A DNA stretch of 64,000 bases from Adenophora triphylla var. japonica. Lineage: Eukaryota > Streptophyta > Magnoliopsida > Asterales > Campanulaceae. The stretch lies in NCBI GenBank assembly GCA_022495995.1, contig JAFEMH010002098.1:1-64000 (forward strand), given 5' to 3'. Shown piece by piece: positions 1-64,000 of this stretch. Position numbers and translations under genes: made by a program. Below the pieces are notes generated by a model. It ran no database searches. It was not told the origin of the DNA and saw only the letters and a list, made by a program, of their open reading frames with translations. The first letter of the stretch is position 1; each line of letters opens with the position of its first letter.

Positions 1-900
1 TCACACACCTCCTCTTCTCTCTTCTTTCCACCTTAGCCTTCGGGCTCCCTCTATGACCCTTCGGGGCAATCTCGACCCCTTTCGGATCCTTTTCGAGGCC
101 TTCCGAGCTCCCTCGTGGTGCTCGAAGCCTCTCCGAGCCGCTCCCGCGACGCTCCCGCGCTGCCCCGAGGCACTCTCGAGGTACTCTGCGAGGCCCCTCG
201 TGGTACTCCGAGGCCTCGCCTGGTCTTTCCAAGGTGTCCCGCTCTTTCCGAGTCAAACCGGTAGCTTGAACGCACGCCAAAATCCTCTCGCCGAGTTGAC
301 CCGCCATCCCAACGCACGCCGAAACTACGCCCGAGTGACTCCCGCCATCCCAACGCACGCCGAAACTCGCCCGAGTGACTCCTGCCATCCCAACGCACGC
401 CGAACCTCGCCCGAACGCAGCCTACAATCTCAACTCACGCCGAAACTCGTCCGCGTACAACCGGCCCCTCCCGAAGCAATCCCGGTCCGTACCGGAACAC
501 TATTCCATCCTCAAACACTATTCCCCAGCGGAAGACAGACATGAACCAACATTGGTAAGGCTTCCTTCCATTACTATTTCAATACATTTCAATACATAGT
601 GTACAATGTAGACATCCGATACAGCATGCATTTTTAAAAGCACACACACACACACACAACAGTTAAAAGAATATTAGGGGTATCCGAAAGACTCGTTTTT
701 ACGAGGCGACTCGGGTGAGCTCTAAGATTCTAATATTCTCTTCCCGAGGAGTCATCTGACCTCCGAACTCAAAATCTCATCACACAAAAATAGTTTATTA
801 TTATTTTTAAACTGGTGTCCTTTTTCAATGTTTTGGGCTTAATAATAAAAACGGCGTGGCGACTCTACAAAGCAAAACACAGCGAGACACCTCCACCAAT
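1..900 (+). mobile_element. LTR fragment of a Tat/Ogre-like retrotransposon, plus orientation
   Basis: The stretch from about 686 to 866 reads like the 3' part of the LTR found on the other strand at 11293-11460. Both have an AAAGACTCGT...ACGAGGC stem-loop, then GGTGARCTCT, a pyrimidine-rich CTTCCC patch, CTGACCYCCGAAC, TTTCAATGTT and finally ACGGCGTGGCGACTC (851-865 here; reverse complement at 11328-11342). The two therefore belong to related families but lie in opposite orientations. The left end runs off the window. I see no second LTR and no clean primer-binding site after it, so it is a fragment. Confidence 0.55.
301..420 (+). repeat. 40-bp tandem repeat, three copies
   Basis: Three adjacent 40-base units start at 301, 341 and 381. 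Each contains GCCATCCCAACGCACGCCGA followed by a CTCGCCCGA-type tail; a shorter partial copy precedes them at about 268-300. Units one and two are almost identical and unit three is more diverged. They sit inside the left LTR fragment, so they are probably LTR-internal repeats. Confidence 0.8.
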
Positions 901-1084
901 GAAAAACGCTGCAAAGCGGCGAAATGCCAGATGCCGGGGCGCGAATGCGCTGCCTCTCAAATCCGGGCAATTTCAACTGTGCAATTCTTCAATAAATCCT
1001 TCTTGGAGGGTTTCTTTCCCACACGGACACTCCTTCGTCAGGTGAAAGGGTTTACATTTTTAACCACAGAGTACCTGATTTGGT

Positions 1085-1492
1085 ATGAAGAGCGAGCAGG
1101 TCCCGCATACCGGCTATAGAGGCTCGCCGTCGGGGATATTTAGGAGCCGACTACTCATCCACTCGATCTTTCCGAGATGCAGAGGCCCGAGGGAATCCAG
1201 ATTAATGTCACCGGCGATGTTGCCGAGGATTATCTGGAGGCAAGAGATCGGAGAGCCGCTTCCGAGGGATGATCCAGAGGTGAACGACGCAGAGAGGCTC
1301 GACAAGAGAGAGCCGCGTGGTTGCTTTGAGGGAGACTGGTCTGATTGAACCACCAGCGCGCGTTATTCCTGAATTGGGACGGGCTCAAACTGACCTATTC
1401 GACATTCCTAAGCCAAAGACCTCCCGGGGACCAAGGAAGAGGAAAGACAGAGGTACGAGTTTGGGAGCGGGAACAAACATCTAGACACCTTT
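1085..1492 (+). pseudogene. Broken plus-strand ORF downstream of the left LTR fragment
   Basis: Coding-like sequence continues across frames. One frame from an ATG at about 1179 reads MQRPEGIQINVTGDV and stops near 1272. Another frame gives a charged segment (DDPEVNDAERLDKREPRG). A third frame, about 1284-1492, ends PPARVIPELGRAQTDLF ... AGTNI then TAG. The charged, proline- and lysine-rich character resembles the leading part of a retrotransposon gag or the extra ORF of Ogre-like elements, but I do not recognise a domain. It may belong to the left plus-strand element. Alternatively it may be an antisense ORF of the minus-strand element. Confidence 0.35.
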
Positions 1493-2112
1493 CTGAGAGA
1501 TAGAAGACTCTTTATTTTTCTTTTGTTTGTACTTTTGGGAAAGAGATTTATTTGAACAGAATTTGAGTATCCCTTGATTACCTTAATGCAGACAAAATGG
1601 ATGTTTGAAATTTTATTCCTTTTATTCGCAGCAAGTTATTTGAGTCAAAAGTAGGCCGCGCTTGAACTCATCAAAAAGAGTATTAACTCCAAATGAACCT
1701 TTGAAAAAAACCTTGGAACTCTAATCAAAACACATTTTAGCAAGTCATAAGATTTTGCAGCATTTTTAGACCGAACCACAAGTGGTTGCCTACGTTCCCC
1801 TTTTGTAAGAGAACTAAGGGCTCAGGTCTCCGTAGTTCGACTCAATCCACTTTGTGTTTAAGAAAGGGGAAGACAGAAGGGGGACATGGTGCAACCCCGT
1901 TTTTTACTCTAGACCGCCCTTTTGTAGTGGTTTTCAATCTATCTCGGGTATATTCTTTTAGCACACGGCGCGTCCCTTGTTTTTGCATGGACTGCCTTTT
2001 GAGAGGTTTTCAGTCTCAACTGGGAAAATTTTGTTGCGCCTTTATTTTTATTTCTTTTCTTTTTTTTTTTTTATTTTTTTTTTTTATTTACGTAAGGGAG
2101 AAAGACTCAATT

Positions 2113-3200
2113 ACACATAATACCGCCGCAACTTGTCTCCGCGACGGGGTGCAAAAATGGGTTACCATCCAGATCCGCTAGCCGCATTGCTCCTCCGAGA
2201 ATATCTTCTTGACTAGGAATGGTCCAACCCAAACAGTGCCCACTTACCCAATGCACCGCTCCGATTTGCGTGCTTCATCTTGAGAACTAAATCACCAACC
2301 TTGATGTCTCCGGGTTTCACTTTCTTGTCAAAGGCACGGGCCATTCTTTTCGATATGCCCGATTGTGCTCCATGGCTTTTAGTCTCGCGTTCATCTAACG
2401 TTGCCAACTCGTTGTATCGACTTTGGAGCTGGCCAACCTCATTTATCTCATTCTCAAGCAACACCCGGAGGGATGGAATCTCTAGCTCAAAGGGCATAAC
2501 AGCCTCCATTCCATAGGTTAAAGCGTAAGGGGTTGCACCGATAGCAGTCTGAATTGAAGTGCGGTAGCCCCACAATGCTAAATGCAACTTTTCTGGCCAA
2601 TCCCTTCCTCGCTCGGCCATCTTCTTTATGATCCTCTCCAAATTCTTATTTGGCGGCCTCGACAAAGACTGTTTGTCCGCGGTCCGTATGGCGAAGACTT
2701 GTGACGTTTCGACCCCGTATTCCGTAAGCGTGCGACGCCTTCTCCCTCAAAATGGGTTCCATTGTCGAAATAATCTCATTAGGGACTCCGTAGCGGCGTA
2801 AAACTGTTCCTTTATGAAGCGGGCCACTTTCTTGGCCGTGAGCACTTTGTAAGATGCGCCTTCTACCCACTTTGTGAAGTAATCCACAAACTAATACGAA
2901 TGAGTGCCCATTACTCCTGCATCGGAGTTATCTTCCCAATGACGTCAATTCCCCATGTCGCGAAGGGCCAGGAGTTGTCATACAAGATAGATCATGAGGA
3001 GGGATATGGTTCGATTGGAGAATCACCGGCATTTGTCATAGGTTCGCACAAATTGAATACAATCGCCCATAGTAATCCGTAAGTAGCTCACTCGATGATG
3101 CTATGCATGAGAGATCGAGTGTTCATATGAGGTCCGCAGGCTTCATTGTGAACATCTTCCATTACTTTCTGAGCCTTTTCTTTGCTGATACAAAGCAGGA
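2113..3200 (-). pseudogene. Integrase region of the minus-strand Tat element (broken)
   Basis: The best preserved part, 2213-2665, reads NKNLERIIKKM, then ALWGYRTS, TAIGATPYALTYGMEAV and LEIPSLRVL. This is the C-terminal half of a Ty3/gypsy integrase core, followed by the basic domain (FDKKVKPGDIKVGDLVL). Upstream, about 3090-3200, EKAQKVMEDVHNEACGPHMN corresponds to the zinc-binding N-terminus. The catalytic core between them is split by frameshifts (2646-2870). The frame after LVLKM is shifted, so the final residues are not the usual ones. The protein would insert element cDNA into the genome but cannot be made intact here. Confidence 0.8.
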
Positions 3201-3445
3201 GAGGGCAACCTTTCCTTTTCTTCCACAATTCATTGCCAAATATAACGTACTGAGCCGATAGCCTTTTCAAAGCCTGCAGACTCTTGGCATGAATCCCTTT
3301 TGGGTCTCCTTCTTCACCGGAGGGGAGAGATGCTTCACCATGCTTGAGGTATTGGAAAATCTGACTGTACCACGGCTCATTGACGGTTTCGACCTCTATT
3401 TCACAGCAGTATGCAGGATTTTCTCGCCTACCGACCCTGAATGGT

Positions 3446-3845
3446 TTAATTGACTTTCCTTCTGGGATCTCTACCACGGAGACCAGAGTAGCTAGGGCAT
3501 CGGCAAATCTGTTCTTGTCTCGTGGCAGGAATTGGAACGACACTTCCTTGAACTGGCCAACGAGCTCTGCAATGTAAGTGTGATACTTTAAGGCATGGAT
3601 CCGAGGTTTTCCATCTCGTTAGCGGCCGATTGATTATCAATTGGGAATCACCGAACACTTCCAATTCTTCCACATATCACTCAAGGGCGTTTTTCTAGAC
3701 CGGCTATACAAGCTTCGTACTCGGCCGCATTGTTGGTAACCGAGAAATTCAACTTGATAGCAATAGGGGTATGCATATCATTCGGGTCTACCAAGACCAT
3801 CCCGATACCATTTCCTCTTTATTCGCCGCTCCATCAAAGAATAAT
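3446..3845 (-). pseudogene. Second (archaeal-type) RNase H domain, broken
   Basis: Minus-strand reading gives FDGAAN near 3835, NNAAEYEACIAGLE near 3720 and EVFGDSQLIINR near 3650, in different frames. These carry the D, E and D residues expected for an RNase H fold. Position between the RT-linked RNase H and integrase is diagnostic of the Tat lineage. Just downstream, FLPRDKNRFADALATL (about 3490-3540) matches the usual continuation of this region. Several frameshifts make it non-functional. Confidence 0.75.
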
Positions 3846-4115
3846 CGCCATCGGTTTCCATTTTCTATAACGAGAATCCCTTCATCTCGGAAACCGGAGA
3901 TCCGGCCCTGGATTCTCAGTACTAGGGAAATCGCCAATTGGTCCGCGAGCTTGTCCCTTGATTGACTTCCTGATCACGTACTTGATATCAAACTCACCCA
4001 AAGAAGGTCCACTTAGCCAATCTGGTGGAAATGTTGCCTCTATCACCTTGGAACAGTATCTCGATCGGGTCCATCTTGGAGACCAAGTGCACCGTGTGGG
4101 ATAGCATATAGTGCT

Positions 4116-5148
4116 TCAGCCTTCCCAACTACTCCAAACCAGAGCCGCGCACGTCTTTTCAAGGGCGTAGTAATTCAACTCGCTACCTTGGAATTTACGA
4201 TCGACAAAATATATGGCATTCTCGACCTTGGAGTCTTTCTCTTCTTGCGCTAGCATGGCTCCAATAGCCGTGTCTCGCGACCGTCGATATAGCAAGTAAA
4301 GGCTTGTTCTCGTGAGGTGGGCAAAGGATAGGAGGATTGACGAGGTAAGCTTTGATCCTTTCGAAAGCCGCTTGGCATTCCTCATCCCAAACCACTTCCC
4401 GATTCTTCTTCAATAACTTAAAGATTGGCTCACATATAGAGGTCACCGGTTGATGAATCCGCCGATGTACCGTGCACGACCCATGAAACCTTTCACTTCG
4501 GAGACAAGCTTCTGGTGGCTTCATCTCGACAATCGCTTTGACCTTTCTCGGGATCTACTTCGATGCCTCTCTCTCGCGACTATGTAGCCCAAGACTTTAC
4601 CCCTGATAACCCCAAAAGTACACTTGGCGGGATTTAGCCTCATAGAATGTTCCCGAAGTCTCGTCAAGAACTTCCTTAAATCCTTGAAGTGCCGCCCGTC
4701 CGACCCTTTTGAGTGAATAATCATATCGTCCACATACACTTCAATCTCCTTGTGGATCATGTCGTGAAACAGGTGGTGACGGCCCTCTCGGTAGGTAGCC
4801 CCAAAGATTCTTCAACCCGAATGGCATCACAAAGGTAACAATACGTACCCCATGGAGTTGTAAATGTTGTTTTGTCTTGATCTTCCTCACCATCTTAACT
4901 GGGTTATAACCCGCAAAGCCATCAACGAAAGATTTGACCTCGTAGTTCGCGGTTGCATCTACCAAAGATATCAATGTTAGGCAAAGGGAAGTCATCTTTG
5001 GGACTAGCCTTATTAAGATCCCTAAGTCTACACAAACCCTACTTTTCCATTTGCTTTTGTAATCGTGACTATGTTTGCCAACCAGTGCCGGATATTCAAT
5101 TACTTTGATGAAGCCTACCCGTAAGAGTTTCTCAATCTCTTCTTTCAC
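4116..5148 (-). pseudogene. Reverse transcriptase and RNase H of the minus-strand Tat element, broken
   Basis: Three overlapping frames carry RT landmarks in order: KVIEYP and VCVDLG, FVDGFAGYNPVKM, TFVMPFGLKN, and the catalytic YVDDMIIHSKG (near 4700-4735). RLNPAKCTFGV follows. The connection and RNase H part reads WDEECQAAFERIK, and ENAIYFVDRKFQGSELNYYALEKTC near 4116-4250. Each part is normal for Ty3/gypsy, but at least three frame changes separate them. It would copy element RNA to DNA if intact. Confidence 0.85.
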
Positions 5149-5337
5149 CTCGCAAGGACCACTCGAGCTTGATTCGTCTCAACTTCGCTTGATCGGCTTA
5201 ATTTCTCGGATTTAGGGGAATCCGATGCTCTACGATAGATGAATCCAGACCGGCATATCCTCGTAAGACCAAGCAAAGACGTCCACATATTCTTTAAGCA
5301 ATTCAACCAGGCAACCCGTTCATCTCCTGAGAAGAAA

Positions 5338-6671
5338 TTACCAATCCGTGTTTCTTCGGGTTCTTCTACTGCTCCCTGTGTTCACCGTCGTCATTACCTC
5401 ATCGGCAGCTTGGGCCCGACTTTCCTTTTGCTCGCGAACCTGCTTTGAATTATATTCTAAAAATTGTTCATTTATTAAGTCTGCATTATCTTCAATTGAA
5501 TCTGGCTTAATTATTTTCAAATCTTGATGATTAATTTTAGTTAAGCGTTCAATTGTTAGATTGGCAATCACAGGATACTCAGAAAGGTCGACCATTTTAT
5601 TCAAGGCATAGGGAAAAACAGTGTTTACAACTCGAAGATGGTCTTCTATCGTGAGGACATCGGACCGATCGGAGGACTCAAATTCAATCACAAAGGACTC
5701 TGGGGACTGACTCAGGACACGGGGAACAAATTTAGACTTGGACGGACAAGGACGAGGTTTGAGCCCGAGCTTTCCAATCATAGTCTCCCTGTCTGCAACC
5801 GGCCCCCGGAATGAAGTCCAGATCTGTAGCGGCTCCTCTGCGATGGTTTTCAAACTGTTCAGATCTGCAACCGATCCTTTCTCAAACTCCAAAGACAGCC
5901 TATCACCTCACTATCGTAGGAAAAGTCAATCAAATCTCCGAGATCTTCAACAAGAACAAGCCCTTCGCAGTAACTTCTCTCGTAGGTACGCCACCTTCGA
6001 GTTCGCCGCCGCCCGATTCTCAAACAATTCGTCAACTCACCGTCAATATCTAAAGGGTCCATCCCACGGATTTTGTGCACAATGTATTCATCCAAAGCAA
6101 GCTTCTCAAGCCGGTTCACATAATCGTGTCCCCAGAGATGGTAACCGTTCTCGTAAGTAGCGGTCACACACTGGCCTTTTGGGCAAGTTATCAAACATTT
6201 CCTTCACCGGATTTTCGCTATTGGCAAAATTCCGAATCGTTCTCATTCTTTCTTCCATTTGGCTCGCCTTGGCTCGGGCAAACAAACATTTCTCCATCAT
6301 CCTTGACAAAGTGTTGGTTCAAGGACCAACCGTACGGCGCATTTCGTGCCTTTTGTACCTCCTTCCAAAGAACTCGAGGCCATCTTTTCTTTAAACGCTT
6401 CAGCCCTATCATATGCTTTATCTTCCTTTGTCATTACATACCCTAGCCTCGCCTATTCCTCTTGGCTTCGGTATCACAAGCCGACACGGTCCCTCGTTGG
6501 CGTTTTCCCAAACTCTGCACTGTGGATGTAGCTCATACCTCTCAGCATTTTCAATACAGGGGGAATCTTGTCTGAAGACGTCGTCAAATCTATGGTGCAG
6601 ACCTGTCCTTTAGGTTTCTCAATTGTGAATCCACTGAGCATAGGATTTTCCTGGTCGAGCTTGATTTCCAT
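5338..6671 (-). pseudogene. Protease-RT linker region of the minus-strand Tat element
   Basis: Several overlapping minus-strand frames cover the interval between protease and RT. They contain acidic, low-complexity stretches such as IKPDSIEDNADLINEQF and QKESRAQAADEVMTT, and SAEFGKTPTRDR near the upstream end. Tat/Ogre-like elements usually have a long, poorly conserved linker here. I see no separate enzyme motif. Stops interrupt each frame. Confidence 0.5.
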
Positions 6672-6791
6672 ACTGGTACGGTGTTGGTACTGGTTTCCCC
6701 GATCGTAACGCTATCACCATAGATGGTTGTCAGCACTCCATCTTGCACAAATTTTAAACACTGATGAAGAGTGGAGGCCACTGCTCCAATC

Positions 6792-7338
6792 TCAGCGAAT
6801 CCACCTGGCCTCGCCCAATAACGCCGAGAATGTTACCGGAATATCGATAACTTGAAAGTCCACCACCATTTCTTTGCCCCCAAACATCAAGTTCAGAGTG
6901 ACTATTCCCAATACTGCCCGGGATGTGGAATCGTAAGCCTTTATGGTTTGATTGGATGGTTTAAGGTTTTGTGCATTAATGTCCAACATACTCATCATTT
7001 TAGCAGGGAGCACATTCATAGCTGACACATTATCTACCAACACGTGAGGAATCCGCCATCCTTCCAGGGGTACTGTGATGTGTAGAGATTCGTTATGCTT
7101 CGCACCATAAGCAAAGTGTGTCAAGATCCGTAAAAGTAATAATGTTTCCATACTGTGCAGTCCCGATTAACTGACAGGCTTCGTCTGGGGTGGCATTGAC
7201 AGACACTTTCGTTTTGGCCAGGGCCTCTTCTAACTTTAGCTTATGAGGGTAGGAGGATGTAAGTAAAGACCATAAAGAGATATCGGCTTGTGTTCTCTTC
7301 AACCGCTGGCCAAAATTGGATCTTCCCGACTTCTTCAT
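6792..7338 (-). pseudogene. Retropepsin-like protease of the minus-strand Tat element
   Basis: The minus strand reads RIPHVLVDNVSAMNVLPAKM, the position of the usual VDxGSAxNxLP active-site motif. The aspartate is kept but the following residues are N-V rather than the usual G-S type. AYDSTSRAVLGIVTLNL and FQVIDIPVTFSALLGEARWI follow, as in gypsy proteases. The altered active-site loop and a frame change near 7100-7150 suggest it is inactive. Confidence 0.75.
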
Positions 7339-7882
7339 CTCCCCGCCGGTTTGTATGGATTCTGAAAGGATTGGGGACGCGCAACTGCAACCGCTTTACC
7401 TTTCCCAGAGGGATCTGCATCATTGTTCCCAACATTCTTCCAGATCTAGTCAGCAAATTAACTTCCTGATCTTTCTCAACCACAAAATCTTTACTGGCCT
7501 CCTTGAGTTCTGCTAGCGAAATTGGGACAAGACGAGTTCTGTATGCCCACGCCGCCTGCCTTATCTCATTTATAGACAATGGGGCCTCCACATTAGCCGC
7601 TATCCTGAGTTCCTCTAGAGAGATTGGGGAATCCCTAGGAACCATGGAAGATATGGTGTTGGCAATCAAACTCTCTTCGTAATCATCATAATCAACAGTA
7701 TTATTCAAATCATACAAATCGTCAAGATACAAAACATAGCAGAAATTATTTTTCATTTCATCAGAACAATAGTTTACATCAGTCACATCTCTACTACAAT
7801 CATCACTAACCTTTCCATCCATGGGTTCCCCAAATTCTATTACATTAACAAAATAGTCTTGGCCAAAGTCCATGAGATTCAC
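7241..7882 (-). pseudogene. Gag-protease spacer ORF of the minus-strand Tat element
   Basis: A 213-codon minus-strand frame is very acidic in its first half (DDCSRDVTDVNYCSDEM, YDDYEESL). It contains a repeated helix-like motif (ISLEELRIAANVEAPLSINEI, then ISLAELKEASKDFVVEKDQE). It ends near the start of the protease frame and overlaps it. It looks like the divergent spacer between gag and protease. I do not recognise a conserved domain. Confidence 0.5.
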
Positions 7883-8125
7883 AAAGTGTTGTTAAAGGGG
7901 GTCAGCCGACGACATTAGGACGGGGACGTTTCAATCTTCTTTTCATCTACCAACCCTTGGATAATCTTTTGGGCGAGAAGCAATTATTGGTGGTGTGCCC
8001 AGAAACCGGTGGAACCGACAATATTTACTTGTATCCAGATTGGGATTAGGATTGGCAGTGTCCGTAGTTCTCCAACGGCTTTATCATCCCGCCCCGAGTA
8101 ATCCATTGTAGACCTCCTCTCGTAG

Positions 8126-9963
8126 TCATACCCAAATCATCAAACTTTCTCTCGTGGCCTTCGTCGAAATCTTTCCACCATTGGAACCATTATTTCCCTC
8201 CTTGCAGTTGTTGACAATGTTATCCTTAACTATTTCTCTTCCTTTTCGCACCACGGCTGGGACCGGGTTTGCCGTCCCAGATCTCGAAACCTCCACTACC
8301 ACCGTTTCCACTAGCATTCGCGTTCGGGTTTGGTTGAACAATCTATTCTCACTCCTAGCTCCCATTCCGACCATTTCTCGCAAATCCGGATACCAACCTT
8401 TCCCGATGGCTTCCCTAAGTACTGGCTTCACACATGACAAGAAGATGTCCTTTTGGTCCTGAAGGGGGATAGGCTCCGACAGCTCATTAAGCTTAGCATT
8501 CCAACGCTTATAAAATTCTGTAATTGATTCATCAGCCTTCTGGATAGTCCCTACTAAATCATCCCGAGTAGTACGCCATTCTAAGTTGCCTCTGTACTTT
8601 TCCAAAAAGGTCTCCGTAATTTGGCTCCAAGTAGAGCGGCATTCTTGTTTCAGGGCCAAAAACCATGTGAGAGTTGGTCCTTTCAAAGTCAAATGAAAGT
8701 GGGATGCCATAAACTCGGGCGTGCAGCCCATCGCTCCCATAGTCATTACATAAGTATCCACATGCGTTTTTAGACAAGCAGTACCATCGAAGTTCATTTT
8801 TGGCATCTTGAATTTGTGAGGCAAAGGCGTTACCTGGGCTGGATCCACCACTCTGAGACCGCTAGAACCCACAGTCGCCGTTTATTTGCTGCATCTGCTT
8901 CAATAATGTCGTTACTTCTGGGGTTAAACCTGGAATCTGGGGGATAGCGGGAGCTATTGTCGAAGACGATATGGGGAAATCTGATTTAGGTCCAACGGGC
9001 AAAGTGGCTTGTGGGAGACCGAGGGTACTGGGGATACCAAGATTACTGTCCAACAAACTAACAGAGCTGGGAATTCTGTTCCCGTACATATCATAGCCAT
9101 TGAACTCACATGCCGGGTTCTCGAAACCGCATCGCGCTGGTTGACCTCCTCGATTTGACCAAGAGAAGAGAATCATGTACCGACACACGGAGCCGAATAG
9201 GGGTAGAACCATAAAGATGCTGAGTAAGGGGAGAACACACTGTGGGTTGAGAAAAACTGCCTTGGGTCTGAAACTGCTGATACCTCAGAATACTATCTTG
9301 GCAAATCTGATTCTCTGAGAGACGGTACTGACCATTCGGCTGCACATTGTACTGACCACCCTGATAGCCGTCGGGATACACACTGAACTGAGGTTGGGAG
9401 TAACTGGCTTGGAACTGAGACCCATACTGAACCTGTGGCATCGGGGCACTGGGAGTCGGAGAGGAAGTGAGATCAAGGAAGTTCACTGGATGACCACCAC
9501 TCTTACTAGGACCTTGCTGAGTCACATGGTTATATGCTTGGGAAGAAGGGGGAGAAAATTTTCCTTGGCCACTCGTGATCACTCCTGGAGACAGCATTTG
9601 CTCGGGGCGCGGGACATAGCTTATGGGAGGAGGCATAGCATTGTAACTGGGTGGAGCAAGCTGGACAGGAGAAGCGGATCCAATTTCGTTATTGCCCTCT
9701 TCAGTAACTTCCTCATAGGAACCATCTTCTCTGCGGAGCACTGCGATCCCTCGGGCTCTCATGGCCTCAACAAAGCGGTTATGAACTTCTTCTTCTCGGA
9801 TTTTGGCATTCTGAGCTGACAGGCGGGCCTCACGCTCCCTGGTCAAAGCGGCTTCCAGATTCATCCTCAACTCATCTGTAGACAGATCATTCAAGCTTGG
9901 CTGACTCAACGAACCCGACCCTCCAGCAGACGGAGCGGAAAACACATCTCCATTTCCTGACAT
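8126..9963 (-). pseudogene. Gag of the minus-strand Tat element
   Basis: The upstream frame (ATG at 9963, open further to 10026) starts MSGNGDVFS and has a charged helical part (ELRMNLEAALTREREARLSAQ), then a proline, glutamine and tyrosine-rich stretch. After a frame change near 9110, the downstream frame (8126-8872) carries the capsid-like domain: FKMPKMNFDGTAC, HFHLTLKGPTLTWF, ITETFLEKYRGN and ESITEFYKRWNAKL. This order matches the retrotransposon gag domain of the Tat group. A zinc knuckle is not obvious. Frameshifts make it a pseudogene. Confidence 0.8.
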
Positions 9964-10026
9964 GCTTGATTCTGTACTGACTAAAACTTCGGAAATTGCC
10001 TGAACTTCTTTGACAACCCGGACCAA

Positions 10027-11273
10027 ACGAGCTCCTGGGACAGATGATCGACTCCAACTCGCCGTAGCTGCAGGGGTATATGCGGGTTTATAAGGTAAAG
10101 AAGGAAAAGGAAGAATTATGGGAGAGGGAAGGAAATGAAGGACAGACTTGCGCAGACAATCTTATTCATCTTCAAGTATAAATCGGTGGTTTAAATCCTA
10201 AGAACGGTTGGGAAAGGCTAACCCTTTATTTATGCACACTATACCTTGGGGAAACTTAGGGACACACCATCCACAAATACACCAAACGTATTGGTCCAAA
10301 ATTAATAATAGGCAATAGTACCTAGTCAAAACCGAAGCATTTATGGGACGAACGAGTAACCCCAATTTCCGGAGAAATTTGGGCAGCATAACGGGTATTC
10401 CTGAAGAAATTCAAGGAAAAATCCGGCATGACCTCTCGTCGGTGCACGTTGACAAAGCGACATGATATCTCGTTAGAACATGCCGTGAGAACGACATGTC
10501 CTTTCGTGAAACCATGTTGCGATGGCAACATGCACACACGTGCTAGGTTTTGGGGTAGGTATGAAGGCTTATTAGGAATTTTGGAACAATTTATTTTTAG
10601 TGTATTTGAAAATGTCGTGTCAAAACCAACCGTTTTGGGTAAGGTTTAAATGTGTGGCGCCACCTATAACGCACTAAGGGGATGGGTTTGACATTAGGCG
10701 CTCAAGCGTAAGCGACATACATCACTATCCGCGATGCCGTCAATCGCACCCGAGGGCTCTAAAATCTACGTGAAGTAGTGTGCGGGATGGCTATGTTCCT
10801 TTATTTTGCGAAAAATGATTTTTATATATATTTTTTTTATTATTATTTTTAACAAAAAAGAAAAAGGAAACTACACACACACACCCCACAGAGTACAATA
10901 AGCGGGAAACCAATAAATCAACCACAGGGACTGCCCAAAATCATCAACTAAACCAAGAAACCAAAATTCTGCAAACTGGCCACTTCTGTCGCGTGACACA
11001 GGACAGCAAATGCAAGTTCTGTTGCGTGACAGAAGGGTCCAATTCCAGAATTCTGAAGATTACACTTAGGAACAGCCCCAGCCTCGAAGTTCAACAACGC
11101 AACTCAGGCTCAAGCAAAAGAACAAGCAAAGCAGAAAGCAAGGACAATCAAACAAAGCACATAATATGCAAACAATACATATGATGCCACAAACAAAGCA
11201 CATATAAGTGAATGAATTGGATGTTGAACGTACACGAAAGTTTGACCCACTTTTTGAAAACCAAGTTTCAAGT
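10027..11273 (-). other. 5' leader of the minus-strand Tat element
   Basis: About 1.2 kb between the primer-binding site and gag holds no convincing ORF. It contains an AT-rich tract at about 10810-10860 and one paired-hairpin block (10987-11034) of the type that also occurs in the adjoining LTR. Tat/Ogre-like elements commonly have a long leader here. Confidence 0.55.
10987..11034. repeat. Paired-hairpin block 1 (TGTCGCGTGACA type)
   Basis: Two short hairpins lie 18 bases apart: TGTC-GCGT-GACA at 10987-10998 and TTCTGT-TGCGTG-ACAGAA at 11017-11034. Similar pairs occur at 11663-11709, 15511-15557 and, without good stems, 16201-16255. Confidence 0.6.
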
Positions 11274-11291
11274 TCCCCAGCGGAGTCGCCA
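11274..11291 (-). other. Primer-binding site matching tRNA-Arg
   Basis: The minus strand reads TGGCGACTCCGCTGGGGA. From memory this is an exact 18-base complement of the 3' end, including CCA, of plant tRNA-Arg(ACG), which has been reported as the primer of Ogre-type elements. One spacer base separates it from the LTR end, which reads ...CATTCA. This fixes the 5' LTR boundary at 11293 and the element's orientation. Confidence 0.85.
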
Positions 11292-11662
11292 CTGAATGTG
11301 CGCTCGCCCGAAAATTTTGATAAAAAGGAGTCGCCACGCCGTTTTTAAGGAAACATTGAAAACCTTTTGTAAAGAGAAAGTGGGTTCGGGGGTCAGGTTA
11401 CGTGTTGGGAAGAACCGAGAGTTCACCCAACACGCCTCGTCCGTAGACGAGTCTTTCTAACGTTCAACATTCAATACATTCAAGTGTGTGTGCTAGTGTG
11501 TGAGACAAGATATGTATGGAATGCATAGAAATACTTTGTTTTATTGCTCAAAAGAAGGAGGAAACAACTTGTAAGCCATTTGACTATGGGAGGCTACATC
11601 CCATATTACAAGAGGAATGAACATGACTTACAACTAAAATGAACCTACTGCATAGGCTTGTT

Positions 11663-11709
11663 GTGTCGCGTGACACATGACCAGAGAAGTCACTTGTGTC
11701 GCTTGACAC
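11663..11709. repeat. Paired-hairpin block 2
   Basis: GTGTC-GCGT-GACAC (11663-11676) and GTGTC-GCTT-GACAC (11696-11709) are 19 bases apart. The hAT element inserted immediately after the second hairpin; its 8-bp target overlaps the hairpin's last bases. Confidence 0.7.
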
Positions 11710-12109
11710 TACAGGTAGACATGGGCAAACCGGAACCGGAACCGGGCGAAACCGGAGAACCGAACCGGAACCGGAACCGGCAGAACCGGAACCGGCGAGA
11801 ACCGGAACCGGCTAGAACCGGAACCGGCCGGTTCTCGGTTCAATCTCGGTTCCTACTTTTTGAAAACCGTGGAACCGCCGGTTTTGGAACCGGAACCGGA
11901 ACCGGAGAACCGGAACCGGGGAACCGGCGGTTCGGAACCGGGGAACCGGCGGTTTTTGCAGAAAATTCAAAAAAATTCAAAAATTTGCCCCTTTTTTTTC
12001 ACCTTTTCAGTCAAATTTGCCCCTTTTTTTGACTTTTTAGACAATTTTCAGTAATTAAAAATAAATAAAAAAATAAAACAATCCTTACCTTTCACCTATA
12101 AATACAAAT

Positions 12110-12345
12110 TCACCTCCACCATTTTATTTTCACAAAACTCTCTTAACTCTCTCTTAATCTTTACTCTCTCTTAACTCTCTCTTAAGTTCTTAACTCTCAA
12201 GTCTCAAGATCAAAGCCTCAAATCACTCACCAACATTCATATTCCATAATCCATAATTCCATCCTCATTTTCCATATTTTCATCCATTTTCATAGTCATC
12301 ATCACTCATCACTCATCATATACACCAAATCACCAATACACCATC
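12110..12345 (+). promoter_or_regulatory. hAT promoter and 5' untranslated leader
   Basis: CTATAAATA at about 12107-12115 is a good plant TATA box. It is followed by a CT-rich leader (repeated CTCTCTTAA, then TCATCAYTCATC) with few upstream ATGs, which reads as a plant 5' UTR leading to the ATG at 12346. The transcription start is inferred to lie around 12140. Confidence 0.6.
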
Positions 12346-12482
12346 ATGTCTTCTTTCCTTAGAAACTTAACAAAAAAACGGGTAGCAAGAGCAAAAACAA
12401 CCAACCTTCTTCATCTTCTCGACTACCACCACCACCACCACCACCACCAATTCCAAATGATATTCCCTTTTATGATGGGGGA
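12346..12482 (+). pseudogene. Probable original N-terminus of the hAT transposase, one frame off
   Basis: An ATG at 12346 begins MSSFLRNLTKK and runs into a seven-A tract at 12372-12378. After the tract the frame used by the 12483 ORF reads GSKSKNNQPSSSSRL, eight prolines and IPNDIPFYDGG straight into its methionine with no stop. Adding one A would join them, so the ancestral protein probably started at 12346 and a one-base loss, or a sequence error in the homopolymer, separated the parts. If real, translation would start at 12483 and lose a short basic, proline-rich leader. Confidence 0.6.
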
Positions 12483-14672
12483 ATGGCGGGGAGAAATGAA
12501 TGGGAAAATTTAGAAGATGAGGAGGAGGTTCAAGTTGGAGACCAACAATTTCCAATACCGCCTTTCATGTCACAAGAACCACAATATGTAGGAACTCCAA
12601 GTGCTGAAGAAAGTGATGCACATAACCTACCACCACTTGCACCAAGAGGAAGGGGTCGCGGTCTTCGTGGAGGCGGTCGACAAGGTCAACCGCCTTCTCC
12701 TAAAATTCGTGAACCGAAGTCCTCAATTTTTATTCGTCACTTTAGGAAGGAGCTCGGAGTGGACAAACATGGTGAGGAGGTTTGGAAAGTGATATGTAAC
12801 TATTGTGAAAATGTTTATACTTGGAAGGATGGCAATGGATACGGCACTTATACCAAGCATGTTCGAGTTCATCATCCTACCGAATTTGGCATAGATCCAA
12901 CTCAAACACAACTCCAAGGAGTTTCGACTTCTTCGATGGGCGCGATAGGTACGTCTTCTTCTTCCACTACATTTCATTATAGTGAACAAAACCATAGAAG
13001 AGGTATGGCAAAATTTGTTTGTGTTAAATGTCTTTCCTTTAGTTTTGCCGATGATGAATTCTATGAAGATTTTGCTAAACTCTCTCTTAACGCCGCTGCA
13101 AAAAGAATACCACGTAGAACTCTCACACGTGATATTGCAAAAATAGTCGGGGAATATAAATATGGTTTAATACAAACATTTGCTAATTTATCTCAACAAG
13201 TTTCTATTTGTTCGGATATATGGAGTGATAACCGTTGTGAACATTTTTATATGGGAGTAACTTGTCATTGGATTGACAATTCTTGGACCATTCAAAAGAG
13301 ATTGATTGCATATAGAGATTTTGATGATGAGCATACCGCACACAATATTGCACTTAAATTACAAAGTATTTTACAAGAATATAATTTAGTTACTAAAATT
13401 TTTTCAATGTCTTTTGATAATGCTAGCTCTAATACTGCAAGTTTATCGGAACTAATTGGTATTTGTAAATCGGTATTAGGTGGAAAATTTTTTCATATTA
13501 GATGTTTTTGTCATATTTTAAATTTATGTGTGCAAGATGGTCTATCTGCTTTACAAGATTCAATTATTCCTATTAAACGAGGTATACAGTTTATTATGAG
13601 AAAAAGTTCCAATCAAAGAAAATGGAGAGACTATTGCAAGGCAAATGATATCCGTCCCAAAAAAATTTCAATGGATGTTACAACTAGGTGGAATTCTACC
13701 TATAAACTTTTAGCGGATTCTTTTCTTTATAAGGAACAAATTTGCTTGTTTTTGTCTTCCGTTGGTTACAAATACCCCCTATTTCCTCATCAATGGAATG
13801 CTTGTGGAAGCATGATCAAATTGTTGAAAAATTTCAAGGATGCCACTGTCATGTTATCCGGTACGTATTATCCTACTTCTAACTTAGTTGTTGATCATAG
13901 TACTATTATTTCGGGTACATTTTGTGAATTTAAAGATGATCCCATAATTGGTCCAGCCATTGTTAGCATGAAGGAAAAATGGTTGAAATATTTTGAGACA
14001 ATTCCAAGTATTTTTTTAATTGCAAAAATTTTAGATCCAAGGGTTAGAATGGATGGTTTGGAACAACTTCTTACATATTACTATCAAAATTTGTTTGATG
14101 CAAATGATCCCCGTTTTCCAAATATTGATCAAATATTGTCTGATGCGAAAAATGAATTTTTAAATGTTTTTAAAGAGTACAACTCAATTTATGGTGGTGC
14201 TAGTACAAGTGAGGCTCCTCCTCGTCAAACTAGCGAAACGGACAACTCTTTTTTGACTTCTTTTTATGGAAATAGAAAACGCTCTAGAGGAAGCGGTTCT
14301 AATGCGGAATTTGAAAAATATTTGAACACGGAATTTGAATATGATGATGAGGTTGAATTTTGCATTTTACATTGGTGGGCCAAGAGGGCGAGTTCTTATC
14401 CTATTGTTTCTAGGATAGCAAGAGAAATATTTGCTTCTCCCGCATCAACGGTTTCGGTTGAGCACGCTTTTAGCATTGGTGGAAATATTGCGGATCCGCA
14501 ACGTGCAAATTTAACTGTTGAAAATTTAGAAAATCAAAATTTGTTGAATGATTGGGTCAAAGCGGAGAAAAGAGATCAAGAGCCAAAGTTTTCCTCATCC
14601 GATGAAGATTTCTTTGATTCAACATCGGGAAGTGACGAGAACAATGACACAATCCCAATGGCCCAAATGTAA
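12483..14672 (+). CDS. hAT transposase, BED zinc finger type
   Basis: A 729-codon ORF encodes a cut-and-paste transposase that would bind the element ends and excise the DNA in the nucleus. Residues about 81-131 form a BED finger (CNYC at 105-108 with the histidines of KHVRVHH). The catalytic core has CSDIWSD (D245), SFDNASSN (D312), the CFCHILNLCVQDGL insertion-domain motif, MDVTTRWNSTYKLL and a late glutamate in STVSVEHAFSIGG. The hAT dimerisation region (WWAKRASSYPIVSRIAREIFASPAS) is present. Start: the ATG at 12483 is the first in frame, but coding sequence clearly extends upstream; see the 12346 entry. No internal stop is present, so activity is possible but unproven. Confidence 0.9.
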   Translation: MAGRNEWENLEDEEEVQVGDQQFPIPPFMSQEPQYVGTPSAEESDAHNLPPLAPRGRGRGLRGGGRQGQPPSPKIREPKSSIFIRHFRKELGVDKHGEEVWKVICNYCENVYTWKDGNGYGTYTKHVRVHHPTEFGIDPTQTQLQGVSTSSMGAIGTSSSSTTFHYSEQNHRRGMAKFVCVKCLSFSFADDEFYEDFAKLSLNAAAKRIPRRTLTRDIAKIVGEYKYGLIQTFANLSQQVSICSDIWSDNRCEHFYMGVTCHWIDNSWTIQKRLIAYRDFDDEHTAHNIALKLQSILQEYNLVTKIFSMSFDNASSNTASLSELIGICKSVLGGKFFHIRCFCHILNLCVQDGLSALQDSIIPIKRGIQFIMRKSSNQRKWRDYCKANDIRPKKISMDVTTRWNSTYKLLADSFLYKEQICLFLSSVGYKYPLFPHQWNACGSMIKLLKNFKDATVMLSGTYYPTSNLVVDHSTIISGTFCEFKDDPIIGPAIVSMKEKWLKYFETIPSIFLIAKILDPRVRMDGLEQLLTYYYQNLFDANDPRFPNIDQILSDAKNEFLNVFKEYNSIYGGASTSEAPPRQTSETDNSFLTSFYGNRKRSRGSGSNAEFEKYLNTEFEYDDEVEFCILHWWAKRASSYPIVSRIAREIFASPASTVSVEHAFSIGGNIADPQRANLTVENLENQNLLNDWVKAEKRDQEPKFSSSDEDFFDSTSGSDENNDTIPMAQM

Positions 14673-15026
14673 GTTGATGTAATTTATATAGTTTAATTTG
14701 TATAATTTAATTTGTTGCTTTGTTTTATAATTTAGATAAATATTGTAAAATACTAAGAACGAGGTTAAGGCTCCTTATGTCCTCCCTTACTTATAAAAGG
14801 GCAAGGTTGGTTGTCCCCCTCATTGTAACATTTTAACAATTATTAATAAAATTTAAGGGTACCGTCCCTTTTTCTTTTATAAAATATGTTAAAATAATTT
14901 GTTTATTATTCATCTTCATCCAAATTTGTTAGAATCTTAACAGTTTTGATGGCTTAAAAGAGAAGAAAATGAAAAGGAAGTGACCAAAGTGCACTGACCA
15001 AACTTTGGGGTTGTTGGAATTTGGCA
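14673..15026 (+). other. hAT 3' untranslated region
   Basis: After the stop codon, the AT-rich sequence contains AATAAATTT-like and AATAAAAT (about 14844) signals suitable for polyadenylation. No ORF is visible before the hairpin cluster at 15027. Confidence 0.5.
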
Positions 15027-15135
15027 TGGGCGGTCGCCCACATCTCTATTGGGCGGTCGCCCATGTGTGCAGAGAGTTAAACATTGCTTGAATTTGGATA
15101 TGGGCGGTCGCCCACCTCTCTTGGGCGGTCGCCCA
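15027..15135. repeat. Four TGGGCG-GT-CGCCCA hairpins in two pairs
   Basis: The 14-base hairpin occurs at 15027-15040, 15050-15063, 15101-15114 and 15122-15135. Each pair follows GAATTTGG and is separated internally by 8-9 bases, so the pair-containing unit is itself duplicated. It lies between the transposase 3' UTR and the GGAACC subterminal array. Confidence 0.8.
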
Positions 15136-15510
15136 CCTAGACAGTTTTCAAAAAAAAAAAAAAAGGCCAAAAAAGGAACCGGGAAACCGTGGAACCGGAA
15201 CCGGAACCGGCATCAAGGAACCAGAACCGGGAACCGGATTTAGGCGGTTCCGTCCCGGTTCCTCCCTACCCCGGAACCGAAACCGGCGGTTCGGAACCGG
15301 AACCGGAACCGGGAACCGGATGCCCATGTCTAACTACAGGTCACTTTGCAGAGATCTTACATTATTGAAAACAAGGGAAGTAAATCTATCTAATCACTTC
15401 AAACTGGATATGAATATGAAAGATCCATACCCTAATATGAGTGACAAACAAAGGGGAAAGGGGAGGAACAAACTTACAACTGAGAGTGATTCTCTGCAGA
15501 TGGGCCACTT

Positions 15511-15557
15511 GTGTGGCGTGACACAGGACTTGATGAGTCACTTGTGTCGCGTGACAT
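15511..15557. repeat. Paired-hairpin block 3
   Basis: GTGTGGCGTGACAC (15511-15524) and GTGTCGCGTGACAT (15544-15557) lie 19 bases apart, the same spacing as block 2. Both are preceded by CACTT. This is in the LTR portion to the right of the hAT insertion. Confidence 0.7.
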
Positions 15558-15639
15558 AAGTAGACCATCTGCAGGAACCTCACAATTTCAAACCAGAAAT
15601 CAACAGGAAGCAATTCAGATCTAGTAAGCACACCAAGTC

Positions 15640-16163
15640 AACTTAGATTAACACGAATTAATAACAGATTACCCAAGGGAGCATGGATATGGTAGATCCA
15701 CACTCCCTTGAGCACCAAGCAACCAAGGGAGGTACAATCACAACACCAATATACAATTAGACCAAACAATAGCAATTAAACAGAGATATGGCAGTTGCCA
15801 CTTGATAATCTAAGGCAAATGGATCTTGATTATCAAGTGGAGAGAAGAACAATTTAAAATGAACAAGTGAAATGAGAAAGGAAGGTGAAGAAATTCGTTA
15901 CCCTTGTTGTCCACTACTTCTACACCAAATTAGGTGTGGAAGCCTTCAATTCAGCTACTGGAGAGTGCAAATGAACACCAATTGGCTGCTCTTCTTCAGA
16001 TCTTCAAAGGAAGGTGGATTATGTGAAGATGGGTTTATGGTTTGGGTGAAGGGAGGATGGAATTGGAAGGGTTTTGGTGTGGTTTGAGGAGAGAGAGGGT
16101 TTTCTATCACAAATTCGGCAGAGTGACTTTAGGGTATTGGAAAAGGATCCTGATATGAGAGGG
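15640..16163 (-). other. LTR transcribed leader (R/U5-like)
   Basis: On the minus strand, downstream of the TATA box, sequence beginning about 16140 reads as a plant 5' leader with CTCTCTCTC and pyrimidine-rich runs. It holds a repeated TACCATATCCATGCTCCCTTGG / CTCAAGGGAGTGTGGATC inverted pair around 15675-15710. No ORF is convincing. Confidence 0.4.
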
Positions 16164-16170
16164 GGAGGGT

Positions 16171-16182
16171 CCAATTTATAGG
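16171..16182 (-). promoter_or_regulatory. LTR TATA box, minus strand
   Basis: The minus strand reads CCTATAAATTGG, followed about 30 bases downstream by a pyrimidine-rich leader. It is placed as the U3 promoter of the Tat LTR. A second candidate, CCATATAAAAGG, lies 180 bases upstream at 16352-16363 on the same strand. Confidence 0.65.
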
Positions 16183-16351
16183 CTGCATGGATGAGGACAC
16201 TTGTGTCGCACGGCCATTCGTTTCGTTTTTCCATGGTCAATTGTGTCGCACGACCTATCCAGCCATATAACCGTTTTTGGCATAAATAACTGATTCTGGA
16301 ACCTTCTGTGATAATTCCCAACAGGTCCAAAGCTGATAATTCCTGGTAGGT

Positions 16352-16363
16352 CCTTTTATATGG
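16352..16363 (-). promoter_or_regulatory. Second candidate LTR TATA box, minus strand
   Basis: CCATATAAAAGG on the minus strand is a strong TATA match. It could be an alternative promoter for the LTR or the only functional one. Confidence 0.5.
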
Positions 16364-16499
16364 AAAAATCACTCACAAGTACTTCCTTCATAAGAACTTT
16401 AATATAAGTTTCCGAAAGACTTGGAATTGACCGGAAATTTACCAAAACGCCCTTAGTGCAATTTTATTACATTAAAAAGCACCTTTAAAGGGTCGCAAA

Positions 16500-17035
16500 T
16501 TGGATTGGCGTACTCACAATGACACACCTTCCCTTTCAATCTAGTTCATCATAATTGTATTAACATGTTATCGCAATCAGACATGATAACAGTAACCATC
16601 ACAACCATCACAGCCAAGTAACAAAGATAGGAGTGTGCTCGATGCATACTCTCAAGCCATAGTTGACATATTTCAAACATAATTGTGCAACTACATGAGC
16701 TACTCCATATTTGAATCAAATTAATGTACTAATAACAAAAATATTTATATTTTAATTGTACTATTGAATTTGTTGTACTGGCCGAATCGAAGATACGAAA
16801 TAAAATAACCTACTAGTCTGTTGACTTATTCCAGATGTTTTAATTATATAAATCTCTTAATTTCTTTAATTTAAATATTAGTATTATAAATTTATATAGA
16901 TAAATATTTATAATATAAATTAATTTTATACAGAACTATATTGAAATTAATCGAAAGAAAATTTAAAAATTAAAATATAACTATAACTAAAAATATCATA
17001 ATATTAAGGTAATTAAGTAATTAGATCATCCTAAC

Positions 17036-17040
<5 letters not shown>
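16500..17040. other. AT-rich intergenic DNA
   Basis: No gene, TIR or LTR end was recognised. Short ORFs only. Confidence 0.5.

Positions 17041-17124
<84 letters not shown>
17041..17124. repeat. (AT)n microsatellite
   Basis: An uninterrupted TA dinucleotide run of 84 bases. Length is likely variable between individuals. Confidence 0.95.
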
Positions 17125-17127
<3 letters not shown>

Positions 17128-18545
17128 GTTGAAGTGATTTTAGCACTCAATTTTTCCCTCCAAAACTTTGAGACATCACATGACTAATATACCCTTAAAT
17201 TAGTGATAGCAAATGACCTATTTACCCCTATTCAAATCTGATACAAATAATGAGTCTTTTTGAAATCATAAATTTTTTCATGCCTCATTATTACATTTAA
17301 TGCTAAATGGGAAATGCTACATTATGGTTTAAGAAGCAATCAATTTGGCACAACCTTTGATAACTGTCATTATTCAAATCTGATACAAATAATGGCACTT
17401 TTAAATTTTCTCTTTTCATATTTTTTTTTCCTTTTTCTCACTTATTTAATTCGAAAAGTATGAAACCAATACTCCCTATCACTGCCTTTTTTTCACTAGC
17501 TTTTTTCTTTGAATGATGTACTACTATTAGCTAGAATATCAATGTTGAAATAAGAGAATCAAAATTTTATATTGAATTCTTAAATGAAGAAATAAGGCAA
17601 TAAAAAACAAAAATATAACCAATGAAATCAAAGTTAAAGTATTATTTTTCTGCCAAAAAATACACATGCTCAAATTAGAACATTTAGTAAAATACTTAGA
17701 ACTAATTTAAAAAAAATATTTTTCTCGGTCTCAAAAAGACAGGATAGTTCTAATTTAATTTTGATAGTAAGTTTGATTTATTTTTGACCAAAAAATTGAT
17801 ATTAACACAACATTAATATCAATAGCATTTTTAAAAGTTCATTTGAGTTATTAAGTTTCATTATTTTCTAGATCAATGTTCAATTAAGTTAACATTAAAA
17901 ATAAAGTGAGTATATTTTTTTGGAACGGGGTAAATATAAGATTACAAAAAGTTGAAGACATTTTACTACAATGTCCTACTACTTTCGTTTTAAATTAAAT
18001 ATAAAAAAAATTGAGATGGGGAGAGATTTTTTTTTCAAATCCAGTATTTTTGTATTTAAATAGTGGTCAATAGCCAATGATTTGGTCTTCACTATTTACA
18101 GTATTTACAGACACAAATTTTAAGAATTCACTCTCGTCCTGATTTTTTTAAAGAGCGCACTATGACATTGAGACAACAATTTGGGACACGGGCAAATGAA
18201 CATGCTATTTTACTATTAAAAATGTCTATAAATACGAAAAAACTATAAATTTTCCATTTTCATAGGCAAATGAACATGTTGTTCGTCGATTTTATCTGTT
18301 CACTCACTCATTTTGGTCTGTTTTTAAAATAATCTATTTTTAGTAATGGTTAATTGTATGTTATTTTGTGTAAGATAAATAATTGTGATGGTTTGAAGAT
18401 TTTAATATGTGACGAAAGAAAAAGACCGTGGATGACATCACAAATGTTGTATACAAGATTTTTTTTTAAGTTTGTAATTTTTATTACTAATGCCAGGATA
18501 TATTTTTGTTGTATACTTTTTATTTTAATTTTTTCCTAAACTAAC
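17125..18545. other. AT-rich intergenic DNA
   Basis: No coding potential was found. A near-duplicate TTCAAATCTGATACAAATAATG occurs at about 17231 and 17375, suggesting a small decayed repeat. Confidence 0.4.
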
Positions 18546-18655
18546 CTAGACTTTATTATACTAACTTTTTTAATTTAATTTCTCCTATTTATTAAAGTTT
18601 TTTGATTGTGTGTTTAACACACGGGTGTTACGCTAGTTAGTATAATAAAGTCTAG
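18546..18655 (+). mobile_element. Helitron-like 3' terminus inside a perfect 20-bp inverted repeat
   Basis: A hairpin GTGTGTT-T-AACACAC is followed by GGGTGTTACG and CTAG-T (CTAG at 18633-18636), the layout of a plant Helitron 3' end. Around it a perfect 20-base inverted repeat lies at 18546-18565 and 18636-18655. No 5' TC end was identified, so the element's extent is unknown. Confidence 0.5.
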
Positions 18656-18659
18656 TTAG

Positions 18660-21175
18660 ATATGACTATATAATTATTAGGAGATTAGGATGAAACGTAA
18701 GAAAACTAAAAATGAGGTCTTCAATCATGATTAACTCACACAACTTTTCATACTCTAAATTAGCTGTTTAGTACTTCTAGATTTTTACACATTATTTTAA
18801 TATAAAAAATGTATAAATAGTAGGATCCATAGCAGGTTAGGAAAGAATAAGGAGTTTAATCCTATTGAGGTTTTACAGGAGGACATTTCTCTCTCTTTTT
18901 TTGTTTTTTTTTTGTTTTCCTTTTTCCTCGTTCTCCCGTAGTATCCTAGGAATTTTATTGGATAACTCGCACCAACTTTTATATCAGTAAATTCCTTCCA
19001 CTTTCATAATGAATAATAAATGTTGAAGTTGAATTGTCAAATTTTTTTTATAAAACAACAATAAAATTTCATTAAAACTATTTTCTAATTTCGTAACACA
19101 CACTTATTTCAAAACGAATATAAAAGAAAGTGTATTACTCATTACTGGAAAATAAGGTATCGACTTAATTTTGGTTACAATCAGTGCTCACCAATACTGA
19201 GGTTTGAAAAAATATCAATGCATATAGTTATAATCGAAAATAAAAAAAAAAATGCGAAGAAAAGAGGTGGACACTGATACTTAATGGACATTGAATTTAA
19301 TGCAGATTTGAAATTGTTGCGGCCAATCTTTGCTGCGGCCCTCGAGCAAGTGTAAAACTTATGTATTACTACTTAAAAATATTCTACTATAAAATGTAAA
19401 ACATTTGTAGCAGTTGTGATATATACAAATTAAATTGGATCTCAAGCCGTCTCCACAAATGTTGGAGTAATCAATACGTTTGTGTGAAAACCAGAAGGGT
19501 ATGAGTTGTTAACCGTGTTGAATTTCATGTCACTTTCTAGACTTGAGCCTCATGTTTACAAGTTGAAAGTCTAATTATAACTTAAATGTCCAGCCATGAA
19601 GCTCAGTAAGTATCTTCTAAGACTTGTCCTTTTCACTTTGTTTGGATATTCCCCATCCTAATTCAAAAAACAACAATATAATTACTCCTAGGTCGTGTAA
19701 ATGCTTCCATCTATCTACTGTGGAATAAGAAAAGTCGGGTGTATGAACTTTGCCTTTATATTAAAACACGTTTTTCAGATTATCCATGATGAAAATTGCG
19801 TCGAAAATTGTATATATACTGACTGATGTTTCATAACAAAAAAGCGCAAACAGTTTAGTAAGTCATTTTGTTTTATTCAATTATATTTTCGAGTCAAAAA
19901 ATAGTGAATCTTTGGCTCCATAAAAAATGATAAAACCCTTCCTAATTCAAAAGAGGAAAAAAAACGGATTGATCTAGTCAATACAAAGGCTACACACAAG
20001 TTCATGGGTTATGCATGAGAGAGAGGGATTTGGAACCGTTCATTCCTATTCAGAAAGAGTAAGTTTTGGGAGAGATCAGTTTCTCCGTAAATTATAAAAA
20101 GTTCAATTTTTTTTAACTTGCAAATATTTGACGAATATAAGAGCAGTTTAAAAAAACAGGACTTTTTATAACTTAGGGAGAAACTAGTTTCCCCCAAAAT
20201 ATTGTGATTCAGAAATTCATAGGCTACATTTAAGGATCGAGATAGTAACATGATTTTCTATTAACAATCAAAAGTCCAGATTTATTTGGTTTGGTATTGA
20301 ACCTAAAAAAAAACCAATAAATCTTGGCCATATTTATTTCAGAAATTGGTCAAATCATTATAACAAATCAACCAATGTGCTTTAGCCTCGGCTTATCTGG
20401 CTCGTGCCTTTCCTTGAAAATATCTAGAGTACAATCCCCATTCCTTACATTACAATCGAAAAATTAAGCTGGCAAAACAAGTTTATCTGAACTTTGGAGT
20501 TTGTACAATAGACTTTTGTCACCGTTGTTGGTAAAATATGATGAATTATGGTTAAAGATAACTGATGACGTGGAGCTGATGTGAAGGAGAGAGTAATCAT
20601 TCCTCGATCACCATTGCGGATGGTCTAAATGCCATATTTCACGGATAAATTAGATATAACTCATTTTATTATAAAATGTCATTGCAAAGTAAAGTGTGAA
20701 GCCACAGATCCAAACCTGACAAAATTAATCATTATATTTCATGAATTTTAGTATAATATTATTAATTTTATAACATTATGTGTAATAATTAAATTGGAAG
20801 GAATGACCCTTGTGTTTGTGCATATAATTGATTGTATTGCAGATGAGCAGCAAACATTTGAAGTTTGAAATGATTTGGGGTGTGGATCATAGGAGGTGCG
20901 TGAAGCCTGTGAAAGCTAACTTGTACCCCAATTTATAGATTACAATCCGTGAACATGTCTATCTCCTTTAACCACACACCTAATGACAAATCCCGAAAGT
21001 TATTCGAGTGAGTGTACAAATTACACTATAAAATCCTTTAAAATGTAAATAACATAAAATATGAAGAAAATATTGCTTGTTATAAAATCAAACTCACAAT
21101 ATCAATGTAAAAAAACTTGACACTGTACTATTAAACTAGAAAGATTATTTAATTTAATGGGTGCACTCTCACTTA
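18660..21175. other. AT-rich intergenic DNA without recognised genes
   Basis: Only short ORFs occur, none with homology I recognise. A small imperfect inverted match (GGGAGAGATCAGTTTCTCCGTAAATTATAAAAAG, about 20068, against TTTTTATAACTTAGGGAGAAACTAGTTTCCCCC, about 20162) suggests a MITE remnant near 20060-20200. Confidence 0.4.
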
Positions 21176-21338
21176 TCTATAGTATAAATCACAACCCCTT
21201 CGTGAACAGTACAATGAACAGTACCACATGTCAAATTTCCCATTTTACCCTCACTAAGTTGTCCCTTTCCCATTTTGCCCTTTAAAAAAAAATTAAATAA
21301 AAAAAAAAAACGTGTCCTCGGACACGAACTTTTACTAG
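21176..21338 (+). mobile_element. Minimal non-autonomous Helitron, 163 bp
   Basis: It begins TCTATAGTATAAATC after an A (21175). It ends with hairpin CGTGTCC-TC-GGACACG (21311-21326), eight bases, then CTAG (21335-21338) before a T. Start TC, end hairpin plus CTAG and A/T insertion context are the three Helitron hallmarks. There is no coding capacity. Confidence 0.8.
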
Positions 21339-21399
21339 TACATACATATTTAGACCCATGCCTTCACACCGGTCTTTCTGATGTGGAACATATTTCATA

Positions 21400-21747
21400 A
21401 AGGGTTTTGTTAAGATACACATCATAGGAGTATTCTAACAAGTAACCCATTATTTTTGGACAAAAATGTCCCTCATTCCTCTTATTATAAAAAATTGTAC
21501 CAGCAGCTGATGGGGGCAAAATTGTAACTTTCTGATGAACCAGCAGATGAACCGGCAGATGCACAACCAGCAGATTACAATTTTGCCCCCATCATCTGCT
21601 GGTTCATCAGAAAGTTACAATTTTGCCCCCATCAGCTGCTGGTACATTTTTTTTTAATAAGAAAAATGAAGGACATTTTTGTCCAAAAATAATAAGCCAC
21701 TTGTTAGGATACTCCTATCCTATGGTGGGTATCCTAACAAAATCCTT
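21400..21747. mobile_element. Palindromic MITE with long inverted arms
   Basis: The left arm from AAGGGTTTTGTTAAGATAC and the right arm ending GTATCCTAACAAAATCCTT are inverted copies extending about 150 bases, including GGACAAAAATGTCC in both. The centre holds CAGCAGATGAACCGGCAGATG-type repeats and TACAATTTTGCCCCCATC in both orientations. No clear target duplication was found, so the superfamily is open. Confidence 0.75.
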
Positions 21748-21762
21748 CAATGAAAATACATA

Positions 21763-22043
21763 TACTCCCTCCGACCCATAACAAGCGACACACTTTGCCA
21801 TTTTGGGCTTCCCACTGATAAGTCACATTTTCTAAAATGAAAAAGAATCTTTACTATTTCCTACACTCATTCTCTCTCCTACATTATTATAATACTAACA
21901 ACACCATTATAATTTACTATTCTCTCCACTCATTCTCTCTCCTACTCAACTATCTACATTCATAACACATCAACCTTTTCACTTTTTTCTTAATTATTGT
22001 GCGAAACAGTAACTGCGTCGCTTGTTATGGGATGGAGGGAATA
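21763..22043. mobile_element. Stowaway-type MITE
   Basis: TA-CTCCCTCCGACCC at the left and GGGATGGAGGGAA-TA at the right are the inverted ends of the Tc1/mariner-derived Stowaway group with a TA target duplication. The inner ATAACAAGCGAC and GTCGCTTGTTAT extend the inverted repeat. Confidence 0.85.
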
Positions 22044-22166
22044 TACTTCATTCCATTTAACAGTTCAGATAAACTACCATTCAAATAGATAGTCTATACT
22101 ATTAATGATAAATTGAAATAACGGTCATACCCTTAATTAACAAGATATCAAACTACCCAAAATATA

Positions 22167-22201
22167 ATTGGTATGCCATCTTACTAAGATGGCATACCAA
22201 T
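22167..22201. repeat. Perfect 16-bp palindromic hairpin
   Basis: ATTGGTATGCCATCTT, a three-base loop and AAGATGGCATACCAAT form an uninterrupted stem. No flanking element was recognised, although TCTATACTATTAATGATAAA at about 22091 resembles a Helitron 5' end. Confidence 0.7.
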
Positions 22202-23716
22202 ATCTTACAGTTGTTTCAGATCCTGTCTTCTTCCCTTTCGTGCTTTTAAGATATTTTGAATTAAAGTGAGTTTTCATTGATTAGTATTTCAAAACTTGTA
22301 AGCTTTACCAATATGTTCATTTCAACGTCTCCTTGTGGTTCATGAGATCGATCGTGACCTCTCACTGAATGGCCTTCTTTATGTCCAATCTTTGGTCACC
22401 AACATATATACACGACTCCCCCGAGTCTTGAGCGCGTTTATGAGTGTGTTTATAAAGATTGATCTTAGAAATTTAAATGTCTCATAAGTTTTTATACATT
22501 AATATGTTATAATGTATTCAATATTCAGTATTTAAAGTTATGATACAGCATCCTCAATACTGCCTACTATCCCCACCATCACCTCCGTCGACTGTCAGAA
22601 TCCGGTCGCCGGTCACCGGAATTCAGTCGTCGTCACCACCTATTACCATCAATGCTACATTTTATCAGTATGCAGTATTATAAATTATCATGTATTAAGT
22701 ATTATTACACAAAATAAAATAAGATGATAATATAATATTAAAAAGAACTTATGTGGCATTATGAAACTTTTTCAAAATTTATGAGGCATTATTCAATTTT
22801 TCAAACATTCTTACAACATATTTTTATTTCCATAAATCTTTTCCAAGTAAAGTTCGAATACTAAATACTAAAAGGGCAATGATATTTGTCCAATATGGCA
22901 CTAAAATATAACTGATTTATATGTTTTTTTTTAAGCAAAAGAACAACTGATTTATATGTGACAAATCATGAATTGGCTGATTAAATAAAATAAATGCATT
23001 CTTCTTTAATTCTATAAAACTATTCAAATTTAAGAAGTTTGGTACAATCCAATATGAGGGGTGTCCCCTTTAATGATACATCATCACTCAACAAGTGATG
23101 GGCCAATATTTGTCTGTAAAAACCAACCATTCTTTTGCAAAAAAAAAAAAAAACAATAATAATAATAATATTTTTTTCCCTTCATTTTATGCTATTATAT
23201 GGTATTTAGTGCCACATTATATGTATCAAACACTTTGTAAAATTTCAAATTAATTAAAGTTGCTTTGTATGATTAAATAAAATTGGGACCCACAAAGTCA
23301 ATTTGGTCCATACCCTCAATTCTCCACCAAACTAAAAATAATTATCAATATGAACAGGATATGATTTAGAAGATAAGAAGCAAGTCATCAGTCTATGTGC
23401 TAGACTACACATAGTTATTAAATAAAAAAGTAATTTTTACTTTACTTTTTTTTTTAAATATTGATTCTTGAAATTTCTTAATTTTCAAGGAAAAGCCAGC
23501 AAGGACAGCTGTGATATGGGTCCCCCTCTTTGATCAGTCTACCTGCCACATAGAGGATTGTAAAATTAGTGCTAATTGAGTGTCCTACTTGCAATTGATG
23601 TTGAGGTCACCAATTAATCTTATGCTATTTTACCCATTTAGACATTTAGTTTTCCAAAAGTGGAAATAGAAATAATTTTATTTTTTTAACCATTAGAAAT
23701 AAACTCAAAATAGATT
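22202..23716. other. AT-rich intergenic DNA
   Basis: No gene was seen. It contains a CCGGTCGCCGGTCACCGG patch (about 22602) and a poly-A/AAT tract near 23140-23170. Confidence 0.4.
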
Positions 23717-23760
23717 ACTCCCTCCGTCCCATATAAAATATTGTATTTAAACAGAAATAT
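23717..23760 (+). mobile_element. Solo Stowaway end
   Basis: TACTCCCTCCGTCCCATATAA is a Stowaway left end with no matching right end before the retrotransposon at 23995 or beyond it at 37014. It is a truncated relic. Confidence 0.5.
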
Positions 23761-23994
23761 GAATAAAAGTCAAATACAACAATTATTTTGAAATCGAGAA
23801 AATATTTTTGTTCTCATTTCTTTAATTAATTTATTGCATATTTTTTTTTTTTTTAATCTCTAAAGAAAAGCTTCAAAATTGCAATGATTTATAGTAAACG
23901 GCTCAAATGAAAACGGGAAGAAGAAAAGCAATAAGTTAGCATAAGTTCATTCAAGCATAAAAAGGAGTTTAAAGATTCTAGTACTTTTACTAAT

Positions 23995-24830
23995 TGATGA
24001 GCCCGGATCTACCTGGAACGCCGCGCTGATCTAGCCCAAGGAACCAAATGACGCAAGTAGCCTAGATCACGGAGGGAAGACCGCGGACAAATAGGCCCTT
24101 GTGGTCAAGATCGTGTCCCTCCTCGGATCATCCTCTTCGAGGACCATTGGGACCCTGCTCGCCGGATCCGTGCCCGCATGAGTCATGCCCGCATCAACCG
24201 TGCTCGCGTCATATATCTTTGACTGCGGGCACAACGTTGACCGCGGGCACATCTCTTTCCCGGTTAATGTCGAAGCCTTGCGAGCAAGTTAGCTTGCGCT
24301 CGACGAGGCGGCTCAGGCTCCCCAATCACGCGTTGATGCGGCTCGATCCCGGCGCCTACTATTCCATTTAATGCAATAAAAGCGGCTACACGGCTCGTGT
24401 CCCTTTCGGCCATGTCCCTGACACGGTCAATGTTCCCTCACTGACGAGGACCCAATTAGGCTGCGGACACGTGTAGCTGGTCAAATACCAAAGTGCCCTC
24501 TAGGGCTGATCTCATTGCTTACCTCAACAAGCACCATGGCATTGCCTATAAATAGAAGGCCTTTACCCCCTTGGGCAAGGTAAGTTCCATATACAATTAA
24601 GTAAGCTCTTTTACTCTCTACACCTAAACACACACACTCCAAAGGTATTCAAAGCCTTATTACTTTCAAATTATTCTTACTCACACCCGAGGGCCCGAGT
24701 TGGAGTAACATCCAACTTCGACCTTAACGGTGCTTGTTTGTGTTGTGATCTAGGTACACAAATCCACCAAATATATCCTAGCCAGATATCCTTGAACCGC
24801 TCCTGACCCCGAAAAGCTGTGGCGTCATCA
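23995..24830 (+). mobile_element. 5' LTR of the 13-kb Tat element
   Basis: 836 bases from TGATGAGCCCGGATC to GGCGTCATCA. It contains a TATA box (TATAAATAG, 24547-24555). The 3' 370 bases are almost identical to the other LTR, while the first 450 differ by several substitutions and short indels. Confidence 0.95.
24547..24555 (+). promoter_or_regulatory. LTR TATA box
   Basis: GCCTATAAATAGAAGG lies in the 5' LTR with an exact copy at 36727-36735 in the 3' LTR. Transcription would start about 30 bases downstream. The copy in the 3' LTR points outward toward the host protease gene about 980 bases away. Confidence 0.8.
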
Positions 24831-24831
24831 G

Positions 24832-24848
24832 TGGTTCCATTGCCGGGA
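24832..24848 (+). other. Degenerate primer-binding site, tRNA-Asp-like
   Basis: One base after the LTR, TGGTTCCATTGCCGGGA matches the complement of plant tRNA-Asp(GTC) 3' end at most positions (TGG, C, TTGCCGGG) as I recall that tRNA. The mismatches suggest decay. Confidence 0.6.
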
Positions 24849-25382
24849 ACTCGACTTTCTTTCGTTTCTCGTTAAAAATCCTTTGTTTTCAAGGCACCTC
24901 ACGTGTCCTAAACAAACTCAGTGCCGAAAGGCTCTTCTATTTTACATCACTAAGTTTTTCCCATTTAAAACTTTTTGTTTTCGAACACACCTTGTAGTCT
25001 AAACAACCGACCGTCAAAAGACACTTCTTTTCGCTTATTTTCACCTTCTCGTGACATGTCTCAAATTCTAAAAATGCTGGTCATTTAACCATAGAGGAGG
25101 AAAACCAAGCCGAACCCTCCAATAACAATAGGGAAAGGCAAACCAACTCTGTCTTCAACGGAATGGGGGCCCACTCTCGGCCTCAAAAATCCCCGGCCAA
25201 CGAGCTCTCCACCGGCTTACCGAGGAAGCACGTCTTTGAAAGCCCAAGCCCTACTAAACACTAGCCCAAAAACTCCCCAAGCTCGCATAAAAACACCAAT
25301 CTCGACCACCCCACTTTCCCAGTAACAAATCCCGAGAAGGAAGGAAATCCTAGCCTCCAAATCCAAACCGGTCGCGGAAGCC

Positions 25383-26243
25383 ATGGCCATCAACGACGCG
25401 GAGATGGAAATATTCGAAATAGAGGCCAATGGAGGGCTACAGTTCCCTCAAGGGTCACAAAGGTTCTCCCAACGATCTCCCGCAAACTCGCTTGCTAGTC
25501 AAGCTGTAGGGGCAAACCGGGTTGACCCGGCCCTTGGCGCGGACGGCCGGCCGGACGGAGCGTGGTGCATGTAGATGATAGCGAGGAAAGGGGGAAGAGG
25601 CACGGTCAAATCACCGTGCGAAGTCCAAAGCCGGACCCTTGGCTCCGGCCAAGGAGAAGGCCGTGACTCCACGGGCTAAAAAGCAAAGGTTGATGATCGA
25701 ACCCGAGTTTGTGGAATTCATGCGAGAAGATGTGGGAAACCCATCGAAGGCGCCCCGAAGTGTGGCCGCACTATGGACGCCTTCACCGATAAAATTGCGC
25801 GGGCACCGATCCGGAAGGGCAAACCCCCGAGATGGACACCTATGACGGATCCAAAAATGCCAAAAGTCATATGGGAAGATTTGAGGGCCGATGGCTTTAT
25901 TCTCCGCGGATGAGTCGGTGATGTGCAAAGCTTTGGCTGCGACCTTCACCGGCAAGGCCCTATCTTGGATGCTAGCCCTCAAGCCCCGGTGTATCCAGTC
26001 ATTCGGTCGGTTCGTAGTCCTCTTCCTCAATGCCTTTGCCGGAGCAGTGTGCCCGCTAGACCAAAGACAGATCTTGTCCGTGTCAAGCAGGCACCAAATG
26101 AGCCTACAAAAGATTATATATCCCGGTTCGGGAAGGTGAGCGAGGAGATTGTGGACTGGACGAGGGGGACATCGAGACTATGTTTTGAAGGCGGCCTCGG
26201 TAACTCCTTCCTCAAAATGAATTTTGCCTCCAAAGAAACCTAA
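25383..26243 (+). pseudogene. Gag of the 13-kb Tat element, frameshifted
   Basis: Frames shift repeatedly, but the capsid-like order is readable: LFSADESVMCKALAATFTGK, LSWMLALKP and LFLNAFAGAV, then QAPNEPTKDYISRFGKVSEE in another frame. This matches the retrotransposon gag domain of Tat elements (DxxMCKAxxxTLxGxAxxW, YLxRF). Upstream, a charged proline-rich leader runs from about 25080. It is non-functional because of frameshifts. Confidence 0.75.
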
Positions 26244-26923
26244 ATCGATGGAGGAAATGTATGAAAGGGCATCGGCCATAGCCTCCGCCGAAGAGCCTAG
26301 TGTGCCCGCTCCACGAGCTTCGCGAAAGAAAGGATAAGCCAAGTCCGGGAGACCACCGGAGCCCGCTCATGCCAATAATCGTGGCAAAAACAGAGGGCCG
26401 GGGATCGGAAAGGCTCAAAAAGGCCGTGGCCGAAACGGTTATACAGAGCTCACCGACCCAGGGTGGTGATCATGAAACCTCGAGACTTTCCTCCTCCTCC
26501 CCACGCTTGAAAGCCAAATGAGAGGAGTAGACTTAAATTCTCGTGAGTTTCACAACGACCACGGGCACGGGCGAGGATTGTTTCCAGTGAAGCGAGTAAT
26601 CCAGCGAGAAAATTAATAACGGGGAGCTAACCAAGTGGGTTAAGGGAACCAATCGCCCCCAATAACAATGATCGGCGGGCACGACACCCGGGGACCAGAC
26701 AGGAATGAAAGAGATAATAATGATGACGATTTTGGGGACTACGACATTAACTTCATTGGGGAGGAGCCTCCCACTAGTAGGCAGTTGTCTCTCCAAATTC
26801 GGACATTAGAGAAGGTTTTTTCCATCCCCGCCCTGGCCCCGGAGGAAGAGGAGTGAAATTGGGTTCAAAAGGAGTGAACTTGCCTCCACCCTTTTTCATT
26901 CCACACGACCACTCACCCTCGGA

Positions 26924-27256
26924 ATGAGAATCAACCGGGCAAACATAGGCCGTGTGTTGGTAGATCTTGGAGTTTGCCGCGACATACTTTACTACCATAC
27001 TTTGATTGGAATGAGAATGACGGAAGCACATCTCACTCCATATGCGGGCATGCTCGAAGGCTTCACAAACCACGCTGTAAGGGTAAAGGGGACGATTGTG
27101 TTTGACGTAGCTATTGGAGAAAAACCCATGCAGAAGACGGCCAAGATAACTTTCATGGTGGTCGATCTTCCTTCCCAATACAATGCCATTCTCGGCGTAG
27201 CGTCGTGCCGAATTGGGAATAGTTGCGTCCGTCCCCCACCAAAGGGTGAAATTTAA
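26924..27256 (+). pseudogene. Retropepsin-like protease of the 13-kb Tat element
   Basis: RVLVDLGVCRDILYYHTL occupies the place of the usual D-T/G-G-S-S active site. The aspartate remains but the T-G-S-S positions are altered. VKGTIVFDVAIGEKP and FMVVDLPSQYNAILG follow as expected. Probably inactive. Confidence 0.75.
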
Positions 27257-27687
27257 CACCCGGGCGGGGTTGCTACCATCAAGAACCGGCCGGGAGATTC
27301 CTCAGAGCACCGGAGGAAAAAAGGAAAGAACGAGAAAGGCCGGACATCCCGCCCGCGAGATAGAGGGCAAGGACAAAATAATAGAGGGAAAAGGCGAGGA
27401 CAAGTCAACAAAGGGAAAGCCCTTGCACTACCGCCGCCACCGTACCAATTGGCATGCTTTCTTTCCATTCCACAAAGGTGGAGCTCAAGATGAGCAGAAA
27501 ATCAAAGCGAGTTAGGCGCCCCTGTTGAGGAGGATATATTGATCGAGGAATAGAGGGGAAATTGACCGCGACATCATATATTCAATGGCAACACCGACCG
27601 AAGCTCGGGTCAACCCCCAACTATTATCATTGACTCCTGCACAATCGTGAAATCGGCGACCTTCAACCTAACGACGAGCTCGAGGAG

Positions 27688-28535
27688 GTGGTAATCAATC
27701 CCCACTTCCCGAGCAAACAGCTAAGGTTGGGGTGGAAATTCACAGCGAGGAAAGAAGGATACTTATTGAGTTCCTTAGAGCAAATTGCGATGTATTCGCT
27801 TGGAGGGTGGAAGATATGCAAGGCATCGAGCGAGGACGTGATCCTCCATAAAATCAACGATGACCCCTCCTTCAAAAACATTCACCAAAAATCCGAGATA
27901 TTTCTCCCAGGAGAAAGAGATTGCCATCAAGGAAGAGGTGGAAAAGTTGCTAAAAGCGGGGATAATAAAGGAGATCTCCTACCCCAGTGGTGGCCAATGT
28001 GGTCATGGTTAAGAAATCCAATGGCAAATGGAGGATGTGCGTTGATTTCACCGATCTCAACAAGGCATGCCCCAAAGATTGCTTCCCTCTTCCTCGCATA
28101 GGCAGATTGGTGGATTCTATAGCCGGACACGAGTTCTAAGCTTCATTGATGCCTACTCAGGCTACCACCGAGATCCGAGATGGCTCCCGAAGATGTCCGC
28201 TCTGTAGCCTTCATTCTTTGCGGGCAAGACATCTTGCTACACTATGATGCCCTTCGGGCTAAAAATGCGGGAGCCACATATCGGCGCATGGTCAATCTGG
28301 TCTTTAAAAACCAACTAGGCAGAAATCTGAGGCTTACATTGACGACATGGTCATAAAAACTAAGGAAAACTCCCACGAGCTCGATGTGGAGGAAACCTTC
28401 AAAAACTTGCGCCATAACAAGCATGAAGCTAAACCCCTTAAGTGCGCTTTCGGGGTCAAGGCGGGCAAGTTCCTCGGATTCATGGTCAACCAAAGAGGGA
28501 TAGAGGCTAATCCGGAGAAAATCCAGCCCTATTAG
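27688..28535 (+). pseudogene. Reverse transcriptase of the 13-kb Tat element, broken
   Basis: Fragments in several frames include VEKLLKAGIIKE-like sequence near 27940 and VDFTDLNKACPKD-like sequence near 28045. The intact active-site segment AYIDDMVIKTK is near 28336, followed by LKCAFGVKAGKFLGFMVNQRGIEANPEKI. Order and spacing are those of a Ty3/gypsy RT. Deletions and frameshifts separate the pieces. Confidence 0.8.
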
Positions 28536-28563
28536 ACATGAAACCTCCCGCCCTGCGTGAAGG

Positions 28564-29001
28564 ATGTACAAAAACTTCAATGGTCGCATCACCGCACTTG
28601 GCCGCTTCATCTCGCGGTCGGCGGAGAGATGCCTCCCCTTCTTCAAAACTCTCAAAGGGAAGAGAGGCGATGAATTTACATGGAGCACCGAGTGCCATCA
28701 GGCTTTTGAAGAAGTCAAGACATACCTCGGGCGGCCACCTCTACTCGGCCGGCCCGGTGCCGGAGAAGAGCTTTTTCTATATTTAGCCGATATCTTGATA
28801 CGCGTGCAGTTTGTTCTTGTGAGGGAGGAGAATAACTCCCAAAAACCGGTTTATTATGTAAGTAAGGCACCGTCCGCCGTAGAAGGGCGTTATCTTAATA
28901 TAGAAAAGTTAGCTTACGCCTTGCTTGTATCACGCTTTCCGAAAATTAAGAGCCTACTTTTACGCACATCCTATAACCGTACTAACCGAGGCCCCGCTTA
29001 G
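28564..29001 (+). pseudogene. RT-linked RNase H of the 13-kb Tat element
   Basis: FTWSTECHQAFEEVKTYL and LFLYLADILIRVQFVLVREE are followed by KPVYYVSKAPSAVEGRYLNIEKLAYALLV, the normal connection and RNase H sequence after RT. The frame is open for 145 codons and then shifts. Confidence 0.75.
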
Positions 29002-29240
29002 AAAGGTTTTGCATAAACCGAGTCCTCGGGGAGAATGCTAGCTTGGTCTATAGAGCTCACCGAGTTCCGGATCACCTACTCCCGAGAAAGACAATCAAAG
29101 CGCAGGCCTTAGTTGATTTTGTAGTAGAATCATCATTCAAATTGGCGGACGGCGACCTCGGAAAAGAAAGCGAGCAGAATCGAAGATGACCCAAAAGCCC
29201 GAGCACGTAAATTGTTCAACCAAGGGAGCGTCCGGAAGAG

Positions 29241-29501
29241 GTGTGGACTTTATATGTGGACGGCTCCGCGAGCAAGTTAATCAGTGGAGCGGGCATACTT
29301 CGGATTGCACCTGCGGGAGAAATTTATGAGGGCCTTAAGATTCAAGTTCGAGGCATCAAACAATCAGCCGAATATGAAGCGATTATAGCGGGCATGGAAT
29401 TGGCAAGAGACTTGGGAGTGCAAAATATTGAGATCAATAGTGACTCTCGGCTCATAGTTAATCAAATTAGGGGGAGTATGATACTATCAACCCAAGACTA
29501 A
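29241..29501 (+). pseudogene. Second RNase H domain of the 13-kb Tat element
   Basis: WTLYVDGSASKLISGAGI, then SAEYEAIIAGMELARDLGV and INSDSRLIVNQI show the D, E and D catalytic positions of an archaeal-type RNase H. This added domain between RNase H and integrase is a Tat-lineage hallmark. The three key residues are kept, but the frame ends at about 29500. Confidence 0.8.
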
Positions 29502-29790
29502 CTCGATGCGTGACCTCGCAAAAACCCTCATCAAAAATTTCACTTACTATGAAATGAACCAAGTCATGAGAGAGGACAATGTGGAAGCCGACCTCCTCTC
29601 AAGAATAACCGAGCAAGAAATTGGTGAGTTGGAGACAAATTGCCGGATTGAATTCACGGAGAGACTGCTATAGATCGAATACGTATAAACAATATTGAGG
29701 ATCAAGTAAGGGGTGGGTGGATGAAATGAAGGATTACATCGAGAAGCAAACCCTCCCCGAGGATCCGGTAAAGGCTAGAGCCATCGAACG

Positions 29791-30948
29791 ATGTCCGCGA
29801 AATACCTCGTCCTCGATGGGGTGCTTTTCGAGCGATCATTCACCAAGCCTTTACTAAGATGTGTTAAGACTCACATGGTCACCAACTTACTCTACGAGGT
29901 TCAGCGAAGGAGTTTGTGGCGGACATCCAGTGCTCGCACCCTCTCGGACAAGATCAAATTCCAAGGATTCTTTTGGCCCACAATGAGAAGGGATGCGCGG
30001 GAGTATGTTAGAAAATGTGATAAGTGCCGAGAGATTTGCGGACATCCCTAGACTACCATCAACGGAGCGAGACTTTGGTAGTACCATCGTGGCCGTTTGA
30101 TACGTGGGGGATAGATCTTATTGGACCATTTCCAATCGCTAGAGGAAGCATCAAGTATCTTTGTGGTGGCCGTGGATTATTTTACCAAGTGGACGGAAGC
30201 AAAGGGCTTGGCCACTATTTCCGAGGATAACACTATCAGGTTTGTCCACGACCACATCTATTGTCGATTTGGGGTTCCCCGAGCAATAATTTCAGATAAT
30301 GGCACCCAATTCTCCGCAAAATTCACTGCGGAATGTGTGAGAATGAAGGTGCAACACCGTAAGTCCGCAGTTGCCTATCCTCAGGGAAATGGTCAAGCTG
30401 AGGCTGCGAACAAGCTAGTCCTAACTGCCTTAAAGAAAAATTTGGAAGGACGAGGAGGACGTTGGTTGGACGAGCTCCAGATCGCATTATGGGTTGTCCG
30501 CACCACGATAAGAAATTCAACAGGAGAAACTCCCTTCTCGCTCACGTATGGGTCAGAGGCAATGGCTCCAGTGGAGGTAGCCCTACCCTCGTACAGAGTC
30601 ACATACTTCGACGAGTCTCAAAACGAGGCAAACAGAAGATGTGACCTGGACGATCTCGAAGGAAAGAGAATGCGGGCACACGAAAAAATGGTGAACTACA
30701 AACAGAAAGCGAAGAAGCACCATGATAAAAGAGTAAATAAAAGGAGTTTTTCAGTTGGAGACTGGGTACTCAGAAGCGTAGAGGTCCAAGGGACCCAACC
30801 TGGTTTCAACAAGCTGTCCCCGAAATGGGAAGGTCCATATGAGGTTACAAAGATAGTCAAAGAGGGCACCTATATGTTGCGACCAAAAGAGGGAGAAGAG
30901 CTTAAGCACTCCTGGAATAGCGACCACCTTAAGAGATACTTCTTTTGA
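29791..30948 (+). pseudogene. Integrase of the 13-kb Tat element
   Basis: An N-terminal part (29791-30051) has FWPTMRRDAREYVRKCDKC, but the zinc-binding histidines expected before it are lost. After a frame change, 30121-30948 is open for 275 codons. It carries VVAVDYFTKW (first D), IISDNGTQF (second D), GNGQAEAANK (E), LALWxxRTT-like and TPFSLTYGSEA motifs, a basic C-terminal domain (SVGDWVLR, PKWEGPYEVTKI) and a natural end, HSWNSDHLKRYFF-stop. The DDE triad is intact in this piece; the missing N-terminal zinc site makes full activity unlikely. Confidence 0.85.
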
Positions 30949-32089
30949 AGTCTTTTGTAATTTTTGGAAGGAGTATAGACTATATATATATAAGGGAGAA
31001 GTTATCATCATATTTTGATGCAAAAATCAATTCCCACCAGCCTAAAAAGCTAAGGTGGATGCCCGCGTGCGGATGCCAGTGAGTTCAAGAGCCAACATAT
31101 GAGCTCCTACTTACTGATGCGCAAAGATCTAAGGATCCGCATGCCTATATATGTACAAAGATCCATTACGATCCGTACTATGATCGCGGGGAGGAATCTC
31201 TCCTGCTCGCGTGACACCACCAAAAATAAGTGGATATAGATGAACGTAGGTACAAAGGCCATGATGCCCGTGCCTACGGACTCTAGTGGGGACAATGACC
31301 TGAAGTCCGGACCCACTAATTGCGCGAAGGACCTCGTTAGGGCCGTTACTCGCATGCCTGTATGTGACAAAGGCCTACATATAAGCCCGTTCACCAGATC
31401 GCCATGAGACCCTCACGAAAAACCCTAGGGAGTTTTGAATAAAGGGTCAAATAAGTGAGAACCTCCAATAAGGGGATACAGATGCCAGGGGGTTAAAGGG
31501 CCTCTATGCTAAAATATGCTCCTACCTTTACATTGCGCGGACAATAGCCTCACGGCCACCTTACTGCATGCCCTATGAAAGTATGCTTGCCTTGGCTACT
31601 TTTGACTTACACCACGGCTCGCAAGGTGGGAATAAGTGTAAATGGAAGAGAGTGATCAAACTAGTTTAACAAAGCCAAATAGACAAACTGGGGTCAAGAC
31701 CCCTAACTTTGCCACAAGGCTAAACAAACGCGATCATAGAAGAATAAGGCTGACTCTCACAAAAAACCTAGGGATTTTGAATAAAGAGTTAGGAAAACTC
31801 AAAAATGCGGGCAAAGGGCCTCTAAGGCTTCTTGCCGCGTAAGGAAGAGTATAAAGTTAATTGCAAGTCAAAAACGCTGGAAAAGTGGTAAGGCAAGAAT
31901 GCAAGTATTAAGATGCTCGAAGATTGCCAAACTACTCAAAATAGCCTACGAGACAAGCAATTAAGATAAAAATAAAGGAGCCAAGTTGAGAAAAATGCTT
32001 CTATTAATGATTGAGAAAGTATTTACAATTTCCTACACTATTACAAAAAGAGATCCTATTCTACTACAACAAGAAAAAGCAAAAAAATC
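30949..32089. other. Spacer between pol and the antisense gene
   Basis: No ORF with recognisable homology. It contains repeated GATGCCCGCG / GGATGCCAG and AAAAACCCTAGGGA-type short motifs (about 31410 and 31755). It would hold the convergent 3' ends of the sense and antisense transcripts. Confidence 0.5.
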
Positions 32090-33058
32090 CTAAACGTTAG
32101 GAGCTTGGTCCTTGGCTGCATCTGCAGCCTCCCAGACACCATCTGTGCCCGCTTCGAAGTTGGAGTTGGGGAAGGAAGACGGGTCATCAGAATCTACGTT
32201 ATAGGGTCGAGAGATGGGCTCGTGAGGCTCGAAATTTCCGGAGCCGCCGCGTAGGAAAGAGATCTCCTATGACAGCCCATTTGGAAGAACCTGAGCCAAG
32301 GCATCCCCCAAATGATATAGGGTTATCCCCGAACCGCGGTTCATCCAAATCGGCGATCGGGCTAAGAGCCGTCACTTCGCCACGCGGGAGCGAGAGGCCG
32401 CGGCGGACGGCTCCAAACTTTTGACCTCGTCCTCGGACAAGGGAACTAGTGCATGCCCGGGCAAGCACTCATCATCCGTAGCAACAAGCGAGCCAATTAC
32501 GGCCAACTCACGCACGGTGAACTTGCCGTGGCCGCAAAATTCCTTATTTGCGTCCAACCCCGGCCTCATACCGAGCCGGGTTTTGACAACGAGCCGGTCC
32601 TTGAAAGCTTGGGAGTTCTTGTATTCCTCCACGGCTTCCTTGCGGACATCGTCGAGGGCGGACTTCCCCTCTGCCTCCATCCTTTTGTAGGGGAGCGGCT
32701 CGTCGGGACGGCTCGTCCACCTTCTTCCCGAGGCCTCCAGATCGGCCTTGGCGGCATCCACGGCTGGCCATGAGCTCTTTATTTCCGGGCTCCCACTCGT
32801 TCTTGTGCCCGCGGAGCTCATCCCGCCGACCCCTTATCCTCTCAAGGTCCTTCTCGAGCCGGGTCATCCTCTCCGGAAGCCCTTCAAATCATTCTCCTTC
32901 TGAGTGAAGGCCCTTTCCCTTGTCCTCCAGCAGGGAGTTCAAGGTTCCAATTCTTGTTTGAGCCTCCTCCAGCTCCCGAAGTTTGGCCGCCAAGATGGAA
33001 GTTTTGTTCTCCACCTCAGCGGTCAGAGTGTCACAGCTTTCACGCAGCTCGCAACACC

Positions 33059-33862
33059 TTATTGCTCACTGCGGGCGTAAAGATCAAAAGTTAATACGGT
33101 GAAAAAATGAAGCCAAAAGATTATTAAGATCAAGCGAGCATCTACCTCGGTCAGTGCGAGGCCTATATCCCCCACCAGGGCAGAGGCATTCTCCTCGACG
33201 ACTATGCCTTTGTAGAAGTCCGGAGAGTATAGGCGGTTCGCCAGCCCGATCCCAACGGATGCATTGGCAGAGTTCCGGGCATAAATATCCACCCCGGTAA
33301 TGGGAGACACCTCGGACAGCTTCCTCCTGACCGCCAGAGCCTCCTCGCGAGTGGTCAAGGGGGAAATTGGGTAAACAGCCGAGCAGAGAGTGCCCCCAAC
33401 AGGGGGAGAAGAAGCTGAAGCCACAGTAGGGGCAGTCATAGTCCGAGGAGGAGCATCCCCGACCTTCTGCAGCTTCCTTTGTCCTTGTCCCTGCTCTCCA
33501 TCTCTCTCATTTCTCTTCCGAGAATCCATTTGATGGCCGGAAGGAATGGTGCGGCCAGGGGGAGAGCGGGAGCCTCTAGAACTGGAGGGAGGAGGACCCC
33601 TGGGGGGTGGAGGCAGATTCCCCGTAGTAGGGATAGTCTTGGGAAGGCTAAGGGGATCCCCCGTCTTTCTGCTCACCACGGGCACCGTCTTATCCTTGGT
33701 GGGGACCCCACCCATCTCATTCTGCCTCTTCAGGGCAGCTTCCTTGTTGGCCTTCATGTTCTTGGCCTTCAGTTGGGCAGCATTTAGTGGAGGAGCCATC
33801 AGAAATTGTATTCTTCTGGGTCTACTCTGGAGGGAAAGAGAAAAGGTTAGAATGCAGTCCAA
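33059..33862 (-). pseudogene. Antisense gene, middle segment
   Basis: A 267-codon minus-strand frame begins in an intron-like CT-rich stretch and contains MAPPLNAAQLKAKNMKANKE. It continues with a proline, serine and arginine-rich linker (PPPPRGPPP), and VGIGLANRLYSPDFYKGIV with ALVGDIGLALTE before a possible splice donor (GAG-gtagat) at about 33147. It joins the PF04195-like part to the coiled coil and has no catalytic motif. Confidence 0.6.
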
Positions 33863-33907
33863 AAAATCAAAGATAAAGATAAATTGGCAACAGTTATATG
33901 AAAACAG

Positions 33908-35197
33908 TTAGAGACCGATAAGTTCGGGAGGATCGCACTCAGCGCCCAGCATGCAGGTCTTACAATCCGCCTCAAATTGGTAGTGCTCGTGCACCCTCCA
34001 ATCAGGGTCACGAGGCAACGGCTCTATTGCTACTCTGGGGGCATGTGGGGCGCCCTCCCTGCGAGGAGCCACCCCCGAGTAGATCAATAAGGGCTCATCC
34101 ACTACAATTGTGCCTACATCATAAACGGGCTCCTCCTCCCCGCTATCCAAGTAAAGGGCCAGATGCCTCTCTATGGCAGTGCGCATAGCATCGGCAGAGG
34201 ACGGGTCCGGATAACTGCTAGCGGACACCTTCATCGGGACTGGACTCTGAGGCTTGGAAAAGGGCCATCCAAACCTAGACTCAATGACCAGGATATCCTT
34301 ACAGTTCCATTGGTCAAACTTGTTCGAAGGGAGAGAAGGTCTTGGTAGAGAAATTCCTAGCCTTGAGCCCGTAATGCCGCGGAGAATTTGGTTCTGATAG
34401 TAAGCGTAGAGCCCGGCCAGGGTGGGTTCATAGCCCATGAATCTGCAAACGGCTATGAAAGAAACAATGGCCCTGATGGCATTGGGAGTCAGGTTCATGG
34501 GGAGGCAGCGGTTGAACTCCAGGAAGTCATAATAGAAAGGATCCAAGGGCAGCCTCAGGCCATTCTCAAATTGAGCACCATAGAAAACTAAGGCCCTATT
34601 ATCCTCGCGGACATCAGCTACTGTCTCCTGCCTCAACTTATCCTTCCCCTTTATCGGAACGTGTCCTAAGGTGCGGACACGGTAGGCGTTGCGGTCCACG
34701 TTATAAACCTCATAAATATCCTCCTCCCAGTTGAGGATAGCCACTTCCTTGGCTTTCTTACTGCGGCCATGGCCAGGGTTCGCCTCAACAGCTGGCCGTT
34801 TGCCTTTATTACGGGCAGGGGCCTCAGCTACCTCCTCCTCGGAATCAGGGTCAGAAAAGGCATCCACGATGTTCGTGGTCTCAGCGGCCTTCTTAGAGGT
34901 CCCCGCAGCCCTCCTAAGTTCGACCTCGCGGTCATCCTCCTCGGTCTCCGTGCTCGTCGAGCCAAAGAGACCAGTGGCATCACCGCGGGCAGAGGTCACT
35001 TCATCCTCATCCTCCCCGCCTACGGTAGTCTCAAAATTTAGAGGCTCCAGCTCCTCACTACTACTCAGTTCAATGGGTTCAGCACCAGGGGCCGCGGGCA
35101 CCACGGGGGGAAAGATAGTCCTTATGGGCAGAACATCTAAAGGGTCATTCAAGTCTGTGCCCGGTGCCCGCGCAGCGTTGGTTTGTTCAGGATCCAT
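33908..35197 (-). CDS. Antisense ORF, first large exon (PF04195-like domain)
   Basis: This is the longest open part of the antisense gene, 429 codons from the ATG at 35197 (MDPEQTNAARAPGTDLN; the frame stays open to about 35254) to a stop at 33908. Residues about 45-155 are acidic and serine-rich, with DFSDPDSEEE-like patches and a basic GKRP..GRSKKAK nuclear-localisation-like segment. The conserved domain lies in the middle. A later RFGWPFSKPQSPVPMKV segment corresponds to the usual GW...F part of this family. The stop may be bypassed by splicing to 33840. Unlike gag-pol this frame is uninterrupted, which hints at later loss of constraint. Confidence 0.7.
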   Translation of the reverse strand: MDPEQTNAARAPGTDLNDPLDVLPIRTIFPPVVPAAPGAEPIELSSSEELEPLNFETTVGGEDEDEVTSARGDATGLFGSTSTETEEDDREVELRRAAGTSKKAAETTNIVDAFSDPDSEEEVAEAPARNKGKRPAVEANPGHGRSKKAKEVAILNWEEDIYEVYNVDRNAYRVRTLGHVPIKGKDKLRQETVADVREDNRALVFYGAQFENGLRLPLDPFYYDFLEFNRCLPMNLTPNAIRAIVSFIAVCRFMGYEPTLAGLYAYYQNQILRGITGSRLGISLPRPSLPSNKFDQWNCKDILVIESRFGWPFSKPQSPVPMKVSASSYPDPSSADAMRTAIERHLALYLDSGEEEPVYDVGTIVVDEPLLIYSGVAPRREGAPHAPRVAIEPLPRDPDWRVHEHYQFEADCKTCMLGAECDPPELIGL

Positions 35198-35648
35198 CAG
35201 TTCGCACTTTTCCCAGTCACAAACTACTTCGGGGACGCGAATCGCTCTCCTCACTAGTTCAATGGCGTTCAGAGCCGATCCTCTCTCGCGGAAACACGCA
35301 CAAAACCCCCATCACAAAATTTCTCGGCCCTACCGGTATCCCCCAACACCAAAACATCACCGTTCCTTTTACCCTTTTATCCTTGGCCTCCCACAACCGG
35401 GGTGGGACAAAAGGCCCCCGTTGGGATTTTCGCGAAATCTTTGGAAGCACTCGAGGGATAATCTAAGCCACCCACGGCCTACCTTCCTAAATATCCCCCC
35501 GTCCGTTTGCAAGCGCAAACAGATGCAGAGTGCTCCCATCTCCTAATTCTATGGGACGGCGGGGTCCAAATTCACGAGTGGTCATCTCGTTCAAAACTCG
35601 AGAAAAAGAAAAATAGAAGGAGATGAAGAAGAAAAGCACCCAATACTT

Positions 35649-35784
35649 ACGAGAGAAGGATTGAGAAAGGGATTCGGAAAGCACTAGCTTGGATTTCGCA
35701 AAGAAGATTTCTCTCTCAAAAGCTCTACGAAGGTTTGGAAACGGTAAAAAGGGTTTGAGGTTTAAGGGTTTGGTATTTATAAGG
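35649..35784 (-). promoter_or_regulatory. Antisense promoter: TATA box, leader and first splice donor
   Basis: On the minus strand CCTTATAAATACC (35772-35784) is a strong TATA box. About 30 bases downstream a pyrimidine-rich leader starts, and TCTCGTAAGTATT gives a near-consensus splice donor (GT at 35649-35650). It lies outside the 3' LTR (starting 36177), so the antisense gene appears to have its own promoter within the element. Confidence 0.65.
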
Positions 35785-35789
35785 CCTAC

Positions 35790-36176
35790 CTATGCGGGTT
35801 AACCCGTTAACCCGTATTAATTAGCCCACAAATCCTACCTCGGACCATGAACCGTTTCCAAACGTTTGAAAATTCAAAAATTAAATGCCTTTTGCATTTA
35901 TTACCCCCTTGCGAGCGACACGTACCCACGACGTACCACTAACCCGTCTTTTCATCTCGAGGGCCCGCGTTAACCGGAGGCACGCCGTACGCAAGGGACT
36001 ACGTGTCACTCACCGGTGCCTCCCGAACGTTCCACTTTGGCCCGTAGGGCCAAGCAACAAACTAGGAAAAACGCCAACACCGGTGCTCGCTCGAGGAGCA
36101 ATTGGAGCGGCAGAGCCGAGCTTCTAGTAGCTCCTCACTCGGACCATAAATAATCACACTTGGAGCTAGGGGCCAT
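35790..36176. other. Region between antisense promoter and 3' LTR
   Basis: No gene. It ends CTTGGAGCTAGGGGCCAT directly before the LTR TG; GGAGCTAGGGG is the likely polypurine tract for plus-strand priming, though it carries pyrimidine interruptions. Confidence 0.5.
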
Positions 36177-37008
36177 TGATGAGCCCGGATCTCTGGATCC
36201 AGGGCCGCGCTCGGTCTAGCCCAAGGAACCGGTGACGTGGCGGTTCCTAGACATTTGGAGGGAAGACCGCGGACAATAGGCCCTTGTGGTCAAGATCGTG
36301 TCCCTCCTCGGATCATCCTCATCGAGGACCATTGGGACCCTGCTCGCCGGATCCGTGCCCGCATGAGACATGCCCGCATCAACCGTGCTCGCGTCATATA
36401 TCTTTGACTGCAGGCACAACGTTGACCGCGGGCACATACTGCTTCCCGGTTAATGTCAAGCCTTCTTGAGCAAGTTAGCTTGCGCTCGACGGGCCACTTG
36501 CCGGCTCCCCATCACGCATTCAATGCGGCTCGGTCCGCGCCTACTATTCCATTTAATGCAATAAGCCGGCTACACGGCTCATGTCCCTTTCGGCCATGTC
36601 CCTGGACAGTCAATGTTCCCTCCCGACAGACCCGATTAGGCTGCGGACACGTGTAGCTGGTCAAATACCAAAGTGCCCTCTAGGGCTGATCTCATTGCTT
36701 ACCTCAACAAGCACCATGGCATTGCCTATAAATAGAAGGCCTTTACCCCCTTGGGCAAGGTAAGTTCCATATACAATTAAGTAAGCTCTTTTACTCTCTA
36801 CACCTAAACACACACACTCCAAAGGTATTCAAAGCCTTATTACTCAGTATTCTTACTCTCACACCCGAGGGCCTGAGTTGGAGTAACATCCAACTTCGAC
36901 CTTAACGGTGCTTGTTTGTGTTGTGATCTAGGTACACAAATCCACCAAATATATCCTAGCCAGATATCCTTGAACCGCTCCTGACCCCGAAAAGCTGTGG
37001 CGTCATCA
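36177..37008 (+). mobile_element. 3' LTR of the 13-kb Tat element
   Basis: 832 bases, TGATGAGCCCGG to GTCATCA, followed by the CTAAT duplication at 37009. The TATA box is at 36727-36735. Confidence 0.95.
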
Positions 37009-37013
37009 CTAAT

Positions 37014-37450
37014 CAATCTTTTGTTACGTAAGTAACTAACTCTCTACGTGTTGTCTTTTCATTCAATTAGCGAAAAAAAAAAAGTAATACTAGAGGATAA
37101 AGGAAAAAAATTCTAGTCGAAATGATTTTATCGATCTTTTTAATTAAATTATATCGGATTCATTGTCGATACAATTAATAAAATTTTGTCAACTAATTTT
37201 GTAACCAAGATTTTGTTACTTTATTTTGTGCCCCTAAGATAATGCGTTTCCCTAAATTTTCTTTTAACTTTTTTTCTTTTAAATTAGAATGTAACGGTCT
37301 ACTATTAAAGTCTAATGTCTTAATTACCCTAAACCTGGTTTTAATTAAGCGTGTATTATGATTACTGTTTATAGACACAACCAAACCACTGAATCCCCCA
37401 ACAAATACGCGTTTTGTTTCCTTCTTTTGTCCTGTACTGTTCTTTTCAAA
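37014..37450. other. Upstream region of the protease gene
   Basis: AT-rich with no ORF. It forms the proximal upstream sequence of the aspartic protease gene, bounded on the left by the retrotransposon. Confidence 0.5.
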
Positions 37451-37456
37451 ACTTGG

Positions 37457-37464
37457 TATAAATT
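37457..37464 (+). promoter_or_regulatory. TATA box of the aspartic protease gene
   Basis: GGTATAAATTCC lies 260 bases before the ATG and is followed by a CT- and CA-rich leader (CTCCATCTTCATCTCTACATC), typical of a plant 5' UTR. The start of transcription is inferred near 37490. Confidence 0.6.
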
Positions 37465-37716
37465 CCAACCAACCTCCCCATTACTTCCTCCATCTTCATC
37501 TCTACATCTCCCTCAAACACACACACTACCACTTCTCTCCCTCTCCTCAATTCTTCTATCGAGCTCATACCAGTATCGTGTTTCGTTCAGATCAGTTTAT
37601 ATATTGTCAGACACACTATTAAGGTGATTCGTTTGGATCAGTTTATATATTACTAGACGTTATTAGGTAGTTTGTTCGAGTCAGTTTGCATTTTTCTTTC
37701 TTTTACACATACAGCC

Positions 37717-39099
37717 ATGGCTAGATGTTCTTCCTTACTTGTCATCATGTTCATGTTGCTAACCTCTCTTTCTCTATCAACACAAAGAACCCACAAGCCA
37801 AAACACTCAAAACCATCTTCAAACAACTCATCTTTATCTCTCTCCTTCTCTCTAACCTCTATTTCTCTCTCTAAACACTCCTCCAAGTCAATGTTTCTCT
37901 CCTCTCTCGCTTCATCGCCACTACACAAAGCCCAAAATGGTAAATTCAAAAAGACATCATCACCACCATCATCATTGCCTACATACAACTTCAAGTCGTC
38001 TTTCAAGTATTCAATGGCTCTGATTGTTTCCCTACAAATAGGGACCCCACCTCAGACTCAACAAATGGTACTGGATACTGGGAGTCAGTTATCATGGATC
38101 CAGTGTCACAACAAGGCCCCAACTAATCCACCTCCAACGACGTCGTTTGATCCTTCACTTTCTTCATCTTTCTCTATCCTCCCTTGTTCTCATCCTCAAT
38201 GCAAACCGCGAAATCCCGATTTTACCCTCCCTACTTCTTGTGACCAAAAACATTTGTGCCACTACTCTTACTTTTATGCTGATGGAACTTTGGCTGAGGG
38301 AAATTTGGTACGAGAAAAATTCACACTTTCTAGTACCCAAAGTACCCCTCCTTTGATTCTTGGTTGCGCTACGGATTCCGACGAGGCCGAGGGTATTTTG
38401 GGAATGAATCTTGGACGGTTGTCATTTGCCTCACAAGCTAAGGTCGCCAAGTTTTCTTATTGTGTACCTATTCGCCAAAAGAATGCCCAAATAAAGCCTT
38501 CCGGGTCATTTTACCTAGGCCAAAATCCAAACTCCAACACATTCCAATACATTGACATTTTGACTTTTCCGGAAGGTCAACGCATGCCCAACTTTGACTC
38601 TCTAGCTTATACAGTTGGCTTGTCCGGAATCAAAATCCGCGGGAAAAAGTTGAACATACCAGAATCCGTATTCCGGCCTGATGCTAGCGGTTGTGGTCAA
38701 ACAATGATCGATTCTGGCACTGAGTACACGTACTTGGTTGAAGAAGCCTACACAAAGGTGAGGGAGGAAATCGTGCGACTAGTTGGACCGAAATTAAAAA
38801 AGGACTACACTTATCAACAATCAATGGATATGTGTTTTGATGGTAACGCGATGACGATCGGACAATTGATAGGGGACATGGCGTTAGTGTTCGATAAAGG
38901 TGTGGAAGTATTAATACAAAAAGAAAGAATTTTGGACGACGTTGAAATCGGAATCAGTTGTTTTGGAATCGGACGATCTGATTCATTAGGAATACCGGGT
39001 AATATTATTGGAAATTTTCATCAGCAAAATCTATGGGTTGAATTTGATATGACCAAAAGGAAAGTAGGGTTTGGGAAAGCAGATTGTAGCAAAGTGTAG
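37717..39099 (+). CDS. PCS1-like: A1-type aspartic protease, PCS1-like
   Basis: An intronless 460-residue ORF. Residues 1-24 (MARCSSLLVIMFMLLTSLSL...) form a signal peptide, so the enzyme enters the secretory pathway. A serine-rich propeptide-like stretch runs to about residue 90. The first catalytic motif is VLDTGSQLSW (D120) and the second MIDSGTEYTYL (D332); both aspartates are kept. HLCHYSYFYADGT is the flap (tyrosine). FSYCVP, SGSFYLG, YTVGLSGIKIRGKKL and IIGNFHQQNLWVEFD are typical of the atypical plant A1B proteases related to Arabidopsis PCS1 and its homologues. The frame is open 15 codons upstream, but the ATG at 37717 has a good AGCCATGGC context and starts the signal peptide. The gene is complete, with no break. 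Substrate is unknown. Confidence 0.93.
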   Translation: MARCSSLLVIMFMLLTSLSLSTQRTHKPKHSKPSSNNSSLSLSFSLTSISLSKHSSKSMFLSSLASSPLHKAQNGKFKKTSSPPSSLPTYNFKSSFKYSMALIVSLQIGTPPQTQQMVLDTGSQLSWIQCHNKAPTNPPPTTSFDPSLSSSFSILPCSHPQCKPRNPDFTLPTSCDQKHLCHYSYFYADGTLAEGNLVREKFTLSSTQSTPPLILGCATDSDEAEGILGMNLGRLSFASQAKVAKFSYCVPIRQKNAQIKPSGSFYLGQNPNSNTFQYIDILTFPEGQRMPNFDSLAYTVGLSGIKIRGKKLNIPESVFRPDASGCGQTMIDSGTEYTYLVEEAYTKVREEIVRLVGPKLKKDYTYQQSMDMCFDGNAMTIGQLIGDMALVFDKGVEVLIQKERILDDVEIGISCFGIGRSDSLGIPGNIIGNFHQQNLWVEFDMTKRKVGFGKADCSKV

Positions 39100-39300
39100 A
39101 GTTATTTTCGAATGGTATAACATATAGGGGAGGGGACAAGTGAGGTACATATTTTCATGTAGTAAAATAGTAAAGTAGTAAAGTGATGAGAGCAGTGTGT
39201 TTTGTTAGCAGGGGCAAGGTGGGTATTCTACTTGCCAACCAATGTAAAGTTGCATATTAAATTTATCTTTCTTTAATAAGAAAATTAATTCTTGTGTCAT
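39100..39300 (+). terminator. 3' UTR and polyadenylation region of the protease gene
   Basis: After the TAG stop the sequence is AT-rich, with TTTGTTAGC and CTTTAATAAGAAAATTAATT (AATAAG-type signal near 39273). Cleavage is expected near 39290-39300. Confidence 0.45.
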
Positions 39301-39376
39301 GAGTAAAGTCAAAATCTTAAAAAATAAACGTGTTTTTTTTTAAACTAAAAAAAAACATGTTTTATTTTCCTCATTA

Positions 39377-39880
39377 TTGTCAGTGTTAGTTTAAAAAAAT
39401 ATCAGTGTAAATAGTGACAGTGAATATATTATTAAATGTAACTATAAAAAGTGTCAGTGTTAATTTAACAAAATATCAGTGTAAAGAGTGTCAGTGTATT
39501 TATTATTAAGGTTCTGTGTAAAAAGTGACAGTGTTGGTGCAAAAAAGTATCAGTGTTAGTGTAGTGTCAGTGTTAGTGTAACAAAATTCAAGTGTAAAGA
39601 GTGTTAGTGTTTGTATTATAAAGTGTCAGTGTTAGTGTAAAAAAAAGTCGGTTTTAGTGTAAAAAAATGCAAGTGTAAAGAGTGTTAGTAAATGTATTAT
39701 TAAGTGACAGTGTAAAAAAGTGTTAGTGTTAGTATAAAAAAGTGTCAGTTTTAGTATAAAAAAATGCCAACGTAAAAAGTGTCAGTTTATGTATTATTAA
39801 TTGTCAGTATAAAAAAGTTTCAGTGCAAAGTAAAAAAGTGTCAGTGTAAATAAAAAAAAAGTGACAGTTAAAAAGTGTAT
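39377..39880. repeat. Degenerate minisatellite, GTGTCAGTGTTAGTGTAAAAAA type
   Basis: About 15-20 imperfect units of (A)GTGTCAGTGTTAGTGTAAAAAA with insertions such as TATTATTAA. Many units end in an A run. No coding potential. It begins about 80 bases past the protease gene's end. Confidence 0.85.
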
Positions 39881-39885
39881 TAGTA

Positions 39886-40163
39886 TACTCCCTCCGTCCC
39901 GCTAATAATCGCACCGTTACTGTTTGTGCGGGGATTAAGAAAAAAAATAATGATATAAATGTTGTGAGTGTAAAAGTAAAATAGGAGAGAGAATGAGTGG
40001 AGGGAATAGTAAATTATAATGGTGTTGTGAGTATTAAAATAATGTAGGAGAGAGAATGAGTGGAGGGAATAGTAAAGATTCTTTGCCATTTTAGGAAGTG
40101 TGCGATTTGTAATGGAACACCTAAAATAGAAAGTGTGCAATTTGTAGCGAGACAGAGGAAGTA
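39886..40163. mobile_element. Stowaway MITE 2
   Basis: TA-CTCCCTCCGTCCCGCTAATAATCGCAC at left and GTAGCGAGACAGAGGAAG-TA at right. The body contains the CACTCATTCTCTCTCC-type core, here in reverse, shared by most Stowaway copies in this window. Confidence 0.85.
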
Positions 40164-40217
40164 TATATTATTAAGTGACAAGTGTAAAAATATTTTTACT
40201 TAACCTTGCAAAAAGAC

Positions 40218-40505
40218 TACTCCCTCCGTCCCGCTAATATTAGCACACTTTCCTTTTTGGGCGTCCCGCTAATATCCGCACACTCCCAAAAAGGAAACTT
40301 TATATTAATAAAATATTCACCCAACCCCACTCATTCTCTCTCCTACATTATTTTAATACTCACAACACCATTATAATTTATTATACCCTCCACTCATTCT
40401 CTCTCCACTCATTCTTTTACACTCACAACATTTTATTAAAATATCATATTTCTTAATTCCCGCGCAAACAGTGTTTGTGCTAATATTAGCGGGACGGAGG
40501 GAGTA
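40218..40505. mobile_element. Stowaway MITE 3
   Basis: Near-perfect ends CTCCCTCCGTCCCGCTAATATTAGCAC and GCTAATATTAGCGGGACGGAGGGAG with TA duplications. The best preserved copy in the window. Confidence 0.92.
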
Positions 40506-40581
40506 GTTTTTTTTTTTCAAAAAAACTCTGAACCTGCACAATTTTTTTACTGTCTCTTCTTTTCTATCCTTATTTAAAAAC

Positions 40582-40992
40582 TACTCCCTCTGTCCCAGAC
40601 CATGGGTATATGGTGTGAATTTCACGCTTATTAAGAAATTTTTTAAAAAATGAATAAAAGTTAAATGTGGGATATGAAATAGTAGTTAAATGTGTGGTAG
40701 AGAATAGGAGAGAGAATGTAAAAGTTAAATATGTGGTAGGGAATAGGAGAGAGAATGTAAAAGTTAAAAATATTTAATAGGAGAGAGAATGAGTGGAAAG
40801 AATAGTAGTTAAATGTGTGGTAGAGAATAGGAGAGAGAATGTATAAGGGTATAATGGATGGTTTTTTTGTAAATATATGGAGTTGATAAGGGTATAAATA
40901 TATTCAAAAACTTGCCATTTATAGAAATGAACTCTTGGTCTGAGACAGACCAAAAGAGAAAGATGAACCCTTGGTCTGGGACGGAGGGAGTA
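40582..40992. mobile_element. Stowaway MITE 4
   Basis: Ends CTCCCTCTGTCCCAGACCA and TGGTCTGGGACGGAGGGAG with TA duplications. The interior repeats TTAAATGTGTGGTAGAGAATAGGAGAGAGAATG about three times, so it expanded internally. Confidence 0.88.
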
Positions 40993-41199
40993 ATTTTCTA
41001 ATCGGTGTGCATGATTAAAGGACATTTGCTTGCATATTTCAAATTTACTACGTTTTCATCATCCATTCTCCTTTTACCTTTGCACGTGTCTTGTAGTTAC
41101 ATATTCCATCATCATCATTTTAAAGTTATCATTATTATTTATTACCTCACCTATTTGGATTTCACTTTCATTTCCTAGTACACCAAGAACACTCAAAAC

Positions 41200-41373
41200 C
41201 AGTGTTTTAAAAGACTCGTTTAAGGACGCCTAGGTACCGCATAGGCGGCTAGGCCCTCTCTAATGTCTAGTACTAAAGTTTGCCTAGGTTCCGCCTAATT
41301 TCGACTAGTCCCCGCCTAGGTGCTAGGCCCAACTCCACCGCCTAACATTCGCTTAACGCTTTTTAAAACATTG
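41200..41373. mobile_element. Small hAT MITE with exact 8-bp duplication
   Basis: Ends CAGTGTTTTAAAA and TTTTAAAACATTG; flanking CTCAAAAC at 41192-41199 and 41374-41381 is identical. The interior has CCTAGG/GGCGG motifs in both orientations. 174 bp, no ORF. Confidence 0.92.
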
Positions 41374-41659
41374 CTCAAAACACATCGGACATACTTTCAA
41401 AATGACGTTCTTAATTTTATTTTATTTGTTATTTTAAATAATTCCAAGTTATTTTAATAAAAATTAAAAATTTATTATTTCTTGTATCTATAATGATTTA
41501 TTGATAACATTATTAAAATTTTCTTAAATTATTAAATTAATATAAAAGTTTCACCCTAAATTACAACAAAAAGTGATAACATCATTAAGTGCCTTATTAT
41601 TTCAAAGAAGTGTTTAACAACATAATTTTTATAATTTTTATAGCTTTTTTTTTTTAGCT

Positions 41660-42000
41660 AACAAGTCCCAGGCGGGTGCATGGATTCATGCGAGGCGGGC
41701 GCCTAGCCTCCAGAGGATGATTAAGTTGTTGAAGCAACGAGAGGCGGGTGTCTGGAAGGAATCGAGGCGGGCGCCTGGGCTGTCGAGACTGAAGTTGTTT
41801 GCGGGCTTTTTTATTCGTTTATCTTTATTAGTTGGGCTAGGGTTTGTTTTCTATATATATGATTGTAACCCTATGTAAACAAGAGAAGATTATTGCATAG
41901 AATAATAAAAGTGGCAGCCGCAATTCATAACTCCAAATTCGATCTCTTTCTCTTTCGATGTTTGGTTATTGTCAATTGCTTCCGCTGCGTTGCACAACAT
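41660..42000 (+). mobile_element. Probable solo or partial LTR remnant
   Basis: GC-richer sequence with repeated GAGGCGGGCGCCTGG-like motifs is followed by TTGGGCTAGGGTTTG, CTATATATATG (TATA-like), TGTAACCCTATGTAAAC and ATAATAAAAG, ending GCTTCCGCTGCGTTGCACAACA. This looks like the promoter and R/U5 part of a Ty1/copia-type LTR. No internal region or partner LTR is present. Confidence 0.45.
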
Positions 42001-43489
42001 GTTATAAATTATTAGTACTGTATCATCATTACATTATTATTGATTAACTAACGGTTGAATCACTTATGATAAACAATGTGGTATACAAAAGTGATACATG
42101 TAATCTTGACTCAAGATAAACACAAACTTTAAAAATAATATTTCGTGATTAAAATAGAAACATAAATTAAATATTATTTTGTTTTCAAAAAATGAAGTAT
42201 AAAATATAGTCTCTGTTGAATAAAAACAAGTGTCACATTATAGTAAATATGAGACATAGAAAAAAATTAAATCATTGGGCACAGCTGGTTCAAAACAAAA
42301 AAAAATAATAATAATTAAAATAGCTTTAGGCTAATTACAAAAAGGTTAGATTAATAGATTTGTCTCGAGAAGTCCACATAATTTCCCTTTACCTTTTTAG
42401 CAAGGCAAGTTTCATTTTCTTATCTAAATCCAAACATACCAAACACACACACACACACACACACGTTATTCAACCGGGATCACTTTCCATAATTTAATCA
42501 AACGCCGACGCCTTTTTGAAAATAATATTAATCAAAAGAAGTAATTTAAATTATAAATTAAAAGTAGTCATCCACTATGCGACCGATTTTGAGATATTTC
42601 CCTTCTCACATTGAAAATGTGTAGGAATTTGATAAGATCTATAAAATGCTCATACACTACTAATAATAATCAAATTATTCATTAAATTTTTGGAGGTGTG
42701 TGATGGGCTGTGAATGATCTAAATGAGAATGAGTTTAGTTGGCTAGTGTGTGATGCCTGCATAAGAGTGGAACATCGGGCTCGAATTGTTACAGATTTGC
42801 TGTTGTATTTCAATGGCAGATAAAAATTATCACAAATCGTTTTTAAGATAGATAAATATTATTTCATTTAATCAGTATTGGACGCTCATATATTATCAAT
42901 TAATATCAAAATAGGATAATATTAAAAAAGCAATTGAATCGAATCTTTATTTGCTTCATAATAAATCATTCGATGAAAACAGTTTCAAATCAAATTAATT
43001 AGCTAATTATATGGGAGCGCTAGAATCTAATATCTATGCAAAAATATGGCCCCTCTCGCCGACCCATTTTTTTTGGTTTCAACTTTCAACACATAAATTT
43101 CCAAGTAAGTTTTTTTTTACCATCTCTTTCTTGTTTGTTTATGTTTGGTCGGTGGGAAAGTCTTAAGAAGTCAAATCCAAATTTTACGTAACTTGATACT
43201 CCTAGTCCGTCTTGTCCCGATAACTTAACGCAAACATATTTTGATTAATAATTTTATTTTGATTAAATTAGACTATAGCATTTATAATAATATATTAATG
43301 ACAAAATTTAAATTTTCATTAGGATAGTTGAATCAACTAAAATTATTGTTTAAATTATTTTCGTTTTAACGACAAAAAATATAGGAAGATTATTTATTAC
43401 AATTCCTTTTTCAAATTTCAAACATCTAACACTAATTAAAGTGAATGTATAGTTAATTACTTATGACGCCATCGTTTCCTCCTAAATGA
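42001..43489. other. AT-rich intergenic DNA
   Basis: No gene recognised. Contains a short (CA)n run at about 42446-42463. Confidence 0.45.
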
Positions 43490-43499
43490 CAATATATAA

Positions 43500-43635
43500 G
43501 AAAGAGTTCATGGTTTTCAACCTGAAGGTCATGGGTTCGATTCCCCTTCCAAGAAGTTTGAGGAAAGGCTTTCTCTCCCTAGAATTTCCTAGGCGCTTGT
43601 GTGTGTGTGTGTGTGTGTGAGTAGTGCTGTAAATA
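43500..43635 (+). mobile_element. SINE-like fragment with tRNA B box
   Basis: CAACCTGAAGGTCATGGGTTCGATTCCCC contains a good RNA polymerase III B box (GGTTCGATTCC). A SINE-body-like stretch follows and ends at CTTG(TG)n. The A box is not recognisable, so it is a 5'-damaged tRNA-derived SINE or a tRNA relic. Confidence 0.5.
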
Positions 43636-43796
43636 CCTTGAGTTATTTAGGTCTCATAATAATTTGGTTTTCGAAAGTAATAATGTAACAATTTGATTTT
43701 TTAAATTTGTTTAGAATTGATGAAAAAGCTAACAAAATGTTAGTTTTTAAAATGAACAATGTTGGGTAAAAAGAAGTTTATAAAAACGTAAAATTT

Positions 43797-44275
43797 AGGG
43801 AGAAACGGGTTACGGGTATCCAGAACCTTTTGAAAGGATGTCCAGAAACTTTTTGTATTGGCCATGACCTTGTCCCATGGTTACTTTCGATATCGGGCCT
43901 CAAAGGTTACGGATATCCGTAACCCTGAAAGGATATCCGGAAGCTTATGAAAGTGATATCAGAACCTTTCAAAATGATATCCGTAGCTTTCAAAATGTTT
44001 CGGATATTCATTTGATGGTTTCGGATATACATTGAAGGTTTCGGATATCCGTAAACCTTCAATAAGCAATTTACGGTCTTGGCCTTGAATTTGGCTTCAA
44101 ATCTATTTTTTCGGATATCCATTGCTAAAGGCTTCTGGATATCCGTTCCAAAGCTTCTGGATATCCAGAACCCTTTGAGACTGATATCCAGAAATTTTCT
44201 TCTGGTTATCAAACGTATAACTTCTGGCTATTAAAAACGCGTTTCTCCATAGTTATGGAGAAACGCGTTTCTCAG
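43797..44275. repeat. GGATATCC-rich degenerate repeat with terminal palindrome
   Basis: At least a dozen GGATATCC or GATATCC motifs are set in short units such as TTTCGGATATCCGTAACC; GGTTACGGATATCCGTAACC at 43905-43924 is a perfect 20-base palindrome. At the right end AAACGCGTTTCTCCAT-AGTT-ATGGAGAAACGCGTTT (44235-44270) is a perfect 16-base hairpin; GAGAAACGGGTT at the left end resembles it. Confidence 0.7.
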
Positions 44276-44526
44276 CAGACCTACTCAAAACTTATAAAAA
44301 TGAGTTACGATATTTTATTTTTTACATCAATTGTGAATATGACACAATCTAATTAATAGCACCAATATAGTTATGACACATTATTTTGTAAATTATGATT
44401 TGTATTTATTTTTTAACTTTAGTATTACCTTTTTATAATAAGGTAAGGGAGGGAGGGAGAGAATAAAATACTAATAATAAAAAATAGGTAGGAATAAAAT
44501 TTGAAAAAGCAAAGAAGAAAAAATAA

Positions 44527-44839
44527 TACTCCTTCAGTTTCATTTGAAAAATCACAAAATTGATAATGCATGAAAATTAAGAAAAGTATATAGTATAGTA
44601 AAATTGATAATGCACGAAAATTAAGAAAAGTATATAGTATAGTAAGTGTTGTGAGTATGAAAAATGAGATAATAGAGAGAAAGTGGAGTATAAAATAGTA
44701 GGTGAATTGTTATTGTGATTATGACAAGTGAGTAACATGAATAAAAAGTATTAAAAAGTTTCAATTTTGAAAGTGTATCTTTTTAAATGAGACACTTTAA
44801 ATGAAAATTTATATTTTTTCGGATGGGACGAAGGGAGTA
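44527..44839. mobile_element. Stowaway MITE 5, diverged
   Basis: TA-CTCCTTCAGTTTCATTTGAAAA at left and GGATGGGACGAAGGGAG-TA at right. The interior contains a duplicated AAAATTGATAATGCA(T/C)GAAAATTAAG. Confidence 0.75.
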
Positions 44840-45490
44840 TAAATATGGTATAGAAAGAAAAAAAAAAAAAGAGAAGTGTATTTATTTTAATCAACCTTAT
44901 CCAAGTTTTCTTATGCCTTCCCCTATCCCTCATCATTTTATAACTTTTTCACTCTTCTTCGGACTTTCTAAATTCTAATATGTTTGTGAATCCGTTAATA
45001 ATTTTTATTTTACTTTTACTATGCGCAATACTTTAATATCATACAATTTTTTTTTTCTAATTTTGTGTCAAACTTAAAATATAATTCGGTACCAATAATT
45101 AGGAGCACTATGCTTTGAAGTTAATGTTTTTTTTAAAAAAAAAAACTTTGAATTTTTATTTTTCTTTTTCTCCTTTTATTACTTTACGAGTATTTTTTTT
45201 CATTTTTTTAATATGGAGCATGAATAGATATGATCCATATGAAAGCCCATTTATCCGCAACTCCCCACTAAGAAAACTAGGGTGACCCTATTTTAGAAAG
45301 ATTCCCCTAAATTTCATGATGAACACCCTCTACTTTGCAAATTTATAAAGCCTTATAATTTTTAATTATTTTTTCAGTTTCAAAAAATTCAACAAAAAAA
45401 ATTAAATTTGTTTTAATTTTTAAAAAATATTTGTTTGAACATTTATTTAGAGACGGAGTAAATATTTAATTTTTTAATTCTACAATAATG
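44840..45490. other. AT-rich intergenic DNA
   Basis: No gene or defined repeat ends seen. Confidence 0.4.
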
Positions 45491-45493
45491 AGT

Positions 45494-45539
<46 letters not shown>
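45494..45539. repeat. (GA)n microsatellite
   Basis: About 46 bases of uninterrupted AG repeat. Confidence 0.9.
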
Positions 45540-45541
<2 letters not shown>

Positions 45542-45832
45542 TGCAATATTGAAAATCGAAAAATAACCACGCACCAGGAAATAATCTACATATACAGAAC
45601 ATAGCTTATAGAGTTGTAATTTTGTTGTTATATTTTACTACAATAACAATAAAACAACAACAACAAAATAAAATAAAACAACAACAACAAAACGTTAGTT
45701 ATAAAATAATTTGAAGTTAACTAACATGAATCTTAAATAAATAGAGTATTCCCTCCATCTAAAAAATGGTATCACAATTGACTTGTAAATGATTTTAAAT
45801 AATGTGTTTTACTCCTATTATGTGCTAACTTG

Positions 45833-46123
45833 TACTCCCTTCGTCCCTGCCGAAGTGTCCCAACTTTTTATTTTGGGCGTCCCATTTAAAATGTCTCATA
45901 CCCAAAAAAGGAAAGTTTTTTCACTATTTCACCCACTCATTCTCTCTCCTACTTTACTTTTACACTCACAATATTCTCTCTCCTAACTATTCCTCCCACT
46001 CATTCTCTCTCCTATTTAATTTTTCATACTCACAACATTTAAACTTTTCTCTTTCTTACATCACTTTCCTTAATTCTCGTGCAATTGTCCTTTTGGGACA
46101 CTTCGGCCGGGAAGGAGGGAGTA
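45833..46123. mobile_element. Stowaway MITE 6
   Basis: Ends CTCCCTTCGTCCCTGCCGAAGTG and CACTTCGGCCGGGAAGGAGGGAG, with TA duplications and the usual TCATTCTCTCTCCTA core. A separate solo Stowaway-like end (TTCCCTCCATCTAAAAAATGG) lies at about 45749. Confidence 0.88.
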
Positions 46124-46327
46124 TTATAATAAACTTAATATGGTGAGTATATGAATTCTATTTAGCCCAGTCCAATATCTTTAAACTAAATGGGCTCATT
46201 GGTAAATAAAGGCCCAGCCCATGGGTTCCTGAAGGCCCATCACATTGTTTCCTTGCCTAATGATGTATGCCTCGGATTTCCTTGCAACTGTAATTAGGAT
46301 TCGGTTTAACACATAAATAAATCGTAT

Positions 46328-46950
46328 ATTTCTTCAGTCCCACTAAAACTACTCAATTACTATTTGTACGATAATTAAGAAAGTGTTAGTGAAATACTAG
46401 TATGTGTTGGGTGATTAAAATTGAGGTATGAAAAAGAAAATGGAACAGAGAATAGTAATTAAAATGTTGTTATGAATATGGCAGAATCTCATTAATATAA
46501 AAATAATACCTCTCCGTTTCAGATTACAAGTCCTATCAAAAGTTTGCATGCATATTAAGAAAACATGAAAAAATGAGTAAACAGTTGCAAGGTTGAGGAC
46601 AAAATTATCCAAAACGCTATTGATATTTCAAGTGTGTAAAAAGTAGGATAACAAGTAGTGTTTTAGTTTGTAATTCTACAAAAGTAAGATTATATAAATG
46701 TCCAAATCACTATTTATTATTTGTCATTTTAGGATTAAATCAAAGTAAGACTTATAGTCTGGGATGTACGAAAAAGAAACGTATGACTCTTAATCAGGGA
46801 AGGAGAGAGTAAAATATTTCAATTTTAGAAAATGTATAATTTATAGTAGAACACCCTAAACAAAAATTGTGTAGTTTGTAATTGGATATATAAACAAAAA
46901 ATTGTGTAATTTGTAATTGGATAGAGGAAATGTATATTGTGTAGTTTGTA
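46328..46950. mobile_element. Two decayed Stowaway-like elements, probably nested
   Basis: An outer pair of weak ends (TTCTTCAGTCCCACTAAAAC near 46330; GTAATTGGATAGAGGAAATG near 46915) seems to enclose an inner copy from TACCTCTCCGTTTCAGATTAC (46507) to CTTAATCAGGGAAGGAGAGAGTA (about 46811). The ends are too diverged to be certain. Confidence 0.4.
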
Positions 46951-47039
46951 GTGGCATACTTTGGTAAATGCTTGCTTTCGAAGAGGTCATATCATTACTA
47001 TCTCAAAATTAAAATGAATTTGATATTCTCATTATTAGC

Positions 47040-47165
47040 TAATATTATTAATTAATAATTATAGTTATTATATAAATTAATTATTACTATTAATAATATT
47101 AATTAATTATAATTATTTATATATATAAATTAATTATTACTATTAATAGTATTAAGTTAATTATA
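47040..47165. repeat. TTAATTAATAATTATTA-type AT repeat
   Basis: A low-complexity A/T tract containing two similar copies of AAATTAATTATTACTATTAATA (about 47076 and 47129). Confidence 0.6.
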
Positions 47166-47220
47166 ATAGATACTATATCTTCCATTTTTCCTGTAACTAC
47201 GAAAGGAACAAAATAGGTTT

Positions 47221-47489
47221 TACTCCCTCCGTCCCAATAAAAGTTTCACCAATTTTTTAAAAGGGCGTCCCGTTAAAAGTTTTACCTTTTCTAAAATGAC
47301 AAAGAATCTTTACTATTTCACCCACTCATGCTCTCTCCTATTTCACTTTTATACTCACAACACTTTTCAAATTTACTATTTCTTTCACTCATTCTCTCCT
47401 ATTTTACTATTACACTCACAACATTTCTTCCACCCTTAATTTGCGAGCCGGGTCAAAATGGTGAAGCTATTATCGGGACTGAGGGAGTA
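47221..47489. mobile_element. Stowaway MITE 7
   Basis: TA-CTCCCTCCGTCCCAATAAAAG at left and TATTATCGGGACTGAGGGAG-TA at right with the shared core. A further decayed relative fills 47490-47715. Confidence 0.88.
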
Positions 47490-48059
47490 TACAAAAATTA
47501 ATGGAAAAAATTAGTATAATAAGTGTTGTGAGTATGAAAAGTGAGGTAAAAGAGAGAAAGTGTGGTAGGAAATAGTAAGTGGATAGATGATGTGAGTATA
47601 ACAAGTAGATCTAATAAATAAACAAGTATTAAAAACATTTCTTTTTGGGACTGTGCATTTTTGTAATGAAATATCAAAATTGAACTTTTATTTCTTTTAT
47701 AATGAGACAAATAGAGTACTCCCTCCGTCTCAGCGGAGTGTGGATTTTTGGTCAATCTTGATCAACTTTGATCACTAATTTAAATAAATAATAATGATCC
47801 TAATAAAAATTCAAAAAATGTTATTTTTAATATTATCACTAGTACAGATTTGATCTTAGGAATCGCACCTTAGATAGCGCTTTTAAAAAGCGCTATCTAA
47901 GATGTAAACTTACATAGCGCATCCACAACTTTAAATTTAATAATCAAAACAAAAAATTAAAAAAAAAAAAAAATTAACTAAGATAGCGCATATTAGGAAA
48001 ACGCTATCTTAGTGGAATCTTGCAAAGCGTTTAATAGAAGCGTTGTCTTTGAAAACGCT

Positions 48060-48520
48060 TCCTAAGTTTCTTTCTATACTCCCACATCTCCTCCAGGCGT
48101 AATCTATTTCCGTCGTTCTCTCTCCTCTCTCTCTCTCTCACACACACTCCCTCTCTTTCAGCCCTTCCTCTGCGCCGTTCTCTCTTCGTGCGCCTCTCCA
48201 GATCTCGAGCTCCTCACATCTTCGATCTCCACCGAAATCTCGAGCTCCTCACATCTTCGATCTCCACTGGAATCTCTCCTTTCTCGGGCATCCTTCCGAC
48301 GCAAATTCAGGTACCGGCATAACCACCATCGCCATCGTCAAGGTCGTGAAGGTAAGGCTTTACTCTAAATCTCTCGAGTTGTGATTTCAATTTCACCATT
48401 TTCCCCCAAATTCAACCTTTTTCGAACTCAAAATTAGGGCTTCAAAGCAGGTTTAAATGTTTAATGTCGGCGTTGGCAGATTAACCGGACCAGCATCGAC
48501 GAAGGAGGAGGTATGTTTGA
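48060..48520 (+). other. Promoter/leader-like sequence in the CACTA element
   Basis: A CT-rich sequence resembling a plant 5' UTR, with a duplicated ATCTCGAGCTCCTCACATCTTCGATCTCCAC (about 48201 and 48237). A near-consensus splice donor (GTGAAG-GTAAGGC, GT at 48351) follows, and a second exon-like piece ends GGAGGAG-GTATGT near 48513. It could supply transcription to the captured exons downstream. Confidence 0.5.
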
Positions 48521-48874
48521 TGTGCCTGCCATATCTAAATGAATTACTGGACATGGTTCTGATTTATTTACTTCAACAATAAGGATGCTTATCCCCCCCT
48601 CACTCATTTATTGTTCGGCAGTCTTCTATGAAGTTGAATGAGTAAAGTTTTGTACTTATATGTTTTGTTTTTATTATTTTCTTTGGATTCCTCATAATCC
48701 TTACACACCAGTATCATTCTTGTTTCAGTAATTATGTTGTAACTCTTTAATGTGTCTTTTTCCCTTTGATTATTTCTTTCGTTGTGATACATTTGGCTCT
48801 CTTGGCCCTTTCTGCCTTTTGACCATGCTTTGTTTTGACCTAGGATGATCTTTACTTGTTTTTCTATACTGCAG

Positions 48875-49213
48875 GGTTGTGCAATATGCTTACTTCTTGC
48901 TGCTGGATGGGCTTGTGCAGCGTATGTCAGGTATTAAACCGGGTGACCACAATGGTGACAATGTGTCATTTGCTTAAAGATTCATTGTGTGTTGTATTCA
49001 GTTTATTGCATAGTCATTTGGTTTAACATTTTATTTCTTATTACTGAAACAGAGAGATAAAACTGATCAAGCACAGTATGAAACGTGGCAATAGTTTTGC
49101 ATTTCTTTGTCGCGATATCCAAGACCTTGAGCATTCTAAACAGGTCAAATTGCTCAAGTCATTTGGCTCAACACTAAATTCTTGGATTAAGCAATTGTAT
49201 GAGGCCAAATTAG
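48875..49213 (+). pseudogene. Captured fragment of a ceramide glucosyltransferase gene
   Basis: Two exon pieces flank a normal intron. Exon 48875-48930 reads GCAICLLLAAGWACAAYVR, matching the N-terminal membrane segment of plant glucosylceramide synthase. The next, from 49053, reads EIKLIKHSMKRGNSFAFLC and DIQDLEHSKQVKLLKSFGS, matching the region after it. The expected PRVTVVMP catalytic-domain lead-in is missing, and the following NWRSQ part is degenerate before a stop at 49228. The parent enzyme adds glucose to ceramide in the Golgi/ER. Identification is by memory of the plant family. Confidence 0.7.
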
Positions 49214-49681
49214 GTGATATCCACTCTTGATATCATACTGGATTTGACGTAATTTCTTTTAGCTTGTCGCACTTGCACCCAAAGCTTCCTATAGACATGC
49301 TGATCTTTTCATTACCAATGAACTGTGGCATAAAATCAAAATCAAGTAGTTCATTGGGTTGATATAACTACCTCCAATGTTGTATCGCTGGATACGAGAA
49401 TCACAATATTAGTGGCTAGCAGTTCTTGATATTGGACTTCTCAGTCCAATGCAATAGAAGTAAAACAACTGGTAAATTTAATATAGAATTTACTGATTTC
49501 CACAAATGGTCTGCCTTTTCTTCGTACTTTGTTTTTACGAGTGGACATCAAGTGTGTAGGTCAGTCCAGTTCGTGTTTTGAGTATTTCTATTTAAGTATG
49601 CTTTTAAGCCAGAGAGTTGTGCAGATTGAACGAGAAAAGCATAGTGATTTGTATTGGGTTTTTGTAAACAGTGATTTGCAG

Positions 49682-49788
49682 ACTATGTTGGTCTACCTTG
49701 CCGGATAGTGCGAGGATGCAAGTATTGTGTTGAAGACCATAGGTCTTCATGTGTTGTTAAAGATTGAAGATGACCAGAATGTGTCAAG
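49682..49788 (+). pseudogene. Captured exon of a Raf-like (CTR1/EDR1-type) protein kinase gene
   Basis: After a TTTGCAG acceptor the exon reads DYVGLPCRIVRGCKYCVEDH and RSSCVVK, the signature of the EDR1/CTR1 regulatory domain upstream of the kinase in plant Raf-like MAPKKKs. One extra A then shifts the frame; the other frame continues KIEDDQNVSR, as expected, to an AAG-GTCAGT donor. It contains only a piece of the regulatory domain and no kinase. Confidence 0.7.
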
Positions 49789-50052
49789 GTCAGTATGCAA
49801 TTATTGTATTGCGGGTCTTAGTGTCTTATATCTACCTTTGCTCGTCTCTTTAATTAAATTTTTCTGTAGTGTACTCTTGAGAATTGTTAAAGAAGATGTT
49901 GGAATGTGTCATTTGGAGATGGTTGGGCAGAAATTATGTCTCTTGAAACAGAGAAATATTATTTTTGATAAATGCTTACATGGCTGTAACTACTACTTTG
50001 ATGGATGACCTCTTTAAATTTGTTCTGATTTTTTTCAATTTCTACTTATTAG

Positions 50053-50737
50053 GTCATATGTTCCCTCAATGACGCTGAACAAGATGTGAGTCCACTTGAA
50101 TTTGATCCTTTTCACTATCAGAAATAGCAAATTAAAGCAGAGAACGCATTATTTTTGCATTTACTGATGTGTTTTTTCAATCTCTCACAGGTTTAACAAA
50201 ATTGTTCAAGTTGTGGGGTTTACATGGGAAATTACTTCTGTGCGAAATGTAAATTCTTCGATGATGATGTGAGCTTTTAACTTCTGCTTTCGTTTCATTT
50301 TCTGTTCATCTCATTTGAGCAATTATTTGGTTACCTAATGTAGTATTATTTTGTGGAATATTTTAGGTTTCGAAGAAGCAATATCACTGTGATAAGTGTG
50401 GGATATGCAGGTGAAAATTCTCAATCTATATAATGGTCAGGAAATCAATATATACGTGAAAGTTTCTCTCCAGACTCATGTTTTTTGTGTTATGGTTGCT
50501 TATGCAGAACTGGAGGGAAGGACAATTTCTTTCACTATGATAAGTGTGGTGAGATAAAGATATTGTTTACGATAAATTACTCGTTATTTTTAAAGGTCTA
50601 TTGTTTCTAATACAATAACTGAGTTTCTGAATTCATTGCCATTTCATGGTATAGGATGTTGCTACTCATAAGAAGTGAAAAATGCACACAGGTGTGTGGA
50701 AAGGGCAATGCACCGCGACTGCCCTGTTTGCTTTGAG
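50053..50737 (+). pseudogene. Captured fragment of a CHY-zinc-finger/RING E3 ligase gene
   Basis: Five exons with introns kept: 50053-50085 (VICSLNDAEQD), 50191-50268 (QNCSSCGVYMGNYFCAKC, FFDDD), 50367-50410 (VSKKQYHCDKCGIC), 50508-50548 (TGGKDNFFHYDKC) and 50655-50737 (CVERAMHRDCPVCFE). These match the CTCHY part and the start of the RING of plant MIEL1/RZFP34/RCHY1-type ubiquitin ligases. Two in-frame stops break it: TAA for the first Q of VQQNC and TAA in CYS-stop-EVKN. The N-terminal CHY zinc finger and the rest of the RING are absent. It lies after the kinase exon in the same orientation. Confidence 0.85.
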
Positions 50738-50815
50738 GTATACATTAAATATAAAATTCATCAATTTTCTTCTCTCTCCTCATCACCATCCCTTCACCCC
50801 TGTAAGTTACCCATT

Positions 50816-50817
<2 letters not shown>

Positions 50818-50886
<69 letters not shown>
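50818..50886. repeat. (CT)n(CA)n compound microsatellite
   Basis: About 53 bases of CT followed by 16 of CA, inside the captured gene's intron. Confidence 0.9.
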
Positions 50887-51319
50887 TAGCACTCAGTTTG
50901 TTTGTTTATTTCTTGAGTTCACGAATTCCATCCTGCCATAACATGTTTAAGGTTGTCATCTTTTTTTGGTTTTGTGGTTGTTATCGAATAATTGTCTTAC
51001 GCTTGCAAATTCGTTAGTTTCTTGACTCTTTTACGATGTTTGTAGATTTCACCCACATACAAATGTTTGTCAATTTGTTTCTTTCTCTTTTTCACGCACA
51101 CATACACACACTGCTGAGATTTGTGTAATTTCTTTAAGCTCGGATATTAATTCATCAATAACTTCAATTTAGATTTTTGAATTTCATGTTTAATGCTATT
51201 TTTGGCATGGCTGAGTTCATATTTTATGATTTACTGCTGTTGAATTTTCAGATTTGATGAACAAAATACATGATATTTGTAGATTGTTTGTAATATTTGC
51301 TCTATGTGGGTTGTGCAGA

Positions 51320-51531
51320 TTCCAGAATGCGATAGAGAAGGCAAAGAAGATGACAAATCACTAGGGCGCAACAGCTTCAAAACAACTCCATCGGAATGTA
51401 CCGACACAGGCTACACCCACCGGCCCACCCCTCCACCAGCACTCTTCCCACATAGGCAAATCGTCGAACAGGAAACGGGCAGAACACAACGATGGCGTTT
51501 CTGGCAGCAACGATCGTGGGATCTCGTGTAA
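51320..51531 (+). pseudogene. Last exon-like segment in the CACTA element, unidentified
   Basis: After TGTGCAG the frame is open to 51531 (ending WRFWQQRSWDLV). Another frame reads NRKRAEHNDGVSGSNDRG. It is GC-richer than its surroundings and probably a further captured exon or the terminal exon of the chimeric transcript. I do not recognise it. Confidence 0.35.
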
Positions 51532-52282
51532 CAAATGTTGGAATGACTCAACATTATCAGACACCAAGTATTGGAATTGCTAATCTTTGGCGGTTCTTCA
51601 TTCTTGATGCCTATTAATTAGACTGGGAGATTCTTTGGTTTGTTTAAATTTTTTATCTAAGTTTCATGTTGTGCGACGGGTGTTAGACTAGTTAGTTTGT
51701 AACTCTTGTGGATGATTGTAAGAATTATTATTGGTGTAATAAATGAATGGTTGATTGTTATTGTTGAATGAAATGTTTTTAGTTCATATTAATTTTTATT
51801 TATTTGATTTCTTGATTATAATGCATATAATTTGAAATGGTGCAACAGGAAAAAAAATTAAAAAAATACAAAATAAAAAATGAAAAATAGCCTTAGATAG
51901 CGTTTTTTAAGCGCTATCTAAGCTTGATTTTTATAAAAAAAATTTGCTTATATAGCACTTAAAAAACGCTACCTAAGATGATTTTTTAAAATAAAAAAAG
52001 TGCTAAGATAGCGCTTTTTAAAAGCGCTATCTAAGTTTAGGAGCTTAGATAGCGCTTATACAAGCGCTATGCTAACTTGCATAGCGTTAGCTTAGATAGC
52101 GCTTATAAGCGCTATCTAAGCTAAAAAAAAGCGCTATCTAAGCTCAAATTTGTACTAGTGTATTAAGCGTGATATAATAACAAATTTTTAAATTTTTATT
52201 AGAATTATTATTATTTATTTAAATTAGTGATCAAAGTTGGTTAAGGTTGATCAAAAATTCACACTCCGAGACGGAGGGAGTA

Positions 52283-52667
52283 TAGGTTAACTGGTAGTAT
52301 AGAAAACCTCATTTTGGTACAGCTCCATTAAATTTAGACATTGTTTATAATTTTTCCTATTTTTATTTTGTATCTAGAAATGCTTTTTTTTTTCTGTTTG
52401 TTTCAATTTTTTGCATTTTTTTTTCATTCAAACCAAAAACGAACTACAAATTTTGACAATTCTAAATAAAAGAAAAGAAATTCCTCCGTCCAGAAAGATA
52501 TTTTACATTTTTATTTTTCTCAGTTTCAAAATAAATATCTATTTTCTAAATTTAATATTTTTGAATATTTATTTAGATGCTAAAGAGGTAGTAATTTGCA
52601 TTAAACTTCGACTAATAATTTATATTTATTTAAGTATACAAAATGAATATTTAAAAATTATTAATAA
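52283..52667. other. AT-rich intergenic DNA
   Basis: No gene recognised; only A/T-rich short ORFs. Confidence 0.4.
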
Positions 52668-53449
52668 TGATGCCAAAAACGTTCGGATCAGCCTAAATTC
52701 AGCCGCAGGTTATATCATGTATAATTGAATAGCCTGAAAAATAATAACAAACACGTAAGCTAAGTCGGAGCTTCACCGACGAATGCCCTTCGGCGTGAGA
52801 GTAAGTATTTGTGTTTAGACAGAAAATCAATTAACAATAGTTTAGACTCAAAAGATGTGTTATCAAAATAATGTGAATTATGACTTGTATGTATAGGCAT
52901 AGTATTGTAAAATACATGTTGAATAGGAATTCGTGTGATAGTTGGTTATAATCCTATTCGGATGATAATTGTTCACAGTCCTTATTTGAGTAGAATTAGA
53001 TAATTTATTCTGCACGTGCGCCTTGAATGCGAGCTTCTCGGCATAAGTTGCTTGGTCGGCTTGGGTTGACGCCGAGAAAGTGGAGAGTAAGGATAGGGAA
53101 ACCCATTTTCTTGCTTTATTGATGACCGAGGAGGGATCTACTCGTCCTTGGATGATACCTTAATCGGTTTTGTTGAATGCCTTGCTCGGCATATGAGATG
53201 ATACCTGGTCGGCATGTATAATTGTTTTACCTTAGTCATTATTCGCTCTGATATGTTTAGGTCGACATAGTGGGAATTACGAGAAAGCAATACGAGCAAA
53301 GGTAGGGAAAGCTCACTCCCTTTGTCGTACTTGAGACTTGTATGAATTATATTTTGGGCCAAATCCATTGGGCTTTGCTCGGCCCGATCCACATTCGTAT
53401 CTCGATTTATACCGTTCAGTGACCCCCGACTTTCTAGCTCGGCTATGCC

Positions 53450-53870
53450 GAGAAGGAAGTGGTGCTCTACCTCGAATTAAACAAATACTAACGAACTTTT
53501 ACGTGTCATAAGACTCTTCATTATCCAACAGTTAAATCGAAATGATAGGTGCGGATATCGAGGTCTTACATTTGTCTTTAATTCTCTATAACATTAATTG
53601 CAACGAAAAGACGGCGCCTCAACCCGATTTCTTGACCCATACCCGTATAGATTTGGGTATAAAAACAAAAACCCACTTCATTTTTATTCTTTTTCCACTC
53701 TTTGCAATTAAGAACTATAAGATTCAAATCGCCAATTTGTTCTTGATTTATTGGTAAATTTGTGCTTGATCTGTTAGTGTGTTTCTACATCAATCCTTCG
53801 ATTAAGGTATAAATCTTCTCCCTCTTCTCTATTTTATGCATTTTTACTTCTAATTTCTGGGTTGTCCTAG
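53450..53870 (+). promoter_or_regulatory. Promoter/leader-like centre of the inverted-repeat element
   Basis: TTGGGTATAAAAACAAAAACCC (about 53655) is a TATA box candidate. It is followed by a CT-rich leader and TTCGATTAAGGTATAAATC, a possible splice donor. No ORF over 75 codons follows before the right arm. Confidence 0.4.
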
Positions 53871-54213
53871 CTAGAAAGTCGGGGGCCAATTAACGGTATA
53901 AAACGAGTACAACCATGGGCCATAAAACGGGCAAAGCCCTGTGGGTTAAGCCCAATGTAAAATATATACAAGTCCCAAATACGACATATGGAATAAGCTT
54001 ACTTATTCTCGTCTCACTCTTCTCGTAATATCACAATATGTCGACCTAGATATAGCATAGCGATCTAATGACTAAGGCAGAGATGTTGATAAATGCCGAA
54101 CAAGATATACATAAATGTCGACCATGGCACATCTATATGCCGATCAAGGCACATTCATATGTCGACATGCACCAGGTTCACGTCAGCAAGGCCACAACTG
54201 TGACAAGGGGAAT

Positions 54214-55996
54214 CACTACCAGAAAAACAGGTTTTAGCGGCGAAAATTTCCGTCGCTAAAGCCAAATTTCCGTCGTTAAAATTAAACACCGACGGAAAAA
54301 TACCGTCGCTGGTCCGCCGCTGTGTTCCGACGGCTCAAATTCCGCCGGTATATTTTGATTTTACCGACGGAATTAATTATGTCGGTGATTTTTTGACATC
54401 AGCGACGGAAATTTTGCCGTTAAATCAATTTAATTTAATTTTCATTTCAGCGACGGAATATTCCGCCGGTGAAATAAAAATTTAATTTAAATTTTATTTT
54501 CAGCGACGGAAATTTCCGTCGCTGAAATAAAAATTAATTAAATTAAATTAGTTTCAGCGGCGGAAATTTCCGTCGCTAAAATAAAAATTAATTAAAATAA
54601 ATTATTTTCAGCGGCGGATATTTCCGTCTCTGAAATTAATTTATTTTAATTAATTTTTATTCCAGCGACGGAAATTTCCGCCGCTGAAAATAAAACTTAA
54701 ATTAAAATTAATTGATATAGCGGCGAAAATTTCCGTCGCTGGAATAAAAATTAATTAAAATAAATTAATTTCAGCGACGAAAATTTCCGTCGCTGATAAT
54801 GAAATAAATTAAAAAAAATAATTTAAAATATCAATTAATCAAATTTTTTTGTACCTGATATAACAATTCAATTTATAAAACTAAAACTATAAAACTAAAA
54901 ACCAAATATTAGCGTACCAAACTAAAGACTAAATATCACCGTACCAAATCGGGAGGGGGGAGAGGGGGGAGGGGCTCCCGCGGGTACCAAATATCTCAAA
55001 TGTTTACAAACAAGTATAAAATAGTACAAACAAGTCTAAATTTCAGTCAGTTTTTTAACGTTTTCAGTTAGTTTTTTAGAATTTCAGTCACTTTTTTAAC
55101 CTTTTCAGTTAGTTTTTTAACGTTTTCAGTTAGTTTTTCAAAATTTCAGTTAGTTTTTTGAAATTTCAGTCAATTTTCTAACGTTTCAGTTAAATTTTTT
55201 AATGTTTTCAGTTAGTTATTTTGTTAATTAGTTCTAAAAATAATTAAAAATTAATTTTATAATCAGCGACGAAATTATTCCGTCGCTGACAAATTAAAAA
55301 TAACTAAAAATTAAATTTTATAATCAGCGATGGAATATTTCCGTCGGTGATAAATTTAAAAAAATTAATTAATCACCCGACTTACATACTTCACACTTTC
55401 TATTTTGGGCGTACAATTACATACTTTACACTTTGTTTCTTTACCCAAAATGGAAAGTTTTTATTATTAAAAAATTAACCCTACCCCACTCATTCTCTCT
55501 CCTACATTATTTTAATACTCACAACACCATTATAATTTACTATTCCCTCCACTCATTCTCTCTCCTATTTTACTTTTACACTCGCAACATTTATATCATT
55601 ATTTTTTTTCTTAATCCACGCGTAAACAGTAACTGTGAACTATGTAAGTGGACGGAGTGAGTATATATTTAATTTTTACCGACGAAATTATTCCGTCGCT
55701 GATTAAAAAAATAAAAAAATAATAACTTTCCACCGACGGAATAATTCCGTCGCTGATAAAAATATAGCGACGAAATATTCCGTCGGTAAAGTTGACGCCA
55801 ATTTAGTGGCGGTAAATAAACGAATATTCGAAGAATATTCGTTTTAGCGACGGAATTTAGCGACGAAAATAAATTCCGTCGCTAAATTTGACGCCAAAAT
55901 TATTTCGTCGCTATAGCATAATTTTCGTCGCTATTCAGCGACGGAATGCTTCCGTCGCTGTTGTTTCCGTCGCTAAAACACCAGTTTCTGGTAGTG
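54214..55996. mobile_element. Non-autonomous CACTA element, 1.8 kb
   Basis: Ends CACTACCAGAAAAACAGG-type (54214) and CAGTTTCTGGTAGTG (55996), with AAT duplications at 54211-54213 and 55997-55999. Nearly the whole element is made of GCGACGGAAATTTCCGTCGC-like palindromic subterminal repeats separated by AATTAATTTTAATT spacers, plus a CAGTTAGTTTTTTAACGTTTT repeat at about 55040-55215. No transposase. It inserted into the right arm of the inverted-repeat element. Confidence 0.92.
55370..55663. mobile_element. Stowaway-like insert inside the CACTA element
   Basis: The right end GTAAGTGGACGGAGTGAG-TA and the left CGACTTACATACTTCACAC are inverted but diverged. The interior has the CCCACTCATTCTCTCTCCTACATTATTTTAATACTCACAACACC core found in the other Stowaway copies, especially that at 40218. 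Confidence 0.7.
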
Positions 55997-56699
55997 AATG
56001 GGCTTCCCTACCCTTTATCATCATTCTTACCCGGCATATCCCTATGCCGACCAACACCTTATGACGAGTTGTATGTCTCCTAGGCATACGTACAAAAAGC
56101 TTTTCTTATCCTACTACAATAAGGATATCATGGAATTAGGATCTAAGTATGTGTTGACTCTTTATCTCTCCTAACTTACTATATAATGCATGAATTTATA
56201 TGCTACACATATAAATACAAGTCATAAATCACATAACTCAGGTGAATGCATCTTTTAACTCTGAAATATTGTCAAATGATTTGCTCTTATAAACACAATT
56301 AATTACTCTCACGCCGTATAATATTCGCCCGTGAAGTCCCTTTAATTTACATGTTTGTTTATTTTTTTCGGGATATTCAAGTATCCATGATACAACCTTA
56401 CCGCTTGATTTGGGTTGATGATACGGTGTTTTTGGCATAATGGGTGATGATTCAACATTAAAAACAAACTATAATTACAATTTTAATTAGATTTGAATAA
56501 TCTAACCAATTGCATTAATGTCAAAAAAGAGAGAAAATCGTAAAATTTTTAAGAAAAGATGCTAATTGTATGCAAGGGAAATATTTTCTAGATTTTTGTA
56601 ATTTGTCATCAAAAAGTGATTTATTAGCTTATAAGAAATTTAAAAAACACAAATGTTTTTGTTAAAACGAAAAGTACATGAAAAATATGGTCTTGTACA

Positions 56700-57073
56700 T
56701 AGGGATGGCCAAAATCGGTTTGGGCCTGGTTTCGGTTTGAAAACCGCCGGTTCCGGTTCGGCGAAATGGTGACCCTTAACTGGCCCGGTCTAACCCCGGA
56801 TCCGGTTAATCCGGTTCCGGTTTTCTCCCCAATTTGCTTCGGTTCCGGGCTTTTCCGGTTCCGGTCCTGTTCTATTGAAAAATAAGGAATTTTCGTCCGG
56901 TTTCGGGCTTTTTTCGGTCCGGTTCACCATTTTTGTGACCCTTAACCGCCCCTTATTCAAACCGGTTCCGGTTATCCCGGTTCCGATTTTCGTGGCGGTT
57001 CATGACAGTTTCGAACTTTTTCGATCCAATTTTCCAATTCCGGTCTGATTCCAGTCGGATTTAGCCATCCCTA
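56700..57073. mobile_element. Non-autonomous hAT element with GGTTCC arrays
   Basis: Ends TAGGGATGGCCAAAA and TTTAGCCATCCCTA, with CTTGTACA duplicated at 56692-56699 and 57074-57081. The body is mostly GGTTCCGGTT-type repeats like the subterminal arrays of the autonomous hAT at 11716. No ORF. Confidence 0.93.
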
Positions 57074-57854
57074 CTTGTACATGTGCAGAAAGTTGACTGT
57101 GAGGTAGAAAGAAGAAAAAGCACTATGTTGACGTATAAAATGAGTTTCACATCTCCGACATGTAAGATTGACCATCCATTATGATTTTGGTTCTTTTTAA
57201 AATGGGCAAATTATAAATAGAGGTTTAAAGTTTATAGGGTGTTTGCACTTCGTGGTCTGATGTTTCACTTTGAATATTAAGAGTCCAAAGTCGTTAAAAA
57301 TTGACAGTTAAGTGCTTTTGGAGAGAAAAATTAGATTTTTTTGCTAAATCATCACGTGTTATCCACGTGAAACTTAACGAAGGATATTTTGATCGTTTAA
57401 ATCACATTTTTTTCAGTTTGATCTTTAACTTTAGTCATTCTAATTTCAACTACAGTGTCACACGGATAACACGTGATTATTCAAATTAATTTTTTTCGTA
57501 CAAAAGCAATTAACTATCAAATTTTAATGACTTTAGACTATTGATTGTTAAAAGTGAAATATTGGAACCTGAAATACAAATACCTCTAAACATTGGACCC
57601 TTATTCGTAATTTGTCATTTTAAGATTGATAACATGTAAGTAGATGCTCATCCACGTTTGATATTAATAATACTGATGTGATGCAGAGAATTTTGTGTTT
57701 TTATTTAAATACTCCCCGGTTATAAACTAAACACTTTGTTATGTTATTTAGGGTGTTTCACTACAATTACAAATTATGCATCACAATACTTTGATTTGTA
57801 AAAATTTAGTAACAGGAACAGAACATTACATTATAAGACTGGTCCTATTGGTCT
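57074..57854. other. AT-rich intergenic DNA
   Basis: It holds an imperfect inverted pair (ATCACGTGTTATCCACGTGAAAC at about 57351 and GTCACACGGATAACACGTGAT at about 57455), likely a MITE remnant. No gene. Confidence 0.4.
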
Positions 57855-58723
57855 TAGGGGTGTAAGCGGTTTAGCTCAAACCGCGGTTTGAGACCGAGCC
57901 GAGCTAAACCGTGGGGTTTAGCTCGGTTTTTTTATTTGAGTGGTTTAGCTCGGTTTGAAAAAATGCCAAACCGAGCGGTTCGGTTTAGCTTGCGGTTTGA
58001 GGGTGCCGAGCTGAGCCGAACCGAGCCGAGCTAAACCGTTTAGCTTTCAAACCGAGCTACGAGACCGAGCTACGAAACCGAGCTACGAAATCGAGCTACG
58101 AGACCGAGCTACGAGACCGACCTACGAAACCGAGCTATGAAGTCAAACCAAACCACCATAAACCATAATCCTAACCATTCATTCCAAATCAAATTAATCC
58201 CTACCTTTAATTTATTTCAAAACCCTAAAATCTTTAATACATTACCTCTGCCTCTTGGAGAACTTTCATTATATCTCTTTTCCTTCTCTCTCTTCCCCTT
58301 CTCTCTCTAAAGTAGATCTCACCATCGCCGCCTCACTCACCGTCGTCGCCTCTCAACCAACAATAGTATGTTCCTCATTATTTTTTAAAAGTTGAAACAA
58401 TACATCAGAACTATGCTCTTAAACAGAAAGCCTATGCTGAGTTCATATATTGCATTCAATGGATGAATTTCAAGTTGAAACAATGAGTGCATGTTTTAGC
58501 ATTTGTTTTGGGATCTATGCTTATGACAAAATGTAATTGTAAATTTGTTTGGTTGATTCAAACCACGGTTCAAACCGAGCTAAACCGAGCTAAACCGATT
58601 TAGCTCAGCTCGGTTCGATTTTTTTTTTAGCTCAGCTCGGTTTGGAATTTTTCCAAACCGATACTAGCGGTTTGGCTCCTAAATTTGTCCAAACCGAGCT
58701 AAACCGAACCATTTACACCCCTA
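57855..58723. mobile_element. Non-autonomous hAT element with GAGCTAAACCG arrays
   Basis: Ends TAGGGGTGTAAGCGG and TTTACACCCCTA, with ATTGGTCT duplicated at 57847-57854 and 58724-58731. Subterminal arrays of CGAGCTAAACCG/CGGTTTAGCTCG lie at both sides, including a run of ACCGAGCTACGA units (58045-58135). The centre has a CT-rich leader (CTTTTCCTTCTCTCTCTTCCCC) left from an autonomous parent's promoter. No transposase ORF. Confidence 0.93.
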
Positions 58724-58759
58724 ATTGGTCTTGTTATAATGGTCCAGTTTCGATCCGAT

Positions 58760-59420
58760 TTCATCGATTTTATAAATTACAATATACTATAATTTTTTAC
58801 GTTAACAAATATTCAATTGAATATTATCACTAGTTAAATAAAAAAATAAAAAAATTGTAACAAATATTTAATATTTAAGCCACAAAATAGACATCATTAA
58901 ATATTAATTGTTCACCTTCAAAATTAACCATAACATAGAAAAAAATTAAAACTAAAAGCTACAAATTACACCATCAAGTCGACTGTACTGCCACCTTCAA
59001 CTTTCAAATTTGCAACACAATTGTTTGCTTAATAAACACAAAACAAACAAACAAATAAACAAAAAAAATTATAAAATAAATGCAGGAACAACAAAAAACA
59101 GAGGTCGAATGTTCTGCAATTTTTAAAGCAAAAAACTGAGAGAGACGTAGATTCTCTTGCGATACAACTGCACAGTCGATGAGAGATAGATGGTGGTATC
59201 GTAATGTGACTGTTGCGTCGAACTCAGGGCACTATGGAGCCTTAAAGAATCAAATTGATTTATAGTTGAGAGAAGAGATGAGTAGAGAGAAGAAGAGCGT
59301 AGATAACTTGAGAGAGAGGCCGGGAGTGAAACGGCGCAATGAAATCTATCAATATATAAAAACAAGGTTTTGGTAATTAAAGGGGCTGAAAGGGGCATTT
59401 TCGACTTTTCACATCTATGG
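58760..59420 (-). other. Unassigned region with a plant 5'-leader-like minus strand
   Basis: On the minus strand TTTTTATATATTGATAG (about 59350) is followed by pyrimidine-rich, exon-like sequence and a 102-codon ORF of serine and leucine-rich composition (59123-59431), which I do not recognise. It resembles a promoter and UTR more than a gene. Confidence 0.3.
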
Positions 59421-59439
59421 CAAAATTGCAATTAGAAAG

Positions 59440-62400
59440 GGCAAAAGGCCTTGGCCTTGGCCTTGGCCGGCCTTGGCCTGCCTTGGCCTTGGCCGTGGCT
59501 CGGCCTTGGCCGTGGCCTGTAGGAGGAATTATCCCACATTGGTTTCAAACAAAACATAAAATGTTCTCCCCCCTATATATTGCTGAAGCTGTCCTTGGTC
59601 TTACCATTGTGGCCGGCCGTGGCCTATGCACATGGCCTTGGCCTTCGCCCATGACCTCGCCCTTGGCCTCGAATTGGATCGGGGCTCCGATTGGGTAATT
59701 TAGGGTCGGATTCGGGTACGGACTAAGTATTTGGGTCGGATCCGAATAAATCAATAGTTGAATTTTTTTGTAAAAGGACTAATTTGAAAAAATTAAAGAC
59801 CTTTATTTAACTCTTTATCCGGATAAAAAACCAAAATTTGTTAATTATTTTCTCTTAAAGTGGAGATTTATTTTAATTGATTTGAAAAAAAAAAAAAATT
59901 CGTTTAAATATTAATTTATTAATTATACTTAACTAATTTTTCAATTTTTTTTTATTACAAATTATTTAATACTGAATTTTTTTTTTTAATTTTAAATCAT
60001 AATAAAAAATATTCTAATTTTTTAATTTTTTTTTATTTCATTTTCCACCTAAATTCATAATTTTTTTCTCTTTACATAGATACTTCTTTCATTTGATTTG
60101 GACAAAGAAAAATAATTTCCTATTTTAAATATAAATTTGTTAATTATCCTTTCCTATTTTTTTTTATTTCTTTTCAGTGAAAATTACTTAAATTTGAAGT
60201 AAATATTTTAAATATAAATGATATTAATAATAATAATAATTATATACTAAAAAATTTAATATAATATAAAATAAAAGTGATGGGGTATAGGATGATTAGT
60301 TTGAATGGTTTTGAATATGTATAATCATTTTAAATTGATAACAAATTATTTATTTCAAAATAATAAATTTAAATTTGTCAACATATTTCATAAATTTATA
60401 TATATATCCAAAAAATATTGCCCCTTATTTTTATTATGTGTCAAAAAAGAAATATTTTTTATACAGAATATAAAATATAAATATTAAGATATTATTTAAT
60501 TGAATTTTTTTTTTTTTAAATTGTACTTGGACTTGGGCCTTGGCCTGGGACTTGGCTCGGCCGTGGCTCGGCCGTGGCCTTGCTTTGGCTCGACCTTGGC
60601 CGGGCATGGCCTTGGCCATGTGGCCGTGGGAGTTATCCCACATGGAAAAATAATCAAAAGAAAATGGGTTGCCTAGGTATATAATGGCTCATTATATACC
60701 AAGTCAATTTTTCATTCTTTTTTTCTCAATGTGGGAAATCATGCTTCGCCTTGGCCCTTGGCCCTTGGTTATATAATGAGGTTTAAGCCAAGGGGATTAG
60801 GCATTGATATTGGCTGGCTTGGCCATTGGCCGGCCATGGCTTAGGCCTACACTTAGGATTATTTTTCATATAATAAATAATTTCAAATAGTTTCAAATAA
60901 TAAATAATTTCAAATAATTTCCAATAAAAAGGAATTGAAAAATTAGTAAAGGATAATTAACAAATTTATATTTAAAAGATGAATTTTTTTATTTGTACAA
61001 ATGAAATGAGAAAGAATACAAAATAAAATAAAAGTGATGGGGTATAGGATGATGAGTTGAAATGATTTTTAATATGTATAAAAAAAAACATTGTGTATTT
61101 ACAAAGTATATATGATTATTTAATATAATATATATATACATATATATATATACATATACACATATATATATACATATATATATACATATACATATATATA
61201 TACATATATATATATACATGTATATATATATATATACATGGCGGAGTGTGATGAATGTGGATATGAGTTTCTATTTAATAAGTGGGTTGGGGTAGGATTT
61301 GATGACTGAGTGTAGTGTTTGGGGAATTTTTTTTCATTTAACGTAATTGTTAGTATTTTTTCGGATGATGAGTTGGAATGGTTTTGAATATGTCTAAACA
61401 AAATTGTCTTAATATTTATTTTGAGAAGGAGAGTGTAATAATTTTAAATTGGTAACAAAATATTTATTTTCTGTAGGAGGGTATATCAAGATGCTATTTA
61501 TTTGTCACAATAAAGATTTCAAAATAATAATTGAAAATTTGTCAAAATATTTTATAAATTTATATATAAATCCAAAAAATATTGCCCACTTATTTTTATT
61601 ATGTGTCAAAAAAAAAATATATATTTTATACAAAACAAAAATTCTAATATTAAGATATTATGTGTCAAAAATAAATAATATTTTTTCATACAAAATAAAA
61701 AATATAATATTTAAGATGCTATTTTATTTGAAAAAAAAAATAAAAAAAATTGAAATGCCTTGCCCTTGGCCGGACTTGGCCTGCCTTGGCCTTGGCCTTG
61801 GCCTGCGTTGGCCGGCCGTGGCCTTGGCCGTGGCCTGTAGGAGGAATTATCCCACATTGGTTTGAAACAAAACAAAAAATGTTCTCCCCCCTATATATAG
61901 CTGAAGCTGCCCTTGGCCTTACAATTTCGGCCGGCCGTGGCCTATGCACATGGCATTGGCCTTAGCCCACGCCCTCGCCCTTTGCCTCGAATTGGATCGG
62001 GGCTCCGATTGGATAAATTTGGGTCGGATTCGGGTACGGACTAAGTATTCGGGTCGGATCCGTATAAATCAATTGTTGAAATTTTTGGTAAATGGACTAA
62101 AAAAATTTGTTAATTATTTTCTCTTTAAGTGGAGATTTATTTTAATTGATTTGAAAAAAAAAAAAATTTTTTGTATAAATATTAATTTATTAATTATACT
62201 TAACTAATTTTTCAATTTTTTTTATATTAAAAATTAATGAAGTATGAATTATTTTTTTTAATTTTAAATCATAATAAAAAATATTCTTTTTTTTTTTATT
62301 TCATATTTTCACCTAAATTCATAATTTTTATCTCTTTACATAGATACTTCTTTCATTTGATTTGGACAAAGAAAAATAATTTCCTATTTTAAATAAAAAT

Positions 62401-63060
62401 TTGTTAATTATCCTTTCCTATTTTTTTTATTTCTTTTCAGTGAAAATTACTTAAATGTGAAGTAAATATTTTAATTATAAATGATATTAATAATAATAAT
62501 AATTATATACTAAAAATTTTAATATAATATAAAATAAAAGTGATGGGGTATAAGGGTGATTAGTTTGAATGGTTTTGAATATGTATAAACAAAATTATCT
62601 TAATATTTATTTTGGAAATGAGATTGTAATCATTTTAAATTGATAACAAATTATTTATTTCGGATGGGAGGATATATCAAGATGCTATTTATTTGTTAAA
62701 ATAAATATTTCAAAATAATAAATTTAAATTTGTCTAAATATTTCATAAATTTATATATATATCCAAAAAATATTGCCCCTTATTTTTATTATGTGTCAAA
62801 AAAAATTATATTTTTTATACAGAATAAAAAATATAAATATTAAGATATTATTTAATTGGAAAAAAAAATTTTGAAATTGGACTTGGACTTGGGCCTTGGC
62901 CTTGGACTTGGCTCGGCCGTGGCCTTGCCTTGGATGGCCGTGGCCTTGCTTTGGCTCGACCTTGGCCGGGCATGGCCTTGGCCATGTGGGCGTGGGAGTT
63001 ATCCCACATCGAAAAATAATCAAAAGAAAATGGGTTGCCTAGGTATATAATGGCATATTC
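59440..63060. repeat. Duplicated CCTTGGCC-rich block
   Basis: Two copies of the same order, about 2.3 kb apart: a CCTTGGCC block with AGGAATTATCCCACATTGG (59440-59690; 61755-62000), then GGGTCGGATTCGGGTACGGACTAAGTAT (59703; 62023), an AT-rich stretch ending CCAAAAAATATTGCCCCTTATTTTTATTATGTGTC (60410; 62764), and a second CTTGGCC block with GTGGGAGTTATCCCACAT (60530-60640; 62880-63010). A third partial copy of the AT-rich part lies at 61020-61740. Reading frames through the GGCCTTGG runs are repeat artefacts. Confidence 0.75.
61128..61240. repeat. (TATATACA)n low-complexity repeat
   Basis: Alternating TATATA and TACATA units over about 110 bases. Confidence 0.85.
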
Positions 63061-63264
63061 CTTATAATTTCTTTTTTAAATTGATAAAATACTACAGAAT
63101 TGTATCTAAAGAAATGCATATTCCTTATAATTTCTTTTTTATTTTATTCTTTTTTAATTTTTATGTACTGACAATGTAGTCTTTAAGAAAGTATTCCATA
63201 ATGTATAAATTAATTGAGTTCTTGATTTATTTTATTTTAATTTTTGTCTTTTAAATAATAATGT

Positions 63265-63292
63265 CCCGTGCATCGCACGGGAGTCAATCTAG
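63265..63292 (+). mobile_element. Helitron 3' terminus
   Basis: Hairpin CCCGTGC-ATC-GCACGGG (63265-63281), seven bases, then CTAG (63289-63292) followed by T. This is the classic plant Helitron 3' end. The 5' TC end was not located; it may lie within or left of the duplicated block. Confidence 0.8.
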
Positions 63293-63402
63293 TAAATATT
63301 GAGATAGGATTTGATGTATTGAAGCGAAGCTAAATAGGTAAGAAAATTAATTAGAATTTTTTTAAAAGTGGAGTTTTAAGTATTTCAAATTATAAATAAA
63401 GT

Positions 63403-63453
63403 ATATGTGTATATATATGTATATATATATGTATATATATATGTATATATATA
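63403..63453. repeat. (TA)n/(GTATATATA)n microsatellite
   Basis: About 50 bases of TATATATG-type repeat. Confidence 0.85.
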
Positions 63454-64000
63454 AACGATCCGGTTTCGATATAGTACCGTATATATTTTTTTTTGAAATC
63501 AGGACCAAATCAAATAATATCGGTTCCATAAAAAATTGGAAACAGAAACATACCAATACTATTAGTTTGATCCAATTTTTACAAGTCTGTTCCAGTTATA
63601 TCGGTGCAGTTCGGTTCAACAGATTTTTAGAGCAGCCCTAAATATACAATGAGACCCGATTGTCATACTCAAAACAAAAACTCCCTACCCATTTCGTTCT
63701 CCTACTTTACTTTTTATACTCACACCACTTATTTTTTTCTTAATATCCGCTTATTCACATTTGATAACTTTTATATTGGAACGGAGAGAGTCTTAATAGA
63801 CCCTTTCCAAAAAAAAAAAAAAAAAGAGTTTTTATATTTTATTAATGATAGATAAAGCATCAATTAGACTACATCAAATAGCGTATAAATAAATAAACTA
63901 GCACATGTAATTAACAAGATTCGAACAATCTACCAGCAATATGGAAACTAAGGTAGCGTTTGGTTGGAAGGAAAGTGGGGGAAAGGAATGGAAAACTCCC
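63454..64000. other. Mixed MITE remnants at the right edge
   Basis: Contains a hAT-like CGGTTCGGTTCC-poor remnant (63460-63630) and a decayed Stowaway-like piece (TACTCAAAACAAAAACTCCC to GGAACGGAGAGAGT, 63667-63791). At the edge, GGTAGCGTTTGGTTGGAAGG (63952) resembles the left end of a common plant MITE family cut by the window end. No gene. Confidence 0.35.

Follow-up and report, generated by a model that had tools for sequence, protein, structure and literature searches.

Positions 47837 to 52160 of the window, by which we mean the whole stretch of 64,000 nucleotides of Adenophora triphylla var. japonica DNA that was analysed, are occupied by a 4.3 kb non-autonomous CACTA element, placed on the + strand in an orientation set by its gene pieces. 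It holds four such pieces, all in one orientation, lying at separate places and similar to four unrelated plant genes. We may very probably see in it an element of the Pack-CACTA or Tgm-Express kind, in which pieces of genes were captured before the whole moved into a MITE, most likely without any selected function today. An earlier, sequence-only reading of this DNA had proposed a CACTA element loaded with fragments of unrelated host genes; that view is supported here, while its count of three must be raised to at least four, as a piece resembling IRKI/GIL1 has to be added.

The ends of the element carry much of this argument. The left end opens with CACTAGTACAGATTTG from 47837, and the right end, read on the opposite strand, with CACTAGTACAAATTTG, finishing at 52160. 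The terminal inverted repeats that they head (47837-47866 and 52131-52160) are identical at 15 of 16 nt, and at 25 of 30 when the comparison extends over 30 nt; they are flanked by the trinucleotide TAT at 47834-47836 and again at 52161-52163. The CACTA ends and the TAT duplication seen earlier are thus real, the match between the ends being close and not perfect. Inwards of the repeats lie subterminal regions, on the left (47867-48070) with palindromes around AGATAGCGCT / AGCGCTATCT and on the right (51876-52130) again with palindromes. The 8-mers AGATAGCG and CGCTATCT occur six times each in the element and never in the rest of the window; within the same window the 12-mers TAGATAGCGCTT (three copies) and AAGCGCTATCTA (five copies) are restricted to the element, and the 6-mer AGCGCT is present ten times inside it and once outside, at 43016. 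Inverted ends of the CACTA...TAGTG type, a 3-bp duplication and structured subterminal repeats on both sides are the marks of the CACTA (En/Spm) superfamily, and the element displays all of them.

It might be argued that we are dealing with a decayed host locus, its flanks resembling CACTA ends by chance, where nothing was ever captured. A scan of the window for CACTA..TAGTG ends, with a match of at least 12/16 and an equal 3-bp flank, gave two candidates, 47837-52160 and 54214-55996, and is weak by itself because shuffled windows also give candidates (200 mononucleotide shuffles averaged 0.22 candidates and never exceeded 2). A search of the window with the pattern of the ends returned exact matches at the element's own two ends only, and four matches at up to three mismatches, where 2.12 are expected by chance. 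The agreement of the ends at 15 of 16 positions, together with k-mers private to the subterminal regions, gives the CACTA call added weight beyond the scan; repeats of this sort, on both sides and nowhere else in the window, are not what a chance resemblance would provide, and the idea of a decayed locus is further contradicted by the site of insertion.

Indeed, the borders of the element are clear because its insertion split a 235-bp Stowaway-like MITE, a nested arrangement that adds to what the earlier reading had described. The left half of this MITE (47719-47836) has a TA flank and a CTCCCTCCGTCTC end, and the right half follows at 52164-52280. When the flanks are joined the empty site is restored, with a single TAT remaining, TA on both sides, and a molecule which folds end to end on inverted arms of 84 nt that are 90% complementary. 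Ends of the CTCCCTCCGT type, which we take to be the family motif of Stowaway and used to name the interrupted element, are here combined with the TA duplication and with a hairpin over most of the length, as in a Stowaway MITE. So precise a split, accompanied by a 3-bp duplication, makes the chance-resemblance account extremely improbable, and we therefore keep to a CACTA element that brought its gene pieces with it.

The first of these pieces resembles ceramide glucosyltransferase (GCS), with a first exon part at 48875-48930 (GCAICLLLAAGWACAAYVR) and a second at 49053-49213, both on the + strand. Its identity depends on a match in a protein search to a protein from Lupinus that bears the name ceramide glucosyltransferase (E 4.7e-15, 59% identity), because the search of solved structures gave no relative (best E 0.68). 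Its lesion lies in the second part, where a block of 8 residues is missing in frame together with one further column, the frame being kept, and the match fades within the parental exon at about 49205-49230. Judging from the protein alignment, the acceptor of exon 2 appears to have been lost and the 3' end to fall inside an exon, which would leave the piece without clean parental splice sites there. The statement that every piece possesses intact GT..AG introns therefore goes too far: the introns between exon parts are kept in the captured pieces, but clean splice sites are probably missing at these two borders of the GCS piece.

Next comes an exon of the EDR1/CTR1 domain (49682-49788, + strand), with one frameshift near its end, after which the raw frame runs into a stop. 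Typed in the parental frame across this frameshift, it matched PF14381 at 37.2 bits for a cut-off of 27, a match that bears the whole weight of the identification because, once more, the structure search gave no relative (E 0.92). The situation is reversed in the third piece, a CHY-zinc-finger/RING E3 sequence of five exons on the + strand at 50053-50737 (50053-50085, 50191-50268, 50367-50410, 50508-50548 and 50655-50737), interrupted by two in-frame stops: no Pfam match rises above its cut-off, and the identity relies on the match to the RCHY1 chain 7ynx_A in the search of solved structures (E 5.3e-20). A DmmA-like Pfam match to this piece (E 0.008, 16.5 bits where 27.4 are needed) was dismissed, as were zf-C3HC4_3 (0.073) and Csd6-like (0.22), which came from an intron read. 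The three exon groups proposed earlier, at 48875-49213, 49682-49788 and 50053-50737, could have turned out to belong to a single host gene or to match none of the families named for them; three different families were matched, each the one that had been proposed, and the lesions that had been reported in all three were found again.

The fourth piece, absent from the earlier reading, spans about 50766-51545 and is IRKI/GIL1-like. On the + strand it comprises the end of an exon 1 (50766-50801, FLLSPHHHPFTP, with the donor GTAAGT after CCT), an intron (50802-51318) that includes a (CT)n run at 50819-50870, and the start of an exon 2 (51319-51545) with one frameshift after PTP, so that lesions are present in four pieces out of four. 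The exon junction, compared by eye, joins FLLSPHHHPFTP to IPECDREGKEDD where protein P0125 has SLSPRQHLHPFTP followed by IQECEREGKEDD. The name comes from a precomputed label on protein P0124, and in the proteins behind it the C-terminal domain scores 26 and 23.5 bits, below the Pfam cut-off of 27. The last exon had been considered as a possible transposase remnant, an identity given up when the protein search returned an IRKI/GIL1-like gene instead; a zf-XS Pfam match (0.07) for the same exon was dismissed.

Among what is left of the element outside the assigned pieces are the leader and the stretches 49231-49681, 49789-50052 and 51546-51860. The leader (48070-48510, + strand) is CT-rich, contains a 35-nt tandem duplication at 48202-48271 and offers candidate donors at 48311, 48352 and 48511, in line with the CT-rich leader with splice donors formerly placed at 48060-48520; its frames have no Pfam match at E 0.1. 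When the element was compared with the window, the 40 best rows included, outside the element, a (CT)n match at 45489-45547. An intact transposase is excluded because the element has no ORF of 150 or more amino acids. Among its 45 ORFs of at least 40 amino acids no transposase match was found in Pfam, in a scan of such low power that it also missed all four known gene pieces, so that short remnants of a transposase may be there; matches to DUF3915, SelP_N and zf-XS (best E 0.0049, 0.0059 and 0.046) were dismissed as chance. The window as a whole gave no match to Rfam (at gathering scores) and none in a search for tRNAs. Elsewhere in the window, a PCS1-like aspartic protease is located at 37720-39096, for which 381 of 7995 scored proteins passed, with identities of 61-78% among the 120 listed, none of them near-identical; by these matches the host is a eudicot and probably belongs to the asterids.

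Could the element encode a small chimeric protein? If the leader is retained (48070-48510) and a cryptic donor used at 49214, a single ATG frame of 118 codons reads the GCS piece and then the EDR1 piece, each in the frame of its parent, helped by a GCS gap that preserves the frame; the RING and IRKI-like pieces are likewise joined in a frame of 80 codons. These frames are weak hints, speaking somewhat against a role restricted to RNA or pure decay, as they require specific splice choices and could be due to chance. The longer one appears in one of six leader/donor combinations (80 codons being the longest in the other five), its ATG at 48457 becomes intronic if donor 48352 is used, and donor 49214 is not parental and is weak (a score of 5.0). 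By our own estimate, chance alone would bring two joins into matching frames in roughly one case out of nine. Three acceptors (49682, 50655 and 51319) among the nine used fail a crude pyrimidine filter. A coding role, for either frame, is thus very unlikely.

The sequence-only reading leaned towards another role, that of a source of siRNAs silencing the parent genes in trans. Four pieces resembling host genes, set beside palindromic subterminal repeats able to form hairpins, fit such a source, and their lesions make a use as protein less likely; a transposon may, however, carry gene pieces that do nothing, and we consider this role improbable. A neutral, decaying passenger accounts for the same facts with fewer assumptions, the lesions having been the sole ground for preferring a regulatory RNA. 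EDR1, genes like MIEL1 and sphingolipid genes have a part in immunity and cell death; if three of the four parents are such genes, one mobile locus could tilt this pathway, its small RNAs or chimeric RNA lowering several regulators simultaneously, a scenario to which we give hardly any credence.

The most likely account remains that of a passenger in decay, from which chimeric RNA may arise. Its pieces, to judge by their similarity to proteins of other plants, would have been copied from host parent genes, presumably from DNA and not from mRNA, over several steps and between ends open to binding by a transposase encoded at another place in the genome; the assembled element would then have inserted into the MITE. 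Transcription, whether started in its own leader or driven by a promoter nearby, would after splicing produce chimeric RNAs, most of which would meet a stop early, and the anatomy of the element, together with a soybean precedent, makes a transcript of this type plausible.

This precedent is Tgm-Express1, a soybean CACTA element whose five gene fragments are described along with 12 chimeric transcripts (PMC1947982). As far as that description goes, and likened to it by description and not base by base, our element is of similar size (4.3 kb for 5.7 kb) and holds exon-intron pieces of unrelated host genes (at least four, for five there); it differs in the genes involved and in its position, in a MITE and not in the intron of a known gene (PMC1947982). 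In the Tpn1 family of Ipomoea nil, non-autonomous copies are described with captured genic regions; likened in the same manner, they share with our element conserved terminal regions, an AT-rich 3-bp duplication and an interior in which host genic regions have taken the place of the original sequence (PMC5105172). The LsC1 family of lettuce, a CACTA family of 3.9 kb whose ends measure 28 nt, is alike by description in being non-autonomous and in its 3-nt duplication, and host gene fragments are reported as typical of the middle regions of such elements (PMC8195511). Pack-CACTA elements, credited in the account given of them with the most distinct loci among maize Pack-TYPE elements, similarly enclose coding pieces of several loci within CACTA ends, with no transposase of their own seen (PMC8903248); host-gene pieces between the ends, judged by similarity to four families, would place our element in this company. 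No view is changed by this element alone, as Tgm-Express1, Tpn1 and Pack-CACTA already illustrate the same phenomenon. Transcripts or small RNAs, if found, would turn it into a case in which to test whether parents are affected by captured pieces. It is a good instance of something familiar, not of a new process, and adds one clear case, nested in a MITE, built from four donor genes and with introns kept, to the CACTA elements that assemble pieces of genes.

The stretch from 47837 to 52160 is most likely a decaying Pack-CACTA-type passenger. It opens at 47837 with CACTAGTACAGATTTG and closes at 52160 with the reverse complement of CACTAGTACAAATTTG, inverted ends that agree at 15/16 and 25/30 positions, with TAT on each flank; the sequence-only reading had placed the ends of a CACTA element, and the TAT on both sides, exactly there. 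Palindromes of the AGATAGCGCT/AGCGCTATCT type lie immediately inside both the left and the right end, the 8-mers AGATAGCG and CGCTATCT each have six copies within the element and none in the rest of the 64 kb window, and the 6-mer AGCGCT is found ten times inside and once outside. When the window was scanned for CACTA ends matching at no fewer than 12 of 16 positions, a loose rule, between equal 3-bp flanks, two candidates were returned, 47837-52160 and 54214-55996; in 200 mononucleotide shuffles the same rule averaged 0.22 candidates and never found more than two. As shuffled sequence also yields candidates under this rule, the evidence for the ends comes mostly from the 15/16 agreement and the subterminal repeats. 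The second candidate (54214-55996) is a CACTA-like element of another family, ending in CACTACCAGAAA (12/16 match, AAT on both sides) and containing many palindromes of the CAGCGACGGAAATTTCCGTCGCTG type; its segment 55486-55665 has an inverted copy, 92% complementary, at 39884-40063.

The surroundings of the first element provide a relative date. The segments 47719-47836 and 52164-52280 are the halves of a single 235-bp Stowaway-like hairpin element (MITE), with ends CTCCCTCCGTCTC and TA on either side, which folds end to end once the halves are rejoined with a single TAT (arms of 84 nt, 90% complementarity). The MITE being split by the CACTA element, the CACTA insertion is the younger event. 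Compared with the window at E 0.001, the rejoined MITE matched itself and, weakly, 41430-41546 (72% over 122 columns). Further CTCCCTCCG / CGGAGGGAG motifs resembling its ends, at 21765, 23718, 39888, 40220 and 47223 on the forward strand and at 40494 and 40981 on the reverse, probably belong to other MITEs; some adjoin repeats common to 21.8, 40.3, 47.3 and 55.4 kb.

Other features also populate the window. Direct-repeat pieces at 24090-24830 and 36275-37008, about 12.18 kb apart and 98-100% identical, resemble the LTRs of a young Gypsy-type element, and 30115-30948 holds an integrase-like ORF that scores 29.1 bits for rve, below the cut-off of 32.6. An open frame of 769 codons (12363-14672) carries the hAT transposase domains PF05699 and PF14372, and a PCS1-like aspartic protease frame (37720-39099) is unbroken, with 61-78% identity among the 120 relatives listed, many of the top ones asterids. 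Repeated blocks, mostly 76-95% alike and spaced 1.2-2.9 kb, occupy 59447-63160 together with GGCCTTGGCC-type runs.

Within the CACTA ends, four family matches support one part of the earlier interpretation, namely that the element has captured pieces of host genes. Three families had been named, ceramide glucosyltransferase (GCS), EDR1 and CHY/RING, and all three are found; the count of three was too low, a fourth gene at 51319-51545 having been overlooked, and this gene and the surrounding MITE are now added to an otherwise confirmed observation. All four pieces lie on the forward strand, which is not significant alone (one in eight by chance, on our own estimate).

The GCS piece (48875-48930 and 49053 onward, 77 residues) matches a Lupinus protein named ceramide glucosyltransferase (E 4.7e-15, 59% identity, 87% of the query), in a search where three of 35 candidates reached E≤0.001. 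Its alignment to the matched proteins P0001-P0003 has one eight-residue and one single-residue gap. The parental NR ahead of REIK is readable in the DNA (AACAGAGAGATAAAA), with no AG immediately before its codons and a usable AG six bases further in, which suggests that the parental acceptor has been lost. Since the match fades within an exon downstream of about 49205, we take the donor at 49214 to be cryptic. The EDR1/CTR1 domain piece (49682-49788) scores 37.2 bits for PF14381 (cut-off 27) when read across one frameshift; its raw frame runs into a stop. The CHY-zinc-finger/RING piece, five exons from 50053 to 50737 with two in-frame stops, matches RCHY1 chains (7ynx_A, E 5.3e-20; 2dkt_A, 1.3e-16; 2k2c_A, 8e-15).

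The fourth, IRKI/GIL1-like piece (51319-51545) retrieved two proteins at E≤0.001 among 558 candidates, its matches being P0124 (E 3.7e-14) and P0125 (E 1.7e-12). Identity over the first 41 columns is 76% and 71%, respectively, and a second block of 37 columns, in the next frame, is 73% identical to both. These proteins score 26 and 23.5 bits against the GIL1/IRKI C-terminal domain, below the cut-off of 27, and of the two only P0124 bears the database label for it. An intron opening with the GT at 50802 and closing with the AG just ahead of 51319 would, once removed, leave FLLSPHHHPFTP|IPECDREGKEDD, where P0125 has SLSPRQHLHPFTP|IQECEREGKEDD (compared by eye). With this first exon part lying ahead of the GT, the CHY and IRKI-like pieces meet within some 30 bases, 50737 to 50766.

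No match was found for the CT-rich leader (48070-48510) or for 49231-49681, 49789-50052 and 51546-51860. A six-frame Pfam scan (45 ORFs of at least 40 residues, E 0.05) detected no transposase, with low power, as it also missed all four gene pieces, these being short, intron-split or outside Pfam models; three matches among the 45 ORFs (best E 0.0049 to 0.046) were taken as chance. The element holds no frame of 150 codons, which excludes an intact transposase, remnants being outside the reach of this argument.

A weight-based scan for splice-like sites reports all ten donors used in the predicted splicing. The pyrimidine filter admits six of the nine acceptors and rejects 49682, 50655 and 51319. 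If splicing followed the order of the pieces, keeping the leader and using donor 49214 would place the GCS and EDR1 pieces in a single ATG frame of 118 codons, the longest predicted. Across the remaining five of the six combinations the maximum would be 80 codons, in a frame that links the RING piece with the IRKI-like one. Two joins would be expected to agree in frame by chance about once in nine, by our own estimate.

Neither the multi-gene content nor the idea of chimeric splicing is new, given the precedents of Tgm-Express1, Tpn1 and lettuce. In soybean, Tgm-Express1 is described as carrying parts of five genes, exons and introns alike, with 12 chimeric transcripts recovered by RT-PCR (PMC1947982). 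Non-autonomous Tpn1 copies are reported to hold host genic regions in place of inner sequences, one of them producing chimeric transcripts with DFR-B (PMC5105172), and in the lettuce account non-autonomous CACTA elements typically have host gene fragments in their middle regions (PMC8195511). For gene capture, a mechanism has been proposed in which neighbouring insertions fuse (PMC8903248).
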